Positions 1 to 64,000 of a DNA stretch of 64,000 bases are shown one piece after another. The notes under the pieces were generated by a model that was given only the letters and a program-made list of their open reading frames with translations, did no database searches and was not told the origin of the DNA. This DNA is from Aquitalea aquatica (GTDB lineage Bacteria; Pseudomonadota; Gammaproteobacteria; Burkholderiales; Chromobacteriaceae), in assembly GCF_013911085.1 (NCBI RefSeq), contig NZ_JACERN010000022.1, positions 124,001 to 188,000 of the forward strand, given 5' to 3'. The translations under genes were made by a program, and so were the position numbers. Numbering within the stretch: the first letter of the stretch is position 1; each line of letters opens with the position of its first letter.

Positions 1-1127
1 TGGCCGGCAGCCTGACCTTTACCACCCTGCTGGCACTCGTGCCCTTGTTCACCATTGCCTTGACGGTGATTTCGGCCTTTCCGGTATTTTCCGACTACAG
101 CACCCGCTTCAAGGTATTGCTATTGTCGACGCTGGTGCCGGAGTTCGCCGGCAAGGTGATTTCCGTCTACATGCGCCAGTTTGCCGACAATGCGGAAAAA
201 CTCACCGCTGCCGGCATCATCATGCTCGGGGTAACAGCGCTGATGCTGATGTCCACCATCGAGCGCACTTTCAATGCCATCTGGAGTGTGCGCCGGGGTC
301 GGCCCTGGCTGCAGCAGAGCATGGTGTACTGGACGGTGCTGACGCTGGGCCCGCTGGTACTTGGCGGTGGCCTGCTGTCCTGGCGCTGGCTGCTCAAGTT
401 CACCCGTTTCGAAAAAACCATGCCCGTGCTGGCCAGCACGGTAGAGGCCGGCGGCACTATCTTGCTCACCGGCATCGTACTGTCGCTGTTGTACCGTATC
501 GTGCCCAACCGCTTTGTGCCGATTCGTCACGCGGTACTGGGTGCAATGATCACGGCGGTACTGCTGGAGCTGACCAAGCTGGGTTTCGGTTATTACATCG
601 GTCAGGTGGCCAGCTACCAGCTGGTGTACGGGGCGTTTGCCAGCATTCCGATTTTCCTGCTGTGGGTGTATTGCCTGTGGATGGTAGTGCTGGCCGGGGC
701 GGTGTTCACCGCATCGCTTTCTTACTGGGAAGGCGGTGCCTGGCGGCGGCGCTTTGAGCCACGGCGACGTTTTCTGGATGCGGTGGAAGTCTTGCTGATG
801 CTGGACGCGGCGCAGGAGCAGGGCTGCAGCCTGACACCGGTGCAATTGCGCCAGCAGGTCAAGATAGGCTACGACGAACTGGGCCTGGTGCTGGACAAGC
901 TGGCGCTGCATGGTTATGTGCAAAAAGGCCAGCGCGATGGCTGGGTGCTGATGAAAAAGCTGGCGGCGGTGCAACTGTCCGAGTTGTTCCAGCTGTTTGT
1001 CTATCGGGCGGATCTGGCCAACGACGATGCGGTGGGCCAGGGGATAGAAGACCTGTTGGGCACGGTGACCGAGCGGCTTCAGAACGTGTCGCTGGAAGAC
1101 TTTGCCCGCCGGCTGGGGCGGAAGTAG
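1..1127 (+). CDS. YihY/BrkB-family inner membrane protein (5' end outside window)
   Basis: The reading frame is open from base 3, so the gene begins upstream of the window and only about 374 residues are visible. The first visible residues (AGSLTFTTLLALVPLFTIA) are typical of the start of the YihY/BrkB (formerly RNase BN) membrane family. Several hydrophobic segments follow over roughly the first 240 residues. The last 120 residues, after the basic stretch WRRRFEPRRRF, are soluble and look like a winged-helix domain, as in the longer members of this family. The biochemical role of the family is not established. The stop codon lies inside the convergent DUF3025 gene, so the two 3' ends overlap by 49 bp. 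Confidence 0.88.
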   Translation, partial: AGSLTFTTLLALVPLFTIALTVISAFPVFSDYSTRFKVLLLSTLVPEFAGKVISVYMRQFADNAEKLTAAGIIMLGVTALMLMSTIERTFNAIWSVRRGRPWLQQSMVYWTVLTLGPLVLGGGLLSWRWLLKFTRFEKTMPVLASTVEAGGTILLTGIVLSLLYRIVPNRFVPIRHAVLGAMITAVLLELTKLGFGYYIGQVASYQLVYGAFASIPIFLLWVYCLWMVVLAGAVFTASLSYWEGGAWRRRFEPRRRFLDAVEVLLMLDAAQEQGCSLTPVQLRQQVKIGYDELGLVLDKLALHGYVQKGQRDGWVLMKKLAAVQLSELFQLFVYRADLANDDAVGQGIEDLLGTVTERLQNVSLEDFARRLGRK

Positions 1128-1882
1128 TCGGTATTCTGATAGAAAGACGGCTCGGTATTGTCCGGCCACCAGCCGGGAATGCCCAGCAAGGGCAGTGGCC
1201 ATAACTGGCGGGGGCTGGCCAGCCAGTCGTCATCAGCCAGCATGCTGGCCAGCCGGCTATCCAGCTGCTCGCGCTGCACGGCCTCGGGCAGGGTAAAGAA
1301 GTCGGGCTCCACCGCCATCAACAGCGCCTTGCCGCACCAGCCCAGGTGCGGTGTCAGGCCGGTTTCAAACAGGGCATGCCCCAGTGCATGCACACTGATC
1401 TGCCGTCCCCAGGCGTCACGCTGTTCCACAAACAGGGTTTGCCATTGCATATCGTCCAGCGCCTGCCCTAGTGCCGGTTCGGCGCAGGCAACGATGATTC
1501 CGCATTCATCCAGCAAGGTGGCGGCATCGCGACGCGGCCCGCGCTTGATCTCGCCACGGCGGATGGCGCGCACATGGCGAGCGTTCAGTGCGGCCTTGCT
1601 CAGCGGCCAGGCCAGCCAGGCCAGGGCATTGAACCAGTCGTGCCAGTTTTCGCTGCGGGTAGGCACCTCGCCGGTATCCGCAATATGGGTTTCGTAGTAG
1701 GAGGGTGCTTGCAGGTCGCAGCAGAAGCGCAGGCCTGCGGGAAGCTTGGGCGGGGCAGCCAGCTGCAGCAGCCGGTCGTAGTCGGCCTGCCCAGGCCAGT
1801 TGGCCAGAGGCAGCCGGGCGCTGATGTCGCGTAGTGGCTGATAGAGCGGATGGGACAGATAGTCGGTATGCCAGTGACTCAC
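1079..1882 (-). CDS. DUF3025 domain protein
   Basis: This 267-residue soluble protein has no signal peptide or membrane segment. I recognise it as DUF3025-like from the pattern of aromatic residues, including ETHIADTGEVPTRSENWHDW and the following NALAWLAWPLSKAALN, which is the most conserved part of that family in beta- and gammaproteobacteria. No function is known. The gene lies downstream of the diguanylate cyclase on the same strand, 30 bp from its stop, so the two may share a transcript. Its 3' end overlaps the upstream membrane-protein gene tail to tail. The family call is moderately sure; coding status is likely. Confidence 0.75.
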   Translation of the reverse strand: MSHWHTDYLSHPLYQPLRDISARLPLANWPGQADYDRLLQLAAPPKLPAGLRFCCDLQAPSYYETHIADTGEVPTRSENWHDWFNALAWLAWPLSKAALNARHVRAIRRGEIKRGPRRDAATLLDECGIIVACAEPALGQALDDMQWQTLFVEQRDAWGRQISVHALGHALFETGLTPHLGWCGKALLMAVEPDFFTLPEAVQREQLDSRLASMLADDDWLASPRQLWPLPLLGIPGWWPDNTEPSFYQNTDYFRPSRRAKSSSDTF

Positions 1883-1912
1883 GATGGGCGGCTGCCTGAC
1901 AAAAGCCCCATT

Positions 1913-4216
1913 TTAATCCAGCGCCAGCGACAGGTCATGGCAAACCCGGTCGCGCCCCAGGTGTTTGGCCTGATACAGCAGCTTGTCAGCCCGTTTCAGC
2001 GGGTCGTCCACATGCAAATCGCTACTGCGCAGCAAGGACAGTCCCACGCTGACGGTGTAGTGGATCTGCTGACCGTTGACTTCCACCCGGCTCTGGCTGA
2101 CCGCTTCGCGTAGCCGCTCTGCCGCCGCCAGCGCAGCGTTGTCATCGGTATTGGGCAGCAGGGCGGCAAACTCCTCACCACCCAGTCGGCCGGTCAGATC
2201 CGTGGTGCGCAGCACTTCGCGGCACAGCGTGGCGAAATGGGTGATGACCTGATCACCGGCGGCATGGCCGTATTGGTCGTTGATGTTCTTGAAGTGATCC
2301 AGATCCATCATCAGCACCGCCATCGGCTGCTGGTAGCGCTGGCTGCGCTTGATTTCCCGTTCGGCCTGTTCCAGGAAATGGCGGCGATTGTCCAGCCGGG
2401 TCAGCTCGTCCTTGGTGGCCAGCTGGAACAGTTTTTTCTCGTGCAGGTCGCGCTGCAGGGCAATGGCGGTGATGTGAGAGCTACGGTAAACCAGCCGCAT
2501 TTCGTCGGGGTTGGGCGTGCGCGGCTCGGTATAGTAAATGGCAAAAGTACCCAGAAGTTCGCGGGTGCTGCTGAACAGCGGGGTAGACCAGCAGGCGCGC
2601 AGCTGATGTGGCCGTACCAGCTCCAGATAGGGCTGCCACAATGGGCTGCTTTCCATGTCTTCGACGATGATGGTGCGCTTCCAGTAAGCCGCCGTACCGC
2701 AGGAACCTACCTCGGGGCCGATGGCAATGCCTTCAATCATGGCGCTGTATGCTGGCGGCAGACTATTGCCAGAGGCCACATGCAGGTGCTGGCCATCTTC
2801 GGTCAGCAGCATGACCGAGCACAGCCCGCCGGTAAGCTGGGATTCGATCATGGTGCAGATCTGCGCCAGCGTGTCCTGTAGCGGCTGATTGGAGGCAATC
2901 ATCTCCATCACGGCGTTTTCTTCGCTCAGCAGGCGATTGGCTTGGCGGGTATCGGTAATTTCCCGGTCGACCGACAGAATGCTGGTGAGCTTGCCATTGC
3001 TGTCGAATTCGGGAAACAGCCGGGTTTCGAAAATATAGCGCCGGTTATGCGACAGCAGCTCCAGTTCGAAGCAGCGCGGTTCCCAGGTTTCGATTAACTG
3101 CTGGCATTGCGACTCGAACAAGCTGACCACATCGGCTGGCCAGCCCTTTTCGCCGACGGTTTTGCCGATGTGTTCATCGCGGATCAGTGGCGAGTAGCGG
3201 CTGACGCTGCGATTGATGAACTGGCAGCGCAGCTCCAGATCGTAGCGGGCGATGATGTCGCTGGAGTTTTCCACCAAGGTGCGAAATTCCTGCTCACGCC
3301 GCCGCATGGCCGCCTCGGCCAGCTTGCGCGCGGTAATGACCTGATTGAGTGACAGCACGATGGCGCCATCGCCCGCTTGCGGGCCGGCCTGCAGGTTCTG
3401 CTCCAGCCATTCCCAGTGCTGGTCGGCATGCCGCATGCGGCATTCCAGGCTATGGCTGGTGGCCGGATGATGGCAGGCGGCCTGCAGGGCGTTCTCCAGC
3501 AAGGGGCGGTCTTCCGGGTGTAGCCGTTGCCGCCAGTCGTCCAGGCTCATGCTTTCCAGCTGCGGGTCCAGCCCCAGCAGCTTGTGCAGCGAACCGGGCG
3601 AGCAAGTCACCCTCTGCTTGCCAAGATCGAATTCGCACAGCCCAATGCGCGTGCTTTGCAATACCGTGGTGATGGCATTGCCCAGCAATGCCGGCCGGCC
3701 TTGCTCGCTGGCATCGTGCAACAGCAGCAGCCGCCAGTGGTCCGGTGAGCGGTCGGCCGGCAGCACGATTTGTTGCAAACCCAGCTGGCGGATGCGGCCT
3801 TGTGCATCTTGCAGCTCGACATGCTGCGGGGTAGCCAGCAAGGCGGTCTGCTGTTGCAGTGCCAGACACACGGCTGGCGGCAGGCCGCATTCCTCCAGGC
3901 TGCGTGGTTGCCGTCCCAGCAGGGCCGTGCAGCCCAGACCGGCCGCTTGCAACTGACCCTGACCGTCCAGTGCCAATAAGGCAGCGCTGGAGTGCTCCAC
4001 CAGAAAACGCAGCGTGCCCGCTTGTTCATGTGCATGGCGCCGACGTTGCCACAGGCTACCCAGCCAGATGCCGATTGCCACACCGAGCAAGCCTGCCAGT
4101 TGCCAGTCCCACAGGGCGTGTGGCGTGTCGCTGGCCCACGCCAGCGGGCTGCCCAGCACCAGCAGCAGAGCCGTGCCGTGGCTGATCTTGCTGAATTTCG
4201 ATCTGAAGATAGTCAA
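1913..4216 (-). CDS. Membrane-anchored PAS/GAF diguanylate cyclase
   Basis: This 767-residue protein should make cyclic di-GMP from two GTP. A hydrophobic segment near residues 14-29 and a second near 40-57 anchor the N-terminus. PAS-like modules cover about 70-430 (for example RTLVENSSDIIARYDLELR), a GAF domain about 440-590, and the GGDEF domain the C-terminal 165 residues. The catalytic motif is GGEEF at 679-683. An RxxD inhibitory site (RTTD, 670-673) sits five residues before it, so product inhibition is expected. No EAL domain is present. The sensory inputs are unknown. It is transcribed away from cysG with about 170 bp between the two starts. Confidence 0.93.
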   Translation of the reverse strand: MTIFRSKFSKISHGTALLLVLGSPLAWASDTPHALWDWQLAGLLGVAIGIWLGSLWQRRRHAHEQAGTLRFLVEHSSAALLALDGQGQLQAAGLGCTALLGRQPRSLEECGLPPAVCLALQQQTALLATPQHVELQDAQGRIRQLGLQQIVLPADRSPDHWRLLLLHDASEQGRPALLGNAITTVLQSTRIGLCEFDLGKQRVTCSPGSLHKLLGLDPQLESMSLDDWRQRLHPEDRPLLENALQAACHHPATSHSLECRMRHADQHWEWLEQNLQAGPQAGDGAIVLSLNQVITARKLAEAAMRRREQEFRTLVENSSDIIARYDLELRCQFINRSVSRYSPLIRDEHIGKTVGEKGWPADVVSLFESQCQQLIETWEPRCFELELLSHNRRYIFETRLFPEFDSNGKLTSILSVDREITDTRQANRLLSEENAVMEMIASNQPLQDTLAQICTMIESQLTGGLCSVMLLTEDGQHLHVASGNSLPPAYSAMIEGIAIGPEVGSCGTAAYWKRTIIVEDMESSPLWQPYLELVRPHQLRACWSTPLFSSTRELLGTFAIYYTEPRTPNPDEMRLVYRSSHITAIALQRDLHEKKLFQLATKDELTRLDNRRHFLEQAEREIKRSQRYQQPMAVLMMDLDHFKNINDQYGHAAGDQVITHFATLCREVLRTTDLTGRLGGEEFAALLPNTDDNAALAAAERLREAVSQSRVEVNGQQIHYTVSVGLSLLRSSDLHVDDPLKRADKLLYQAKHLGRDRVCHDLSLALD

Positions 4217-4387
4217 TGGGTACCCGCCGCTTCCTGGAGTTGCCCTGTTTGTCTATTGCCAAGGGCTTAATCTCATCATGGCATTTGGCAGGGAAATTGT
4301 GATGACGAAAATCAGGCTGAGTGCCGGCAGCTCGTCGTTTTTATGCAACAAATAAAGTATGCTGTGGCCATTGTTGTGGAGCGATGC

Positions 4388-5809
4388 ATGGATTACTTTC
4401 CGATTTTTCTAAAGCTGCAGGATGCCCCCTGCCTGGTCGTGGGGGGAGGCGATGTCGCCTTGCGCAAGATTCGTCTGCTGAAGGCGGCCGGAGCCAGGGT
4501 GACTGTCGTTGCGCCTGAGCTAGCCACCGAACTGGGCGAAATGGCACAGCAGGACGTCTTGCGCTGGTTGCCGGGGTATTTTTCCCCGGAGCAGGTGGCC
4601 GGCATGCGGCTGGTGGTTGCCGCTACAGACCAGCGCACGGTCAATCAGCAGGTTTCTGTAGCGGCGCAGGCCCACAATATCCCGGTGAATGTGGTGGATG
4701 ATCCGGAATTGTCCACCTACATCACCCCGGCCATCATCGACCGCTCGCCGCTGGTGATCGCCGTGTCTTCCGGCGGTGCGGTCCCGGTGCTGGCGCGGCT
4801 GGTGCGCGCCCGGCTGGAAAGCATCATCCCGGCTGGTTTCGGCCTGCTGGCAGCCTTTTCCGCGCGCTTTCGCGACAAGGTAAAAGCCCGCTTCAGCGAT
4901 GTGGAAGCACGCCGCGCCTTCTGGGAATCGGTGCTCGAAGGCCCCTTGGCCGAAGCCGTGATGAATGGCCGTGAAGCCGCCGCCACACTCGAAATGGAAA
5001 AGCGTCTGGCCAGCCAGGACGATACGCCAAGCGGCGCGGTATACCTGGTGGGGGCCGGGCCGGGCAATCCGGATCTGCTGACCTTCCGCGCGCTGCGCCT
5101 GATGCAGCAGGCCGACGTGGTGTTGCATGACAATCTGGTGGCTCCGGAATTACTGGAACTGGTACGCCGCGACGCCGAACGCATTTACGTGGGCAAGGCG
5201 CGTGCCAACCACAGCCTGCCGCAGGAAGACATCAATCTGCTGATGGTAAGATTGGCCAGTGAAGGCAAGCGAGTATTACGCCTGAAGGGCGGCGACCCCT
5301 TTACCTTTGGCCGTGGTGGCGAGGAAATCGAAACCCTGGCCGAGCATGGCATTCCATTTGAAGTCGTACCTGGTATTACCTCGGCAAATGGCGCAGCCAG
5401 CTATGCCGGTATACCCTTGACCCACCGCGATCATGCGCAGTCGGTCACCTTTGTCACTGGCCACAGGAAAGACGGCAGCATCAATCTGGATTGGCCGGCG
5501 CTGACCCGCCCGGACCAGACCGTGGTGGTGTACATGGGGCTGACCATGGCGGCGGAGTTGTGTGCCGCCTTCATCCAGCATGGCAAGCCGGCAGATACGC
5601 CGGTGGCGGTGATTGAATGGGCCACCACGGCGCGCCAGCGGACGCTGACCGGCACCTTGAGCAGCTTGCCCGCCTTGATTTCCTCCTATGGTGTTGCCTC
5701 GCCTGCGCTTATCATAGTGGGCAGCGTGGTCACGCTGGCGGATAAACTGGCCTGGTACCGGCGGGTGGAAAACGGGCCTGTTACAATGCCGGATTCGCCG
5801 CAGACATGA
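4388..5809 (+). CDS. cysG: Siroheme synthase CysG
   Basis: A trifunctional enzyme of 473 residues. The N-terminal part (about 1-200) has the NAD-binding motif VVGGGDVALRK of precorrin-2 dehydrogenase/sirohydrochlorin ferrochelatase. The C-terminal part (from about 215, VYLVGAGPGNPDLLT) is the SAM-dependent uroporphyrinogen III methyltransferase. Together they convert uroporphyrinogen III to siroheme, the cofactor of sulfite and nitrite reductases. I place the start at the ATG giving MDYFPIF, the usual CysG N-terminus, with GGAG about 7 nt upstream; the frame stays open for 15 more codons. No sulfite or nitrite reductase gene is adjacent. The tail after residue 460 is short and not conserved. 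Confidence 0.95.
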   Translation: MDYFPIFLKLQDAPCLVVGGGDVALRKIRLLKAAGARVTVVAPELATELGEMAQQDVLRWLPGYFSPEQVAGMRLVVAATDQRTVNQQVSVAAQAHNIPVNVVDDPELSTYITPAIIDRSPLVIAVSSGGAVPVLARLVRARLESIIPAGFGLLAAFSARFRDKVKARFSDVEARRAFWESVLEGPLAEAVMNGREAAATLEMEKRLASQDDTPSGAVYLVGAGPGNPDLLTFRALRLMQQADVVLHDNLVAPELLELVRRDAERIYVGKARANHSLPQEDINLLMVRLASEGKRVLRLKGGDPFTFGRGGEEIETLAEHGIPFEVVPGITSANGAASYAGIPLTHRDHAQSVTFVTGHRKDGSINLDWPALTRPDQTVVVYMGLTMAAELCAAFIQHGKPADTPVAVIEWATTARQRTLTGTLSSLPALISSYGVASPALIIVGSVVTLADKLAWYRRVENGPVTMPDSPQT

Positions 5810-5869
5810 GCACGGCCGGGCAGCATGCGGCTGTGTGCCAATAATCGTTACGGATAAGAAGACTCGGGC

Positions 5870-6277
5870 ATGGTTGGTGTACTAGTCATATCACATGGCA
5901 ATCTGGGTGCCTGTCTACTGGACTGCGCCCGGCACGTATTGGGACGGGACCCGGACAATATCGCCACGCTGGCGGTAGAAAAAACCGAGGATCCGGATCA
6001 GAAACTGGTCGAAGCCGCTGCGCTGGTGGCACGCCTGGAACAGGGCGATGGCGTGGTGGTGTTGACTGATATGTATGGCGGCACGCCATCCAATATCGCC
6101 AGCCGGCTGATCAATTCGGGCAAGGTCGAGGCCGTTGCCGGCGTCAGCCTGCCCATGCTGGTGCGAGCGCTCAGCTACAGCACCCAGCCGCTGGAGATCG
6201 TGGTCAGCAAGGCCATTACCGGCGGGCTGGAAGGTGTGCTTTATATTCTCCCGGGGGACGGAAATGCTGCGCGTTGA
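5870..6277 (+). CDS. PTS mannose-type EIIA domain protein
   Basis: A 135-residue single-domain EIIA of the mannose family. The phospho-accepting histidine is His9 in VLVISHGNLG, and VLTDMYGGTPSNIA is the second conserved signature. No EIIB, EIIC or EIID gene is present, so it probably acts in a regulatory phosphorelay rather than in sugar uptake. It is the first gene of an EIIA-HPr-EI operon; the HPr start codon lies inside its last codons (14-bp overlap), which suggests translational coupling. This three-gene order is common in betaproteobacteria. The start is well defined by family length. Confidence 0.92.
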   Translation: MVGVLVISHGNLGACLLDCARHVLGRDPDNIATLAVEKTEDPDQKLVEAAALVARLEQGDGVVVLTDMYGGTPSNIASRLINSGKVEAVAGVSLPMLVRALSYSTQPLEIVVSKAITGGLEGVLYILPGDGNAAR

Positions 6278-6533
6278 AATACAAATTATCAATAAACTTG
6301 GCCTGCATGCTCGCGCATCGAGTAAATTCACCCAGCTTGCCAGCCGCTTCAGCAGCGACGTGGGTATCGCCCGCAATGGCCGCCGCGTCAATGGCAAGAG
6401 CATCATGGGCGTGATGATGCTGGCCGCTGCCAAGGGCTCCACCATCGAGCTGGATGTAGCAGGCCCTGACGAACAGGAAGCGCTGGATGCGCTGGTAGCA
6501 CTGATCAATAACCGGTTTGACGAGGCTGAATGA
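6264..6533 (+). CDS. ptsH: Phosphocarrier protein HPr
   Basis: An 89-residue HPr. His15 in GLHARASSKF is the residue phosphorylated by enzyme I, and Ser46 in NGKSIMGV is the site used by HPr kinase/phosphorylase where that enzyme exists. I use the ATG at 6264, preceded by a GGGGGACGG ribosome-binding site, because it gives the canonical N-terminus; a longer upstream reading would only repeat sequence belonging to the EIIA gene. HPr passes phosphate from enzyme I, encoded 29 bp downstream, to the EIIA protein encoded just upstream. Confidence 0.95.
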   Translation: MLRVEIQIINKLGLHARASSKFTQLASRFSSDVGIARNGRRVNGKSIMGVMMLAAAKGSTIELDVAGPDEQEALDALVALINNRFDEAE

Positions 6534-6562
6534 ATCAGCCCGCTTGAGGAGGGGATGGGACG

Positions 6563-8302
6563 ATGAATATCACCCTGCATGGTGTAGCCATTGGTGGCGG
6601 CATCGCAATTGGCCGGGCCCATCTCATCTCACGCAGCATGGACGATGTGGCGCACTACGGCCTGGAAGACGCAGAAATTCCAGCCGAGATGGCGCGCTTC
6701 GACGAAGCGGTGCGCGCCACGCGCAAAGAGCTGGAAATGCTGTGGGGGAGCATCCCGGAAAACGCACCGGCCGAACTGGGTGCCTTTCTCTCACTGCACA
6801 TCATGCTGTTAGGGGATGTCACCATCTCGCGCGAGCCGCGTGAAATCATCGAAAAGCAGCACTGCAATGCCGAATGGGCGTTGAAGCTGCAGTGTGACCT
6901 GCTAGTCGAGCAGTTCGACGCCATCGAAGAAGACTACCTGCGCGAGCGCAAGAACGATGTGCTGCAAGTGGTGGAGCGTATCTTCAAGAACCTGGATGGC
7001 CACGCTCCGCAATTGCCAGCGCCCGGCGATCTGCTGGACGATACCATCCTGGTGGCGCACGACCTGTCGCCGGCCGACATGGTGTATTTCAAGGATTCCA
7101 ATTTTGCCGCCTTCGTCACCGACGTGGGCGGAGCCACCTCGCATACCGCCATTCTGGGGCGCAGCCTCGATCTGCCTTCGGTCATCGCCCTGCACCACGC
7201 ACGCGAACTGATCCGCGAAGAAGAGCAGATCATCGTCGATGGCCAGCAAGGTGTGCTGATCGTTAATCCAGATGAGCTGGTGCTGAGCGAATACCGCCGT
7301 CGCCAGCGCGCCTGGCGCGATGCCAAGCGCAAGCTGTCTTCCATCCGCAAGTCCGATGCCAAGACCCGCGATGGTACGGTAATCGAACTGCTGGCCAATA
7401 TCGAATTGCCGCAGGATGTGGAAGTGGTGCGTGGTTCGGGTGCGGTCGGTGTCGGCCTGTTCCGCAGTGAATTCCTGTTTCTGGGCCGCGATACCCTGCC
7501 CACCGAGGATGAACAGTTCGAGGCCTACCGCAAGGTGGCCGAAGACATGAAAGGCCTGCCGGTCACCATCCGTACCATGGACCTGGGGGCCGACAAGAAC
7601 CCGAAATGGCTGAACCACGATGTGGCCGATAACCCGGCGCTGGGGCTGACCGGTATCCGGCTGTGCCTGGCCGAGCCGCTGATGTTCCGCGCCCAGTTGC
7701 GGGCGCTGTTGCGTGCCTCGCACTACGGCAAGATCAAGATCCTGTTCCCCATGCTCAACTCGCTGGGCGAACTCAAGCAGTCGATTGCCCAGCTGGATTA
7801 CGCCAAGCAGGAACTGCACGAAGAAGGCCTGCCTTTCGACGCAGAGGTCGAAGTGGGTGCGATGATCGAAATCCCCTCCGCCGCACTGGTGGTGGGCAGT
7901 TTTATCAAGCATGTCGATTTCCTGTCCATCGGCACCAACGACCTGATCCAGTACACCCTGGCCATCGACCGCAATGACGACTCGGTCAGCCATCTGTACG
8001 ATCCGGTGCACCCGGCGGTACTCAAGCTGATCCTGCATACCATCCGTACTGGCATCAAGGGTGGAGTACCGGTATCAGTATGCGGCGAGATGGCGGGCGA
8101 TCCGCGCCTGACCCGGTTGCTGCTGGGCATGGGCCTGCGCAAGTTCTCCATGCATCCGGCCAGCCTGCTGGCGGTGAAGCGCATGGTGCTCAACACCCAT
8201 CTGGACGATATCGCCCCCATCGCGGGACGCATGCTTCGATCCGAAGACCCTGATAAAATCGCCGATCTTTTGCAACTGCTGAATACCGAGCCGGATGTCT
8301 GA
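6563..8302 (+). CDS. ptsI: PTS enzyme I (PEP-protein phosphotransferase)
   Basis: At 579 residues this is a full-length enzyme I, which takes phosphate from phosphoenolpyruvate and donates it to HPr. The active-site histidine is His194 in the motif GGATSHTAILGRS. The C-terminal PEP-binding barrel carries LGADKNP and the signature FLSIGTNDLIQYTLA. A GAGGAGGGG ribosome-binding site precedes the ATG. It closes the EIIA-HPr-EI operon, and a terminator hairpin spans its stop codon. With no sugar permease in the operon, the system is probably a regulatory phosphorelay, which is an inference from context. Confidence 0.96.
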   Translation: MNITLHGVAIGGGIAIGRAHLISRSMDDVAHYGLEDAEIPAEMARFDEAVRATRKELEMLWGSIPENAPAELGAFLSLHIMLLGDVTISREPREIIEKQHCNAEWALKLQCDLLVEQFDAIEEDYLRERKNDVLQVVERIFKNLDGHAPQLPAPGDLLDDTILVAHDLSPADMVYFKDSNFAAFVTDVGGATSHTAILGRSLDLPSVIALHHARELIREEEQIIVDGQQGVLIVNPDELVLSEYRRRQRAWRDAKRKLSSIRKSDAKTRDGTVIELLANIELPQDVEVVRGSGAVGVGLFRSEFLFLGRDTLPTEDEQFEAYRKVAEDMKGLPVTIRTMDLGADKNPKWLNHDVADNPALGLTGIRLCLAEPLMFRAQLRALLRASHYGKIKILFPMLNSLGELKQSIAQLDYAKQELHEEGLPFDAEVEVGAMIEIPSAALVVGSFIKHVDFLSIGTNDLIQYTLAIDRNDDSVSHLYDPVHPAVLKLILHTIRTGIKGGVPVSVCGEMAGDPRLTRLLLGMGLRKFSMHPASLLAVKRMVLNTHLDDIAPIAGRMLRSEDPDKIADLLQLLNTEPDV

Positions 8303-8318
8303 TCCGGCTTTTATTTTT
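8289..8318 (+). terminator. Rho-independent terminator spanning the ptsI stop codon
   Basis: AGCCGGAT and ATCCGGCT form a perfect 8-bp stem around a 5-nt loop, followed by TTTATTTTT. The ptsI stop codon lies in the loop and first stem base, so the last codons of ptsI form the left arm. It separates the PTS operon from the LPS cluster. Confidence 0.85.
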
Positions 8319-8371
8319 GGCAGCATTGTTGCCTGATCAGCTGTTCAGTGTGAATGGAAGCCCTATCCCGG

Positions 8372-9511
8372 ATGACACGCCTTGCCATTGTTCGTCAAAA
8401 ATATAACCCCGCTGGTGGTGCCGAGCGTTTTGTCAGCCGTGCCCTGCAGGCGCTGACCCAACAGCACGCGCTGAGCGTTTCCCTGATTGCGCGCAATTGG
8501 GAAAAGCTGGAAGGCATTGCCGAATGTCGGGTCAACCCTTTCTATTTGGGTAACCTGTGGCGTGACTGGGGGTTTGCATGGTCGGCGCGGCGGCGTTGGC
8601 AGCAGGAAGGCTTTGACCTGGTCCAGTCGCATGAGCGCATTCCTGGTTGCCATATTTTCCGTGCCGGCGATGGCGTGCATCGTCATTGGCTGCAACTGCG
8701 CCGTCAGCATCTGGGCTGGTTCGGGCGCCTGTCGCTACTGCTGAATCCCTATCACCACTATGTGCAATATGCTGAAAAAGCCATGTTTCAGCATCCGGAC
8801 TTGCGTCTGGTGGTGTGTAATTCGCACATGGTGAAACAAGAAGTACAACAGTATTTCGGCTTGCCCGATCAGCGTTTCGCCGTCGTTTACAATGGCGTCG
8901 ACACGGCTCAGTTTCATCCGGAGTTGCAGCAGCAGTATCGTGCCGCCATGAGAAAGCAGCATGACATTCCGGCAGCGGCACCGGTCATGCTATATGTTGG
9001 CTCCGGTTTCGAGCGTAAGGGCGTGGCCAGGGCGCTGCAGGTGCTGCAGCAATTCCCCGAAATTTATCTGCTTGTGGTTGGCGGTGATAAGCATGCAGCC
9101 CGTTATCACGCACTGGCTGAGCGTCTGGGGATGAAGGCGCGGGTGCGTTTTACCGGGGCGCAAGGAGATGTAAAACCGTTTTACGGGATGGCGGATGCCT
9201 TTATATTGCCCACGCTGTATGATCCCTTCCCCAATGTGTGTGTCGAAGCCATGGCAGCGGGCCTGCCAGTGTTTACCACGACCACCTGCGGCAGTGCCGA
9301 ATTTCTGACCAATGGCCGTAATGGTTGGGTCGCCGCTGTTGATGACCTGCAGGGGTGGCATGACGGGGTGGCATATTGGCTGCAGCATCAACAGGACTGG
9401 CCTGCCTGGTGTCAGCAGGCGCGTCAGGCGGTAGAGGGGCTGACCCTGCCCGCCATGACTGATGTCATGTTGCAACAATATGAAAAACTCCTTGCCGCGC
9501 ACACGTCTTGA
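8372..9511 (+). CDS. Family 4 glycosyltransferase, WaaG-like LPS core enzyme
   Basis: A retaining GT-B glycosyltransferase of 379 residues. The N-terminus MTRLAIVRQKYNPAGGAERF resembles WaaG, which adds the first glucose to heptose II of the LPS inner core. The C-terminal donor-binding half contains LYVGSGFERKGVARAL and the acidic motif DPFPNVCVEAMAAGLPV typical of GT4. I prefer the ATG at 8372, with GGAAG about 10 nt upstream, over an in-frame ATG 18 bases earlier. It is the first gene of the LPS cluster, after the ptsI terminator. The family is sure; the exact sugar and acceptor are not. Confidence 0.88.
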   Translation: MTRLAIVRQKYNPAGGAERFVSRALQALTQQHALSVSLIARNWEKLEGIAECRVNPFYLGNLWRDWGFAWSARRRWQQEGFDLVQSHERIPGCHIFRAGDGVHRHWLQLRRQHLGWFGRLSLLLNPYHHYVQYAEKAMFQHPDLRLVVCNSHMVKQEVQQYFGLPDQRFAVVYNGVDTAQFHPELQQQYRAAMRKQHDIPAAAPVMLYVGSGFERKGVARALQVLQQFPEIYLLVVGGDKHAARYHALAERLGMKARVRFTGAQGDVKPFYGMADAFILPTLYDPFPNVCVEAMAAGLPVFTTTTCGSAEFLTNGRNGWVAAVDDLQGWHDGVAYWLQHQQDWPAWCQQARQAVEGLTLPAMTDVMLQQYEKLLAAHTS

Positions 9512-9563
9512 ACTGTGCCTGATTACCTTGTTGCAAGGCGCAAGCGAATGATTTTCTTACTGC

Positions 9564-10655
9564 ATGAGTGAAATGCTAAACGACTCCATCGATCTGAACC
9601 AGGTACGGCGCGTCTTGGTCATCAAACTGCGCCATCATGGGGATGTCCTGCTGACTTCTCCGGTTTTTGCCGCGCTCAAACAGCAGGCTCCGCATCTGGA
9701 AATCGATGCGCTGGTTTACCGTGACACGCAGGAAATGCTCAGCTTGCACCCGGCCATCAGCCAGTTGCACACCATTGATCGCAACTGGAAAAAGCTCGGT
9801 GTATTCGGTCAACTCAAGGCTGAGCTGGGCTTGCTGTCTGTCTTGCGCCAGCGTCACTATGATTTGGTGATTACCCTGACCGAGCACAAGCGCGGCGCCT
9901 GGCTGGTCCGTTTGCTGGCTCCACGCTGGTCGGTGGGGCCCGATGGTCCTTACGGCAAGTTGTTCCGTAAAAGCTTTACCCACCGTTATCTGCAGGTGCC
10001 CGGCAACCGCCGTCATACCATCGAAATCCATCTGGACGCTCTGCGCCGCATCGGTGTCTATCCATCACCCGATCAGCGTGAGCTGACGCTGGTGGCTGGC
10101 CACAATGCAGAGGCGACCCTGGCGGCCAAGCTGGAGCAGCTCGGCTTGTCAGCCGGACAATACATTCTGGTCCACCCCACCTCGCGCTGGCTGTTTAAAA
10201 GCTGGACGGTGCAAAACATGGCTGCGCTGATCAATACCCTGCAGCAACGCGGACTCAAGGTGCTGCTGACTGCCGCACCCAGCCCGGACGAAATGGCCAT
10301 GCTGGGTGATATCCAGTCGCGTCTGACTACCCCTGCCGCCAGCCTGGCGGGGCAGCTCACCCTGAAGGAGCTGGCTGCGGCCATCGACAATGCCCGCTTG
10401 TATATCGGTGTGGATTCGGTGCCCATGCATATTGCCTCCGCGATGAAAACGCCCTGTGTCGCGCTGTTTGGCCCATCGGGTGACATTGAGTGGGGGCCAT
10501 GGCAGGTACCGCACCGGGTGGTGGCTGCCAGCATGTCCTGCCGTCCGTGTGGCAATGCTGGCTGCGGTGGCGGTTGGAAGAGTGAGTGCTTGCAGCAAAT
10601 CAGCCTGGAGCAGGTAATTGCTGCCGTTGAAGGCGTCATGGAGGAGTCCGCATGA
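9564..10655 (+). CDS. waaQ: Heptosyltransferase III-like GT9 protein (WaaQ type)
   Basis: A 363-residue family 9 glycosyltransferase. The N-terminal motif VLVIKLRHHGDVLLTSPVF is the hallmark of WaaQ-type heptosyltransferases, which use ADP-heptose to branch the LPS inner core. The C-terminal half has the nucleotide-sugar site YIGVDSVPMHIASAM and LFGPSG. Four cysteines cluster near the C-terminus (SCRPCGNAGCGGGWKSEC), as often seen in WaaQ. The next gene starts within its stop codon (ATGA overlap), so the two are translationally coupled. The assignment to heptose transfer is from the family; the acceptor is unproven. Confidence 0.87.
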   Translation: MSEMLNDSIDLNQVRRVLVIKLRHHGDVLLTSPVFAALKQQAPHLEIDALVYRDTQEMLSLHPAISQLHTIDRNWKKLGVFGQLKAELGLLSVLRQRHYDLVITLTEHKRGAWLVRLLAPRWSVGPDGPYGKLFRKSFTHRYLQVPGNRRHTIEIHLDALRRIGVYPSPDQRELTLVAGHNAEATLAAKLEQLGLSAGQYILVHPTSRWLFKSWTVQNMAALINTLQQRGLKVLLTAAPSPDEMAMLGDIQSRLTTPAASLAGQLTLKELAAAIDNARLYIGVDSVPMHIASAMKTPCVALFGPSGDIEWGPWQVPHRVVAASMSCRPCGNAGCGGGWKSECLQQISLEQVIAAVEGVMEESA

Positions 10656-11803
10656 AAAAGCAGCGACGACTACCCGGACGCTTGCTGATTTTTGCCGCAC
10701 TGCTGTGCCGTTTACCCTGGCAGTGGTTGCGGCGGCGTCCAGTCGAGGAGGCTGTACAGCGTATTTTGGTGCTGCATCAATTCCTGCTGGGTGATGCCTT
10801 GATGGCCACCAGCCTGCTGGCCAAATTGCGAGAGCGTTATCCCGCCGCCGAGATCATCCTGGCCTGCCCGCAGGGGCAGGTCGGGCTCTATCAAAGCCGT
10901 CCTTACGGTATTACTGCAGTCGGTTGGCATCCACGGGACTTCGCCTCGGTCCGTAAGCTATTTACCATGCCACGCTTCGATCTGGCCTTTCTCAGTGGCG
11001 AGAACCGCTTGTCCTTCCTGGCTCGGGCCATCGGCGCGCGCTGGATTATCGGTTTTGCCGATGAAGCTCCTGCCTATAAGAACTGGCTGGTAGACGAAGC
11101 CATCCCCTACAGTACCACCCCCGAATCCTGGACCGATACCGCAGCCCGGCTGGTGGCGGGACCAGATCCCAAACCGTTCAGTCTTGTCGATTGGCCGCTG
11201 GAGGAAGTCAGCCTGCCGTTTTTCGGCCAACCTTATGTCGTGCTACATGTTGGCGCAAGTTCGCCCACCCGCTACTGGCCTGCGGGCAACTGGCGAGAGC
11301 TGGCTGCATATGTGCGCGCCAGAGGGTTAACGGTGGTCTGGTCGTGCGGCCCCGGAGAAGAGCAGTTGGTGGATGAGATCCAGCCCGCGCCGGACGACGC
11401 GACGATGGCGGGCAGTCTCAATCTGCTGCAATTACGCGCACTGCTGCATGGCGCACGCGCAGCGGTTTGTCCGGATACCGGCGTTGCGCATCTGGCGAAG
11501 ATTGCCGCTGTGCCGCAAGTGATGTTGTTTGGTCCGGGCAGCGAAACCCTGTTCGGTGCCAGCCGTTTTTTCAGCTCCACCCCCTGTCTGGGCGTGGGGC
11601 CAATCTGGTTCCCCTGCCGTATCCAGCGCGACATGCATTACCGCCAGACCGAATGGGCGATGCGTTGTTATCGCACGGTGGGAACCAAGGAAGGACAGTG
11701 TCGCAAGCCGCAATGCATGGCGGTAGTGCAGCCATCGATGGTGCTGCAAGCGCTAGTTCAGTTACTGCCTGAAGAGAATAATTGTAATGACCAAGATATT
11801 TGA
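10652..11803 (+). CDS. Family 9 glycosyltransferase (LPS core)
   Basis: A 383-residue GT9 protein and the second of three in this cluster. After a basic, hydrophobic N-terminal stretch it has the GT9 core start RILVLHQFLLGDALMATSLL and, in the second half, AAVCPDTGVAHLAKIA followed by VMLFGPGSETLFGA. Substrate cannot be told from sequence; transfer of heptose or a related sugar to the LPS core is inferred from family and neighbours. It overlaps the upstream gene by 4 bp and the downstream ligase gene by 17 bp. Confidence 0.84.
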   Translation: MKKQRRLPGRLLIFAALLCRLPWQWLRRRPVEEAVQRILVLHQFLLGDALMATSLLAKLRERYPAAEIILACPQGQVGLYQSRPYGITAVGWHPRDFASVRKLFTMPRFDLAFLSGENRLSFLARAIGARWIIGFADEAPAYKNWLVDEAIPYSTTPESWTDTAARLVAGPDPKPFSLVDWPLEEVSLPFFGQPYVVLHVGASSPTRYWPAGNWRELAAYVRARGLTVVWSCGPGEEQLVDEIQPAPDDATMAGSLNLLQLRALLHGARAAVCPDTGVAHLAKIAAVPQVMLFGPGSETLFGASRFFSSTPCLGVGPIWFPCRIQRDMHYRQTEWAMRCYRTVGTKEGQCRKPQCMAVVQPSMVLQALVQLLPEENNCNDQDI

Positions 11804-13154
11804 ATCAGTGGGTACAGTACGGCGCGTTCCGCTGTATCTGGAAATTATCCTTGTAATGGTGGCAGCCTCACTGATGTTCGTGTGGTCAATGCCCAATCTC
11901 ACCGGATTACGTAATAGCCTGTTGGCGATCAATTTTTTTATCTGCGTTCCATTGGCATGGCCTGTTTTAAAAAATGGCGGATGGCGTCGATTTTTTCCTG
12001 TCTTGCCATTGAAGATATATGTCCTGTTGACATTGTGGATTGTCGTATGCGCATTATTATTTTCCGATAATCGAGTTGTCAGTTTTCATGAAATATGGGG
12101 GCAATGGATACGGAGTGCGCTGGCCGGTGCTATGGGATTGATGTTGGCCTCACTGTCGGTTGGTCACCGTCTGCGTCTTTCTTCCGCGTCCGTATTAACA
12201 GTGCTGATGCTGGCAATTTTTTCGCAAGTCATGCTGCATGATGTAGATATGCTGTGGCAATGGGTAAGAACAGGCACTCTTCCGTTGGGAGAAACCAGAA
12301 TTCTGGAAAGCAGAACGGTTCTTACTTATGTTGTCAATTTGTTGCTGGCCTTTTCTGCAGCAGAGTTGATGGGGCGCATTTTGTTCAATCGACGCTACAT
12401 GCCTTTGCCGGGTATTTTCTTTGTATTTGTCGGAGTGGTTTGTATTTTTGCCTCCTACACCTTGCAAACCAGGAATGGCATGATTGGCACTTTGGCATTG
12501 CTGGTTTCTTGTTCATTACTTTTCTGGTTTGTTAAACGGAAAGCGACAAATAATATACTCGTTGCTAGTCTGGTTCTGCTGGTGTTGTCAGGTGTCACTA
12601 CATTGGGATGGTTTGCTTATAAAGCAGATCCGCGCTGGGGGTCGCTGTTGGAAACCGTACCCATCGCTTGGGATACACAGGGCCATCAAGAGTGGATACA
12701 TCGTCAGTACCCCTTGCTTGCTGATGGGAATCCAGTTAGTGGATCGAATTACGAACGTATTGCTTGGGCAAAAGAAGCACTGCTACAGATCGCACGTGAG
12801 CCGATTGGTGTTGGTTACAATCGCAGTGCATTCGGAGTCGCGTTAAAGAAAATACACCCTGATCTGGTTGAGACAGCACATTCTCATAGTGGAATACTGG
12901 ATTTCACCATTGCCAATGGTATTCCTGGTTTGATTATTTTTATTGCCTTGTTGTGGGTTTGTTTTCAGCAGGGTTTGTTGAGTTTCTTTAAAAATCACTC
13001 TCCACAAGGATTGCTCCTGGCATTTATTGTCACCGGTTTTTTTGGTCGCAGTTTGGTGGATAGTAATATTCGCGATCATATGCTGGAACAATTTGTGTTT
13101 TTGCTTTGTGTAATGCTTGTTTTTTCTCTGGAAAGGGACTCGAGTGAATCCTGA
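11787..13154 (+). CDS. waaL: O-antigen ligase-family membrane protein (WaaL-like)
   Basis: A 455-residue polytopic inner membrane protein with about ten to twelve hydrophobic segments and one large loop (about residues 280-370). Within it are GSNYERIAWAKEALLQIAREP, of the O-antigen ligase/Wzy type, and the histidines of VETAHSHSGILDFTIANG. WaaL joins polymer from an undecaprenyl carrier to lipid A-core. The DNA is visibly AT-richer than its neighbours, with long A and T runs, which suggests a different origin. It overlaps both neighbours. Ligase is the most likely role because it sits among core genes; a polymerase cannot be excluded. Confidence 0.82.
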   Translation: MTKIFESVGTVRRVPLYLEIILVMVAASLMFVWSMPNLTGLRNSLLAINFFICVPLAWPVLKNGGWRRFFPVLPLKIYVLLTLWIVVCALLFSDNRVVSFHEIWGQWIRSALAGAMGLMLASLSVGHRLRLSSASVLTVLMLAIFSQVMLHDVDMLWQWVRTGTLPLGETRILESRTVLTYVVNLLLAFSAAELMGRILFNRRYMPLPGIFFVFVGVVCIFASYTLQTRNGMIGTLALLVSCSLLFWFVKRKATNNILVASLVLLVLSGVTTLGWFAYKADPRWGSLLETVPIAWDTQGHQEWIHRQYPLLADGNPVSGSNYERIAWAKEALLQIAREPIGVGYNRSAFGVALKKIHPDLVETAHSHSGILDFTIANGIPGLIIFIALLWVCFQQGLLSFFKNHSPQGLLLAFIVTGFFGRSLVDSNIRDHMLEQFVFLLCVMLVFSLERDSSES

Positions 13155-14205
13155 AAAAATTCTGGTCATCCGACGGGACAATATTGGTGATCTGGTTTGT
13201 ACTACACCGTTGATTCATGCTCTGAGGACTCGCTTTCCAAAAGCTAGGCTAGATTTGCTGGTGAATAGTTATAATGCTCCGCTTCTGGTGGGGCACCCGG
13301 ATGTCGATCATCTTTATGTTTATACCAAGGCTAAGCATCGTGAAAACGGCGAGAGTGCATTGGGGGTTTACTGGAAACGCCTGCTTCTACTGCTGAAAAT
13401 GCGTCGTACCCGCTATGATGTCGCGGTACTGGCGAATGGGGGATGCATGCCCAGGCCCTTGCGCTGGGCAAAACAGATTGGTGCCTGCCATATCCTCGGT
13501 TTCAGTGAACCGGGAAATCCGCTCGCCAACCAGATCAATTTGCCTGTCGTCAGCCCTGCTCAAGTCATGCACGAGGTAGAGATGTTGATGACTCTGATGC
13601 AGCCGCTGACGGGCGAGATCGTGCCAGCACCAAATCTTTCTTTGGTGGCTGCAGCAGGTCTGGCAGAAGAAATACGTGGAAAATTGCCTGATCTTGCAGG
13701 GAAAAAACTGGTTGGCTTGCATATCAGTGCCCGTAAGCCTAGCCAGCAATGGCCGGCGCAGCGGTTCATCGAGTTGGCACAGGCCATTGCCAAAGATACT
13801 GCGGTTCATCTCATGCTGTTTTGGTCACCGGGTAGTGCCGATAACCCTTTTCATCCAGGGGATGATGAAAAGGCTGCCATGATTATGGAAGGCTGTGCAG
13901 GTTTGCCGCTGACACCTTTGCCAACCCATCAATTGGATGAGTTGATGAGTGGGTTGTCATTGCTTGATGTACTGATCTGCAGTGATGGTGGTGCCATGCA
14001 CGTGGCGGCAGGCCTGGGCAAGCCTATTGTTTGCATGTTTGGCGATAGCGATGTGGCTAAATGGCATCCATGGGGTGTTCCGTATAAGGTTTTGCAGCCG
14101 GCCAGCAGAAATGTTGTCGATCTTTCGGTCGCTGATCTGCTGTCTGCCTATGGGCAATTGGTGGGGCAGGATATCGACCCGGTGCACACGGAAGTTTCTG
14201 CATGA
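13144..14205 (+). CDS. Family 9 glycosyltransferase (LPS heptosyltransferase-like)
   Basis: The third GT9 protein of the cluster, about 353 residues from the GTG at 13144, which has GGAAAGGGA just upstream and gives the family-typical beginning VNPEKILVIRRDNIGDLVCT. An in-frame ATG 27 bases earlier is possible but lies deep in the ligase gene. The second half holds the donor site LICSDGGAMHVAAGLGKP followed by VCMFGDSD. The sugar transferred is unknown. The gene overlaps the ligase gene by 11 bp, and msbA starts in its stop codon (ATGA), so all six LPS genes appear coupled. Confidence 0.86.
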   Translation: MNPEKILVIRRDNIGDLVCTTPLIHALRTRFPKARLDLLVNSYNAPLLVGHPDVDHLYVYTKAKHRENGESALGVYWKRLLLLLKMRRTRYDVAVLANGGCMPRPLRWAKQIGACHILGFSEPGNPLANQINLPVVSPAQVMHEVEMLMTLMQPLTGEIVPAPNLSLVAAAGLAEEIRGKLPDLAGKKLVGLHISARKPSQQWPAQRFIELAQAIAKDTAVHLMLFWSPGSADNPFHPGDDEKAAMIMEGCAGLPLTPLPTHQLDELMSGLSLLDVLICSDGGAMHVAAGLGKPIVCMFGDSDVAKWHPWGVPYKVLQPASRNVVDLSVADLLSAYGQLVGQDIDPVHTEVSA

Positions 14206-15971
14206 GTAAAAGTGACAACTGGAATCACAGCTGGACAACCTATCGTCGCCTGATTCGCTATATTTCGCGGTACTGGAAGGTCTTCGCCCTGTCGTTGGTC
14301 TCGATGACCATCGCCGCCCTGACCGAGCCGGCGTTTGCCCGTCTGATGAAACCGCTGATTGATGGTGGCTTCGTCAACAAAGACCCGCAGGTCATCATCT
14401 GGGTGCCGATGGCCATCATCGGCGTATTCCTGGTGCGTGGCCTCACCAGTTTTATCAACGAGTACACTTCCAGTTGGCTGGCCGGGCATCTGGTGCAGAC
14501 GCTACGGCAGCAGATGTTTGCCAAGATGCTGCGCCTGCCGGTGCAGTACTATGCCGATAATCAGTCGGGTCGACTGGTATCGCGCATTTCATTTGATGTC
14601 AATCAGGTGACCGAGGCCGGCTTCAATGTTATTACCGTCACCGTGAAGGATGGCGTGACGGCAGTCAGTCTGCTGGCCTGGCTGTTGTACATCGACTGGC
14701 AATTGACGCTGATCTGCCTGCTGGTGATGCCGGTGGTGACGGTGTGCATGCGCATCGTGGCCAAGCGCTTGCGCGGTCTGGCACTGGAGAACCAGCAGCA
14801 CATGGCCGATCTGACCCAGATTCTGGGCGAGGGCGTGGACTGTCAAAAAGTAATCAAGGTGTATGGCGGTGAACAATACGAGGAGGCTCGTTTTGATGGC
14901 GCAGCTCAGGCCATTCGCCGTAATGCCGTGAAACAAAGTGCAGCCAGTTCGGCCAATACCGGGGTGACGCAGTTGATGATTGCTTGCGCGCTGGCGGCGA
15001 TCCTGTATTTCGCGGCTTTGCGTGCTCAGCATGGCGCGTTTACCGCAGGTGACTTCATGTCATTTCTTACCGCGATGATGTTGCTGTTTGCACCGGTCAA
15101 ACGCATTACTGGTATCTCGCAGGCTATGCAGCGTGGCCTGGCAGCGGCGGAGAGCGTGTTTGCCTTTCTGGATGAGCCGGGTGAGCCGGATCACGGTAGC
15201 AAGCGTTTGCCGACTACCCAGGGCCGTCTGCGTTTTGAGGATGTCTCGTTTCGTTATCCCAATGCCGAGCGCGTGGTATTGCAGGACATCAACCTGACTG
15301 TCAATTCGGGTGAGACAGTGGCCTTGGTCGGTTCTTCCGGCAGTGGCAAAACCACGCTGGTCAGCCTGATTCCACGCTTCTACGAACCCTTGTCGGGGCA
15401 GATTACCCTGGATGGCATTGCGCTGGCCGATATCGCACTGGCGGACCTGCGCCATCACATCGCCATGGTGAGCCAGGATGTGGTGCTGTTCAATGACAGC
15501 GTGGCCGCCAATATCGCTTATGGCTCCAGCCACCAGGTCAGCCGTGAGCAGATTGTTGAGGCGGCACGGGCGGCCAATGCGCTGGAGTTCATCGAGGCCA
15601 TGCCGCAGGGGCTGGATACGCAGATTGGCGAGAATGGGGTGCGGTTGTCAGGCGGTCAGCGCCAGCGGCTGGCGATTGCCCGTGCACTGCTGAAGAATGC
15701 GCCATTGCTGATTCTGGATGAGGCGACTTCGGCACTGGATACCCAGTCAGAACGGCTGGTGCAGGCGGCTCTGGAGAATCTGATGAAGAACCGTACTACT
15801 ATCGTCATCGCCCACCGCCTGTCTACCATCGAGAGTGCAGATCGCATCATCGTGATGCATCAGGGCCGGGTGGCGGAGCAGGGGAGTCATCAGCAATTGA
15901 TGTCGCAGGATGGCTTGTATGCCCGCCTGCACAGCCTGCAGTTCCGTGAGCCGGAGGCCGGCGCCGCCTGA
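14202..15971 (+). CDS. msbA: Lipid A/LPS export ABC transporter MsbA
   Basis: A 589-residue half transporter with a six-helix membrane domain in the first 320 residues and a C-terminal ATPase. The ATPase shows Walker A (GSSGSGKTT), the ABC signature (RLSGGQRQRLAIARALL) and Walker B (LLILDEATSALD). Length and order match MsbA, which flips core-lipid A across the inner membrane. Its place directly after core glycosyltransferase genes supports that role. It is the last gene of the cluster; a perfect 13-bp hairpin terminator follows. Confidence 0.93.
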   Translation: MSKSDNWNHSWTTYRRLIRYISRYWKVFALSLVSMTIAALTEPAFARLMKPLIDGGFVNKDPQVIIWVPMAIIGVFLVRGLTSFINEYTSSWLAGHLVQTLRQQMFAKMLRLPVQYYADNQSGRLVSRISFDVNQVTEAGFNVITVTVKDGVTAVSLLAWLLYIDWQLTLICLLVMPVVTVCMRIVAKRLRGLALENQQHMADLTQILGEGVDCQKVIKVYGGEQYEEARFDGAAQAIRRNAVKQSAASSANTGVTQLMIACALAAILYFAALRAQHGAFTAGDFMSFLTAMMLLFAPVKRITGISQAMQRGLAAAESVFAFLDEPGEPDHGSKRLPTTQGRLRFEDVSFRYPNAERVVLQDINLTVNSGETVALVGSSGSGKTTLVSLIPRFYEPLSGQITLDGIALADIALADLRHHIAMVSQDVVLFNDSVAANIAYGSSHQVSREQIVEAARAANALEFIEAMPQGLDTQIGENGVRLSGGQRQRLAIARALLKNAPLLILDEATSALDTQSERLVQAALENLMKNRTTIVIAHRLSTIESADRIIVMHQGRVAEQGSHQQLMSQDGLYARLHSLQFREPEAGAA

Positions 15972-15993
15972 TGGTTTGAGTCGCTGTCGAAAT

Positions 15994-16023
15994 AAAACAG
16001 GCTGCCAAATGGCAGCCTGTTTT
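15994..16023. terminator. Bidirectional terminator between msbA and the TPR gene
   Basis: AAAACAGGCTGCC and GGCAGCCTGTTTT form a perfect 13-bp stem with a 4-nt AAAT loop. The A and T flanks give a U-tract on both strands, so it can end both the msbA transcript and the converging pil-aro-TPR transcript. Confidence 0.9.
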
Positions 16024-16045
16024 CATGGTAGCGGCAGGGGAGGGC

Positions 16046-16429
16046 TCAGGCGTTGGCCGCAAACAAGGGGTCTTGTGGCGCCAGCTGACGGCCGGCCTCC
16101 TGGATGGTGTGCCATACCGGCTGATCCTTGACCTGGGCCTGGATATCACGTGCCAGACGGCAGTAAGCCTTGCCATTGCCTTCTGAGGAGTAGGCGCGCA
16201 GCAGCGTGACCTTGATCGACAGATTGTGTGGCTCGTCCTTCATGGCATCCTTGAGGACTCGCACGGCATCACTTGTGCGGCCATACGCCAGAAAAACTTC
16301 AGCTTCGCCCACTGGGTCAATCCCGCGGGCGCGCGGTTTTTTATACGTTGCCTTGCGCCACAGCTGGCGAGCAAGGTAGTAAGTGCTCATCAGGCCGAAA
16401 CTGGCCGTCAACGCGGTAATGGCATCCAC
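16046..16429 (-). CDS. Small TPR-like membrane-anchored protein downstream of aroB
   Basis: A 127-residue protein with one N-terminal hydrophobic segment (about residues 4-22) and a helical TPR-like remainder, with GEAEVFLAYGRTSDAVRVLKD followed by LSIKVTLLRAYSSEGN. This part resembles the C-terminal FimV/TPR helices seen in pilus-associated proteins of betaproteobacteria. The start is a GTG preceded by GGAGGG. It lies 130 bp downstream of aroB on the same strand, at the end of the pilus-shikimate cluster. A link to type IV pili is inferred from position only. Confidence 0.75.
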   Translation of the reverse strand: MDAITALTASFGLMSTYYLARQLWRKATYKKPRARGIDPVGEAEVFLAYGRTSDAVRVLKDAMKDEPHNLSIKVTLLRAYSSEGNGKAYCRLARDIQAQVKDQPVWHTIQEAGRQLAPQDPLFAANA

Positions 16430-16559
16430 CTGGGCTTCCCTCCGAGATTCTCTCTCTGCTTGAATTATGCAGTCGATTATTCGGGTAGCCGGACATCACC
16501 GCAATCCGTAGAACTCCTTAATGGCGTAAAGGTTTTAACGTTTGCGGGGCGAGTGGGGC

Positions 16560-17663
16560 TTACTGGCGTGCCAGTGTCGGGTCGATATGCGGGCTGCGGA
16601 ACAGGGACTCCAGCAGGGGGACTGGCAGTCCGGGCTGGATGATGGCTTGGCCCAGTTTCTGAAGCAGGACAAAACGGATGACGCCGCTCTCTACCTTTTT
16701 GTCGTGGCCCATGTGGCGCAGCCATTCTGCTGCACCAAAATCCGGGCTGCGTATCGGCAGGCCTGCGGCGGCGATCAGCGCTTGCACGCGAGCCACCTCC
16801 TGCTCATCCAGCCAGCCCATGGCCTGCGATGCTGCAGCTGCCAGTACCATGCCGGCACCGACTGCTTCACCATGCAGCCATTTGCCGTAGCCCAGGCCGG
16901 CTTCGATGGCGTGGCCGAAGGTATGGCCCAGATTGAGCAGGGCACGTATGCCTTGTTCCTTTTCATCCTGTCCGACAATTTCTGCTTTCATTTCGCAGGA
17001 ACGACGTACTGCATATTGCAGGGCCGCAGGATCACGGGCGCGCAGTTTGCCCATATTGGCTTCCAGCCAGCCGAGAAAGTCGATATCGCCCAGTAGGCCG
17101 TATTTGATGATTTCCGCGATGCCAGCGGACAGTTCACGTTCTGGCAGGGTGGCGAGCAGGTCCATGTCCGCCACGACCAGTTGCGGTTGGTAGAAGGCAC
17201 CAATCATGTTCTTGCCCAGCGGGTGGTTGATGGCAGTTTTGCCGCCAACTGAGGAATCCACTTGTGCCAACAAGGTGGTGGGGATCTGAATGAAGGGCGC
17301 GCCGCGCTGATAACAGGCGGCGGCAAAACCGGTCATGTCGCCGATCACGCCGCCACCCAGAGCAATCAGCGTGGTCTTGCGTTCGGCATTGGCGGCCAGT
17401 AGTGCGTCGAAAATCAGATTCAGCGTTTGCCAGTTCTTGTGCTCTTCACCGTCCGGCAGCACCACCGGAATGGTACGTACGCCATGCTTTTCCAGCTGCT
17501 GGGTCAGGCGCTGCAGATAGAGCGGTGCGACGACATCGTTCGTGATGATGGCAACCTGCGGGATACGCAGGTGGGGCAGAATCAACTCGACCTGATCGAG
17601 CAGTCCGTGGCCAATGTGGATAGGGTAGCGGGTGTCCGGCAGGGTCAGGTCGAGCGTAATCAT
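16560..17663 (-). CDS. aroB: 3-dehydroquinate synthase
   Basis: A 367-residue NAD- and metal-dependent enzyme that cyclises DAHP to 3-dehydroquinate, the second step of the shikimate pathway. Visible signatures are [12 protein letters not shown], the NAD site [35 protein letters not shown], and the metal-binding histidines of [12 protein letters not shown] and [10 protein letters not shown]. Length matches the family. The start codon follows the aroK stop after 3 bp, so the two are coupled, the standard arrangement downstream of pilQ. Confidence 0.97.
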
Positions 17664-17666
17664 GGG

Positions 17667-18209
17667 TCAGGTCTTGGCTGGGATAGTATGCAGCTGATCG
17701 AGCAGGCGGCTGACCAGCAGGTTGACGTTCTGCTGCGAGGTATCGACCACAATGTCGGCGACTTCGCGATACAGTGGGTCGCGCTGCTCCAGCAGGCTTT
17801 GCAGCTTGGCACGGGGGTCGGCGATTTGCAGCAGGGGGCGGTTCTTGTCGTGCATGGTGCGGGCCAGCAGGTCGTCGATGGATGCCCGCAAATAGATCAC
17901 CACGCCGTGACGGGACAGTTCGGCGCGGTTTTCCGGCCGTAGTACGGCACCACCGCCGGTGGCAAGAACGATATTGTCCATTCTCACCAGATCGGCAATG
18001 ACCGAGCTTTCCCGGTCGCGAAAGCGTAGTTCGCCTTCGATATCGAATATGGTGGCAACGCGAACGCCGGTGCGCGCCTCGATTTCATGATCCGAGTCGT
18101 AGAAGGTTTTGCCGGTCTTGCGCGCCAGGGCTCTGCCAACGGTGGTCTTGCCGGCGCCCATGAGCCCGACAAGAAAAAAATTGCCTGCCATGTTCTCCAT
18201 GGCAGGCAT
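17667..18209 (-). CDS. aroK: Shikimate kinase
   Basis: A P-loop kinase of about 174-180 residues that phosphorylates shikimate with ATP. It shows Walker A ([11 protein letters not shown]), the shikimate-binding DSDHEIE and FRDRES segments, and ATGGGAVL. Three in-frame ATG codons (at 18209, 18200 and 18191) could start it. None has a well-spaced Shine-Dalgarno; GGAG lies 3 nt before the third. All three sit in or beside a perfect inverted repeat described separately. It follows pilQ on the same strand after 66 bp and is coupled to aroB. Confidence 0.95.
18182..18208 (-). promoter_or_regulatory. Perfect hairpin over the aroK translation start
   Basis: TGCCTGCCATG and CATGGCAGGCA are a perfect 11-bp inverted repeat separated by 5 nt. 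In the aroK mRNA it would fold over all three candidate start codons, with GGAG reaching into the loop. There is no U-tract directly after it at a position fitting a terminator, so control of translation or mRNA processing between pilQ and aroK is the more likely role. This is inference. Confidence 0.5.
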
Positions 18210-18275
18210 TGTAGCTGATGCAGGCTGGGTCTGTCTGCGCGGGCAGACGACAAAATCGCCTGTCCCGGTTCGCTC

Positions 18276-20396
18276 TTAGCGGTTTTGCAGATTCAGGTCT
18301 TCCACTACGCGCGGGGTGATGAAAACCAGCAGTTCCGTGCGGTTGTTCTTCTCCACCTTGCTGCGGAACAGTGCGCCAAGGAAGGGGATATCGCCCAACA
18401 GTGGAACCTTGTTGGTCGTGTTATCCAGCGTTTGCTGGTAGATACCGCCAATCACCACGGTGCCACCGTTTTCCACCATCACCTGTGTTTTGACGACCTT
18501 GGTATCGATAGCCGGGGTACTGTTGACAATGAGGGTGCTGCTTACCGTGTCCTTGTTGATCTGGATTTCCATCAGTACGCGGTTGTCCGGGGTGATCTGC
18601 GGGGTCACTTTCAGGCTGAGGTTGGCCTTTTTGAACGATACCGAGGTCGCGCCGCTAGAGCTGGCTTCCTGGTAAGGAATTTCCGTACCCTGTTCGATGC
18701 TGGCTTCTACCCGGTCGGCGGTCATGATGCGCGGATTGGCCAGTACCTTGCCCTTGTCACCGGTTTCCATGGCATCCAGTTCCAGGCCGATGGCGGCACG
18801 GGAGCCGGCTCCGAATACTGCACCAATCGAGTTATAGGTGCCGGACAGGCCCAGATTGACCCCGGAGTTGAGTGGAATGGTGCCCGTAGTTGATCCGGTA
18901 CCGATATTGTGGCTGGTGATGGCATCGGCAACGGTACCACCCAGGCTGAAGCCTGAGCCGGCTCGGGCAACACTTAGCTTCACCCCCAGGCTCTTGCTCC
19001 AGTTATCGTTGGCTTCAACAATGCGCGCTTCGATCAGCACCTGCTTGACCGGGATATCGGTCTTGGTCACCAGATCGCGGATCTTGTCGATGACGCTTTG
19101 GGTGTCGTTGATGATCAGCGTGTTGGTTTTCGGATCAATCAGCGCACTGCCACGCGAGGAAAGCAGTCCGTTATTGGCAGTATTGTTGGCACCGCTGGTG
19201 GTACTGCTACCATCCAGAATCTTCTTGAAATCCTCGGCCGAGCGATAGCGCAACACGAAGGTTTCCGAGCGTACCGGTTCCAGCGCGGTTAGCTGTTGTT
19301 TGCCTTCCAGCACCTGTTTGTCGCGTGTCAGCAATTCTTCGCGCGGGGCGATGTTGATGATATTGCCGTTACGCCGCTGATCCAGTCCCTTGGTCTGCAA
19401 AATCAGATCCAATGCCTGGTCCCATGGCACATCTTTCAGGCGCAGGGTGATGTTGCCGGTGACCGAATCGCTGGTGACGATGTTTAGGCCGGTAAATTCG
19501 GCAATCACCTGTAATACGGTGCGTACTTCGATGTTCTGGAAGTTGAGCGACAGCTTGTCACCCTTGTACTGCGGCTTGCTGTTCAGTTCGGTCTTGCTGG
19601 CGCTTTCCACCACGGCCTTGCGCACTTCCACCACGAGCTTGCGCTCGGTCTGATAGGAGGAGAACTCCCAGTCGCCTTGCGGCTGGATCAGTATCCGGCT
19701 GTTGCGACCCTGGTTGCTGGCGATCACCTTGTCTACCGGGGTGGCAAAGTCGCTGACATCCATGCGCTTTTCCAAGGTGCGTGGCAGGCTGGCTCCCATG
19801 ACGTCCAGTACCAGATTCTTACCGTCGCGGCGGACATCCACCGGCGTATTGTTGGCCGGAAGCGTGATTTCCACACGGCCTTCGCCCCCCTTGCCACGGC
19901 GGAAGTCGAGCCCCAGTGGGGTGGTGGCCACGGCCGCCAGGGCACTGGCTTCATTAGCTGCCGTGCTGTTGCCGGTGGCCTGCTCCTGCGAGGTGGCGCT
20001 TTGCTGTATCGGAGCCATATTGTTGCTGATGCGAACCAGCAGTTTGTTGCCGGACAGCGTGGTGCTGTAGGCGACGTTGTGGGCCAGGTTCAGTACCAGC
20101 CGCGAACGGCCATTGGCCTCTACGGCGACGGCGGACTTGATGATGGGGTTGCCCAGATCGACGAAGTTCTTCGGTAGCTTGACCTGGGTATCGGCAAAGT
20201 CGAAGGCAACTCGTGCCGGGTTGGCAATGGCGAAGCTATTGGGTTTGATGGCCGGACCGTCAAAGGTGACTTGCAGCAACTGGCTGTCGCCATCGCTCTG
20301 GGCAACGTCGATCGCAGTAATGGATGCGGCGTGGGCGACGGAAAATGCGATGGACAGACCTAGCCCGGATAACAGTTTGATTGAATGGTTTTTCAT
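18276..20396 (-). CDS. pilQ: Type IV pilus secretin PilQ
   Basis: A 706-residue outer-membrane secretin forming the pore through which the pilus exits. It begins with a signal peptide (about 24 residues, ending AHAA). Two AMIN-type domains follow (about 25-130 and 165-275), then the N0/secretin short N-terminal segment containing LNFQNIEVRTVLQVIAEFTG and LRLKDVPWDQALDLILQ. The C-terminal secretin domain ends in VPLLGDIPFLGALFRS and ELLVFITPRV, which are diagnostic. Its start overlaps the pilP stop by one base. It is the last gene of pilMNOPQ. Confidence 0.97.
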   Translation of the reverse strand: MKNHSIKLLSGLGLSIAFSVAHAASITAIDVAQSDGDSQLLQVTFDGPAIKPNSFAIANPARVAFDFADTQVKLPKNFVDLGNPIIKSAVAVEANGRSRLVLNLAHNVAYSTTLSGNKLLVRISNNMAPIQQSATSQEQATGNSTAANEASALAAVATTPLGLDFRRGKGGEGRVEITLPANNTPVDVRRDGKNLVLDVMGASLPRTLEKRMDVSDFATPVDKVIASNQGRNSRILIQPQGDWEFSSYQTERKLVVEVRKAVVESASKTELNSKPQYKGDKLSLNFQNIEVRTVLQVIAEFTGLNIVTSDSVTGNITLRLKDVPWDQALDLILQTKGLDQRRNGNIINIAPREELLTRDKQVLEGKQQLTALEPVRSETFVLRYRSAEDFKKILDGSSTTSGANNTANNGLLSSRGSALIDPKTNTLIINDTQSVIDKIRDLVTKTDIPVKQVLIEARIVEANDNWSKSLGVKLSVARAGSGFSLGGTVADAITSHNIGTGSTTGTIPLNSGVNLGLSGTYNSIGAVFGAGSRAAIGLELDAMETGDKGKVLANPRIMTADRVEASIEQGTEIPYQEASSSGATSVSFKKANLSLKVTPQITPDNRVLMEIQINKDTVSSTLIVNSTPAIDTKVVKTQVMVENGGTVVIGGIYQQTLDNTTNKVPLLGDIPFLGALFRSKVEKNNRTELLVFITPRVVEDLNLQNR

Positions 20397-20920
20397 TATT
20401 TCTGCCCTTGTTCATCCAGGTACATGCTGGTTTCGCGTTGTACCCATTCTCCGTTCAGATCTTCCACAGTCTCGGAAAGCACGAGTTCGGTATCGCTGAT
20501 GCGCTTGACCTGGCCAAAGTTGGGGCCGATGAAATTACCTGGTTGCACGCGGTAGATGCTGCTTTCCGGTGTGCGGATCAGTGCATAGGTCATGCTATTG
20601 CGTTTGAGCAGGCCAACCATCTTCAGCTTGTCCAGATCATAGTTTTCCAGCAGCTCACGTGGGCGTTTGAAATCCGGCGCATTGGCCGCGTTCTGCTTCT
20701 TGGCCATTTGCAGCTTGATGGGGTTGAATGGATCGGGCAGGTCAAAGGCGCCATAGGCAAAGGGCTGGTAGGCCTGTGCTTGTGGTAGCGGGTCGATTTG
20801 TCCACGCAGGCCCTGGCTGGCTTGCTGCATCCAGGCACGCAAGTCATCGGTATTGCCAGAGCCACAGGCACTGAGCAGCAGTGAGCACAGCAGGGTGGCG
20901 AGAGTTGGTTTCAGCGTCAT
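20396..20920 (-). CDS. pilP: Type IV pilus assembly lipoprotein PilP
   Basis: A 174-residue lipoprotein. The signal peptide ends in the lipobox LLSACGSG, giving an acylated cysteine near position 19. The body includes DDLRAWMQQASQGLRGQIDPLP and the beta-rich end VQPGNFIGPNFGQVKRI, both typical of PilP. PilP links the PilN-PilO inner-membrane complex to the PilQ secretin. It lies 7 bp after pilO and overlaps pilQ by one base. Confidence 0.95.
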   Translation of the reverse strand: MTLKPTLATLLCSLLLSACGSGNTDDLRAWMQQASQGLRGQIDPLPQAQAYQPFAYGAFDLPDPFNPIKLQMAKKQNAANAPDFKRPRELLENYDLDKLKMVGLLKRNSMTYALIRTPESSIYRVQPGNFIGPNFGQVKRISDTELVLSETVEDLNGEWVQRETSMYLDEQGQK

Positions 20921-20927
20921 TTCACTC

Positions 20928-21548
20928 TCACTTCTTCGGCGGCTGGGCCGCCGCGATACGCTCTTCCGGTTCGAGCGCGCGATAGGTTTTGGCAGTGGCT
21001 TCCATCGTCATCCGTGGAGCATCCTTGCCCTGACCCGGAGTCAGGGAGATGTCACTGATGGTGACAATGCGCGACAGTTGGGCCACATCGCTGACGAAGG
21101 CGGCCAAGTCGGAGTAAGTACCGGTTAGCCGGATGGCAATGGGTACCTCAGCCATTTCCGCCGTTTTGACTTCGCCACTGGGGCGGAACAGCTCGAACTG
21201 CAGGCCGCGTCCGATACCAGCCTGGTTGATTTCGGTCAGCAGAGCGTCCATGTCCGCCTTGGTGGGCAGCTGTTTGAGCAGTGCGCCAAACGATAGCTGG
21301 ATTTCTTTCAGCTGCTGTTGCAGGGCTTCCAGGTTGATGGCCTGGCGCTTCTTGTCGATAAAGGTCTGCTTGAGTTGTTCTTCCTGCTGATGGGCGTTGT
21401 TCAGCTTGTCCATCTGGTCGCTCAGCACAAAGAAATAACCCAGAAACAGAAAGACCCCGGCCATGAAGATGAGCACGATGAGTTGTGCCGGCAATGGCCA
21501 GTTGGGCATCTCCTTGGGGTCGAGATTGCGAAACTCGTCTAAGGTCAT
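20928..21548 (-). CDS. pilO: Type IV pilus assembly protein PilO
   Basis: A 206-residue bitopic protein with a short cytoplasmic N-terminus (LRNLDPKEMPNW-like), one membrane helix (about residues 22-43), a coiled-coil stretch (about 45-95) and a periplasmic ferredoxin-like domain. It pairs with PilN in the alignment complex. The sequence TDINQAGIGRGLQF-like segment after the coiled coil is characteristic of the family. It overlaps pilN by 4 bp. Confidence 0.94.
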   Translation of the reverse strand: MTLDEFRNLDPKEMPNWPLPAQLIVLIFMAGVFLFLGYFFVLSDQMDKLNNAHQQEEQLKQTFIDKKRQAINLEALQQQLKEIQLSFGALLKQLPTKADMDALLTEINQAGIGRGLQFELFRPSGEVKTAEMAEVPIAIRLTGTYSDLAAFVSDVAQLSRIVTISDISLTPGQGKDAPRMTMEATAKTYRALEPEERIAAAQPPKK

Positions 21549-22138
21549 GGCTTGGCTCCCTGCGGTGCAACCTGGCTGGCCGGCGCGCTGGCGGTCACCG
21601 GCTGTTTCAGCGTACTGGTGAGGCTGAATTCGCTGACCCGCTGGTTGTTGATCACGGCAGATTTCACTTCGATCAGCTGTGGTTCGCTGAAGATCTGTGA
21701 TTGCGCCAGGGTGCGCATGTAGTTGGATACCCGTGCGCCGGATAGCCCATAGCCGGAGAAGGAGAAGGTATTGCCGGTCTGCTTGAAGCTTTTCAGATAG
21801 ATGCCATCCGGAGTCTGGCGCAGCAACTGGTCGAATACATGCACCGCGTCATTACGTCCTTGCTGCAGCCTTTCCACCAGTTGCTTGCGTGCCAGCAGGT
21901 CGTCGCGTTGCTTTTTCAGCATGCCGATATCCTTGATCTGCTGATTGAGCTTGGTGATTTCTGCTTGCAGGAACTGGTTGCGTTCTTCCTGACGCGACTG
22001 GCGGGAGTCCAGTACGAAATAGCTGATGCCGATGATCAGCAGGGCGACTGCGACTGCACTGCCCAGCAGCAGCTGGAAGCGCAGGCGATGGGCGGCTTTT
22101 TTCTGCTCGCGGTGCGGCAGGAGGTTGATGCGTATCAT
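21545..22138 (-). CDS. pilN: Type IV pilus assembly protein PilN
   Basis: A 197-residue bitopic protein. The N-terminus MIRINLLPHREQKK is the conserved PilN motif that binds the cytoplasmic actin-like PilM. A membrane helix (about 24-46), a coiled coil and a periplasmic domain with the segment DGIYLKSFKQTGNTFSFSGY follow. The C-terminal 20 residues are Ala/Pro-rich. It overlaps pilM by 1 bp and pilO by 4 bp. Confidence 0.95.
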   Translation of the reverse strand: MIRINLLPHREQKKAAHRLRFQLLLGSAVAVALLIIGISYFVLDSRQSRQEERNQFLQAEITKLNQQIKDIGMLKKQRDDLLARKQLVERLQQGRNDAVHVFDQLLRQTPDGIYLKSFKQTGNTFSFSGYGLSGARVSNYMRTLAQSQIFSEPQLIEVKSAVINNQRVSEFSLTSTLKQPVTASAPASQVAPQGAKP

Positions 22139-23250
22139 CAGTCGAACCTCCGCATGGCCAGGCCGCAGGCAATCAGCAGTGCCGGTGCATCCAGCAGCAG
22201 TTCTTTCAGCCGGATCGAGCTGGATTGCACCATGGAGGTGAAGGGGTTGGCGATCATGGTGCTGATCTGGGCGCGCGAAGCCACGGCGTCATCCAGCCCT
22301 GGCAGCATGCTGCAGCCGCCACCCAGCAGGATGTAGTCCACGCGCAGATATTGCGACACGCTGACCGTGGTGTAGAAGAATTGCAGCGCCCGCTGGATTT
22401 CCTGTGCCAGCGAATCGACAAAAGGATGCATCAGTTCGGATTCGTAGCCGTCCGGCATGGCCATGCTGCGCTTGCCGTTTTCGGCCTCGTCAAAGCTGAT
22501 GCCATAGCGGCGCTGAATGTCGCGTGTCAGTTGCTGACCACCGAATACCTGTTCGCGGTAGTAGATTTGCTGGCCATTACGAATGACGTTGCAATGAATT
22601 TTGGTCGCGCCGATATCAAACAGGGCGAAAGTCTGATTCATGCCATGATCGGGCAATTGCTGCTGGATCTGCTCGAATGCGGTCATCATGGCAAATGACT
22701 CCACATCGACCAGTTGGGCGCGCAGACCGGCCATTTCGACCACGGCTACCCGTTCTTCCACTTTTTCCTTGCGGGCGGCACACAGCAGCACTTCCAGGTC
22801 ATCCAGGCTGCTGCTGGAGGGACCGAGCACTTGGTAATCCAGATTCACCTCTTCCAGTGGGAAGGGAATGATCTGATTGGCTTCCGATTCGATCATGCCT
22901 TCCATGTCTTCGGACTGGCTGACCGGCACTAACAGCTTTTTGTAAATCGCCATCGACGTGGGAATGGCGATAGCGACGTTCTTGATCGGGCTGCCCAAGC
23001 GCTTCCAGGCCTTGCGCACCGAGTCGGAAATACCTTCGATATCGACCAGATTGCCTTCGGAAACAGCGTCCTTGGGCAGGGCCTCAATGATGTAACGCTC
23101 AATCTGATAATTCTTGCCGGATCTGGAAAGCTCGACTAGCTTGATGGACGTAGTGCTGATATCAAGACCGAGCAAGGGAACACTCTTGGACTTCCCCAAT
23201 CCAAGCTGATCCAGCCAATCTGTCCCGAACCGTAATTTGTCGGATAGCAT
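22138..23250 (-). CDS. pilM: Type IV pilus assembly ATPase-fold protein PilM
   Basis: A 370-residue actin/FtsA-fold cytoplasmic protein. Conserved elements are LLGLDISTTSIKLVELS at the N-terminus, FALFDIGATKIHCNVI in the second nucleotide-binding subdomain, and DYILLGGGCSMLPGLDDAV. PilM binds the PilN N-terminus and forms the cytoplasmic ring of the pilus machine. It is the first gene of the pilMNOPQ operon; its promoter must lie in the 120-bp gap shared with the divergent mrcA gene. Confidence 0.95.
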   Translation of the reverse strand: MLSDKLRFGTDWLDQLGLGKSKSVPLLGLDISTTSIKLVELSRSGKNYQIERYIIEALPKDAVSEGNLVDIEGISDSVRKAWKRLGSPIKNVAIAIPTSMAIYKKLLVPVSQSEDMEGMIESEANQIIPFPLEEVNLDYQVLGPSSSSLDDLEVLLCAARKEKVEERVAVVEMAGLRAQLVDVESFAMMTAFEQIQQQLPDHGMNQTFALFDIGATKIHCNVIRNGQQIYYREQVFGGQQLTRDIQRRYGISFDEAENGKRSMAMPDGYESELMHPFVDSLAQEIQRALQFFYTTVSVSQYLRVDYILLGGGCSMLPGLDDAVASRAQISTMIANPFTSMVQSSSIRLKELLLDAPALLIACGLAMRRFD

Positions 23251-23312
23251 CAGTTAAGGCCCCGAATAGGTCTAGTGCGACAGTTTTTGCACCGTCGCGG
23301 TCAATGTTTGTC

Positions 23313-23339
23313 TTGCTTATTCCCACAAGACGTTATAAT
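23313..23339 (+). promoter_or_regulatory. Candidate sigma-70 promoter of mrcA
   Basis: A perfect TATAAT lies 31 nt before the mrcA start, with TTGCTT 15 bp upstream as a possible -35 element. The spacing is shorter than the ideal 17 bp, so the -10 is the stronger evidence. Confidence 0.5.
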
Positions 23340-23369
23340 CCGCTTTCTTCCGAAAGCCTATTTGTAATT

Positions 23370-25742
23370 ATGTTCAAACGACTTCTTGCGATTTTGGCCG
23401 GTCTAGTTATTGGTGGGGCCGTTCTGGCAGCCGGTGCGGCAGCCATTGCGATCATCATAACCTACCCGCGTTTGCCAAGTCTTGATGTGCTGACGGATTA
23501 CCGTCCAAAAATTCCACTGCGCGTCTACTCGGCAGATGGCCAGTTGCTGGGTGAATTTGGCGAGGAGCGCCGCTCTTTTGCCCGCATCCATGAAGTCCCG
23601 CAACTGATGAAGCAGGCTTTGCTGGCTGCCGAAGACGAGCGATTCTACCAGCACAGCGGGGTGGATTACGTCGGGGTCATGCGGGCTGCCGTCGGCAATC
23701 TGGTATCCGGTCATGCCCGTTCCGGTGCCAGTACCATCACCATGCAAGTGGCCAAGAACTTCTTCCTGTCCAGTGAAAAGACTTTCACTCGCAAGTTTAA
23801 TGAAGCCTTGCTCGCTTTCAAAATAGAACACACCTTGTCCAAGGATCAGATTCTCGAGTTGTATTTCAATCAGATCTATCTTGGGCAGCGCGCTTACGGT
23901 TTTTCTGCCGCGGCGCAGGCTTATTTCGGCAAGCCCATCACCAACTTGAGCGTGGCCGAGATGGCCATGCTGGCCGGCTTGCCCAAGGCTCCGTCGGCCT
24001 ACAATCCCATCGTCAATCCTGACCGTGCCCGGCTGCGCCAGCAATATGTGCTGCGACGCATGCGTGAGCTGAATTTCATTACTCAGGATCAGTATGACGC
24101 TGCGGTAAAAGAGCCGCTGCAGCTGGCCAGCGCCACGGTGGACAGCAACCAGCCAGCCCTGTATGTGGCTGAGATGGTGCGTCAGGCCATGTACGAACGC
24201 TATAAGGATGCGGCCTACACCGAGGGCTATAAGGTGTACACCACGCTGGACAGCCATCACCAGCAATGGGCCTATGACGCGCTGCGCGCCGGCCTGCTCG
24301 ATTTCGATCGCAAGCAGGGTTATCGCGCACCGGAAAGTTATATCGATCTGGCCTCGGCGGAGGGGGAAGACCAGACCGAAGCGCTGGATGATGCACTGTC
24401 TGAAATTCGCGACAGCGGCGACATGCAGGCGGCAATCGTCTTGTCGGCCAGCTCGAGCGAAGTCCGAGCCTATATGCGCGGCGGCAAGGTTGCCGTCATC
24501 AAGGGTGCCGGGCTGGAGTTCGCCCGTCGAGCGCTGAACCCCAAGCTGGCCGCCGACAAGCAGATCCGTCGCGGTGCCGTCATCCGGGTACGTGCCCATG
24601 ACAAGGGCTACTGGGAAATCGTACAGATGCCGGATGTCGAAGGCGCATTTGTGTCGATGGACCCGCGTAGCGGTGCCATCAAGTCACTGGTGGGTGGCTT
24701 CGACTTCAACCGTCGCAGTTTCAATCACGTGACCCAGGCCTGGCGTCAGCCGGGCTCTACCTTCAAGCCTTTTATCTACTCCTCGGGGGTAGAACGTGGC
24801 ATTACGCCGTCCACCCTGTTCAACGATGCACCGCTGACCGTGCCGGGAGCGCCCGGTTCGCCCAGCTGGGAGCCGAAGAACGACGATGGCAAGTTCGCCG
24901 GTCTGATCAGCATGCGTCGTGCGCTGACCCAGTCGAAGAACCTGGTGTCGGTGCGACTGCTGATGGCGGTGGGAACGGATTACGCCCAGCAATACATCCA
25001 GCGCTTCGGTTTCTCACCCAAGCAGCATCCAGCCTATCTGACCATGGCGCTTGGCGCGGGTGCAGCGACCCCCCTGCAGATGGCCGAGGGTTATTCGGTG
25101 TTCTCCAATGGCGGCTACCGCATCAAGGCCTTCTTTATTGATCGCATCGAAGACCAGTCCGGTCATGTGCTGGCCAAGACCCAGCCGGCGGTGGCGGGAC
25201 AGAACGCCACGCAGGCCATTGATCCGCGCAACGCCTTCATCATGACCTCCATGCTGAAGGATGTGGTGCGCTATGGTACGGCGGCCAAGGCCATGAGCCT
25301 GGGACGTATGGATCTGGCTGGCAAGACTGGTACGACCAGCGACTGGAAAGATGCCTGGTTTGTCGGCTTCAATCCCAACCTGGTAGCTGCTACCTGGGTG
25401 GGCTACGACCAGCCGCGCTCCCTGGGGCGTTACGGTTATGGTGGTACGGCAGCCTTGCCGGTATGGATGAACTACATGGCCAATGCACTGAAGGGCGTGC
25501 CCGAGGTGGAGTTGCCAGTGCCGGCAGGCATTGTGGTGAAACCGGGTGCGGGCCAGCGTGGTGGCGACGAGTACTACTATGAAGAGTTCCAGAAAACCAA
25601 TCCGGAATTGAAGATCGACAATCGTGGCACCGTGCCTGGCAGCAATGCTTCGGATGCTGCGGTAGATGATGCGACCGCCAAGGATCCGAATGCTCCAGCA
25701 GCCAAGGATGCGGTGGAGAACGTCAAGGAATTGCTGTTCTAG
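23370..25742 (+). CDS. mrcA: Class A penicillin-binding protein 1A
   Basis: A bifunctional peptidoglycan synthase of about 790 residues. A membrane anchor lies near residues 5-30. The glycosyltransferase domain has AAEDERFYQHSGVDYVGVMR, GASTITMQVAKNFFLS and the helix QIYLGQRAYGFSAAAQAYFG. The transpeptidase domain has the nucleophile motif SxxK in GSTFKPFIY, SKN in LTQSKNLVS, and KTGTT in LAGKTGTTSDW. The ATG at 23370 gives MFKRLLAIL; an upstream in-frame ATG adds 22 unusual residues overlapping the promoter. It is divergent from pilM, a usual arrangement in proteobacteria. Confidence 0.96.
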   Translation: MFKRLLAILAGLVIGGAVLAAGAAAIAIIITYPRLPSLDVLTDYRPKIPLRVYSADGQLLGEFGEERRSFARIHEVPQLMKQALLAAEDERFYQHSGVDYVGVMRAAVGNLVSGHARSGASTITMQVAKNFFLSSEKTFTRKFNEALLAFKIEHTLSKDQILELYFNQIYLGQRAYGFSAAAQAYFGKPITNLSVAEMAMLAGLPKAPSAYNPIVNPDRARLRQQYVLRRMRELNFITQDQYDAAVKEPLQLASATVDSNQPALYVAEMVRQAMYERYKDAAYTEGYKVYTTLDSHHQQWAYDALRAGLLDFDRKQGYRAPESYIDLASAEGEDQTEALDDALSEIRDSGDMQAAIVLSASSSEVRAYMRGGKVAVIKGAGLEFARRALNPKLAADKQIRRGAVIRVRAHDKGYWEIVQMPDVEGAFVSMDPRSGAIKSLVGGFDFNRRSFNHVTQAWRQPGSTFKPFIYSSGVERGITPSTLFNDAPLTVPGAPGSPSWEPKNDDGKFAGLISMRRALTQSKNLVSVRLLMAVGTDYAQQYIQRFGFSPKQHPAYLTMALGAGAATPLQMAEGYSVFSNGGYRIKAFFIDRIEDQSGHVLAKTQPAVAGQNATQAIDPRNAFIMTSMLKDVVRYGTAAKAMSLGRMDLAGKTGTTSDWKDAWFVGFNPNLVAATWVGYDQPRSLGRYGYGGTAALPVWMNYMANALKGVPEVELPVPAGIVVKPGAGQRGGDEYYYEEFQKTNPELKIDNRGTVPGSNASDAAVDDATAKDPNAPAAKDAVENVKELLF

Positions 25743-25793
25743 TCGGTCGTGATGGCGGGTGTATTTTGCCACTCGCCCTGTACTGAGCTCGAT

Positions 25794-25823
25794 ACCGCCC
25801 TGCGATGCAGGGCGGTTTTTTTT
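25794..25823 (+). terminator. Terminator of mrcA
   Basis: ACCGCCCTGC and GCAGGGCGGT form a perfect 10-bp stem with a GAT loop, followed by a run of eight T. Confidence 0.93.
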
Positions 25824-25888
25824 GGCGATGCAGAGGGACTTGCCATTCATTTTCTGCATGTCTGCGAGCCATCTCACACCGCTGACAG

Positions 25889-25910
25889 CGCTAGCTGGCT
25901 CGGGCTAGCG
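25889..25910. repeat. Inverted repeat upstream of the RND efflux operon
   Basis: CGCTAGC and GCTAGCG form a 7-bp inverted repeat around an 8-nt spacer, 160 bp before the mdtA start, in the only gap before the operon. It could be a regulator-binding site. No T-tract follows, so it is probably not a terminator. A CTATAAAC sequence some 25 bp downstream could serve as a -10 element. Confidence 0.35.
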
Positions 25911-26069
25911 TCATTTCTTCACGCCGATTAACATCTATAAACATGTTGGCTATAGGCAGTGTCATGTCCATTGCCTATCATCGCTGCTTGTTTCAGGGGG
26001 CCTGCGGCCCTGTTTGCCACTGCTGACCGTTCCCCGCTTGATGCCGGGAGCGCATCCCGGAAATCCATC

Positions 26070-27323
26070 ATGTCCGATACCGCTGCCAAGTCCACGCATA
26101 CCCTGCGCAATGTTTCCCTGCTGTTGTTGGTGCTGGCGGCTGGCGGGTGGTGGTGGAACAGCCATCGCACGGTAGCTGCCGATGGTGCAGGTGGGCCGCG
26201 CAAGGGTGGTGGCCCGGTCGCGGTGGCCGTGGCTGTGGTGAGCCAGCAGGATGCGCCGCTGCAGCTTAGCGCGCTGGGCACGGTGAACTCGCCCAATACC
26301 GTTACCGTGCACAGCCGGGTGGATGGCCAACTGATGGCCCTGCATTTTGAAGAAGGGCAGCCGGTACAGAAAGGGCAGTTGCTGGCCGAGCTGGACCCGC
26401 GTCCCTATCAGGCTGCTGTGACTCAGGCCGAAGGCCAGTTGCTGCGTGATCAGGCCCTGCTGCAAAACGCTCAGCTCGATCTGGCACGCTACCAGCAGCT
26501 GCTGGCCCAGAATTCCATTGCCAAGCAGCAGGTCGATACCCAGCAAGCCCTGGTGCGCCAGTATCAGGGTACGGTGAAGCTGGATCAGGGCGCTGTGGCC
26601 AATGCCCGTCTGCAGCTCGATTACAGCCGGGTGACCGCCCCCGTAGCCGGCCGTGCCGGTCTGCGGCAGGTCGATCCGGGCAATATCGTGCATGCCAGCG
26701 ACACCAATGGCGTGGTGGTGATTACCCAGACTCAGCCCATCAATGTGATATTTGCCATTCCCGAGGTCAGCCTCAGTCAGGTGCTGGCTGCGGCCCGCGC
26801 GGCCAAGGGTAAATTGCAGGTGGAGGCCTGGGACCGCGACAACCGCCACAAGCTGGCTGATGGCGAGCTGCTGGCCATCGACAATCAACTGAGCACCAGC
26901 ACGGGCACCGTCAACCTCAAGGCCCGCTTCGGCAATACCGATGAAGCCTTGTTTCCCAATCAATTTGTTAACGTTCATTTGCAGCTGGGGGTTCAGAGCG
27001 GGGCGACGCTGCTGCCGAGTGTGGCCTTGCAGCTGGGTAAAGTGGGCAGCTATGTCTATGCCGTTAACCCGGACCAGACAGTCAGCATCAACAAGGTGAA
27101 GCTAGGTGCCGTGTCTGGCGACAACACCATCATCGAAGAAGGGGTGAAGCCCGGGCAGAAAGTGGTGGTGGATGGCCTGGACAAGCTGCGTGACGGTGCG
27201 CAGGTCAAGGTGATCGACCGTGCCGCGCAATTGGCTGGTAGCGGCGAAGGGGCAGGCAAGGGCAAGCACCGTCAGCACGATGCCAGTGGCGGCAAGCACC
27301 AATCTGCCAGCGCTGCCAACTAA
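26070..27323 (+). CDS. mdtA: RND efflux periplasmic adaptor, MdtA-like
   Basis: A membrane-fusion protein of about 417 residues. One N-terminal anchor (about residues 14-30) is followed by barrel-sandwich halves ([20 protein letters not shown] and [20 protein letters not shown]) around a hairpin of about 60 residues, then beta-barrel and membrane-proximal domains. The adaptor couples the two RND pump proteins encoded downstream to an outer membrane channel. I choose the ATG at 26070 because the 37 upstream codons lack similarity to an adaptor N-terminus. The C-terminal tail is Gly/Lys/His-rich and likely disordered. Confidence 0.93.
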
Positions 27324-27337
27324 GCCCGGGGTACGGT

Positions 27338-30300
27338 ATGAATCCTTCACGTCCCTTCATCCTGCGGCCAGTGGCCACCACCTTGCTGATGCTGGCCATC
27401 CTGCTGTCTGGCCTGGTGGCCTGGAAGCTGCTGCCGGTGTCGGCGCTGCCCGAGGTGGACTACCCGACCATCCAGGTGGTGACCCAGTACCCCGGTGCCA
27501 GTCCGGAAGTCATTACCTCATCCATTACCGCACCGCTGGAGCGACAGTTTGGCCAGATGCCGGGCCTCGCCCAGATGTCCTCCACCAGCTCCGGTGGGGC
27601 GTCGGTGATTACCCTGCAGTTCAGTCTGGAGCTGACACTGGATGTGGCCGAGCAAGAAGTGCAGGCCGCTATCAACGCGGCTGGCAATCTCTTACCCAGC
27701 GATCTGCCCAATCCGCCGATCTATAGCAAGGTCAATCCGGCGGATACGCCCATCCTCACCATCGCCGTCAGTTCGGACACGCTGCCGCTGACCAAGCTGG
27801 AAGACCTGGTCGATACCCGGCTGGCGCAAAAACTATCGCAAGTACCGGGGGTGGGGCTGGTCAGTCTCAGTGGCGGTCAGCGGCCTGCTGTGCGTATCCA
27901 GAGTAATCCCAAGGCGCTGGCTGCACGTGGCCTGACGCTGGAGGACATCCGCACCGCCATCGGCAATGCCAACGTCAATCAGGCCAAGGGCAGTTTTGAT
28001 GGCCCGCAGCAGGCCTCCACCGTGGATGGCAACGACCAGCTGAAATCGGCCGAGGAGTACAAAAACGTCATCGTGGCCTACCAGAACGGTGCCGCGGTGC
28101 GACTGCGTGATGTCGCCAACGTTGTGGATGCTGCGGAAAACATGCGGCTGGCCGCCTGGGCTGGGAACACGCCGTCCATCATCCTCAATGTGCAGCGCCA
28201 GCCGGGTGCCAATGTCATCCAGGTCACCGACCGCATCAAGGCACTGCTGCCGCAATTGCAAGGCAGCCTGCCGGGTGCAGTCGATGTGAAAGTGCTGAGC
28301 GACCGCACCGTCACCATCCGTGCCTCGGTGGAAGATGTCGAGTTCGAACTGCTGCTGGCTATCGCCCTGGTGGTGATGGTGATCTTCGTCTTTCTGCGCA
28401 ATGTGCCGGCCACCATCATTCCCGCCGTTGCCGTGCCCTTGTCGCTGGTCGGCACCTTTGGTGTGATGTACCTCACTGGTTTCTCCATCAACAACCTCAC
28501 GCTGATGGCGCTGACCATTGCCACCGGCTTCGTGGTGGACGATGCCATCGTGATGATCGAAAACGTCGCCCGCTACATCGAGGAGGGCGAAAAACCGCTG
28601 GCGGCGGCGTTGAAGGGCTCGCAGCAGATTGGCTTCACCATCATCTCGCTCACCTTTTCGCTGATCGCGGTGCTGATTCCGCTGCTGTTCATGGGCGATG
28701 TGGTGGGGCGCTTGTTCCGTGAATTTGCCATTACGCTGGCGGTGTCCATCCTGATTTCTGCCTTCATTTCGCTGACGCTGACGCCGATGATGTGCGCACG
28801 TCTGCTCAAGCATGTGCCGGAGGAAAAACAGGGTCGTTTCTACCACGCCAGCGGCGCCTTCTTCGACCGCATCATTGCCCGTTACGGTCGGATGCTCAGC
28901 TGGGTGCTGGAACGGCAAAAGCTCACCTTGCTGGTGGCTGTGGGGACGCTGGGCCTGACCGTGTTGCTGTACATGGCGGTGCCCAAGGGCTTTTTCCCGC
29001 TGCAGGATACCGGGGCCATCATGGGTAGCAGCGAGGCGGCGCAAACCATTTCCTTTTCGGCCATGGCGCAGAAGCAGCAGCAACTGGCCGAGGTTTTGCT
29101 GAAAGACCCGGCAGTGGACAGCCTGTCATCGTTCATCGGGGTGGATGGCAATAATGCTTCGCTCAATAGCGGCCGGCTGCAGATCAACCTCAAGCCCAAG
29201 GCCGAGCGCGATGATATCCGCACCGTGCTGGCGCGCTTGCAGCAGCACGCGGCTGATGTGCCGGGCATGTCGCTGTATCTGCAGCCGGTGCAGGATTTGT
29301 CCATCGACACCCGCGTCAGCCGCACCCAGTACCAGTTCACCCTGCAGGCCACCAGCCCGGACGACCTGTCGCTGTGGGTGCCCAAGCTGGTGCACAAGCT
29401 GAATCAATTGCCGGAGCTGGCTGATGTGGCCAGCGACTTGCAGGACAAGGGCTTGCAGGCCTACGTCAACATCAACCGTGACGCGGCCGCCCGGCTGGGG
29501 GTGACCACCGCCGCCATCGACAATGCCTTGTACGATGCCTTCGGCCAGCGGCTGATTTCCACCATCTTCACCCAGACCAACCAGTACCGCGTGGTGCTGG
29601 AAGTAGATGCGCAAAGCCAGCGTGGCCCGCTGTCGCTCAAGGGCATTTATGTGCCCACCGCCAGTGGCGGCCCGGTGCCGCTGGATACCGTGGCCAGCAT
29701 CGAGGAGCGCCCCACCGCGCTCACCATCAACCACCTGGGGCAGTTCCCCACCACCACGGTGTCGTTCAACCTGGCCAAGGGGGCGGCACTGGGGCCGGCG
29801 GTGGAGGCCATCCGTCAGGCTGAGGCCGAGCTGGGCATGCCGGCCAGCCTGGATACCAAGTTCCAGGGGGCGGCGCTGGCCTTTCAGGCCTCGCTCAGCA
29901 ACACGCTGTGGCTGATCCTGGCGGCCATCGTCACCATGTATATTGTGCTGGGCGTGCTGTACGAGAGCTATATCCACCCCATTACCATTCTGTCCACCCT
30001 GCCCTCGGCGGGTATCGGCGCCTTGCTGGCCCTGCTGGTGAGCGGGGATGATCTGTCGGTGATTGCCATCATCGGCATCATCCTGCTGATCGGCATCGTC
30101 AAGAAAAACGCCATCATGATGATCGACTTCGCGCTGGAGGCCGAGCGCGAGCAAGGCATGAGTCCGCGCGATGCCATCTATCAGGCTTGCCTGCTGCGCT
30201 TCCGTCCCATCCTGATGACCACCATGGCGGCACTGCTGGGCGCGCTGCCGCTGATGCTGGGTGGCGGCATGGGTTCCGAGCTGCGTTCGCCGCTGGGGGT

Positions 30301-30436
30301 GACCATGGTGGGCGGGCTGTTGGTCAGCCAGGTGCTGACGCTGTTTACCACGCCGGTGATCTATCTGGCCTTCGACCGGCTGGCGCAGCGCTTCCGCAGC
30401 AAACCGGACGCCGTGGCTGATGAGGCCGGGGTATGA
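27338..30436 (+). CDS. mdtB: RND multidrug efflux transporter, MdtB-like
   Basis: A 1032-residue RND pump with the usual duplicated layout: transmembrane helix 1, a large periplasmic loop (about 35-335), six helices, a second loop (about 560-870) and five more helices. The N-terminus ([19 protein letters not shown]) and the helix with [18 protein letters not shown], which has the Asp-Asp proton relay pair, are typical. It pairs with the next gene as in MdtBC, where two different RND proteins form one trimer. The start follows mdtA by 14 bp. Confidence 0.95.
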
Positions 30437-33400
30437 TTCCGTCCGAACCCTTCATCCGCCGGCCGATTGCCACCACGCTGCTGACGCTGGCCATCTTGCT
30501 GGCGGGCTTTCTGGCCTTCAAGCTGCTGCCGGTATCGCCCTTGCCGCAGGTGGATTTTCCCACCATCTCGGTCAGTGCCAAGCTGCCCGGTGCCAGCCCG
30601 GAAACCATGGCTTCCACCGTGGCCACGCCACTGGAGCGGGCGCTGGGGCGTATTGCCGGAGTGACGGAAATCACCTCGTCCAGCTCGCTGGCCTCCAGCC
30701 GCATCACCTTGCAGTTTGACCTCAACCGCGACATCAACGGTGCCGCGCGCGATGTACAGGCCGCCATCAATGCCGCCCGCTCGCTGCTGCCCACCGGCAT
30801 GCCGTCCAGCCCGACCTACCGCAAGGTGAACCCGGCCGATGCGCCGATCATGATCATCGGCCTGACTTCTGATTCGCTCACCCGTGGCCAGATGTACGAT
30901 GCCGCCGACTCCATTCTTGGCCAGAAGCTGGCCCAGGTAGAGGGCATTGGCGATGTGAATATCGGCGGTGGCGCACAGCCGGCGGTACGGGTGGAAATGA
31001 ACCCGCTGCAGTTGAACCATTACGGCATCGGCATGGAGACCGTGCGTGCCGCCATCACCAGCACCAATGCCAACCGGCCCAAGGGCTATCTGGAAGACGA
31101 ACAGCGCCACTGGCAGGTGCAGGCCAACGACCAGGCCGGCAAGGCCAGCGACTACCTGCCGCTGGTGGTGAGCTACCAGAACGGTGCGGCAGTGCGGATA
31201 TCGGATGTGGCCGAGGTGAAGGACTCGGTGCTGGACGTGCGCAATGCCGGTCTCCTGGGCAAGCAGCCGGCGGTAATGATCATCCTGTTCCGCCAGCCGG
31301 GCGCCAACATCATCGAAACCGTGGAGCGGGTGAAGGCCTTGCTGCCGCAATTGCAGGCGTCCATTCCGGCGGCCATCAAGATGCAGGTGGTGATGGACCG
31401 TACCTCCACCATTCGTGCGTCCCTGTCCGAGGTGGAGCGCTCACTGGTGATTTCCATTGCGCTGGTCATCCTGGTGGTCTTCCTGTTCCTGCGCAATGGC
31501 CGTGCTACCGCCATCCCCGCCATCACCGTGCCGGTGTCGCTGGTAGGCACCTTTGCCGTGATGTATCTGTGCGGCTTCTCGCTCAACAACCTCAGCCTGA
31601 TGGCGCTGACCATTGCCACCGGTTTCGTGGTGGACGACACCATCGTGGTGCTGGAGAACATTTCACGCCATATCGAAAACGGCATGAAGCCGTTCAAGGC
31701 CGCGCTGCAGGGCGCGCGTGAAGTGGGCTTCACCGTGCTGTCGATGAGCATTTCGCTGATTGCGGTGTTCATTCCCATCCTGATGATGGGCGGCATCATC
31801 GGCCGCCTGTTCCGTGAGTTTGCCGTCACCCTGTCGGTGGCCATCATGGTGTCGCTGCTGGTGTCGCTCACCACCACGCCCATGCTGTGCGCACGCTGGC
31901 TGAAAAGCCATGGCGAACACAAGCCGGGCCGGCTGTTCCGCTGGAGCGAAAACCTGTTCGAGCGCATGCTGGCCGGCTATTGCCGCAGCCTTGGCTGGGC
32001 CTTGCGCCACGGTCCGCTGATGATGCTGATCCTGGCGGCCACCATCGCGCTGAATGTCTATCTGTACGTGATCGTGCCCAAGGGCTTTTTCCCGCAGCAG
32101 GATACTGGCCGCCTCACTGGCATGATCAAGGCCGACCAGAGCATCTCTTTCCAGGCCATGCAGCAGAAGCTGCAACGCTTTATCGACGTGGTGGGCAAGG
32201 ATCCGGCGGTGGACAAGGTGATCGGCTTCACTGGCGGCGGCCAGCGCAATACTGCCAATATGTTCGTCAGCCTCAAGCCGCAGGGCGAGCGCACGGAAAG
32301 CGCCGATCAGGTGATTGCCCGCCTGCGCAAGAGCCTGGCGCGTGAGCCGGGGGCGCAGCTGTTCCTGCAATCGGTGCAGGATATCCGCATCGGCGGTCGT
32401 GCGGCCAATGCCCAGTACCAGTACACCTTGCAGGGCGATGATCTGAATGAGTTGCGCAGCTGGACGCCCAAGGTACAGCAGGCATTGCAAAAACTGCCCA
32501 TGCTGGCGGATGTCAGCAGCGACCAGGAAGTCAAAGGCCTGCAGACCACGCTGACCTTTGACCGCAATGCCATGGCCCGGCTGGGGCTGACCCAGGCGCA
32601 GGTTGACGCCGTGCTGAACGATGCCTTTGGCCAGCGTCAGGTTTCCACCATCTACAATCCGCTCAACCAGTACCATGTGGTGCTGGAAGTGGCACCGCAG
32701 TTCTGGCAGAACCCGGAAGGCCTGCGCAGCATCTATCTGCAGACGCCATCCGGCGGCCCCACGCCGCTGTCGGCCTTTGCCCGCTGGGAGCCCACCAATA
32801 CCTCGTTGTCGGTCAATCACCAGAGCCAGTTTGCCGCCACCACCTTGTCTTTCAATCTGCCGCCGGGCAGCTCGCTGTCGGATGCCACGGCTGCCATTGC
32901 CAAGGCCACTGCCGAGATCGGCCTGCCATCATCGATACATGGCAGCTTTCAGGGCACGGCCAAGTCCTTCCAGGATTCGCTGGACAGCCAGCCCATGCTG
33001 ATTCTGGCGGCATTGGTGGCGGTGTATATCGTGCTGGGCATGCTGTACGAAAGCGTGGTGCATCCGCTGACCATCCTGTCGACGCTGCCCTCTGCGGGGG
33101 TGGGGGCCTTGCTGGCCCTGCTGGCTACTGGAGGCGAGTTCAACATCATTGCGCTGATCGGCGTGCTGCTGCTGATCGGCATCGTCAAGAAGAACGCCAT
33201 CATGATGATCGACTTCGCCCTCAGCGCCGAGCGCGAACAGGGCCTGAGCTCGCACGATGCCATCCTGCAAGCCTGCCTGCTGCGCTTCCGGCCGATCATG
33301 ATGACCACGCTGGCCGCGCTGTTTGGCGCGCTGCCGCTGGCACTGGGCCATGGCGACGGTGCCGAGATGCGCACCCCGCTGGGTATTTCCATCGTCGGCG

Positions 33401-33534
33401 GCTTGCTGCTCAGCCAGCTGCTTACCCTGTACACCACGCCGGTGGTTTACCTTTATCTGGACCGTTTCCGCCTGTGGTGCCAGCAATGGCGCAACACTAC
33501 GCGGGCGCAGGCCGCTGCAGGACACAAGGAATGA
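30433..33534 (+). CDS. mdtC: RND multidrug efflux transporter, MdtC-like
   Basis: The partner RND subunit of 1033 residues, paralogous to the gene just upstream. [19 protein letters not shown] opens the protein and [18 protein letters not shown] carries the proton-relay aspartates. Its start codon overlaps the mdtB stop (ATGA). In known MdtABC systems the B2C1 heterotrimer exports bile salts and novobiocin; the substrates here are unknown. No BaeSR-like two-component regulator is adjacent. Confidence 0.95.
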
Positions 33535-33539
33535 CGCGC

Positions 33540-34925
33540 ATGACTGCTTTATCCACGCGGCCGGCGCTGGCCGCCTGCCTGATGGCCATGGTGCTGGCTG
33601 GCTGTGCCATCGGCCCCGACTACACCAAGCCCAAGATGGATATCCCCTCGGCCTACAAGGAAGACGGCCGCTGGAAGAGTGCCAGCCCGCAAGACGCCAG
33701 CCCGCGTGGCAACTGGTGGGCGGTGTATCAGGACCCGCAGCTCGATAGCCTGATGGATACCCTTAACCGGCAAAGCCCCACCATTGCCCAGGCCGAGGCC
33801 AATTACCGCCAGGCCCGTGCCTTGCTGGATCAGGCCGAGGCCAGCCTGTGGCCCTCGCTTGGCACCACCGCCAGCAAGAGCCACGGCGTCAGCACCGCCG
33901 GTGGCAATGTCAGCAATCAATACAATCTGGCCGCAACGGCCAGCTGGGAAGTCGACCTGTGGGGCACGGTACGCCGTGCCGTGGAGGCGGGCAGTGCCAA
34001 GGAAGCCGCCAGTGCGGCCCAGCTCGAATCCATCCGCCTGAGCAGCCAGGCACAGCTGGCCACGGCCTATCTGCAACTGGTGGTGGCCGATGTACAGCTT
34101 GGCCAATTGCAGGACAGCGAGGCCAATCTGCTGCAAAACCTGCAGCTTACCCGCAACCAGTTTGCCGTAGGCATGGTGTCGGACGACAGCGTGGCCCAGG
34201 CTGAAAGCAGCTGGAAAACCGCCCAGGCCGCCCGCGTGGACAAGCAGCTGAGCCGCGCCCAGCTCGAGCACGCCATCGCCGCTGCACTGGGCGTGGCACC
34301 GGCCAGCTTCGCGCTGCCGGCCAGCAAGGCCCTGCCACACTTGCCGCAATTGCCGCCGGGCCTGCCCTCCACCTTGCTGGAGCGCCGCCCAGACATCGCT
34401 GCGGCAGAAAGGGCGGTGGCACAGGCCAATGCTGAAATCGGCATCGCCAAGGCGGCCTACTTTCCCACGCTGACGCTGGCCGCCAGCGGTGGCTATAAGA
34501 GCAGTAGCTTTGCCGACTGGGTCAGCCTGCCCAACCGCATCTGGAGCCTGGGGCCGCAATTGGCGCTCACCCTGTTTGACGGCGGCTTGCGCCGGGCCCA
34601 GACCGCAGCCGCCATCGCCAGCTACGATGCCAGCGTGGCCAGCTATCGCCAGACCGTGCTGAGTGCTTTCCAGGCGGTGGAGGACAATCTGTCGGCGCAG
34701 TCGCTGCTGCAGGAAGAGGCGCAATACCAGCAGTCCGCGCTGCAGTCTGCGCAAAGGGCTGAAAGCATTACCCAGAACCAGTACCGTGCCGGCGTGGTGA
34801 GTTATCTGAATGTATTGACGGCGCAGAACAGCCGCATCAGTGCGGAAAACAGCCTGTGGAGTGTGAAAAATCGCCAGTACAGCGCCAGTGTGGCACTGAT
34901 ATCCGCGCTGGGCGGCAAGTGGTAG
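33540..34925 (+). CDS. RND efflux outer membrane lipoprotein (NodT/OprM family)
   Basis: A TolC-like outer membrane factor of about 461 residues. A lipoprotein signal with lipobox VLAGCAIGPDY near residue 20 shows acylation, as in OprM/NodT proteins. Conserved elements are NWWAVYQDPQLDSLMD, the alpha-hairpin repeats, and RRPDIAAAERAVAQANAEIG. AAGGA lies 9 nt before the ATG at 33540; an ATG overlapping the mdtC stop is an alternative. Presence of the channel in the operon makes this a complete tripartite system, unlike enterobacterial mdtABC, which relies on TolC. Confidence 0.94.
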   Translation: MTALSTRPALAACLMAMVLAGCAIGPDYTKPKMDIPSAYKEDGRWKSASPQDASPRGNWWAVYQDPQLDSLMDTLNRQSPTIAQAEANYRQARALLDQAEASLWPSLGTTASKSHGVSTAGGNVSNQYNLAATASWEVDLWGTVRRAVEAGSAKEAASAAQLESIRLSSQAQLATAYLQLVVADVQLGQLQDSEANLLQNLQLTRNQFAVGMVSDDSVAQAESSWKTAQAARVDKQLSRAQLEHAIAAALGVAPASFALPASKALPHLPQLPPGLPSTLLERRPDIAAAERAVAQANAEIGIAKAAYFPTLTLAASGGYKSSSFADWVSLPNRIWSLGPQLALTLFDGGLRRAQTAAAIASYDASVASYRQTVLSAFQAVEDNLSAQSLLQEEAQYQQSALQSAQRAESITQNQYRAGVVSYLNVLTAQNSRISAENSLWSVKNRQYSASVALISALGGKW

Positions 34926-34946
34926 CGGCTTGGGCGTGCATCAGTG

Positions 34947-34971
34947 AAAACAGCCCGCCATGGGCTGTTTT
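34947..34971. terminator. Terminator after the efflux operon
   Basis: AAAACAGCCC and GGGCTGTTTT form a perfect 10-bp stem with a GCCAT loop. A and T flanks allow function on both strands, which suits the converging formyltransferase gene. Confidence 0.88.
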
Positions 34972-34999
34972 ACCAATGAGATGGCCAGTGGGGTGAGAC

Positions 35000-35857
35000 T
35001 CAGAACGGCCGCCGGCCGCTTACTGCACTCGGTGCCTGTACGCTCCATTCACTGATCACCAGAAAGCCGTCCGCCACGGCAAACAGCATGGACAGGTCCA
35101 CGCTGCGTACCAGGGTGCCGGGCTTGAAGGCGTGCGGCTCCAGCCAGCCATGGGCGCGATGCACCACAAAGCCCACGCCATTGGCCTCGGCCAGACAGTT
35201 GATATCGCCAAAGGCACGTAACTGCCGCAGGCTGACGTCCAGCGGACCGCGCAGGTTCAGCGTGCGCTCGGCATCACTCCAGCGCGGCCAGTAGCTGCCT
35301 GCCCCCTGTGGCCTGGCCTGTTGCCACAAGCTGGCGAAATCCGCGATGACGCGACGGCCCAGCTGCTCCAGTGCCAGCTGGCACTTCCATTCCAGCGTGG
35401 CCAGGGTTTCATCGGGGTTCAGGGCAAACAGTTGCTGATCCAGCAGCGCGCCGCTGTCAAAGCGCGGCTCCACCACATGGCAGCTCACGCCCCATTGGCT
35501 GCGCTGTTCCAGAATGGCCCGCACCAGCGGAAACGGCCCGCGTGCTTCCGGCAGCGGCGAGGGGTGGAAGTTGACCGCATGGGCCAGATAAGGCCGCCAG
35601 TCCGGTACTTTCCAGTCATAACTGCCCAGCAGCAGGGCTTCGCAGCCTTGCGCGGCCAGTGCGGCCAGATCTGCCTCGGTCATTGGCGATAGCTGCACGG
35701 GAATGCCCAGCCGGGCCGCCTGCTCGATTACCTGGCGGTTGTCATGGATCTTGCCATCCAGCGGTGAAGTGAAAATCTTCAAGGGTTGCCAGCCAGCTTG
35801 CAAGGCAATGTCCAGCAGCACCTTGAAGCGGTCGGTCAGGGTAATGGCAAAGCGCAT
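35000..35857 (-). CDS. Formyltransferase-family protein
   Basis: A 285-residue protein with the fold of Fmt/ArnA/PurN formyltransferases. The central motif AVNFHPSPLPEARGPFPLV holds the catalytic-type Asn-His region, and EPRFDSGALLDQQLF supplies the conserved aspartate. The C-terminal part resembles the Fmt C-terminal barrel only loosely. It is shorter than methionyl-tRNA formyltransferase (about 310 residues) and has no adjacent def gene, so it is probably not the housekeeping Fmt. The natural acceptor is unknown; an amino sugar or nucleotide-sugar is possible. Confidence 0.82.
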   Translation of the reverse strand: MRFAITLTDRFKVLLDIALQAGWQPLKIFTSPLDGKIHDNRQVIEQAARLGIPVQLSPMTEADLAALAAQGCEALLLGSYDWKVPDWRPYLAHAVNFHPSPLPEARGPFPLVRAILEQRSQWGVSCHVVEPRFDSGALLDQQLFALNPDETLATLEWKCQLALEQLGRRVIADFASLWQQARPQGAGSYWPRWSDAERTLNLRGPLDVSLRQLRAFGDINCLAEANGVGFVVHRAHGWLEPHAFKPGTLVRSVDLSMLFAVADGFLVISEWSVQAPSAVSGRRPF

Positions 35858-36025
35858 GGTGGCATCCGGCTGCGGGTAAGAATGGCAGGTATACCAGCTA
35901 AGCAGGTGGCGCAGCCATTACTTCAAATAACTTAACAAATATGCGCCCAAGCCCGCTGGTATAAGCCAGATGTGCTGGCGTGGCAGATGGGCGGGTGACT
36001 AGCCGGAAGGGGGCGAACTGCATGC

Positions 36026-36053
36026 AAAAACCGCCTGCGAGCAGGCGGTTTTT
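36026..36053 (-). terminator. Terminator downstream of tRNA-Arg
   Basis: AAAAACCGCCTG and CAGGCGGTTTTT form a perfect stem around a CGAG loop. On the minus strand it lies 23 bp after the tRNA 3' end and gives a run of five U, so it would end an ispB-tRNA transcript. Confidence 0.88.
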
Positions 36054-36076
36054 AGCGGGTGGCGTAGGGCCGGATT

Positions 36077-36151
36077 TGGTGTCCCCAGCAGGAATCGAAC
36101 CTGCAATCTTCCCTTAGGAGGGGAAAGTTATATCCATTTAACTATGGAGAC
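36077..36151 (-). tRNA. tRNA-Arg (anticodon CCU)
   Basis: A complete cloverleaf on the minus strand: acceptor stem GTCTCCA with TGGGGAC, a D arm GTTA...TAAC, anticodon stem TTCCC with GGGAA around loop CTCCTAA (anticodon CCT, reading AGG), T arm GCAGG-TTCGATT-CCTGC, discriminator A and an encoded CCA. It begins only 9 bp after the ispB stop codon on the same strand and is followed by a terminator. Confidence 0.96.
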
Positions 36152-36160
36152 GGAAGAGGT

Positions 36161-37129
36161 TCAGGCGTTGCGGTCCACCGACAGGCGGGCCAGTTCTACC
36201 AGTGCCTGTTTCACCGGGGTGTCCGGCAGCTCGGCAATGGCGGCCACGGCTTGTTCGGCGGCTTTGATGGCTTCGTTTTTGGCGTAGTCCAGCGCGCCGC
36301 AGGATTGTACCGCAGCCAATACATCGTGGAAACGGTCGCGGCTGGCGTTTTCCAGCGCCTGGCGTACCACGTTGGCGGCGGTGGCATCGCCCTGGCGCAT
36401 GGTGTAGATCAGCGGCAGGGTGGCCTTGCCTTCGGCCAGGTCGTCACCCAGGCTCTTGCCGATGGTGTCGGCGTCGCCGCTGTAGTCCAGTACGTCGTCG
36501 ATGATCTGGAAGGCCGTGCCCAAGTACATGCCGTAATCGGCCAGCGCCTTGACCTGGGCGTTGCTGCCGCCTGCAATCAGCGCACCGACGCGGGCGGAGG
36601 CTTCGAACAGCTTGGCAGTCTTGTACTGGATGACCTGCAGGTAGTCCTGTTCGGACAACGCGGTATTGCCGATATTCAACAGCTGCAACACTTCGCCTTC
36701 GGCGATGATGTTGGTGGCTTCGGCCATCACCTGCAGGATCTGCATATTATTGGTGGTGACCATCATCTGGAAGGCGCGGGTGTAGAGGAAGTCACCCACC
36801 AGCACGCTGGCTGCATTGCCGAACAGGGCATTGGCGGTTTCGCGGCCACGGCGCATGTCGGATTCGTCCACCACATCGTCGTGCAGCAAGGTGGCGGTGT
36901 GGATGAACTCGATCATGGCGGCCAGTTCGTACAGATGCGCGCCTTCGTAGCCCAGTGCCTTGCCGGACAATAGGGTGAGTACCGGGCGCAGGCGCTTGCC
37001 ACCCGCAGAGATAATGTATTCCGCCACCTGGCGGATAAGCACTACATCGGAATGCAGGCGCGCGCGGATGACGCCATCTACGGTCTGCATGTCTTCAGCG
37101 ATCAGGGTACGGAATAACGGGGTGGACAC
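36161..37129 (-). CDS. ispB: Octaprenyl diphosphate synthase-type polyprenyl synthetase
   Basis: A 322-residue all-helical trans-prenyltransferase making the long isoprenoid tail of ubiquinone. It has the first aspartate-rich motif LLHDDVVDESDMRRG and the second FQIIDDVLDYSGD, plus GGKRLRPVL near the N-terminus. It is divergent from rplU-rpmA, the classical location of ispB in proteobacteria. Chain length (C40) is assumed from that context. A tRNA-Arg gene follows 9 bp after its stop. Confidence 0.95.
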   Translation of the reverse strand: MSTPLFRTLIAEDMQTVDGVIRARLHSDVVLIRQVAEYIISAGGKRLRPVLTLLSGKALGYEGAHLYELAAMIEFIHTATLLHDDVVDESDMRRGRETANALFGNAASVLVGDFLYTRAFQMMVTTNNMQILQVMAEATNIIAEGEVLQLLNIGNTALSEQDYLQVIQYKTAKLFEASARVGALIAGGSNAQVKALADYGMYLGTAFQIIDDVLDYSGDADTIGKSLGDDLAEGKATLPLIYTMRQGDATAANVVRQALENASRDRFHDVLAAVQSCGALDYAKNEAIKAAEQAVAAIAELPDTPVKQALVELARLSVDRNA

Positions 37130-37239
37130 GGTTTTAGCCAGTTGTTGGTTTTAGCGGAGCCAGAAGCGCGGAATGTTACCAGAAAAGCCTTGCAGACAGC
37201 CATGCCCAGTCTGGCTATGCGGCTAAACTGATGAAATTA

Positions 37240-37268
37240 TTGACAACTTTGAATCGACTGCGTATAGT
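37240..37268 (+). promoter_or_regulatory. Strong sigma-70 promoter of rplU-rpmA
   Basis: A perfect TTGACA and a near-perfect TATAGT are separated by exactly 17 bp, about 54 bp before the rplU start. This is the best promoter match I see in the window and suits highly expressed ribosomal protein genes. Confidence 0.88.
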
Positions 37269-37321
37269 TTCGCGTTCTTCTCGCGTGATGCGGTGAAGAT
37301 CCCTCTTTAGGAGCTAAGCGA

Positions 37322-37633
37322 ATGTATGCGGTCATAAAAACCGGCGGCAAGCAGTACAAAGTTGCCATCGGTGAAAAACTCAAAGTAGAACAGATACCTG
37401 CAGACGTCGACAGCCAAATCGTACTCGAAGAAGTGCTGATGGTCGCTGACGGTGAACAGGTTGTTGTAGGCGCCCCGCTGGTAGCTGGTGCCACCGTTAC
37501 GGCTACTGTCGTTTCCCACGGTCGTGGCGACAAGATCCGCATCTTCAAGATGCGTCGTCGTAAGCACTACCAGAAACACCAGGGTCATCGTCAGAACTTC
37601 ACCGAAATCCGCATCGACGCGATTTCGAAGTAA
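37322..37633 (+). CDS. rplU: 50S ribosomal protein L21
   Basis: The 103-residue L21 protein of the large ribosomal subunit. [20 protein letters not shown] is the family's N-terminal signature and [20 protein letters not shown] the basic rRNA-binding C-terminus. AGGAG lies 7 nt before the ATG. It is followed after 12 bp by rpmA, the universal arrangement. Confidence 0.99.
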
Positions 37634-37645
37634 GGATAAACAGTC

Positions 37646-37921
37646 ATGGCACACAAAAAAGCAGGCGGTAGCTCCCGCAACGGTCGTGACTCCGAAGCCA
37701 AACGCTTGGGCGTTAAGGCTTACGGTGGCGAACTGATTCCGGCAGGTTCCATTATCGTACGTCAGCGTGGTACCCGTTTCCACGCTGGTGAAAACGTTGG
37801 TCTGGGCAAGGATCACACCCTGTTCGCCAAAGTTGACGGCTACGTTAAGTTCACCATCAAGGGTGCTCTGCAACGCAAGATCGTTACCGTTGTTCCGTAC
37901 ACCGGTGTAGACGGCGAATAA
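37646..37921 (+). CDS. rpmA: 50S ribosomal protein L27
   Basis: The 91-residue L27 protein, whose flexible N-terminus reaches the peptidyl-transferase centre. [20 protein letters not shown] and [20 protein letters not shown] are diagnostic. No N-terminal cleavable extension (as in Firmicutes) is present. AAGGA precedes the start. A strong terminator follows, separating it from obgE. Confidence 0.99.
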
Positions 37922-37939
37922 TCGCTTTCTGCAGACAAG

Positions 37940-37972
37940 AAAGCCCTATCCTGTGAGATAGGGCTTTTTTTT
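37940..37972 (+). terminator. Terminator after rpmA
   Basis: AAAGCCCTATC and GATAGGGCTTT form an 11-bp stem around a 6-nt loop, followed by eight T. Confidence 0.93.
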
Positions 37973-38046
37973 ATCTGGCTTGCTGTCACGCAGCAGGCCT
38001 GGCGAGGGGCAAGGCGTGAGGGCTGGATGCAGCATCGCAACCTTGA

Positions 38047-39273
<1,227 letters not shown>

Positions 39274-39291
39274 GCAGCGGATGGTTGTTTG

Positions 39292-39325
39292 AAAAGCCGG
39301 TTTCCCTGGTGGGAGCCGGCTTTTT
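39292..39325 (+). terminator. Terminator after obgE
   Basis: AAAAGCCGG pairs with CCGGCTTTT, with an inner TCCC/GGGA stem around a TGGT loop; five T follow. Confidence 0.85.
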
Positions 39326-39412
39326 CGCATCTGGTGGCTGGCCAGCTTGCCGGCAGATGAGCAGCGCTGGGCCTTGCTGTTGGCGTGAGCTAAGTGTTTT
39401 TACTTGCGCTTG

Positions 39413-39437
39413 TTGTATTTTGTACTCAAAAATACAA
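39413..39437. promoter_or_regulatory. Perfect inverted repeat in the 360-bp gap before the amino acid transporter
   Basis: TTGTATTTT and AAAATACAA are a perfect 9-bp inverted repeat with a 7-nt spacer, 255 bp before the binding-protein gene. It is AT-rich in a GC-rich region and resembles a dimeric repressor site. A weak terminator stem is less likely because no T-tract follows. The rest of the gap from 39326 to 39692 shows no convincing gene or promoter. Confidence 0.4.
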
Positions 39438-39692
39438 TCGAATGCGACTTGATTTTCCATTTCTGGGCGTTTACTTTGCCTGCTGTCGTCTCCGGTCAGG
39501 ATGGATGCGTTATTTATCCTGTATCCGGAATCGAGCTTCTGGACAATTTGCGCTATTCATATAACCATGCAGGCAATCAGCTGACCTGCCCAAAAGGCAG
39601 GGCATGTTGATGCGGCGTATCGGTATGTCGCGGTGGCAGGGGCTGCCCGGCATGTTGTGAACAAATAAAACAAAGCAGTAAGGAGAAGTCTG

Positions 39693-40472
39693 ATGAGAAA
39701 AGTGATTACCGCCGTTTCTCTGGCACTGATGGCCACTTCTTTTGGCGCATTCGCCAAGGACTGGAAGGAAGTTCGTTTTGGCGTTGACGCCAGCTACGCT
39801 CCGTTCGAGTCCAAGGCTCCGAATGGTCAGCTGATCGGTTTCGACATCGATCTGGGCACCGAAATCTGCGCACGCCTGAAGGCCAAGTGTGTCTGGGTGG
39901 AAAATGACTTTGACGGCATGATCCCCGCCTTGAAGGCCAAGAAATTTGATGGCGTGCTGTCTTCCATGTCCATCAACGAAGCGCGCCTGAAGGAAATCAA
40001 CTTCTCGGCCAAGCTGTTCAATACCCCGACCCGCATGGTAGCCAAGGCTGGTTCCGGCCTGCAGCCGACTGCCGCTTCGCTGAAGGGCAAGCGCGTGGGC
40101 GTTGAGCAAGGCACCATTCAGGAAGCTTACGCCAAGGCGCACTGGGCTCCGGGCGGTGTAGAAGTCGTTCCTTACCAGAACCAGAGCCTGGTGCTGGCCG
40201 ACTTGGCTAGTGGCCGTCTGGACGCTTCGCTGCAAGATGCCATCCAGGCTGACGAAGGCTTCCTGAAAAAGCCGGAAGGCAAGGGCTTTGCGTTCGCCGG
40301 TGGTGACCTGAATGACCCGAAAACCCTGGGTACCGGTGCTGGTATCGGCCTGCGCAAGGAAGATACCGATCTGAAGGCTGCCATCGACAAGGCGATTGCC
40401 GGCATGCTGAAAGATGGCACTTACAAAAAAATCGAAAAGAAATACTTCAAGTTTGACGTATACGGCAAATAA
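39693..40472 (+). CDS. Periplasmic Lys/Arg/Orn or His-binding protein
   Basis: A 259-residue ABC solute-binding protein of the ArgT/HisJ family. The signal peptide is cleaved about residue 21 (FGAFA-KDW). LRFGVDASYAPFES-like sequence, GFDIDLGTEICARLKAKCVW and DFDGMIPALKAKKFDGVLSSM match the family; the two cysteines of the region near residues 57 and 64 correspond to the ArgT/HisJ disulfide. It delivers basic amino acids to the membrane complex encoded downstream. AAGGAG precedes the ATG. Which of arginine, lysine or histidine is preferred cannot be told. Confidence 0.92.
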   Translation: MRKVITAVSLALMATSFGAFAKDWKEVRFGVDASYAPFESKAPNGQLIGFDIDLGTEICARLKAKCVWVENDFDGMIPALKAKKFDGVLSSMSINEARLKEINFSAKLFNTPTRMVAKAGSGLQPTAASLKGKRVGVEQGTIQEAYAKAHWAPGGVEVVPYQNQSLVLADLASGRLDASLQDAIQADEGFLKKPEGKGFAFAGGDLNDPKTLGTGAGIGLRKEDTDLKAAIDKAIAGMLKDGTYKKIEKKYFKFDVYGK

Positions 40473-40495
40473 GTCGTAACACAGACTGAAGCACA

Positions 40496-40528
40496 GCGCC
40501 CCGGCGGAGTCTGACCGGGGCGCGTTTT
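40496..40528 (+). terminator. Terminator between binding-protein and permease genes
   Basis: GCGCCCCGG and CCGGGGCGC form a perfect 9-bp stem with a 10-nt loop, followed by GTTTT. Partial termination here would keep the binding protein in excess over the membrane subunits, as in other binding-protein transporters. Confidence 0.75.
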
Positions 40529-40710
40529 CATAACGGGTACGGAGGAGATGCGTAACACCCACTGTTACGTCCGTATCCATGTCGTATTGCACACTCGTCT
40601 GACCTGCAGCCTCCGCTGTTGCCGCCGCTTGCCTGTGGCGGCCTGCGGCATGGATTCGGGCTGTCTGCGATTCGCGTGTGCAAGGGCATAAACATACAGG
40701 GGGAACGGCC

Positions 40711-41400
40711 ATGTTTCTGGATGGATTCGGGCCTATTATTCTGGACGGTGCATGGGTCACGCTGGAGCTGGCGGTCATGTCGCTCCTGGTGTCTTTCGTC
40801 ATCGGTCTGGGAGGCGCTGGCGCCAAATTGTCGAGCAATCCGCTGCTCAAGGGCATTGCCACGCTCTACACCACATTGATTCGCGGCGTACCGGATCTGG
40901 TACTGATGCTGCTTATTTTTTACAGCCTGCAAATCGGCATGAACCACCTGACCGAATGGCAGGGGCTGGAACAGATCAACCTCAATCCCTTCGTGTCCGG
41001 CGTGTTCACCCTGGGTTTCATCTACGGGGCATATTTCACCGAGACCTTCCGCGGTGCCTTCCTGTCTGTGCCCAAAGGCCAGATCGAAGCCGGCATTGCC
41101 TATGGCATGAGCGGCTGGCAAACCTTTTCCCGCATCCAGTTTCCGCAGGTGATGCGCTTTGCCCTGCCGGGTATCTCCAACAACTGGCAGGTGATGCTGA
41201 AGGCCACCGCCCTGGTGTCCATCATTGGCCTGTCCGATGTGGTGAAAGCCTCCATCGATGCCGGCAAGAGCTCCTACAAGGTGTTCTTCTTCACCGTGGT
41301 GGCCGGTGCCATTTATCTGATTCTGACGTCGGTTTCCAGCCTGGTGTTGATGTGGCTGGAGCGTCGCTATTCCACCGGCGTGCGGGAGGCTGAACTGTGA
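40711..41400 (+). CDS. hisQ: Basic amino acid ABC permease HisQ-like
   Basis: A 229-residue permease with five membrane helices. GAYFTETFRGAFLSVPKGQIE followed by GMSGWQTFSRIQFPQ forms the EAA loop that contacts the ATPase. I choose the ATG at 40711, preceded by GGGGGAACGG, over an in-frame start 33 bases upstream. It forms a heterodimeric channel with the next permease. The gap before it (about 180 bp after the terminator) shows no clear second promoter. Confidence 0.93.
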   Translation: MFLDGFGPIILDGAWVTLELAVMSLLVSFVIGLGGAGAKLSSNPLLKGIATLYTTLIRGVPDLVLMLLIFYSLQIGMNHLTEWQGLEQINLNPFVSGVFTLGFIYGAYFTETFRGAFLSVPKGQIEAGIAYGMSGWQTFSRIQFPQVMRFALPGISNNWQVMLKATALVSIIGLSDVVKASIDAGKSSYKVFFFTVVAGAIYLILTSVSSLVLMWLERRYSTGVREAEL

Positions 41401-42110
41401 TCGACATCATCCAACAATACTGGAAAGCCTTCCTGTGGACCGATGGCTACCATCTGTCCGGCCTGGCGGTCACCATGTGGCTGCTGGTGGTCTCCATTGC
41501 CTTCGGTTTTTTCGCTTCCATTCCGTTGGCCATTGCCCGCGTCTCCCGCTCCAAGTGGTTGTCGCGCCCGGTGTGGCTGTTCTCCTACGTGTTTCGCGGT
41601 ACACCGCTGTACATTCAGCTGCTGTTTTTCTACACCGGCATGTACAGCCTGGATATCGTGCGCGATGTGGACATCCTCAATCACTTTTTCCGCGAAGGGT
41701 ATAACTGCACCATTCTGGCCTTTGGCCTGAACACCTGCGCCTATACCACCGAAATCTTCGCCGGCGCCATCAAGGCCACCCCTTATGGCGAGATCGAGGC
41801 TGGCCGCGCCTATGGCATGAACAAGTTCACCTTGTACCGCCGCGTGATCATTCCTTCTGCGCTGCGCCGTGCCCTGCCGGCCTATAGCAATGAAGTGATC
41901 CTGATGCTGCATGCCACCACCGTGGCCTTTACCGCCACCGTGCCGGACATCCTGAAAGTGGCGCGCGACGTGAATGCCGCAACTTATGACTCGTTCAATG
42001 CCTTCGGTCTGGCGGCGCTGATTTACCTGTGCATCACCTTCATTCTGGTGGCCCTGTTCCGCAAGGCGGAAAGCAAGTGGCTGGCGCATCTGCGCCCGAT
42101 GAAGGCCTGA
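41397..42110 (+). CDS. hisM: Basic amino acid ABC permease HisM-like
   Basis: A 237-residue permease partner of HisQ. It starts with GTG overlapping the hisQ stop (GTGA). The EAA-loop region reads AGAIKATPYGEIEAGRAYGM. Helices are evident at about 20-45, 60-80, 95-115, 155-175 and 205-225. Together with HisQ and two copies of HisP it forms the membrane complex. Confidence 0.93.
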   Translation: MIDIIQQYWKAFLWTDGYHLSGLAVTMWLLVVSIAFGFFASIPLAIARVSRSKWLSRPVWLFSYVFRGTPLYIQLLFFYTGMYSLDIVRDVDILNHFFREGYNCTILAFGLNTCAYTTEIFAGAIKATPYGEIEAGRAYGMNKFTLYRRVIIPSALRRALPAYSNEVILMLHATTVAFTATVPDILKVARDVNAATYDSFNAFGLAALIYLCITFILVALFRKAESKWLAHLRPMKA

Positions 42111-42133
42111 GCAACACGCAAGGATAAGTAAAG

Positions 42134-42901
42134 ATGGAAAAGTTAGTCGTCAAAGACCTGCACAAAAGCTATGGCAGCCACGAAGTGCTCAAGGGCATCT
42201 CGCTCAAGGCCAAGGCCGGCGATGTAATCAGCATCATTGGTTCCTCCGGTTCCGGCAAAAGTACCTTTTTGCGCTGCATCAACTTTCTGGAAAAGCCCAA
42301 CGCCGGCAGCATCAGCCTGAGCGGTGTCGACATCAGCCTGCAGAAAAACAAGCAGGGCGAACTGATTCCGTCCGACCAGAAGCAGCTGCAAGCCATGCGC
42401 TCCAAGCTGGCCATGGTGTTCCAGCACTTCAATCTGTGGGGTCACATGACGGTGCTGGAAAACGTCATCGAAGCCCCCATTCACGTGCTGGGCCTGTCCC
42501 GCGACGAAGCCATTGCCCGCGCCGAAAAATACCTGCGCAAGGTGGGGCTGGATGCCCAGGCCCAGGCCAAGTACCCGGCGCACATGTCCGGTGGCCAGCA
42601 GCAGCGCGTGGCTATCGCCCGTGCACTGGCGATGGAGCCGGAGGTGATGCTGTTTGACGAGCCTACCTCGGCACTGGACCCGGAACTGGTGGGCGAAGTA
42701 CTCAAGGTGATGCAGACCCTGGCCGAAGAAGGCCGCACCATGATTGTGGTGACACACGAAATGAGCTTTGCCCGCAATGTGTCCAACCACGTCATGTTCC
42801 TGCACAAGGGGCTGGTGGAAGAAGAAGGCCACCCGGACGAAGTGTTCGGCAATACCAAGAGCGAACGGCTGAAAGCTTTCTTGTCCGGCAGCCTGAAGTA
42901 A
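42134..42901 (+). CDS. hisP: Basic amino acid ABC transporter ATPase HisP-like
   Basis: A 255-residue ATPase with Walker A ([14 protein letters not shown]), Q-loop ([12 protein letters not shown]), signature ([15 protein letters not shown]), Walker B ([15 protein letters not shown]) and H-loop (VVTHEMSFA). Length and the insertion [16 protein letters not shown] match HisP-type ATPases for basic amino acids. It closes the importer operon; a terminator lies 22 bp downstream. Confidence 0.95.
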
Positions 42902-42922
42902 GGCACTTTCCGGCCAGATCAC

Positions 42923-42953
42923 AAGCGGCTTCCCGTTCGGGGGCCGCTTTTTT
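42923..42953 (+). terminator. Terminator after hisP
   Basis: AAGCGGC pairs with GCCGCTT, with an inner CCCG-TTCG-GGGG hairpin; six T follow. It insulates the SMC-complex operon from the transporter. Confidence 0.88.
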
Positions 42954-42998
42954 CATGTTCTGGTGCGGAGACCGGAGTGGCCAGTCATTCGACATGCG

Positions 42999-43028
42999 TT
43001 GACTTACCCCCGTCCGGCCTTGGACAAT
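42999..43028 (+). promoter_or_regulatory. Candidate promoter of the Mks/Wadjet-like operon
   Basis: TTGACT and GACAAT are separated by 18 bp, placing a start site near 43035, between the hisP terminator and the ATG at 43053. The match is moderate and unverified. Confidence 0.4.
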
Positions 43029-43052
43029 CCGCTTTTGCTTTCTCATGCCGGA

Positions 43053-44336
43053 ATGCCATTGGAATCGCTCGTCGACTTCTTCCAGCCGGGCATCGCGCCG
43101 GATTCGCTGTCCGGCGTCAATCGCCTGCAACAAGCCTGGCCTTATCTATCTGTCTTCGTCACTCTGTTTCGTGGTGGTGACGAGGAGGTGCTGATGCGCC
43201 TGTTGGTGCTGCGCGAACTGGGTGGCCGCGCCGATGCCCCGCGCTGGACGCCGCAGGAAATCGCCCAGCGCTTTGCCTATCTCAACGACACCAAGCTGGC
43301 CACCATTCTGGGCCGGCTGCGCGAGGGCGAGTTGCTGGTGTATGACAGCGACGGCGGCCAGTACCAGCTGTCCGAAGGCGCCCGCGTGGCGCTGGCGGCG
43401 CTGGCCACCTTGATCGACTTTGCCGGTGACGATGTCGAGCTGGGCTATCTCACCAGCCAGGTGGCTGCCGGACAGGCGGTGGGGCAGTTGTCCGATGACG
43501 CCCTCAAGCACTTGCTGGCGCGGCTGAACGAGCTGTACGGCGAGTTTGAAGAAGCACTGGAATCGCAATCGGAATTCCGCATCCGCGCTGCCCAGCACCG
43601 GCTGGAAGCGGTGTGGCGCTGGGTGGCCAAATCGACCGAAGTCATCCGCAGCCTCACCGCCGACGACACCCTCAGCCTGTCTGCGCTGAATCAGGCCCAG
43701 GCCATCGCGCTGGCGCAAAGCCGCATGCTGGCGCTGGCCGGCACCTTCGAGCGCCGTCTGGCGCAGCTGGCGGCGCAGCGGGTGCATCTGGGCAGCTCCG
43801 GCCTCACCTCTACCGATATTGCCGACTGGCTGCGCCGTCAGGCGGTGGGCCAACTGGCCGATCAACTCAGCGGCTGCCTGTCCATCAACCCGGAACCGGC
43901 CTTTATTGCCACGCCGGAGCTGGCCGACATGGCGGAATTCGAACTGCTGGCGCGCGAACGCGCCAAGGCTGGCAATACTGCCTTGCCCGGCAGCGTGGCC
44001 GCCCCGCTATCCGGCGAGCTGGAAGTGGAGCGCCTGTTTGCCGCCGAAGCCATGTACGACGAGCTGCTGACACTGGGCCTGCAACTGGGCGAGAGCGGGG
44101 CCGACCACATCCCCATCCAGCAGGCGGTGCTGGCCGACAGCTACAACGAAACGGCTTATCGCCTGTCGCTGCTGTCGCTGATTGGCGATCCGGAAAGTCA
44201 TGGCGATGCCAGCATCGTGGCTGCGCTGGCCAAATTGCCGTTCACCCTGCACGGCGGCGAAGCCGTGATTGAACCCGAACACCCGGAAGTGGCCACGCTG
44301 TCTGATGCGCGCCTGCTTCCCCATACCCCGAATTAA
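43053..44336 (+). CDS. Kleisin-like subunit of an MksF/JetA-type SMC complex
   Basis: About 427 residues from the ATG at 43053 (MPLESLVDFFQPGIAPD); the frame is also open from a GTG at 42963, which would add 30 residues lying upstream of the candidate promoter. The first 110 residues form a winged-helix-like domain (TPQEIAQRFAYLNDTKLATILGRL split across helices and wing), long helices follow, and the last 60 residues look like a second winged helix. This matches the layout of MksF/JetA kleisins, which bridge the ATPase heads. I did not see a motif that is diagnostic by itself; the call rests on order, size and the unmistakable SMC gene two genes downstream. Confidence 0.78.
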   Translation: MPLESLVDFFQPGIAPDSLSGVNRLQQAWPYLSVFVTLFRGGDEEVLMRLLVLRELGGRADAPRWTPQEIAQRFAYLNDTKLATILGRLREGELLVYDSDGGQYQLSEGARVALAALATLIDFAGDDVELGYLTSQVAAGQAVGQLSDDALKHLLARLNELYGEFEEALESQSEFRIRAAQHRLEAVWRWVAKSTEVIRSLTADDTLSLSALNQAQAIALAQSRMLALAGTFERRLAQLAAQRVHLGSSGLTSTDIADWLRRQAVGQLADQLSGCLSINPEPAFIATPELADMAEFELLARERAKAGNTALPGSVAAPLSGELEVERLFAAEAMYDELLTLGLQLGESGADHIPIQQAVLADSYNETAYRLSLLSLIGDPESHGDASIVAALAKLPFTLHGGEAVIEPEHPEVATLSDARLLPHTPN

Positions 44337-44339
44337 TCC

Positions 44340-45131
44340 ATGGAACAGCAACTGAAAACCCTCACCGCCCGCCTGCTGGCCCAGCGTGTGGTACCGCGCA
44401 GCGATGCGCTGGCGCGCAAGGCGCTGCTGGATGACATTTTCCGCCAGGAGCTGGACAAACGGCTGGCCGATGTCGGCCTGCGCCTAGTGGAGAACCCCTA
44501 CGCCGAATACATCGCCGTCGCCCTGCTGCCGGAAATGACCGAACCGGTATTTGGCAGCGGCGAGGCCTGGCTCAACAATAATCTGGGGCTGCCGCGCGAT
44601 GGTGTGGCGCTGCTGGTGATCCTGTGGGCGCTGATCATCCTGCCCAAGCGCGAACGGCAGATTGCCCGCGTGGAAGCCGGGCGCGAAAACCAGAGCGATA
44701 TGTTTGGCGCACAAAAGCCGCTGGAAACCGGCGAGGGCGTGTCCACTGGTGTGTCGGAAGACGCGCTGTATGCTGATTTTGGCAAGGCGCTGGGCGGGCG
44801 TACCCGCTTCAATGCCAATCTGGGCCGCTTGGTGAACCTGGGCTTTGTGGTGCGCCGTAACAAGTGGCTGGACGAAGGCCCGATGCTGGATCTGATGATT
44901 GATTACAGCCAGCTGGCCCCGCGCATCATCGAGGGTGCCTTGTCCGAGGTGCTGACCCAGCGCCGCGAGCAGGCCGCTGGTGCACTGGCCGACAAGACCG
45001 CCAGCGCCATTGCCCTGGCGGTGGCGCAGCCGGCGGTGAGCGCCGATGGCTCCAGCCTGTTTGCTGACACTGCAGGCCCTGAAGATGCGGCAGATGACAC
45101 GTCTGCCCCCGCGCAAGAGGAAGACCGCTGA
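44340..45131 (+). CDS. KITE-like subunit of an MksE/JetB-type SMC complex
   Basis: A 263-residue, mostly helical soluble protein. The first 100 residues (including LVENPYAEYIAVALLPEMTE followed by LVILWALIILPKRERQ) and the segment FNANLGRLVNLGFVVRRNKW look like the tandem winged helices of MksE/JetB subunits that bind the kleisin. The C-terminal 60 residues are Ala- and acid-rich, probably disordered. It begins 3 bp after the kleisin-like gene and its stop overlaps the ATPase start by one base, so the three are tightly coupled. The role is inferred from position and fold features. Confidence 0.76.
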   Translation: MEQQLKTLTARLLAQRVVPRSDALARKALLDDIFRQELDKRLADVGLRLVENPYAEYIAVALLPEMTEPVFGSGEAWLNNNLGLPRDGVALLVILWALIILPKRERQIARVEAGRENQSDMFGAQKPLETGEGVSTGVSEDALYADFGKALGGRTRFNANLGRLVNLGFVVRRNKWLDEGPMLDLMIDYSQLAPRIIEGALSEVLTQRREQAAGALADKTASAIALAVAQPAVSADGSSLFADTAGPEDAADDTSAPAQEEDR

Positions 45132-47950
45132 TGTTCCAGATGAAATCGGTAGAAATGGTGCACTGGGACTTCTGGCAGCGTTTGTCGGTGCCGCTGGACG
45201 CGCAGATTGTCACCATCATCGGCCCCAATGGTTCGGGCAAGACCACGCTGCTGGACGCCATGCGCACCCTGCTGGCCATCAAGTGTTCCGGCAAGCGCGA
45301 TTACAAGCGTTACGTGCGCAACAACCGCGAGCCCTTTGCCTATCTGCGCGGCGTGGTGGATAACCCGCGTCGCCCATCTGGCGGGCTGTATCCCACCCCG
45401 TTTTTTCCCATTGTCAGTGATGCCGTTACCCTGCTGTGCCGCATCAAGAAGCAGGGTGGCGACTGGGTGCGCCATTACGCCATTCTGGATGGCGATGTGC
45501 CGCTGGAACTGGCCGAAGCGCAGGCGCAGTGGCTGGGCGTGCAGGAATACCGCCGCCGCCTGGAAGTGGCCGGCCTCACCCCGGCGGTGGGCGAGGTGCT
45601 GGCGCTGGAGCAGGGCGATACCGACAAGCTCACCGAATACAGCCCGCGCCAGCTGCTGGACCTGGTGTTTCAGGTGTTTGGCGACAAGGATGTGCTGGAC
45701 AACTACCAGCGCGCCCGCGACGAGCAGCGCGCCACCGAGCTGGAACTGGAAGCGCTGACCCGGCAGGAAGAAGCACTGGAAGTGCGCGTGGAAACCATGA
45801 AAACCCGCGCCGGGCGCTTCCTGGAGTGGCGGCAATTGCAGCAGACCATCAGCCGTCTGCAAGACGAAGCCTTGCCGGTACTGGGCTATCTGGATGGCAA
45901 GAACGCGCTGGGCCAGACCTGGCAACACTACCGCGCCGCCTATGGCCAGCTTAGCCGTACCCGGCGCGAGCACCACGACACCCTGCAGCTGGTGGCCAAG
46001 CTCAAGGCGGCCGAAGTAGCCGCTGCCGAGGCCCGCGCTGCCGCAGAGCATGCCCGGGTGCAGGTGCAGGAGCAGTTCATGGCGGCCAAGGCCGAGCATG
46101 CCAGCGTCAGCGGCCAGCTGAAAGAGCGCGATCGCCTGCAGGCGCTGGCCAGCCGTGAATACGGGGCCGATGCCGCTGCGCTGTCCGACAAGCTGGCTGG
46201 CTTGCGCGGCGAGGCCGAGCAGCTCAAAGATGGGCTGCGTGATTTGAACCGCCAGCGTATCGATCTGAAAAATCATGTCGAGGCACTGGAAATCGGCCGT
46301 GGCCGTTCGCCGGAAGAAGTACGCCAGTTCAAGGCCGCGCTGGATGAGGCAAATATCGGCCACGCCATGCTGTCCGACATCATCGAGGTGATGGACGCCG
46401 GTTGGCAGGGCGCGGTGGAAGCCATGCTGCGCCCTTACCGCCATGTGGTATTGCTGGAGAATCCGCAGCAAAAGGGCGAAGCCTGGCGCCTGGGCGAAAA
46501 ACTGCGTTTCCGCCATTTCGTGGTGCCGGAGCGCAGCAGCCCGCCGGCCGCACGCAAGGGCAGCCTGCTGGAAGTGATCCGCTTTTCCGCCAATGCCCCA
46601 GACTGGCTGTATCAGCAGCTGAACAAGGTCAGCCGGGTGGAAAATGCCCAGGCCGGGGCAGGCGTCGATGGCGACTGGATTACCCGCGACGGTTACTTCC
46701 GCGAACGGCGTGGTGCGCGCCATATCGGCGTGGCAGCACATGAGTTTGCCTTTGGCGAAGGCGCCCGCCAGTCGCGCCTGCTGGCGCTGCGCGATGAGCT
46801 GAAGCAGCTGAATGTGCGCATTCTGGCCGATGAAGAACAACTGGTGGCCATTACCCGCGAAGCGGCTGGCCTGGCCGAATACCTGGGCGGCATGGATGCC
46901 ATCCGCCAGCTGGATAGCCGTGCCGAAGAATTCGCCGCACTGGCCACCCGTCTGGCCAGCCTGCAACAGCAACAGCAGGAACTGGGCGCACAGCTGGCCG
47001 AAGCCAGCAGCACCAAGGATGCGGCGGATCAGCGTTATGGTGATGCCCGGCTGGAGCACGACCGCATCTGCCAGCGCGAACAGGAAAGCCTGTCGCGTTA
47101 CGACGGCAAGCGCCAGGAGGTGGAAAACCACCGCCGTCAGCTGCGCCGCCTGCTGGCCGAGTTGCGCGAATGGGCCACGCGCCTGCCGGCTGATGCCTTG
47201 GCCGCCGAGCATGTGGCCGCGCTGGAAGACGAGTACGAAAGTGCCGCCGATGCGCGCCATCAGCTGAATTATCTGCAAGAGCGGCTGCAAGGTGGCGAAT
47301 GGGAAACCGACGAGTCGGTACTGGCGCTGCGCGACAAGCTGGCCGACGATCTGACGCAGATCGACCGCGAACGGCAGCGCCGCCAGAGCGAGGTTGACCG
47401 CTCGCGTGAACTCACCGACGACGCCCGCGCCGCCTATATGGGCAAGCTGCGCGCCACGGTGCGCGCCTATGGTGCCAATATCAAGCGTCTGGGCGAACTG
47501 GCCGGCATCGGTGTGGATGTGGAATTGCCGACACTGGAAAACGACGACGCCGCGCTGGCGCAGGCCGGGCTGACGCTGCGCTTCAACTTCGACCAGAAGG
47601 GCATGATGGGCATGAACGATGGCGAAGCCTCCGGCGGTCAGCAGGTGATGAAGTCGCTGATCTTGCTGATCGGCCTGATGATGGACGAGGCCAATCCTTC
47701 CGGCTTCGTGTTTATCGACGAGCCTTTCGCCCACCTGGACATTTTCAACATCGACCGGGTGGCCGGTTTCCTCAAGGCGACCGAAGCGCAGTACCTGATC
47801 ACTACGCCCAACACCCATAACATTAATATCTTCGCGCCGTCGGAACTGACGCTGGCCACCCGCAAGAAGCGGCCGGGCGAGCAGTGGGCTCCGCCCATCC
47901 TGCAAACCCGCCGCCGGGTAGATGCACCGCAGTCCGACCCGCAGGTCTGA
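45131..47950 (+). CDS. SMC-type ATPase, MksB/JetC-like
   Basis: A 939-residue SMC-like ATPase. Walker A GPNGSGKT is at residues 31-38. A first coiled coil covers about 180-350; a globular hinge-like region spans about 355-530 (LSDIIEVMDAGWQGAVEAML onward); a second coiled coil follows to about 790. The C-terminal head has the signature SGGQ at 834-837 and Walker B FVFIDEPFAHLD with Asp863-Glu864. In MksB/JetC proteins ATP-driven loop extrusion condenses DNA, or in Wadjet systems detects small circles. The arms are short for a Wadjet JetC (about 1100 residues in described examples, from memory) and closer to MksB. No key residue is missing. Confidence 0.9.
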   Translation: MFQMKSVEMVHWDFWQRLSVPLDAQIVTIIGPNGSGKTTLLDAMRTLLAIKCSGKRDYKRYVRNNREPFAYLRGVVDNPRRPSGGLYPTPFFPIVSDAVTLLCRIKKQGGDWVRHYAILDGDVPLELAEAQAQWLGVQEYRRRLEVAGLTPAVGEVLALEQGDTDKLTEYSPRQLLDLVFQVFGDKDVLDNYQRARDEQRATELELEALTRQEEALEVRVETMKTRAGRFLEWRQLQQTISRLQDEALPVLGYLDGKNALGQTWQHYRAAYGQLSRTRREHHDTLQLVAKLKAAEVAAAEARAAAEHARVQVQEQFMAAKAEHASVSGQLKERDRLQALASREYGADAAALSDKLAGLRGEAEQLKDGLRDLNRQRIDLKNHVEALEIGRGRSPEEVRQFKAALDEANIGHAMLSDIIEVMDAGWQGAVEAMLRPYRHVVLLENPQQKGEAWRLGEKLRFRHFVVPERSSPPAARKGSLLEVIRFSANAPDWLYQQLNKVSRVENAQAGAGVDGDWITRDGYFRERRGARHIGVAAHEFAFGEGARQSRLLALRDELKQLNVRILADEEQLVAITREAAGLAEYLGGMDAIRQLDSRAEEFAALATRLASLQQQQQELGAQLAEASSTKDAADQRYGDARLEHDRICQREQESLSRYDGKRQEVENHRRQLRRLLAELREWATRLPADALAAEHVAALEDEYESAADARHQLNYLQERLQGGEWETDESVLALRDKLADDLTQIDRERQRRQSEVDRSRELTDDARAAYMGKLRATVRAYGANIKRLGELAGIGVDVELPTLENDDAALAQAGLTLRFNFDQKGMMGMNDGEASGGQQVMKSLILLIGLMMDEANPSGFVFIDEPFAHLDIFNIDRVAGFLKATEAQYLITTPNTHNINIFAPSELTLATRKKRPGEQWAPPILQTRRRVDAPQSDPQV

Positions 47951-47957
47951 TGTTGCT

Positions 47958-47987
47958 GCCGGACGGGGAAACTTGTTTCCGTCCGGC
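47958..47987 (+). promoter_or_regulatory. Strong hairpin between the SMC and Toprim genes
   Basis: GCCGGAC pairs with GTCCGGC, and inside GGAAA pairs with TTTCC, leaving a 2-nt bulge and a small loop. It lies 8 nt after the ATPase stop and 35 nt before the Toprim gene start. No T-tract follows, so it may protect the upstream mRNA or attenuate the downstream gene rather than terminate fully. Confidence 0.55.
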
Positions 47988-48022
47988 GGTCTACTCTTTT
48001 CACCCTTCACTGGCAGAACCCC

Positions 48023-49252
48023 ATGTCCAGCTGGCTTGCCCGTATTTCCCCGGAACTGGTCGAACGTTTTCCCATTGGTGCCCGCGGCCACCATCTGCTG
48101 TTGCAACCTACGCTCGCCCCCACACCGCTGCTGTTGCCGCAGGCCGACCAGGCCCTGCTGCAGCGCTGGCTGGCCTTGCGCGTGATGCGCCAGCGCTGGA
48201 CCAGCTTGCTGGGGCAGGGCAGTGATGCGGCGCAAGCGGAAGACCTGCTGCGGCGCTTGCTGGAATGCGGCTGGTGCGAGGTGGAGCTGCATGCCGAGCC
48301 GGGCCGGCTCGGCCAGTGGGAGCCGTTTTGGGTTAGCTGGCGCGAGGTCTACCAGCTGCGCAGCCTGATCGGTCTGCCGGATGCCGACGCACGCGACGAA
48401 GTCGTGCAACTGTGGCGCGGCTGGCAGCCGCAGAACGGCATCCTGCAAGGCCTGGCCGACAGCCTGGCCCAGCGCCTGCAATCCTCCACACTGGAGCGGC
48501 GGCTGAAAATTGCCCAGGCACTGGATGGCTGGCTATCGGCCGGACTGTGGGGCACCGAGCGCCAGTTTTCGCAATATGCACTGGGGCGCAGCAAGGCTTT
48601 TGGCGAGGCCGACCGGCGCTGGCTGGCCGAGTTTGGCATTGCGCTGGAGGCTTGCGGCATCTCGCGCCATACCCCGCATGTGTTTTTGTCTGGCCCGCTG
48701 GAACTCTATGCCGGAGGTCAGCTGCTGCTGTCGGCCGGGCTGTTGCAAAGCGGGCTGGCGCTGGCACCAGAAGCGTTGCAGCAAGTAGATGCGGTACGTG
48801 GCGTGGTGCAGATGGTGCGCATCGTGGAAAACCTCAGCGTGTTCGAGGTACTGACCCGGCAGGCCGAACCGGTGCTCACCATCTGGGTGCCCGGTTATCC
48901 ACACCGGCGCTGGCTGCAGGCGGTGGGCCATCTGCTGGCGGTATTGCACTTGCCGGTGCAGGTGGCCTGTGACCTGGACCCGGCTGGTGTAGCCATCGCC
49001 CTGCAGGTGGGCGAGCTGGCCGGGCAGGCGGGCTGCGCCTGGCAGCCCTGGCACATGCAGGCGGACGAACTGACATTGGCGCATGGTGGCCAGCCCTTGA
49101 AAGAGGAAGACCAGCAGGCACTGGCCAGGCTGGCCCGGCTGCCGCTGCCACCCATGCTGGCTGATCTGTGCGCCGCCATGCTGGAGCGCCAGCTCAAGGT
49201 GGAGCAGGAGGCGTTGTTCATCGGCCACTGCGACGAGGGGCAGGCTGGCTGA
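48023..49252 (+). CDS. Toprim nuclease-like subunit, MksG/JetD type
   Basis: A 409-residue protein. The C-terminal 150 residues carry a Toprim-like core: glutamate in [12 protein letters not shown] (Glu269), a central [15 protein letters not shown] strand-turn, and the acidic pair in [13 protein letters not shown] (Asp317, Asp319). This is the catalytic pattern of JetD/MksG proteins, which nick or cut DNA captured by the SMC complex. The N-terminal 220 residues are helical and should contain the arm and winged-helix region. Unlike the three upstream genes it is not overlapping: 72 bp with a hairpin separate it, and I see no clear ribosome-binding site before the ATG. Catalytic residues appear intact. 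Confidence 0.83.
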
Positions 49253-49334
49253 GCATGGCCGTGCCTGCAAAGCGGATGACAGAACCGAGCGCTTGCTTGA
49301 TAATCATCGGCACTGCATCTTGAGCGGAGCAACC

Positions 49335-50198
49335 ATGCGTACCCTGACTTCCCTGCTTGGCAATTCCCAGAAACTGGACGGCGGCGCCATGTTCGGCAAT
49401 GCGCCGCGCGCCATGTGGAGCCAGTGGCTGGCCCCGGACGAGCAACACCGGGTGCCGCTGGCCTGTCGCTGCCTGCTGGTGCGCGAGGAAGATGGCCGGC
49501 GCATTCTGCTGGAGGCCGGTATCGGCGCCTTTTTTGCCCCGGAGCTGAAAACCCGCTACGGTGTGGTGGAAGACGGCCATGTGCTGCTGGACAATCTGGC
49601 GGCCGCCGGTAGCAGCCACGAAGATATCGATGTGGTCATCCTGTCTCACCTGCATTTTGATCATGTCGGCGGCCTGCTGGCCGCCTGGGATGGTGGCCCG
49701 GCGCGGCTGCTGTTTCCCAAGGCGCAGTTCGTGGTCAGCCGCACTGCCTGGCAGCGTGCCAAGGAGCCGCATGCCCGCGACCGCGCCTCCTTCATTCCCG
49801 AACTGATTACCCTGCTGGAAAACAGTGGCCGGCTGGTGCTGACCGATGGCGAAACGCCAGACTGCCTGCCGGTGGATTACCGCTTTCACCTGAGCGATGG
49901 CCATACCCCTGGCATGCTGTTGACCGAAATTCCGCTGGGCGAAGGCCCGGTGCTGTATGCCGCCGACCTTATCCCCGGCGCGTCCTGGATGCATGTGCCC
50001 ATCACCATGGGTTACGACCGGTTTCCGGAACAGCTGATCGATGAAAAGCGTGGTTTGCTGGATGACTTGCTGGCCCGACAAGGACGGTTATTCTTCACGC
50101 ATGATCCGCAACACGCGCTGGCCCGCGTGGCGCGTGATGGCAAAGGGCGGTTTCACGCTGCCGATGCGCTGGCACGGCTGACGGCGCTGGCCAGCTGA
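49335..50198 (+). CDS. MBL-fold metallohydrolase
   Basis: A 287-residue metallo-beta-lactamase-fold hydrolase. The metal-binding motif is [13 protein letters not shown]; further metal ligands are in [10 protein letters not shown] and FFTHDPQH near the C-terminus. The family includes lactonases, phosphodiesterases and thiol-ester hydrolases, so the substrate is open. The ATG at 49335 has GGAG a few bases upstream and gives the typical length. It starts 82 bp after the Toprim gene in the same direction; there is no terminator between, but a functional link is not shown. Confidence 0.88.
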
Positions 50199-50321
50199 CT
50201 GTGGCATTTGTTTAACATTTTGCACGCTGGCAGCGGTCTTGCAGCGTGCTCGTCGGCGGCGGCCTTTCCCGGCTGGGGCCTGCCGCCATCCTCCAGCCTG
50301 CTCTGCAAGTGATTGTATTAT

Positions 50322-50402
50322 TTGATCAAACAATTACGTAAAAGATATGTGTTATTCGGTAAGTTGTTGTTTGTATGATTGTATATAATAATTTTTGATC
50401 AA
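50322..50402. promoter_or_regulatory. AT-rich patch with two TTGATCAA palindromes and a TATAAT
   Basis: In this interval between 50290 and 50430 the GC-rich composition gives way to AT-rich DNA. It holds TTTGATCAAA (50321-50330) and TTGATCAA (50395-50402), their centres 73 bp apart, flanking a perfect TATAAT at 50384-50389. No good -35 element is visible. It may be a promoter region with paired operator sites, or an H-NS-type silenced patch. Confidence 0.4.
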
Positions 50403-50409
50403 TTGTGTT

Positions 50410-50587
50410 GGAAATATTTCACAAAAACATCGACAGACCATCAGCTGCCCGCTTATGCTGACCGCTTCTGACTGGATGCTGTCCGGCGCGCCTTGACGGC
50501 GGCCGCAGCAGCTCCTTGCAGTTTGTTGATGGGGAATACATCTCGTGGGGGATGTCGTTGACCGGGGCTACGGCTCCGGTTTTTTTT
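50410..50587 (+). ncRNA. Candidate small RNA between the MBL hydrolase and EamA genes
   Basis: A transcript starting just after the TATAAT at 50384 and ending at the terminator at 50561-50587 would be about 190 nt with no convincing reading frame. The 3' part contains a CATC/GATG hairpin and the UACG-capped terminator. The 5' end is not defined by sequence; the start given here is approximate. It does not match any sRNA family I can recall. Confidence 0.35.
50561..50587 (+). terminator. UACG-capped terminator inside the 740-bp gap
   Basis: ACCGGGGC and GCTCCGGT form an 8-bp stem (one G-U pair) with a UACG tetraloop, followed by eight T. It lies about 360 bp after the MBL hydrolase stop and 350 bp before the EamA start. 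Confidence 0.85.
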
Positions 50588-50691
50588 GCCTGGAAGATTG
50601 ACATTCTTGTTCTGGATACAAGGCGTCACCCCCATTCACTCCACGTTGTGATGCGACCCAATTCCCGTGGCGCGCGCCGTTGTAGCCGGGA

Positions 50692-50797
50692 CCGGGCAAG
50701 GTTTTAAGCCGCCACCCTGTTTGAGCCATTCGACCTTAGCGAATGGCGAGTTCGGCGGCACCTTGCCCGGCCTGCCTGCTCGGCGGGCAGTCCCGCC
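50692..50797 (+). promoter_or_regulatory. Strongly folding element upstream of the EamA transporter
   Basis: Nested perfect pairings: CCGGGCAAGGT (50692-50702) with ACCTTGCCCGG (50760-50770); GCCGCC (50708-50713) with GGCGGC (50754-50759); GCCATTCG (50725-50732) with CGAATGGC (50740-50747). A second hairpin GGCGGG-CAGT-CCCGCC follows at 50782-50797. In all, 25 pairs occur in 79 nt of the first unit. It is not followed by a T-tract. It may be a leader RNA of the transporter gene or a mobile palindromic element. Confidence 0.5.
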
Positions 50798-50940
50798 ATG
50801 AAAACGGTTCCGCGTAGCGGGCAGACGAGGTGGTGTGTGGCAATCTTCACTCTGGCCGGTCTGCTCGCAGACATGAGTGCATGCATGTTGCACCGCAAAA
50901 TAGTTGCCAGCTTTCCACCCGGCATGGCATGGTTCAAGCC

Positions 50941-51843
50941 ATGACTTCTCCGCGTTCTTCCAACACTGTTGCCTATTGCCTGCTCACCTTGGCCGCCCTG
51001 TTCTGGGCTGGCAATTTCGTACTGGGCCGTGCCGTCCATGCCAGCATCCCACCCTTGACCCTGGCTTTTGGCCGCTGGCTGATTGCCTTGTGCATCCTGC
51101 TGCCGCTGGGACTCAAGCCCCTGCTGGCGCAGCGCAAACTGTGGCAGCCACACTGGAGGCGCATCATCCTGCTGGCCTTGCTGGGCATCGCCGCCTTCAA
51201 TTCGCTGGTGTATCTGGGTTTGCAGTCCACCAGCGCCACCAACGGGGTGCTGCTCAATTCCTTTATCCCCATCCTGATCGTGCTGCTGGGGGCCTTGTGC
51301 TTCCGCATGCCGCTGAATCGTGGCCAGCTGCTGGCAGTGCTGCTGTCCTTTAGCGGGGTGTTGCTGCTGGTGGCGCATGGCGAGCCGGCGCGACTGTTGG
51401 CTCTGGATATCAATCAGGGTGATGCACTGGTGTTTGCCGCTATGCTGGCCTGGGCACTGTACACCCTGCTGCTGCGCGGCCTGCCGGCGGGGCTGGACCG
51501 ACTGGGCCTGCTGACCCTGCTGGTGGCCATCGGCTTGCTGGCCATCCTGCCCTTGTTCCTGCTGGAATATGCCCACGGACGGCGGGCCGTGCCGAATCTG
51601 TCCACGCTGGCCAGCTTTGCCTATGTCGGTACGCTGCCTTCGGTGCTGGCTTATCATTTTTACAATCAAGGCGTGGCGCGAGTGGGCGCGGCACGGGCGG
51701 GCAGTTTCATTCACCTGATGCCAGCCTTTGGTGCCGTGTTGTCCATGCTGCTATTGGGTGAAGCCATCCATGGCTACCACCTGTTGGGAATTGCTGCCAT
51801 TCTGGGCGGCGTGTTGCTGTCCGCACGCAGCGCAGGACGTTAA
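50941..51843 (+). CDS. EamA/DMT-family transporter
   Basis: A 300-residue inner membrane protein with ten hydrophobic helices arranged as two EamA repeats; LTLAALFWAGNFVLGRAVHA opens the first and ALYTLLLRGLPAGLDRLGLL begins the second. Such proteins export metabolites or amino acids; the substrate is unknown. I choose the ATG at 50941; earlier in-frame starts at 50929 and 50881 exist. No Shine-Dalgarno is evident, and CATGGC/GCCATG pairing around 50923-50943 could mask the start. The strongly structured leader upstream may regulate it. Confidence 0.88.
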   Translation: MTSPRSSNTVAYCLLTLAALFWAGNFVLGRAVHASIPPLTLAFGRWLIALCILLPLGLKPLLAQRKLWQPHWRRIILLALLGIAAFNSLVYLGLQSTSATNGVLLNSFIPILIVLLGALCFRMPLNRGQLLAVLLSFSGVLLLVAHGEPARLLALDINQGDALVFAAMLAWALYTLLLRGLPAGLDRLGLLTLLVAIGLLAILPLFLLEYAHGRRAVPNLSTLASFAYVGTLPSVLAYHFYNQGVARVGAARAGSFIHLMPAFGAVLSMLLLGEAIHGYHLLGIAAILGGVLLSARSAGR

Positions 51844-51885
51844 TGTATGCAGGCTGCGCTTGGCGTAGCCGGGAAAGGTTGAATC

Positions 51886-52944
51886 ATGAGTCGTTTCTGG
51901 AGTCCGGTGGTGCATCAGCTCACGCCCTATGTGCCGGGCGAACAGCCCAAGCTGGATACGCTGATCAAGCTCAATACCAATGAAAATCCCTACGGGCCCT
52001 CGCCCAAGGTGCTGGCGGCCATCCGTGCGGCCACCGACGACAGCCTGCGCCTGTATCCGGACCCGAGCGGCGACAAGCTGAAGGACGCCATTGCCCGCTA
52101 CCATGGCGTGAGCAAGCAGCAGGTGTTCGTGGGCAACAGCTCGGACGAGGTGCTGGGCATGGTGTTCCAGGCCCTGCTCAAGCACGAGCAGCCCTTGCTG
52201 ATGCCGGACATCAGCTATGGTTTTTATCCGGTGTATTGCGGCCTGTTTGGCATTCAGGCGCAGCAGGTGCCGCTGGATGACAGCCTGAGCATCCAGGTGG
52301 AAGACTACCGCCAGCCCTGCGGCGGGGTGATTCTGGCCAATCCGAACGCGCCTACTGGCCGCCTGCTGCCACTGTCGGCCATCCGCCAGTTGCTGGACGA
52401 TCACCCGGACCAAGTTGTTGTGATCGACGAAGCCTATGTCGATTTTGGTGGTGAAACTGCCATCGCGCTGGTGAATGACTATCCCAACCTGCTGGTGGTG
52501 CACACCCTGTCCAAATCCCGCTCGCTGGCCGGGCTACGCGTGGGTTACGCCATTGGCCAAACCGAGCTGATCGAGGGGCTGGAGCGGGTGAAAAACAGCT
52601 TCAACGCCTACCCGCTGGACCGGCTGGCGCTGGCTGGTGCGGTGGCCTCGTTTGAGGATGACGACTACTTCCGCCACACCTGTCAGGCGGTGATGCGCAC
52701 GCGCGCACAGCTGACCACGCAGCTGCAGGCGCTGGGCTTTGAAGTATTGCCCTCGGCGGCCAATTTCGTGTTTGCCCGCCACCCGCAGCACGATGCCGCC
52801 ATGCTGGCCAACGGCTTGCGCCAGCAGGCGGTGATCGTGCGTCACTTCACTGCGCCACGTATCAATCAGTATCTGCGCATCAGCATCGGCACCGATGCCG
52901 AATGCGCGCGGCTGGTGCAAGTGCTGGGCAGCCTGTTGTCCTGA
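51886..52944 (+). CDS. hisC: Histidinol-phosphate aminotransferase
   Basis: A 352-residue class I/II PLP enzyme converting imidazole-acetol phosphate to histidinol phosphate. Typical elements are [20 protein letters not shown], the phosphate-binding [38 protein letters not shown] and the PLP lysine Lys210 in [19 protein letters not shown]. Length matches HisC. It is alone here, away from other his genes, so it could be a second copy or act on other aromatic substrates. Confidence 0.93.
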
Positions 52945-52993
52945 GCCGCGACCCATCCCCGGCAGAATCCCTTCATCTTCATAAGGAGCAGAC

Positions 52994-53383
52994 ATGAGCG
53001 AACAAGACCGCGCCGCCGGCAAGGCCCGCCGCACCCAGGTGATGGGCGAGGCTTTTGTCGAACGGGCGATGAGCAATCTGGATGGCTTTTCCGCCCCCTT
53101 GCAGGACTGGCTGAACGAACATGCCTGGGGCAGCACGTGGCAGCGCGAGGGGCTGGACCTGAAAACCCGCAGCCTGATCACCTGCGCCATGCTGGCGGCG
53201 CTGGGTCGCAGCACCGAGCTGAAAGGCCATGTGCGTGGTGCCATCAACAATGGCGCCAGCCTGGTGGAAATCCGCGAAGTGCTGCTGCACAGCGCGGTGT
53301 ATGGCGGCGCACCTGCTGCCGTGGAAGCGTTTCGCAGTGCGCGTGAAGTGCTGAACGAGCTGGGACTCAAGCTGGAAGAATAG
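52994..53383 (+). CDS. Carboxymuconolactone decarboxylase-family protein
   Basis: A 129-residue helical protein of the PcaC/CMD family. LKTRSLITCAMLAALGRSTE, LKGHVRGAINNGASLVEIRE and HSAVYGGAPAAVEAFRSARE match 4-carboxymuconolactone decarboxylase closely. That enzyme acts in the protocatechuate branch of the beta-ketoadipate pathway, but no other pca gene is near, so the substrate here is uncertain. AAGGAG lies 7 nt before the ATG. The related AhpD-type CxxC peroxidase motif is absent. Confidence 0.9.
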   Translation: MSEQDRAAGKARRTQVMGEAFVERAMSNLDGFSAPLQDWLNEHAWGSTWQREGLDLKTRSLITCAMLAALGRSTELKGHVRGAINNGASLVEIREVLLHSAVYGGAPAAVEAFRSAREVLNELGLKLEE

Positions 53384-53491
53384 ACGGACTGGTATCAGGG
53401 TTGATTTTCTGCCGCCAGGCCCCACACTGAGTGCATCCCCACCCCGGCGGCCAGTCACAGCATTGGCCGCTCTTGCTTGAAGGACATGAAG

Positions 53492-53989
53492 ATGGCATCT
53501 GTAACCCTGCGCGGTAACCCGGTTGAAGTGGCTGGCACCCTGCCGGTCAAGGGCGACAAGGCTCCGGCCCTGACGCTGACCAATGGTGATCTGGCCGACG
53601 TGACCCTGGCTGATTTCGCCGGCAAGAAGAAAATCGTCAACATCTTCCCCAGCGTCGATACCCCGACCTGCGCCACCTCGGTACGCAAGTTCAATGAAAA
53701 GGCTGCCGGCAAGGCCGACACCGTGGTGCTGTGCGTATCCGCCGACCTGCCGTTTGCCCAGAAGCGCTTCTGCGGCGCCGAAGGCATCGAGAACGTGGTG
53801 AACCTGTCCACCTTCCGCAATGCCGACTTCCTGCAAGCCTGGGGCGTGAAGCTGGCTGCTGGCCCGCTGGCCGGCCTGACCGCCCGCGCCGTGGTGGTGC
53901 TGGATGCCGACAACACCGTGCTGCACAGCGAGCTGGTAGCCGAAATCGGCAACGAGCCGGATTACGAGGCAGCCTTGGCCGCGCTGTAA
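53492..53989 (+). CDS. tpx: Thiol peroxidase Tpx
   Basis: A 165-residue atypical 2-Cys peroxiredoxin that reduces hydroperoxides using thioredoxin. The peroxidatic cysteine is Cys60 in [16 protein letters not shown] and the resolving one Cys94 in QKRFCGAEG; an extra cysteine is at 81. The start at 53492 has AAGGA 7 nt upstream and gives the family N-terminus [15 protein letters not shown]. It is followed by a strong terminator. A CMD-family gene precedes it by about 110 bp. Confidence 0.96.
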
Positions 53990-54015
53990 TCAGCCCGTTG
54001 CTACACAGTAAAGGT

Positions 54016-54046
54016 AAAACGGCAGCCAGTAATGGCTGCCGTTTTT
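54016..54046. terminator. Terminator between tpx and the converging receptor genes
   Basis: AAAACGGCAGCCA and TGGCTGCCGTTTT form a perfect 13-bp stem with a GTAA loop; A and T flanks allow function on both strands. Confidence 0.92.
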
Positions 54047-54064
54047 CATGGGCAAATCACCGCC

Positions 54065-55348
54065 TCAGCCGGCGTCGTGGGCCTGGGCGGTATGCGGTCC
54101 GCTGTGGCTGGCGCGGATGGTGGTCTCACCCTGTGTGCTGTTAAGTACTTCCGGGCGAGTGCCCAGTTGCGACAGCTTGTCGCGGTGGCGTTCTGCCAGG
54201 CGCTGGTAGTGTTCGTCGGAGCGGCGGAAGAAAATCAGCTCCTTGTCGGTCATGCGCCTGACCTTGGTGGCCTCCACCGCGGCCTCGTGAGCCAGCAGGC
54301 TGCTCTGTTCGGCCATGTCGCGAATGCGCAGTCCCAGCTGGCTGATATCCTCGACGGCGCGGCCCAGCTTTTGTAGCTCGGCCACCGTGCTTTCCAGCTT
54401 GGCCTGCAGGCGCTCGCTGGACAGGCCACCCGGCTGGCGGCTTTGCTGCAGGATGTCGGCACTCAGCCCGGCCAGCAGCTGGGCCACTTGCTGGCTTTGC
54501 TCGCCATACTGGATTTGCTGGCGGGTCTGCTCCACCACGCGGGTGGTCAGCTCCAGCACTTGCTGGCTCTGGCCTTCGCTGTGGATGGCCGAGACATGCA
54601 CGTCCTGCATCACCTCCAGCAGCTTGTCCAGTGCCAGGTTGACATGGCGGGCGGCCTGGCCAAGCTCATCCTGGCTGGTGTCGGGCAAGCGGGCAGCGGT
54701 ATTGCCGGCGGCAATCTTGTCGGCAGCCAGGCACATCATCAGAATGCGGTTTTTCAGGGCGCGGGCGGTTGCCAGCTGCAGCAGCACCACGACGATGCCC
54801 ACCAGCACCAGCGGGCCGAGAATGGCAAACAACAGCCGGCCCACCGTGGTCTGCATGTCGGCTTCGACCATGCTCAGGCCATCGTGCTCGGCTTGCAGTT
54901 GCTGATCGATGGCTTCGATTAGCGGCAGCATGTGCATCTTGTAGGCGGCATCCGGAATGTTCAGCGCATCTTCCGGCGAGGTTTCGGCAATTTTCAGCGC
55001 GCTGGCAATCTGGCGGGTAAAGGCTTCCCAGCGCTGGGTCAGTGTCTGGTCGAAGCTGTCGCGCCGTTCGCTGGGCAGGGCGGGCAGGATGTCACCGCGC
55101 AGTTGCTGTACCTGCCGGCTGGTATCGGCCAGCTGGCGGGCGGTGCTGTCCAGCATGGGGTCGGCGCGCGCCAGGCTGAGCATGGCGGCTTTCAGTTGAT
55201 TCAGGTGGGCCGACAGCGCCTGACGCTGGCGGTATTGTTCGAATTGATGGGTCAGCGAATACAGTTGCACACCGGTCAGCGACAGTGCCAGCACCAGGCT
55301 GAGCAGGGTGAAGGCAATGGTAAGCCAGAGGCGTTTGACGAGCGACAT
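54065..55348 (-). CDS. Receptor-like HAMP protein lacking the chemoreceptor tip
   Basis: About 427 residues. It has a first membrane helix (about 8-30), a periplasmic helical domain (about 30-175), a second membrane helix (about 178-200), a HAMP domain (ALKNRILMMCLAADKIAAGN) and a coiled coil. The coiled coil matches chemoreceptors up to SSLLAHEAAVEATK, then diverges; the conserved tip found in the next gene ([18 protein letters not shown]) and the returning helix are missing. It therefore cannot bind CheA/CheW in the normal way. It is a tandem paralog of the adjacent receptor gene (compare MSLVKRLWLTIAFTL with [15 protein letters not shown]). An in-frame ATG 30 bases upstream exists. Confidence 0.85.
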   Translation of the reverse strand: MSLVKRLWLTIAFTLLSLVLALSLTGVQLYSLTHQFEQYRQRQALSAHLNQLKAAMLSLARADPMLDSTARQLADTSRQVQQLRGDILPALPSERRDSFDQTLTQRWEAFTRQIASALKIAETSPEDALNIPDAAYKMHMLPLIEAIDQQLQAEHDGLSMVEADMQTTVGRLLFAILGPLVLVGIVVVLLQLATARALKNRILMMCLAADKIAAGNTAARLPDTSQDELGQAARHVNLALDKLLEVMQDVHVSAIHSEGQSQQVLELTTRVVEQTRQQIQYGEQSQQVAQLLAGLSADILQQSRQPGGLSSERLQAKLESTVAELQKLGRAVEDISQLGLRIRDMAEQSSLLAHEAAVEATKVRRMTDKELIFFRRSDEHYQRLAERHRDKLSQLGTRPEVLNSTQGETTIRASHSGPHTAQAHDAG

Positions 55349-55417
55349 GGCAGGCTGTCCACAATGGAAAGCCAACACGCTACGGCAAGATCATGACGCG
55401 GGTGTGACGGTTTTATG

Positions 55418-56968
55418 TCAGGTCACACCCGGATGGCGGACTAGGCTGTGTGCAGGCGGAACCAGCTGAGCGCCTGGTTCAGCACGCTGGCCGATTCCGC
55501 CAGCTGGCGCATGACCGGGCTGGCGGATGCTGTTGCCAGCCTCGCTCTGCTGCTGGCGCGAATGGCTGATATTGCCCATCAGCTCGTCCAGCCTTGCTAG
55601 GGTTTCATCCACGCTGGAGAGGGCGGCATCCAGCGATTGCTGGGCATGCTGGTTGTCGTGGCTGGCCTTGCCGGCGGTATCGATGGCATCGCCCAAGGAC
55701 TGCTTGACGGTTTCCACCTTGGCCAGGCTGTCGAAAATACGCGAGGTGGCGCTGGCGGTGCGCTCGGACAGCTTGCGCACTTCGTCGGCCACCACGGCAA
55801 AGCCACGTCCTTGCTCGCCGGCGCGGGCGGCCTCGATGGCGGCATTCAGTGCCAGCAGATTGGTCTGGTCGGCCACATCGCGGATCAGCGTGCTGATCTG
55901 GGCGATGTCGCCAATCGACTGGTTCAACTGCTGCATTTCCTGCATGGCAATGCCGATACGGGCGGCCAGATGCTGCATGGCGCTGGCATTGGCATTGCCC
56001 AGCTGACGTGCCTGTTCGGTGCGTTGCAAGGCCTGGCGCGAGCCGGCCTCTGCCTGCTCAATGAATTGCGCCACGCTGTCGGCCTGGCTGGCAATTTGCG
56101 CGGCTGCCTCATTGCTCAGATTGGCCTTGCCGGTTTGCAGACGGCTGGCATCCGCCGCCTGGCTGGTGAGTAATTGCAGGTGCTGGCTGTCGCGCTGGTT
56201 GCGGCTGGCGTGCTGGTGCACATTGGTCAGTAGCTCGCTCAGGCGCTCGAGAAAGCGGTTGATGCGGGCCGACATCTGCGCCAGCTCGTCCTTGCCGTTT
56301 TCCGGCAGGCGCGAGGCCAGATTGCCCTCGCTCAGCGCATCGACGGCATGGCCCATGGCGGCCATCTGCCCTTTCAGGCGGCGCGCCAGTGCCAGCTGGA
56401 TCAGCACCACGGCCAGGCTGGCCAGCGCCAGCGGCCCCAGAATGAGCACGGCCAGCCGGCCCAGCATGCCGTGCATGGCGGCTTCTTCGCTGCTCTGGCT
56501 ACTGCTGGCCAGTGCCAGTTGTTTGTCGAGCAGCGCCACCAGCGGCACCAGGCTTTGCTGATAGGCTTGCTCCGGAATCGACAGCGCATCCTGCGGCGCG
56601 CTCTGGGCAATGGTGAGCGCACTTTCCAGATTGCGGGTGTATTCCTGCCACAGCTGGCCGGTCTGCTCCTTGAAGGTCTTGGCCTGCGCGTCGGGCAGGT
56701 TGGCGGCGATATTCACGCTCAGTCGTGCGACTTGCTGCTTGATCTGCTGCAGGTGCTGGGCGGTGTCCGGCTGCAAGGGGTCGGCGCGTGCCAGGCTCAG
56801 TACACCGGCCTTGAACTGGTAGAGATTGGCCGACAGCTGCTGATGCTGGCTATAGTCGTCCACGTGCTGGGTAAGCGAGAACAACTGCTGGCTGGTGACG
56901 GCCAGCACGATAAGCAGGCTGGCCACGGTAAACAGAATGGTCAGCCATAAGCGCTTGATCAGGGACAT
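55418..56968 (-). CDS. Methyl-accepting chemotaxis protein with apparent 3' frameshift
   Basis: A chemoreceptor of 516 residues as read. Membrane helices near 8-30 and 180-202 flank a periplasmic helical sensor; HAMP and a cytoplasmic signalling domain follow, with the tip [20 protein letters not shown] then [15 protein letters not shown] near residue 380. The last residues ([19 protein letters not shown]) look like noise. In the next frame the same DNA reads [19 protein letters not shown] then RLHTA and a stop at 55441, a normal receptor end. One extra base near 55510-55535 would explain this. It may be a real mutation or a sequence error. Confidence 0.88.
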
Positions 56969-57125
56969 GACATGCTGCTTCAGGACGGATAATGCTGCGC
57001 AGTGTAGACCGGGGATATGACATTCCCGTGGCCTGACTTAATGCCAAATGATTTAATTGAATAGGAATGGCCGGGTTTTTTAATAATTTATTTAAATAGT
57101 AGATTTAAAATAATGCAAGCCCGGG

Positions 57126-57626
57126 TCAGGGCTCGCATAGCAGCAGGCAATGCTGGCCATCCGTCTCAAAATGCCCCTCAACCTGCATGCCCAGTTTGGC
57201 ATGGGCACGTAGCGAAGCCTGATTTTCGGCATTGATGAACAGCAGGGCCTTGTAGCCCGGCAGTTGCTGATGCAGCTGTTGCCCCATGCTGGCCAGCAAG
57301 CCCTGGCCGCGAGCGCGTGGTGCAAGACATACCGGGCCATAAAAATAGAAGGGGGCCCTGCCTTGATGCAGCCGGGCCATGGTGGCCGCCAGTGGCTGTT
57401 CCTGTCGCTGGCTACTACTGGTAAACAGCACACCCAGCAGGCCAGCATCGTCTTCCGCCACCAGTACCGGCATATTGTCTGCGGCAGCTTGTGCCAGCCA
57501 GTGGCTGATCTTTTCCAGCGGGAAATCACCATGCAGCGTACCGCCCTGGCTGCTGCTCTCCGGCAGCATCAGCGCGGCAATGGCCGCGGCATCATTCTCT
57601 TTGGCATTACGCAAGCGTGGCGGCAT
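57126..57626 (-). CDS. GNAT-family N-acetyltransferase
   Basis: A 166-residue single-domain GNAT enzyme transferring acetyl from acetyl-CoA. The CoA-binding motif A is VCLAPRARGQGLLASMGQQL, followed by LLFINAENQASLRAHAKLGM, which is motif B. The acceptor is unknown. A CGGAGAA ribosome-binding site precedes the ATG. It lies 20 bp after the gamma-carbonic-anhydrase-like gene on the same strand and probably shares its transcript. The gap 56969-57125 downstream is AT-rich and contains no gene. Confidence 0.87.
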   Translation of the reverse strand: MPPRLRNAKENDAAAIAALMLPESSSQGGTLHGDFPLEKISHWLAQAAADNMPVLVAEDDAGLLGVLFTSSSQRQEQPLAATMARLHQGRAPFYFYGPVCLAPRARGQGLLASMGQQLHQQLPGYKALLFINAENQASLRAHAKLGMQVEGHFETDGQHCLLLCEP

Positions 57627-57646
57627 GGTGGTTCTCCGGTAAAAAT

Positions 57647-58189
57647 TTATTCCAGATTCGGCTTATGCTTGTTGGCCACGCGGATATAGTGCTCGGCGGA
57701 ATACTTGAAATAGTCCAGCTCCTGCTCGCTCAACTTGCGCGCCTGCTTTACCGGGTTGCCCAGGTAGAGGTAGCCGGATTCCAGCCGCTTGCCCGGCGGC
57801 ACCAGGCTGCCGGCGCCAATCAGTACGCGGTCTTCGATGATGGCGCGGTCGAGAATGATGCTGCCTATGCCCACCAGCACCTCGTTGCCAATGGTGCAGC
57901 CGTGCAGGGTGACGTGATGGCCGATGGTGACATGCTTGCCGATATGCAGCGGCGCGCCCACCGGGTCGCTGTCGCGCTTGTGGGTGACATGCAGCATGGC
58001 AAAGTCCTGGATATTGCTGCCCTCGCCAATATGAATGGCGTTGACGTCGCCACGGATGACGGCAAACGGCCACACCGAGGCATCCTCTGCCAGCGTCACG
58101 TCGCCAATCACCACGGCGGCCGGGTCGATATAGCAGGAGTCGGCAATCTGCGGTGCGCTGCCATCATAGGGGCGGATATTGCGATTCAT
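57647..58189 (-). CDS. Gamma-carbonic-anhydrase-like hexapeptide protein (YrdA/CaiE type)
   Basis: A 180-residue left-handed beta-helix protein with hexapeptide repeats (for example VVIGDVTLAEDASVWPFAVI followed by RGDVNAIHIGEGSNIQDFAM). Histidines in LHVTHKRD and IGHHVTLHG correspond to zinc ligands of gamma-class carbonic anhydrases. Homologues such as YrdA bind metal but often lack measurable anhydrase activity, so the function is uncertain. GAGGA precedes the ATG. The GNAT gene follows on the same strand. Confidence 0.9.
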   Translation of the reverse strand: MNRNIRPYDGSAPQIADSCYIDPAAVVIGDVTLAEDASVWPFAVIRGDVNAIHIGEGSNIQDFAMLHVTHKRDSDPVGAPLHIGKHVTIGHHVTLHGCTIGNEVLVGIGSIILDRAIIEDRVLIGAGSLVPPGKRLESGYLYLGNPVKQARKLSEQELDYFKYSAEHYIRVANKHKPNLE

Positions 58190-58327
58190 CAGAACGTCCT
58201 CATCTAACAGGTTCAGGATTCCCTATCATATAGCAATGGTTGCTGCCGGTTCGCTGGTGTGCAGCCTGATTTCGATACCGGCGCAGTGCTGTGCCAGCCA
58301 CTGCCAATTGCCCACAGGAAGTGAACA

Positions 58328-60364
58328 ATGAGCCAGAACCCGCTCCTCGACTTTACCGGACTGCCACGCTTTGCCGAGATTCGCCCCGAACACATCAGCC
58401 CGGCCATCGAACAATTGTTGACCGAGGCGCGCCATACCGTGGCCCAGCTGTCCGCCCATGCGGACAGCCCGAGCTGGGAGGATTTTGTTGATCCACTCAC
58501 CGATGCCACCGAGCGCCTGTCGCGTGCCTGGGGTGTGGTAGGGCATCTGAATGCGGTGGTGAATACCCCGGAACTGCGCGATGCCTATAACGCGAATATT
58601 GCGCCGATTTCCGCTTTCTGGACCGAACTGGGACAGAACCTGGACCTGCTAGGCCAGTTCAAGGCCATCGAGGCCAGCCCGGCCTATGCCGGCTACAATG
58701 CCGCCCGCCAGAAAATCATCCAGAACGATCTGCGCGACTTCCGCCTGTCCGGTGCCGAATTGCCGGAAGCACAGCGCCAGCGTTATGCCGCCATCCAGAG
58801 CAAGCTGGCCGAGCTGTCTGCCCGTTTCGAACAGAATGTGATGGACGCTACCGACGCTTTCAGCCTGTACCTGGACGATGCCGCCGAGCTGGATGGTGTG
58901 CCGGAAGATGCGCTGGCCCTGTTTGCCGCTGCCGCCCAGGCTGATGAGAAAACCGGCTACAAGATCACTTTGCAGTTCCCCTTCTACTTTCCGGTGATGC
59001 AGTACGCGCACAACCGCGCGCTGCGCCAGAAGCTGTACGACGCTTACGTCAAGCGTGCCTCGGAGTTTGGCCTGCCCGAGCACGACAACACCGAAATCAT
59101 CCGCGAAAAGCTGCAGCTGACGCGCGAAGAAGCCCAACTGCTGGGCTTTGCCAATTATGCTGAGCTGTCGCTCTACACCAAGATGGCGGAAAGCCCGGCA
59201 CAGGTAATTGCCTTCCTGCGCGATCTGGCCGCCCGTGCCAAGCCGTTTGCGGCAAAAGACCGTGCCGAGCTGGAAGCCTTTGCCAGCAAGGAGCTGGGTC
59301 TCTCCGACCTGCAAGCCTGGGACATCGCCTATGCCGCAGAGAAGCTGCGCGTGGCGCGCTATGCCTTCTCCGAACAGGAAGTGAAGCAATACTTCCCGGA
59401 AAGCAAGGTGCTGCCTGGCCTGTTCGGCGTGGTCAACACCCTGTACGGCGTGGAAGTGCGCGACAGCAGCGCGCCGGTATGGCATCCCGATGTCCGTTTC
59501 TACGACATCCTCAAGGATGGCCAACTGGTGGGCAGCTTCTATTTCGACCTGTACTCGCGCGAGGGCAAGCGCCCCGGTGCGTGGATGGACGATGCCCGTG
59601 GCCGCCGCAAGAAGGGCGATACACTGCAAACCCCGGTGGCCTACCTTACTTGCAACTTCACCCGCCCGGTCGGCGACAAGCCGGCGCTGTTCACCCACGA
59701 CGAAGTCATCACCCTGTTCCACGAATTCGGCCATGGTCTGCACCATATGCTGACCCAGGTCGAGGAACTGGGTGTATCCGGCATCAATGGCGTGGAATGG
59801 GATGCCGTGGAGCTGCCCAGCCAGTTCATGGAAAACTTCTGCTGGGAATGGGATGTGCTGCAAGGCATGACTGCCCATGCCGACACCGGCGAAACCCTGC
59901 CGCGCGCACTGTTCGACAAGATGCTGGCGGCCAAGAACTTCCAGAGCGGCATGATGACCGTGCGTCAGCTGGAGTTCTCCTTGTTCGACATGCTGCTGTA
60001 TACCGACTTCGACGCCAGCAGCGGCGACTGGATGGCCTTGCTGGAGACGGTGCGCGAGGAAGTGGCAGTCAACTTCCCGCCGGCTTACAACCGTTTCCCC
60101 AATAGCTTCAGCCATATCTTTGCCGGCGGTTATTCGGCGGGCTACTACAGCTACAAGTGGGCGGAAGTGCTGTCGGCAGATGCCTATGCCGCTTTCGAAG
60201 AGGCGGGCGGTGCCAATGCGGTCACCGGCAAGCGTTTCTGGGATGAGGTGCTAGCCGTTGGCGGCAGCCGCTCTGCACTGGAATCCTTCCGTGCCTTCCG
60301 TGGCCGCGACCCGCAGATTGACGCCTTGCTGCGCCATTCCGGCATGGTGGAACAGGCAGCTTGA
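58328..60364 (+). CDS. prlC: Oligopeptidase A
   Basis: A 678-residue cytoplasmic M3-family zinc metallopeptidase degrading short peptides, including cleaved signal peptides. The zinc motif HEFGH is at residues 465-469 (TLFHEFGHGLHHML), with the third ligand in INGVEWDAVELPSQFMENF. AGGAAG lies 7 nt before the ATG. Length and N-terminus (NPLLDFTGLPRFAEIRPEHI) match PrlC. It is transcribed away from the gamma-carbonic-anhydrase-like gene. Confidence 0.96.
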   Translation: MSQNPLLDFTGLPRFAEIRPEHISPAIEQLLTEARHTVAQLSAHADSPSWEDFVDPLTDATERLSRAWGVVGHLNAVVNTPELRDAYNANIAPISAFWTELGQNLDLLGQFKAIEASPAYAGYNAARQKIIQNDLRDFRLSGAELPEAQRQRYAAIQSKLAELSARFEQNVMDATDAFSLYLDDAAELDGVPEDALALFAAAAQADEKTGYKITLQFPFYFPVMQYAHNRALRQKLYDAYVKRASEFGLPEHDNTEIIREKLQLTREEAQLLGFANYAELSLYTKMAESPAQVIAFLRDLAARAKPFAAKDRAELEAFASKELGLSDLQAWDIAYAAEKLRVARYAFSEQEVKQYFPESKVLPGLFGVVNTLYGVEVRDSSAPVWHPDVRFYDILKDGQLVGSFYFDLYSREGKRPGAWMDDARGRRKKGDTLQTPVAYLTCNFTRPVGDKPALFTHDEVITLFHEFGHGLHHMLTQVEELGVSGINGVEWDAVELPSQFMENFCWEWDVLQGMTAHADTGETLPRALFDKMLAAKNFQSGMMTVRQLEFSLFDMLLYTDFDASSGDWMALLETVREEVAVNFPPAYNRFPNSFSHIFAGGYSAGYYSYKWAEVLSADAYAAFEEAGGANAVTGKRFWDEVLAVGGSRSALESFRAFRGRDPQIDALLRHSGMVEQAA

Positions 60365-60385
60365 ACCACGACAAATATTTACACG

Positions 60386-60541
60386 GGGGAGGGAACTCCC
60401 CTGATTAGCCCTGGCTCTAATCTTTGCTCAACGGGTTATCTCCAAGAGCAGCAAGCGAGCCAGACGCTTATCTCTGCCCCTCAACGGACATCGATATTGT
60501 GTCTTTTCCCTACCCCCAATCCCCCTTGGGGGTATTTTTTT
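60386..60541 (+). ncRNA. Possible prlC 3'-derived or independent small RNA
   Basis: After prlC comes a hairpin GGGGAG-GGAA-CTCCCC (60386-60401, GNRA loop), about 110 nt without a reading frame, containing the octamer CTCAACGG twice, and a strong terminator. The element could be just a long 3' untranslated region, or a small RNA processed from it. I see no promoter for it. Confidence 0.25.
60511..60541 (+). terminator. Terminator downstream of prlC
   Basis: TACCCCCAA and TTGGGGGTA form a perfect 9-bp stem with a 6-nt loop, followed by seven T. It lies 147 bp after the prlC stop. Confidence 0.9.
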
Positions 60542-60565
60542 GCCTGCAGATCCATCGCAGACATG

Positions 60566-60589
60566 AAAACACCGCCGTTAGGCGGTGTT
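60566..60589 (-). terminator. Minus-strand terminator opposite the prlC terminator
   Basis: AACACCGCC and GGCGGTGTT form a perfect 9-bp stem with a GTTA loop. Only the minus strand has a T run after it (TTTT), so it should end a transcript coming from the right, which fits the small minus-strand reading frame at 60686-60886. Confidence 0.7.
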
Positions 60590-60685
60590 GGATCGTGCTT
60601 TCAGTGAGATGACGCCTCGGAGAAACTGCCTATTGCCATCTTGGTACATGACCGGGCGCAGGGCTGAATCGCCATTTCACTAAAA

Positions 60686-60886
60686 TCAGCTGGAAGGTTC
60701 GTTGTCTGCCTTGTCGGGACGATGCGGACGCTGATGCTGGGCAAAGCCGGGCGTGCGCAGGGTAAAGGCGTCGCTAAAGGGACGCAGCGTGGAACGGTTG
60801 GGGTTTTTGGTGGGGCAGAGGGGATGTTGCTGGGACTGCAGGGGTTTGGTTTGTCTGGACAATTTGGTTCTACCGGTGATGAACAT
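60686..60886 (-). CDS. Hypothetical small basic protein
   Basis: A 66-residue frame rich in Pro, Arg, Thr and Gln (for example TLRPFSDAFTLRTPGFAQHQ). I do not recognise it. Codon choice is GC-rich at third positions in its second half, as in neighbouring genes, and a minus-strand terminator lies 97 bp downstream. Against it, no ribosome-binding site precedes the ATG, and a longer frame of 147 codons overlaps it on the same strand. Coding status is uncertain. Confidence 0.35.
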   Translation of the reverse strand: MFITGRTKLSRQTKPLQSQQHPLCPTKNPNRSTLRPFSDAFTLRTPGFAQHQRPHRPDKADNEPSS

Positions 60887-61239
60887 GAGTCCATTCTAGC
60901 CAGCAATACCGTGATCCGGCAAATTTGATCAAATTTGCTGTTGTTTATTTGTTCAAGCCAGCATCTGCCATGCTGCTTGTCCTGCTGTGTGATACCACGC
61001 TTCCTTGCTGCGGCCTGGGTGCGCAGATCTGTTAAAACAATCACTACAGAAATGCCCTATTGCTACCCAACTAATCGGGTAAGATGGCGTCGATTTTCTG
61101 CCATGACTGGCTACGTCATTCTGTCGGCCATGGCAACCAAATAATCAAGGCAGACCGTCGCCGCCATGGCCGGTCTGTTCCATTGCCGGGCCAGCTGCAC
61201 CATGCTGATGTGCGATGGCCCCTTGTTGACGAGGGCAAG

Positions 61240-62868
61240 ATGGTTTTTAACCGCTCCATTCGGCCCGAGCGACTCACCCTGCTGGTGTCGCTCGCGCTGG
61301 TATTGTTCTACAACCTGCCGTTCTGGCAGGAAATGTTGCGTATTGTCGGGCCGCTGGATGGCCACGGCATCAAGCTGCTGCTGGAATCCTTCCTGCTGGT
61401 GACGGCGTTTTACAATCTGGTGCTGTCGCTGTTCAACTGGCCGTATATCGGCAAGCCGGTGATGGCCTTATTACTGCTGACCACCTCTTTCATTACCTAC
61501 TTCATGAACCAGTACGGGGTCATGATTGATGTACACATGGTGCAAAACGCAGTCCAGACCGATAACAAGGAAGTGCGCGACCTGCTGACCGGCAAGATGG
61601 CGTTTTTTGTCATCGTACTGGGCATACTGCCTGCCTGGTGGGTGTGCCGGCGCCAGATACAATGGCGTTCGCCACTGCGTGAGAGTGGTGCACGTCTACT
61701 GACCATCCTGATTTCTGCCGCAGTGCTGTTGGGTATCGCCTTTGCTGCTTATCAGGATTTCGCCTCACTGTTTCGCAACAACCGCCAGCTGCGTCATTAC
61801 CTGACACCTTTCAACTATATCCAGGCCACCAATGGCTATGTGCAGGACCATTACAATAGTGGCCCGGTGGTGATCAGCCCGCTGGGCGAAGATGCCAAAC
61901 GCGACCCCAGCTGGCAGCAGCACAAGCGCAAGACGGTATTCGTGCTGGTGGTGGGCGAAACCGCCCGTGCCGATCATTTTTCGCTCAATGGCTACCCGCG
62001 CAATACCAATCCCAAGTTGTCAGCCCAGAGCGGTTTGATCAATCTGCCCGATGTGCACTCCTGCGGCACGGAAACTGCGGTCTCGGTGCCCTGCATGTTC
62101 TCCAATATCGGCCGCGACAATTACAGTGGCGACAAGGCAGCACGGCAGCAAAACGTGCTGGATATACTCAAGCGTGCCGGTTACAACGTGATCTGGCGCG
62201 ATAACCAGTCGGGCTGCAAGGATGTGTGTAACCGCGTGACGCTGGAAGACGTCAGCAACAGCAAGGATGACAAGCTGTGTACCACGGGCGAGTGCTGGGA
62301 TGAAATCCTGATCAAGAATGCCCAGCAACTGATCGACCAGTCTGACCGCGACGTGGTGTTGGTACTGCACCAGATGGGCAGTCACGGCCCGGCCTATTAC
62401 AAGCGTTATCCGCCGGCGCTGGAGCAGTTCAAGCCGGTATGCCAGACCAGCGAGCTGTCACGCTGCCCGCGCGAACAGATCGTCAACGGTTTCGACAACA
62501 CCATCCTGTATACCGATACCGTACTGTCCGGCATCATCGACTTCCTGCGTGCCAACCAGCAGCGCTATAACACCGGCATGCTGTATATGGCTGACCATGG
62601 CGAATCGCTGGGCGAAAACGGCATGTACCTGCATGGCACGCCCTACCTGTTTGCCCCGGAAGCGCAAAAGCACATCGGGGCGATGATGTGGTTCTCCGAC
62701 AGTTTCCAGCAGGAAGTCGGCTTGAACCAGCGCTGCCTGGAAGGCCGCAAGGCTGAGCCTTATTCGCATGACAATCTGTTCCACTCGCTGCTGGGCTTGC
62801 TGGGTGTGCATACCAGCGTCTACAACAAGCAGCTGGACATGTTTGCTTCCTGCCGCCAGCCGGGCTGA
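61240..62868 (+). CDS. eptA: Phosphoethanolamine transferase EptA
   Basis: A 542-residue inner membrane enzyme that moves phosphoethanolamine from phosphatidylethanolamine to lipid A, lowering affinity for polymyxins. Five membrane helices fill the first 180 residues. The periplasmic sulfatase-fold domain has VLVVGETARADHFSLNGYPR, the nucleophile Thr279 in SCGTETAVSVPCMFSNIG, and the zinc ligands of MADHGESLGENGMYLHGTPY. Cys275 and Cys285 match a conserved disulfide. The ATG at 61240 with GAGGG upstream is preferred; 52 earlier in-frame codons lack membrane character. It complements the LPS genes elsewhere in the window. Confidence 0.94.
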   Translation: MVFNRSIRPERLTLLVSLALVLFYNLPFWQEMLRIVGPLDGHGIKLLLESFLLVTAFYNLVLSLFNWPYIGKPVMALLLLTTSFITYFMNQYGVMIDVHMVQNAVQTDNKEVRDLLTGKMAFFVIVLGILPAWWVCRRQIQWRSPLRESGARLLTILISAAVLLGIAFAAYQDFASLFRNNRQLRHYLTPFNYIQATNGYVQDHYNSGPVVISPLGEDAKRDPSWQQHKRKTVFVLVVGETARADHFSLNGYPRNTNPKLSAQSGLINLPDVHSCGTETAVSVPCMFSNIGRDNYSGDKAARQQNVLDILKRAGYNVIWRDNQSGCKDVCNRVTLEDVSNSKDDKLCTTGECWDEILIKNAQQLIDQSDRDVVLVLHQMGSHGPAYYKRYPPALEQFKPVCQTSELSRCPREQIVNGFDNTILYTDTVLSGIIDFLRANQQRYNTGMLYMADHGESLGENGMYLHGTPYLFAPEAQKHIGAMMWFSDSFQQEVGLNQRCLEGRKAEPYSHDNLFHSLLGLLGVHTSVYNKQLDMFASCRQPG

Positions 62869-62937
62869 TACCTTATATGTAATGTATAGTGGCTGCCTGC
62901 TAGCAGCTGCTTTCATCTGTAAACGAGAACTGAAGAT

Positions 62938-63711
62938 ATGCAATTAGCCACCTGGAATGTCAATTCACTCAAGGTCCGTCTGCCACAAGTACTGCAGTGG
63001 CTGGCGGATAGTCCGGTGGATGTGCTTTGTCTGCAGGAATTGAAGATGGATCAGGATGTGTTTCCGCTGGCCGATATCGAGGCTGCCGGTTACCGCGCCG
63101 CCTGGTTTGGCCAGAAAACCTATAACGGCGTGGCCATTCTGGTACGTCAGCCCTTGCCGCTGGAGGATGTGGTGCTGGGCATTCCCGGCTACGACGACCC
63201 GCAGCGGCGGGTGATTGCCGCCACGGTCAACGGCGTGCGCGTGATCTGTGGCTACTTCGTCAATGGCGAGGCGGTCGATTCACCCAAATACCCCTACAAG
63301 CTGGAATGGCTGGGCAAACTGCATGCCTATGTGGCCGACGAACTCAGCCGCCATCCACAGCTGGCCCTGTTGGGTGACTACAATATCGCGCCGGAAGACC
63401 GTGATGTGTACGATCCGGAAAGCTGGCACGAGCAGGTGCTGTGCAGCACGCCCGAGCGCGAGGCCTTTCGCGGCCTGATCAGCCTTGGGCTGGCCGACAG
63501 CTTTCGCCTGTTCAATCAGGAGGACAAGCAGTACAGCTGGTGGGATTACCGCGCGATGATGTTCCGTCGCAACAAGGGTGTGCGTATCGACCACATCCTG
63601 ATTACGCCGGCGCTGCAGGCGCGCGCCAGCGCATGTGTCATCGACAAGGCCCCGCGCAAGTGGGAGCGACCGTCCGATCACACGCCGGTGGTGCTCACCC
63701 TGGCAGACTAA
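62938..63711 (+). CDS. xthA: Exodeoxyribonuclease III-family AP endonuclease
   Basis: A 257-residue member of the exonuclease III/APE1 family acting in base excision repair. LATWNVNSLKVRLPQVLQWL, LCLQELKMDQDVFP (metal-binding Glu), GDYNIAPEDRDVY (catalytic Asp and Asn) and the C-terminal RPSDHTPVVLTL (catalytic His) are all present. It starts 69 bp after eptA; a terminator follows its stop. Confidence 0.95.
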   Translation: MQLATWNVNSLKVRLPQVLQWLADSPVDVLCLQELKMDQDVFPLADIEAAGYRAAWFGQKTYNGVAILVRQPLPLEDVVLGIPGYDDPQRRVIAATVNGVRVICGYFVNGEAVDSPKYPYKLEWLGKLHAYVADELSRHPQLALLGDYNIAPEDRDVYDPESWHEQVLCSTPEREAFRGLISLGLADSFRLFNQEDKQYSWWDYRAMMFRRNKGVRIDHILITPALQARASACVIDKAPRKWERPSDHTPVVLTLAD

Positions 63712-63730
63712 CCTGTCTCCTGCGCGTACC

Positions 63731-63752
63731 AACGGCCCGAATGGGCCGTTTT
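63731..63752 (+). terminator. Terminator after the exonuclease III gene
   Basis: AACGGCCC and GGGCCGTT form a perfect 8-bp stem with a GAAT loop, followed by TT within a four-T run. Confidence 0.82.
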
Positions 63753-63815
63753 GCATTGGTAAACAGCATGTTGCCGGATCAGGGGAAAGCTTGGCCTAGC
63801 TCAATAGTTTGCATA

Positions 63816-63829
63816 TTAGCATTTGCTAA
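63816..63829. promoter_or_regulatory. Operator-like palindrome before the last gene
   Basis: TTAGCA-TT-TGCTAA is a perfect 14-bp palindrome 37 bp before the ATG at 63866. A related AGCTAATGC lies 17 bp further on. It has the form of a site for a dimeric repressor; the regulator is unknown. Confidence 0.45.
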
Positions 63830-63865
63830 ACTTTGTTGATGAATAGCTAATGCCAAGGTGCCACC

Positions 63866-64000
63866 ATGAGCCGCAACCACCCACCGCTACCGTGCAACCC
63901 CTATTACGAAGGGGTGCCGGACTACATGACTGAAGTTTACGACTGGGCCTATGTCAACCCGCGCCGCGCCGCGCTGCTGGACCGCAATCTGGTGGTCAGT
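63866..64000 (+). CDS. Probable SAM-dependent methyltransferase (3' end outside window)
   Basis: Forty-five residues are visible before the window ends. The segment DYMTEVYDWAYVNPRRAALL is like the start of a class I methyltransferase group related to ubiquinone/menaquinone methyltransferases, which I recognise from the YDWAYVNPRR motif; the SAM-binding motif itself lies beyond the window. AAGGTG precedes the ATG by 7 nt. Family assignment is tentative. Confidence 0.55.
   Translation, partial: MSRNHPPLPCNPYYEGVPDYMTEVYDWAYVNPRRAALLDRNLVVS

Follow-up and report, generated by a model that had tools for sequence, protein, structure and literature searches.

The window analysed here, a stretch of 64,000 nucleotides from Aquitalea aquatica, contains an operon in which genes for a condensin-like complex are followed by one for a predicted nuclease. 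This raises the question whether the encoded complex excludes plasmids, organizes the chromosome, or does both. MksBEF condensins likely descend from Wadjet defence systems through loss of the nuclease, according to the available part of a review, and no series of intermediates is named in that part (PMC10586767). A preliminary description had called the locus MksFEBG/Wadjet-like, possibly a distinct subtype, and had seen in it a possible resident condensin with a plasmid-exclusion role.

Organization of the operon

The ORF list gives four co-directional open reading frames in the order mksF-mksE-mksB-mksG, between positions 43,053 and 49,252 on an Aquitalea-type chromosome (Table 1), as had been described. 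Chance reading frames are ruled out by conservation across 81 related loci (counting that of the window): a relative of the kleisin-like protein is found in 76 of these and one of the KITE-like protein in 80. The ATG start of mksF is likelier than the upstream GTG, and relatives in a 28-row alignment start near the ATG. The GC content amounts to 0.64-0.66 in bins 44001-50000 and to 0.47-0.63 across the remaining bins, in line with the earlier remark on a host-like composition.

The spacer of 74 nt between mksB and mksG is predicted to fold with a dG of -29.7 kcal/mol (z -3.7). Hairpins are predicted in five of five Aquitalea spacers, with z values of -2.0 to -4.3 and variable arm sequences. 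Perhaps the hairpin keeps expression of the nuclease lower than that of the motor. Apart from it, the inverted repeats around the operon are unremarkable.

Table 1. Genes and predicted signals of the operon (positions in the window)
Feature	Position	Strand	Description
Upstream hairpin	42923..42949	+	Terminator-like; lies 3' of the upstream amino-acid ABC transporter and sets it apart from mksFEB; pattern match
Promoter candidate	42999..43028	+	Sigma-70-like, 5' of the mksF ATG, 9/12 matches; pattern match only
mksF	43053..44336	+	Kleisin-like subunit, 427 aa (457 aa from the upstream GTG at 42963)
mksE	44340..45131	+	KITE-like subunit of 263 aa; begins 4 bases past mksF
mksB	45131..47950	+	SMC ATPase, 939 aa; start overlaps the mksE stop
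Spacer hairpin	47955..47990	+	Terminator-like, between mksB and mksG; pattern match
mksG	48023..49252	+	Toprim nuclease (predicted), 409 aa

The motor and the nuclease

MksB carries the Walker A (GPNGSGKT), signature (ASGGQ) and Walker B (FVFIDEPF) motifs, all three intact as had been read from the sequence. Its residues 2-665 match the profile of type I JetC (E 8.7e-20) in an alignment that starts in the N-terminal head and extends beyond the hinge region, and it also matches the JetC1 model of PADLOC (E 8e-22). By score it is no Smc-ScpAB protein, reaching 94 bits on the NCBIfam SMC model against a cut-off of 567, while a separate canonical SMC of the host reaches 984.5 bits. Kinship of the ATPase with RecN, SbcC or RecF, or neighbours of unrelated families, had been named as grounds for giving up the complex. 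Neither was encountered; RecF and SbcC were rejected as identities of MksB, their models scoring below the curated cut-offs (recf 41 bits against 172, SbcC_Walker_B 16.6 against 27).

The three motifs are intact in all 68 full-length MksB proteins (67 distinct; 5 of 73 were left out as cut or out of frame), that is, in 19 of 19 with MksG in the same fetched stretch and in 49 of 49 without it. Pairwise dN/dS values of mksB lie between 0.02 and 0.20, and between 0.02 and 0.16 in the eight pairs without an adjacent nuclease. Thus, mksB is under purifying selection with or without MksG.

In MksG, the intact Glu and Asp-x-Asp of the preliminary description were found to be E268 and D317-x-D319, within a Toprim-like fold, and E396 appears to be a further metal-site residue. 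The three residues align with the Glu and DxD of topo VI-A and with VEN and GDID of type I JetD. Fold searches with the model return MksG, JetD, Spo11 and topo VI-A; MksG of Corynebacterium glutamicum (8b7f) ranks fifth, with E 5.4e-9 and a low TM-score of 0.31. The protein matches JetD1 of PADLOC (E 1.2e-21), and its Pfam matches to DUF2399 (6.1e-9) and JetD_C (1.2e-5) both pass the cut-off. An SMC ATPase related to JetC with all its motifs, next to a JetD/MksG-type Toprim protein with Glu and DxD, supports placing the operon among the Wadjet/MksBEFG systems in the broad sense.

The kleisin-like and KITE-like subunits

MksF has no family match in Pfam, NCBIfam or PADLOC (the latter at E 0.01), and no Pfam family is matched by more than six of 28 MksF members (best E 0.0026, with unrelated names). 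A PDB profile search with the kleisin gave 0 hits. With the MksF model, of moderate quality (pLDDT 74), MukF or MukBEF entries occupy ranks 1, 2, 3 and 6 of the fold search, at weak E values of 0.016-0.08 and TM-scores of 0.14-0.18, interspersed with winged-helix regulators. The match to the type I JetA profile is weak (E 0.0063, prob 6; mismatched control JetC, E 0.22). The putative kleisin identity is therefore the weakest part of the assignment and rests mainly on gene position and on this moderate model. MksE matches DUF4194 under the cut-off (E 0.0025) and JetB1 at E 0.036; six of 22 relatives match the latter, the best at 0.0038, and with the type I JetB profile MksE gives no match (E 0.29). 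A seeming loss of the kleisin in three Paludibacterium-type loci (L025, L041 and L116) was rejected, the gene having been relocated and being found elsewhere in those genomes.

Comparison with known systems

Type I Wadjet (JetABCD/EptABCD, known from E. coli GF4-3 and P. aeruginosa PA14) has the same kleisin-KITE-SMC-Toprim order, and its JetD shares the Toprim Glu and DxD with MksG. However, its kleisin belongs to DUF3375, of which no match occurs in the window protein or in 21 genomes including the host, and its KITE protein is of the DUF4194 type, which MksE resembles weakly. MksB is about 200 aa shorter than JetC of the type I loci L146-L149 (1119-1159 aa; other fetched loci reach at most 1223 aa), and the DxD context is CDLDPAG in the window and YWGDIDTWG in type I. 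Kleisins of the JetA2 or JetA3 type, as in Wadjet types II and III, were not matched with PADLOC at E 0.01; this collection presumably includes models for both. Since MksF matches no family model and DUF3375 is absent, the operon is, by its sequence, an unclassified variant and not type I Wadjet. The suspicion of a distinct subtype is thereby supported.

The four-subunit layout is also that of C. glutamicum MksBEFG, whose kleisin was recognized as DUF3375 in control searches, whereas that of the window gives no match to this family. P. aeruginosa PAO1 MksBEF is described as a condensin beside Smc-ScpAB (in the part of PMC7485682 at hand), and the window's host likewise has a separate SMC. PAO1 MksBEF lacks a nuclease according to the available part of PMC10586767 and the window has MksG, a comparison by gene content alone. 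As for MukBEF, there are the weak MukF fold hints and a MukB_N match under the cut-off (E 0.025), and a Toprim subunit is present in the window.

Distribution and fate of the nuclease

The operon is resident, as had been supposed: its flanks, consisting of ordinary genes, are common to much of the Chromobacteriaceae, and relationships in the mksB tree broadly mirror taxonomy. The same flanks adjoin an orphan mksG in two genomes (G014 and G018); they were not found in the stretches of Paludibacterium, Chitinibacteraceae and Leeia that were examined. Outside the order, one relative (G450) was found among 369 sampled genomes of the class, with two candidates scored per genome. PF11839, used as a pseudomonad finder, proved unspecific (110 of the 369 genomes); two families searched on this lead gave 0/38 and 1/237, the latter a partial match over residues 257-546. 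None of the 14 control genomes is a Pseudomonas.

An MksB match occurs in 51 of 61 family genomes and an MksG match in 22, with a complete mksG adjoining mksB in 14 of the 22. MksG is damaged in seven lineages, by E268Q, by E268Q with D319S, by D319A, by D317A/D319S, by E268S with stops and, in two cases, by truncation to a remnant; in five Chromobacterium genomes it lies at a separate locus. Among 39 further genomes, some of which were picked because they bear MksG, the match is absent in 33, and one of the other six has a remnant only. MksG follows mksB in the Thiobacillus/Gallionella loci and in G450, its E, D and D all present. Deep groups are the same in the mksG and mksB trees, and mksG evolves faster than mksB in every pair compared (dN/dS 0.05-0.34).

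A divergent toprim gene hidden 3' of mksB in the nuclease-less loci was rejected as far as tested, by a Pfam scan of neighbours and a six-frame scan. The neighbours encode RlmL-type methyltransferases, a symporter, an M48 peptidase, a chloride channel, a HAD hydrolase and an ankyrin protein; neighbouring frames at L012, L018, L021 and L027 and one at L030 have no Pfam match. In the six-frame scan, a sensitive one covering at most 3 kb 3' of mksB (81 stretches, some of them shorter, with 65 distinct mksB frames), only two hits, of 32.3 and 28.2 bits, beat the best of 20 codon-shuffles each (at most 12.1 bits). Nine changes of MksG presence suffice under unordered parsimony, and some could therefore be gains. 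The loss-only count is 20 events and is unadjusted for support, since collapsing branches by support left it unchanged. In our reading, MksG has many times been altered at the metal site, moved, truncated or lost outright, with MksFEB remaining under purifying selection.

Proposed mechanism and alternative readings

On balance, we favour an ancestral plasmid-restriction system with a core that also serves the chromosome, the window representing the intact form; the nuclease would be dispensable because of this chromosomal service. ATP would drive the extrusion of DNA loops by MksB dimers, which MksF would close as the kleisin and the KITE protein MksE would support. On a small circular plasmid extrusion would be completed and MksG would then cut, so that plasmids are probably destroyed by the looping motor and its cutting partner. 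On the chromosome, extrusion would never be completed, and the DNA would therefore be shaped without being cut; the motor would thus have a host function of its own in this betaproteobacterial family. Loop extrusion, plasmid cleavage and the chromosomal role are suggested by work on type I Wadjet and P. aeruginosa MksBEF, while gene content, motifs, homology, synteny, repeated MksG damage and constraint were established here. That the complex would act both as a condensin and in plasmid exclusion is a fair inference, and the repeated loss of the nuclease with the motor kept strengthens it.

MksFEB kept without MksG could also be a non-cleaving defence, excluding plasmids by loop compaction or a recruited host nuclease, with no chromosomal role at all. 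The canonical SMC already in the host would agree with this, and C. glutamicum MksB is said, in the part of PMC10123090 available, to act on plasmids and not in chromosome organization, so that a chromosomal role is not general. Nevertheless, a purely defensive function seems unlikely here given the presence of MksB in 51 of 61 family genomes, the common flanks, the broadly taxonomic tree and the constraint on mksB in pairs without nuclease. Most defence systems are patchy in distribution, unlike MksB. It is very unlikely, at the other extreme, that the complex has been a nuclease-independent condensin throughout, with MksG as a loosely attached accessory and no restriction of plasmids by the window's complex. 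The faster evolution of mksG, the hairpin before it in Aquitalea and its separate locus in Chromobacterium fit such a reading, but the adjoining MksG with E, D and D in Thiobacillus/Gallionella and G450 and the deep groups shared by both trees argue against it.

The altered MksG proteins invite two further readings. Their genes have open frames and dN/dS values below 1 (0.27, 0.22 and 0.12-0.14), and some of these metal-site-altered proteins are thus also constrained. They might still be active, if Gln can contribute to metal binding and D319 is non-essential, and the substituted lineages would then show no real decay. In topo VI, cleavage increased when a different member of the acidic tetrad was changed from Glu to Gln (E342Q; PMC13040014, available in part). 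We regard continued activity as rather improbable: a DxD aspartate is lost in Crenobacter, the Chromobacterium haemolyticum group and G014, two lineages have truncated remnants, and the ion-site changes E236A and D279A drastically impaired cleavage by C. glutamicum MksG, according to the accessible part of PMC10123090. A tentative, though possible, proposal is that MksG is a retained pseudo-nuclease in Pseudogulbenkiania, Crenobacter and the C. haemolyticum group, non-cutting and under purifying selection, perhaps serving an MksFEB condensin as a subunit for regulation or DNA clamping. If so, the family would form a living series that begins with a Wadjet able to cut plasmids, passes through a complex that no longer cuts and ends in a plain condensin.

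Significance

As the kleisin is matched by none of PADLOC, Pfam and NCBIfam, annotation that needs a recognized kleisin probably misses this system. What is new is how the nuclease has fared: in related bacteria it has been repeatedly damaged or lost with the motor kept. One chromosomal system occurs in metal-site-intact, altered, relocated, truncated and nuclease-less versions. Because all of these are found in related bacteria, including many cultured environmental species, the idea of a passage from Wadjet to condensin becomes directly testable. The family is thus a natural test case for the conversion of a defence system into a chromosome organizer.

Classification and subunits

Judged by its sequence, the mksFEBG operon belongs with the MksBEFG/Wadjet systems as an unclassified variant; it is not a type I Wadjet, since it lacks the kleisin domain of that type and its SMC ATPase is shorter. 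DUF3375 was not found in the host or in 20 relatives, with C. glutamicum matching as the positive control. MksB has 939 aa, against 1119-1159 aa for the ORF at the SMC position in type I operons L146-L149 and 1150-1223 aa in six others of the 12 regions fetched from genomes of the class (each length counted from the earliest start codon). Within the libraries searched, the operon stands as a real, resident and previously unclassified variant. In the open-access literature, no publication among the matches listed concerned the variant in Chromobacteriaceae, and none at all joined Wadjet with Chromobacterium.

Sharing 99% identity with its Aquitalea palustris counterpart, which puts the host in or very near Aquitalea, MksB carries the motifs GPNGSGKT, ASGGQ and FVFIDEPF. 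Its top PADLOC model is JetC1 (8e-22; best stretch 194-739, mostly coiled coil), and profile comparison with type I JetC (E 8.7e-20) covers residues 2-665, from the N-terminal head to beyond the hinge region. Against the models for prokaryotic SMC (94 bits against a curated 567), RecF and SbcC_Walker_B, MksB scores lie far under the curated ones. A canonical SMC is separately encoded in the host (984.5 bits).

MksG matches JetD1 of PADLOC (1.2e-21), DUF2399 (6.1e-9) and JetD_C (1.2e-5). Its predicted model (pLDDT 85) has 12 PDB matches at E <= 0.001, all being topo VI-A, Spo11, C. glutamicum MksG or P. aeruginosa JetD, with low TM-scores across the whole query (0.30-0.40). The VEN and GDID of type I JetD align with E268, D317 and D319 (E 1.6e-4, Toprim part only), as do the Glu and DxD of topo VI-A, where the score is weak (E 0.29) and the motifs agree.

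For MksF there was no match worth the name in Pfam, NCBIfam or PADLOC. In its moderate model (pLDDT 74), MukF/MukBEF entries take ranks 1, 2, 3 and 6; their E-values are weak (0.016-0.08), their TM-scores low, and winged-helix regulators of like score stand among them. The comparison with type I JetA (E 0.0063; mismatched control 0.22) is suggestive at most. MksE resembles DUF4194 weakly, under the cut-off (0.0025). Since these matches are weak, MksF and MksE are assigned as kleisin and KITE tentatively, largely from gene position.

In some Chitinibacteraceae (Andreprevotia, Iodobacter, Chitinolyticbacter, Silvimonas terrae, Chitinilyticum aquatile), kleisin and KITE genes are separated by a further gene of roughly 216-229 aa, possibly for an accessory subunit; it gave no Pfam match (2 scanned) and one NCBIfam match at E 0.066 (4 scanned). 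In the Paludibacterium-type loci L025, L041 and L116, the kleisin gene lies away from mksEB in the same genome; the operon can thus be split while core subunits persist.

Features and their coordinates
Feature	Position	Remark
mksF-mksE-mksB-mksG	43053-49252	all four co-directional
mksF	43053..44336	ATG 43053 preferred as start
mksE	start 44340	stop overlaps mksB start
mksB	start 45131	
mksG	start 48023	72 bases beyond mksB stop
Strong terminator-like hairpin, mksB-mksG spacer	47955-47990	predicted in five Aquitalea genomes; arms differ in sequence
Cell-surface glycan cluster	8354-15971	glycosyltransferases, O-antigen-ligase-like gene, ABC exporter
Bin over its ligase gene	12001-14000	GC 0.474; 0.55-0.66 elsewhere
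Extra kleisin-KITE gene, L045	7563-8252	
Same, L055	7296-7955	
Same, L056	7579-8262	
Same, L071	7526-8182	
Same, L078	7629-8279	
Variovorax plasmid relative, L137	3997-9618	NZ_LR594663.1
Variovorax plasmid relative, L138	3342-8963	NZ_LR594690.1

A resident locus

The window covers positions 124001-188000 of its contig in a host genome of 4.46 Mb. In the mksF frame the earliest possible start, GTG 42963, probably lies too far upstream, as relatives start near the ATG. To the left of the operon lies an amino-acid ABC transporter, with a terminator-like hairpin in between; to the right, a metallo-beta-lactamase-fold gene comes next. Elsewhere in the window, the low-GC part of the glycan cluster is perhaps an acquired segment.

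MksB occurs in 51 of 61 Chromobacteriaceae genomes, and one scan of the genome collection yielded 73 loci. In broad outline, taxonomy is tracked by the tree of MksB (84 rows, built by a quick method): genus labels change 33 times (minimum possible 27, shuffled mean 61), with L021, L026 and L058 placed outside their own named genus. Among the stretches looked at, the left transporter is common to Aquitalea and Chromobacterium, and the right-hand genes (metallo-hydrolase, EamA, HisC and what we take to be a carboxymuconolactone-decarboxylase-like gene) are common to Aquitalea and Vogesella and partly kept in Crenobacter and Pseudogulbenkiania. None of eight flanking genes was found at E 1e-20 in the Paludibacterium, Chitinibacteraceae and Leeia stretches.

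In the collection searched, MksB is seldom carried by mobile DNA: three of 72,556 plasmid records match, none over more than 80% of the protein. On the Variovorax plasmids, the C-terminal half of mksB adjoins an IS1071 transposase gene, followed by genes for an MksG relative and exodeoxyribonuclease VII; on NZ_LR594690.1 an N-terminal half matches at another place on the plasmid.

Repeated decay of the nuclease

By profile, MksG is present at 26 of 81 loci, the kleisin at 76 and the KITE protein at 80; in the genome scan, 18 of the 73 loci have MksG. Whole-genome search gave an MksG match in 22 of the 61 Chromobacteriaceae. Fourteen have a complete gene adjoining mksB (the host's genus 8, Pseudogulbenkiania 2, Crenobacter 2, Chromobacterium 2), five Chromobacterium genomes (L088-L092) have it at a different locus without mksFEB beside it, and the remainder are two orphans, in genomes without MksB, and one remnant. 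No match was found in 31 of the 51 MksB-bearing genomes, including G026, which is 84% complete with mksB cut. An additional 39 genomes gave six matches, one being a remnant.

Stages of mksG decay (residues numbered as in the MksG of the window)
State	Where
E, D, D intact	window, Aquitalea, G066, G071, Silvimonas, Thiobacillus, Gallionella, G450 (E396 not readable)
E268Q	Pseudogulbenkiania L024, L062
E268Q + D319S	Crenobacter L034, L037
D319A	four of five relocated Chromobacterium genes, L089-L092 (fifth, L088, intact)
D317A/D319S	orphan, G014 (L093)
E268S + stops	orphan, G018 (L094)
C-terminal remnant directly 3' of mksB	G065 (L085, 46 codons); Thiobacillus sp. 65-1402 (L079, 34 codons)
No MksG trace	

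The remnants score 32.3 and 28.2 bits, against 12.1 for the best codon-shuffle (20 per stretch, 81 stretches). G014 and G018, which gave no match to MksB or the kleisin, lack the motor genes but have kept the nuclease gene, which adjoins EamA and the decarboxylase-like gene; its persistence at shared flanks speaks for mksG having been at this locus ancestrally. The deep groups of the MksB tree recur in that of MksG (29 rows, careful method), in which several long branches are flagged. Parsimony on the MksB tree requires at least nine changes for MksG presence and at least seven for an intact versus altered-or-absent metal site; a loss-only count gives 20, branch support not being factored in.

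Constraint on motor and nuclease

The three ATPase motifs are intact in all 68 full-length MksB proteins (67 distinct; five of the 73, cut or not in frame, were left out). This holds for 19 of 19 whose fetched stretch also contains MksG and for 49 of 49 whose stretch does not; among the latter, L014, L015, L016 and L019 carry MksG elsewhere and L067 is cut at a contig end. For mksB, the pairs tried give pairwise dN/dS values of 0.02-0.20, and eight nuclease-less pairs 0.02-0.16; for mksG the range is 0.05-0.34.

It is possible, if somewhat doubtful, that MksG in Pseudogulbenkiania, Crenobacter and the Chromobacterium haemolyticum group is retained as a non-cutting pseudo-nuclease, since mksG pairs with an altered metal site still lie below 1: 0.27 in Pseudogulbenkiania, 0.22 in Crenobacter, and 0.12 and 0.14 in the Chromobacterium D319A pairs L089/L092 and L090/L091. 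Both partners share the altered site, so these values cover time after the change. However, they exceed the 0.05-0.09 of Aquitalea mksG, which may mean that constraint has been relaxed in part; the 0.18-0.34 reached by intact genes of Thiobacillus and Gallionella likewise counts against retention of a pseudo-nuclease. Catalysis might, moreover, still be supported by the glutamine, and replacing Glu by Gln at another tetrad position of topo VI raised cleavage (PMC13040014).

Implications

In Wadjet systems, the plasmid is extruded by a dimeric JetABC motor, and JetD becomes active when extrusion has finished (PMC12647877); P. aeruginosa MksBEF has a part in chromosome organisation and segregation (PMC10586767, PMC7485682). 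For this family, the simplest account joining these roles would be a single motor with two uses, plasmid and chromosome, and a removable cutter. As the window carries the intact form, its operon is predicted to combine active plasmid restriction with a chromosomal role. Caution comes from C. necator, where deleting a type III Wadjet made no difference to plasmids in the conditions tried (PMC12645576), and from C. glutamicum, whose MksB is said to act on plasmids only (PMC10123090).

The spacer hairpin, predicted in five Aquitalea genomes despite differing arms, suggests that nuclease expression may be kept low. Both Pseudogulbenkiania mksB-mksG spacers also contain T-rich hairpins. With a natural series of nuclease decay in which the motor is kept, an open evolutionary question becomes testable.
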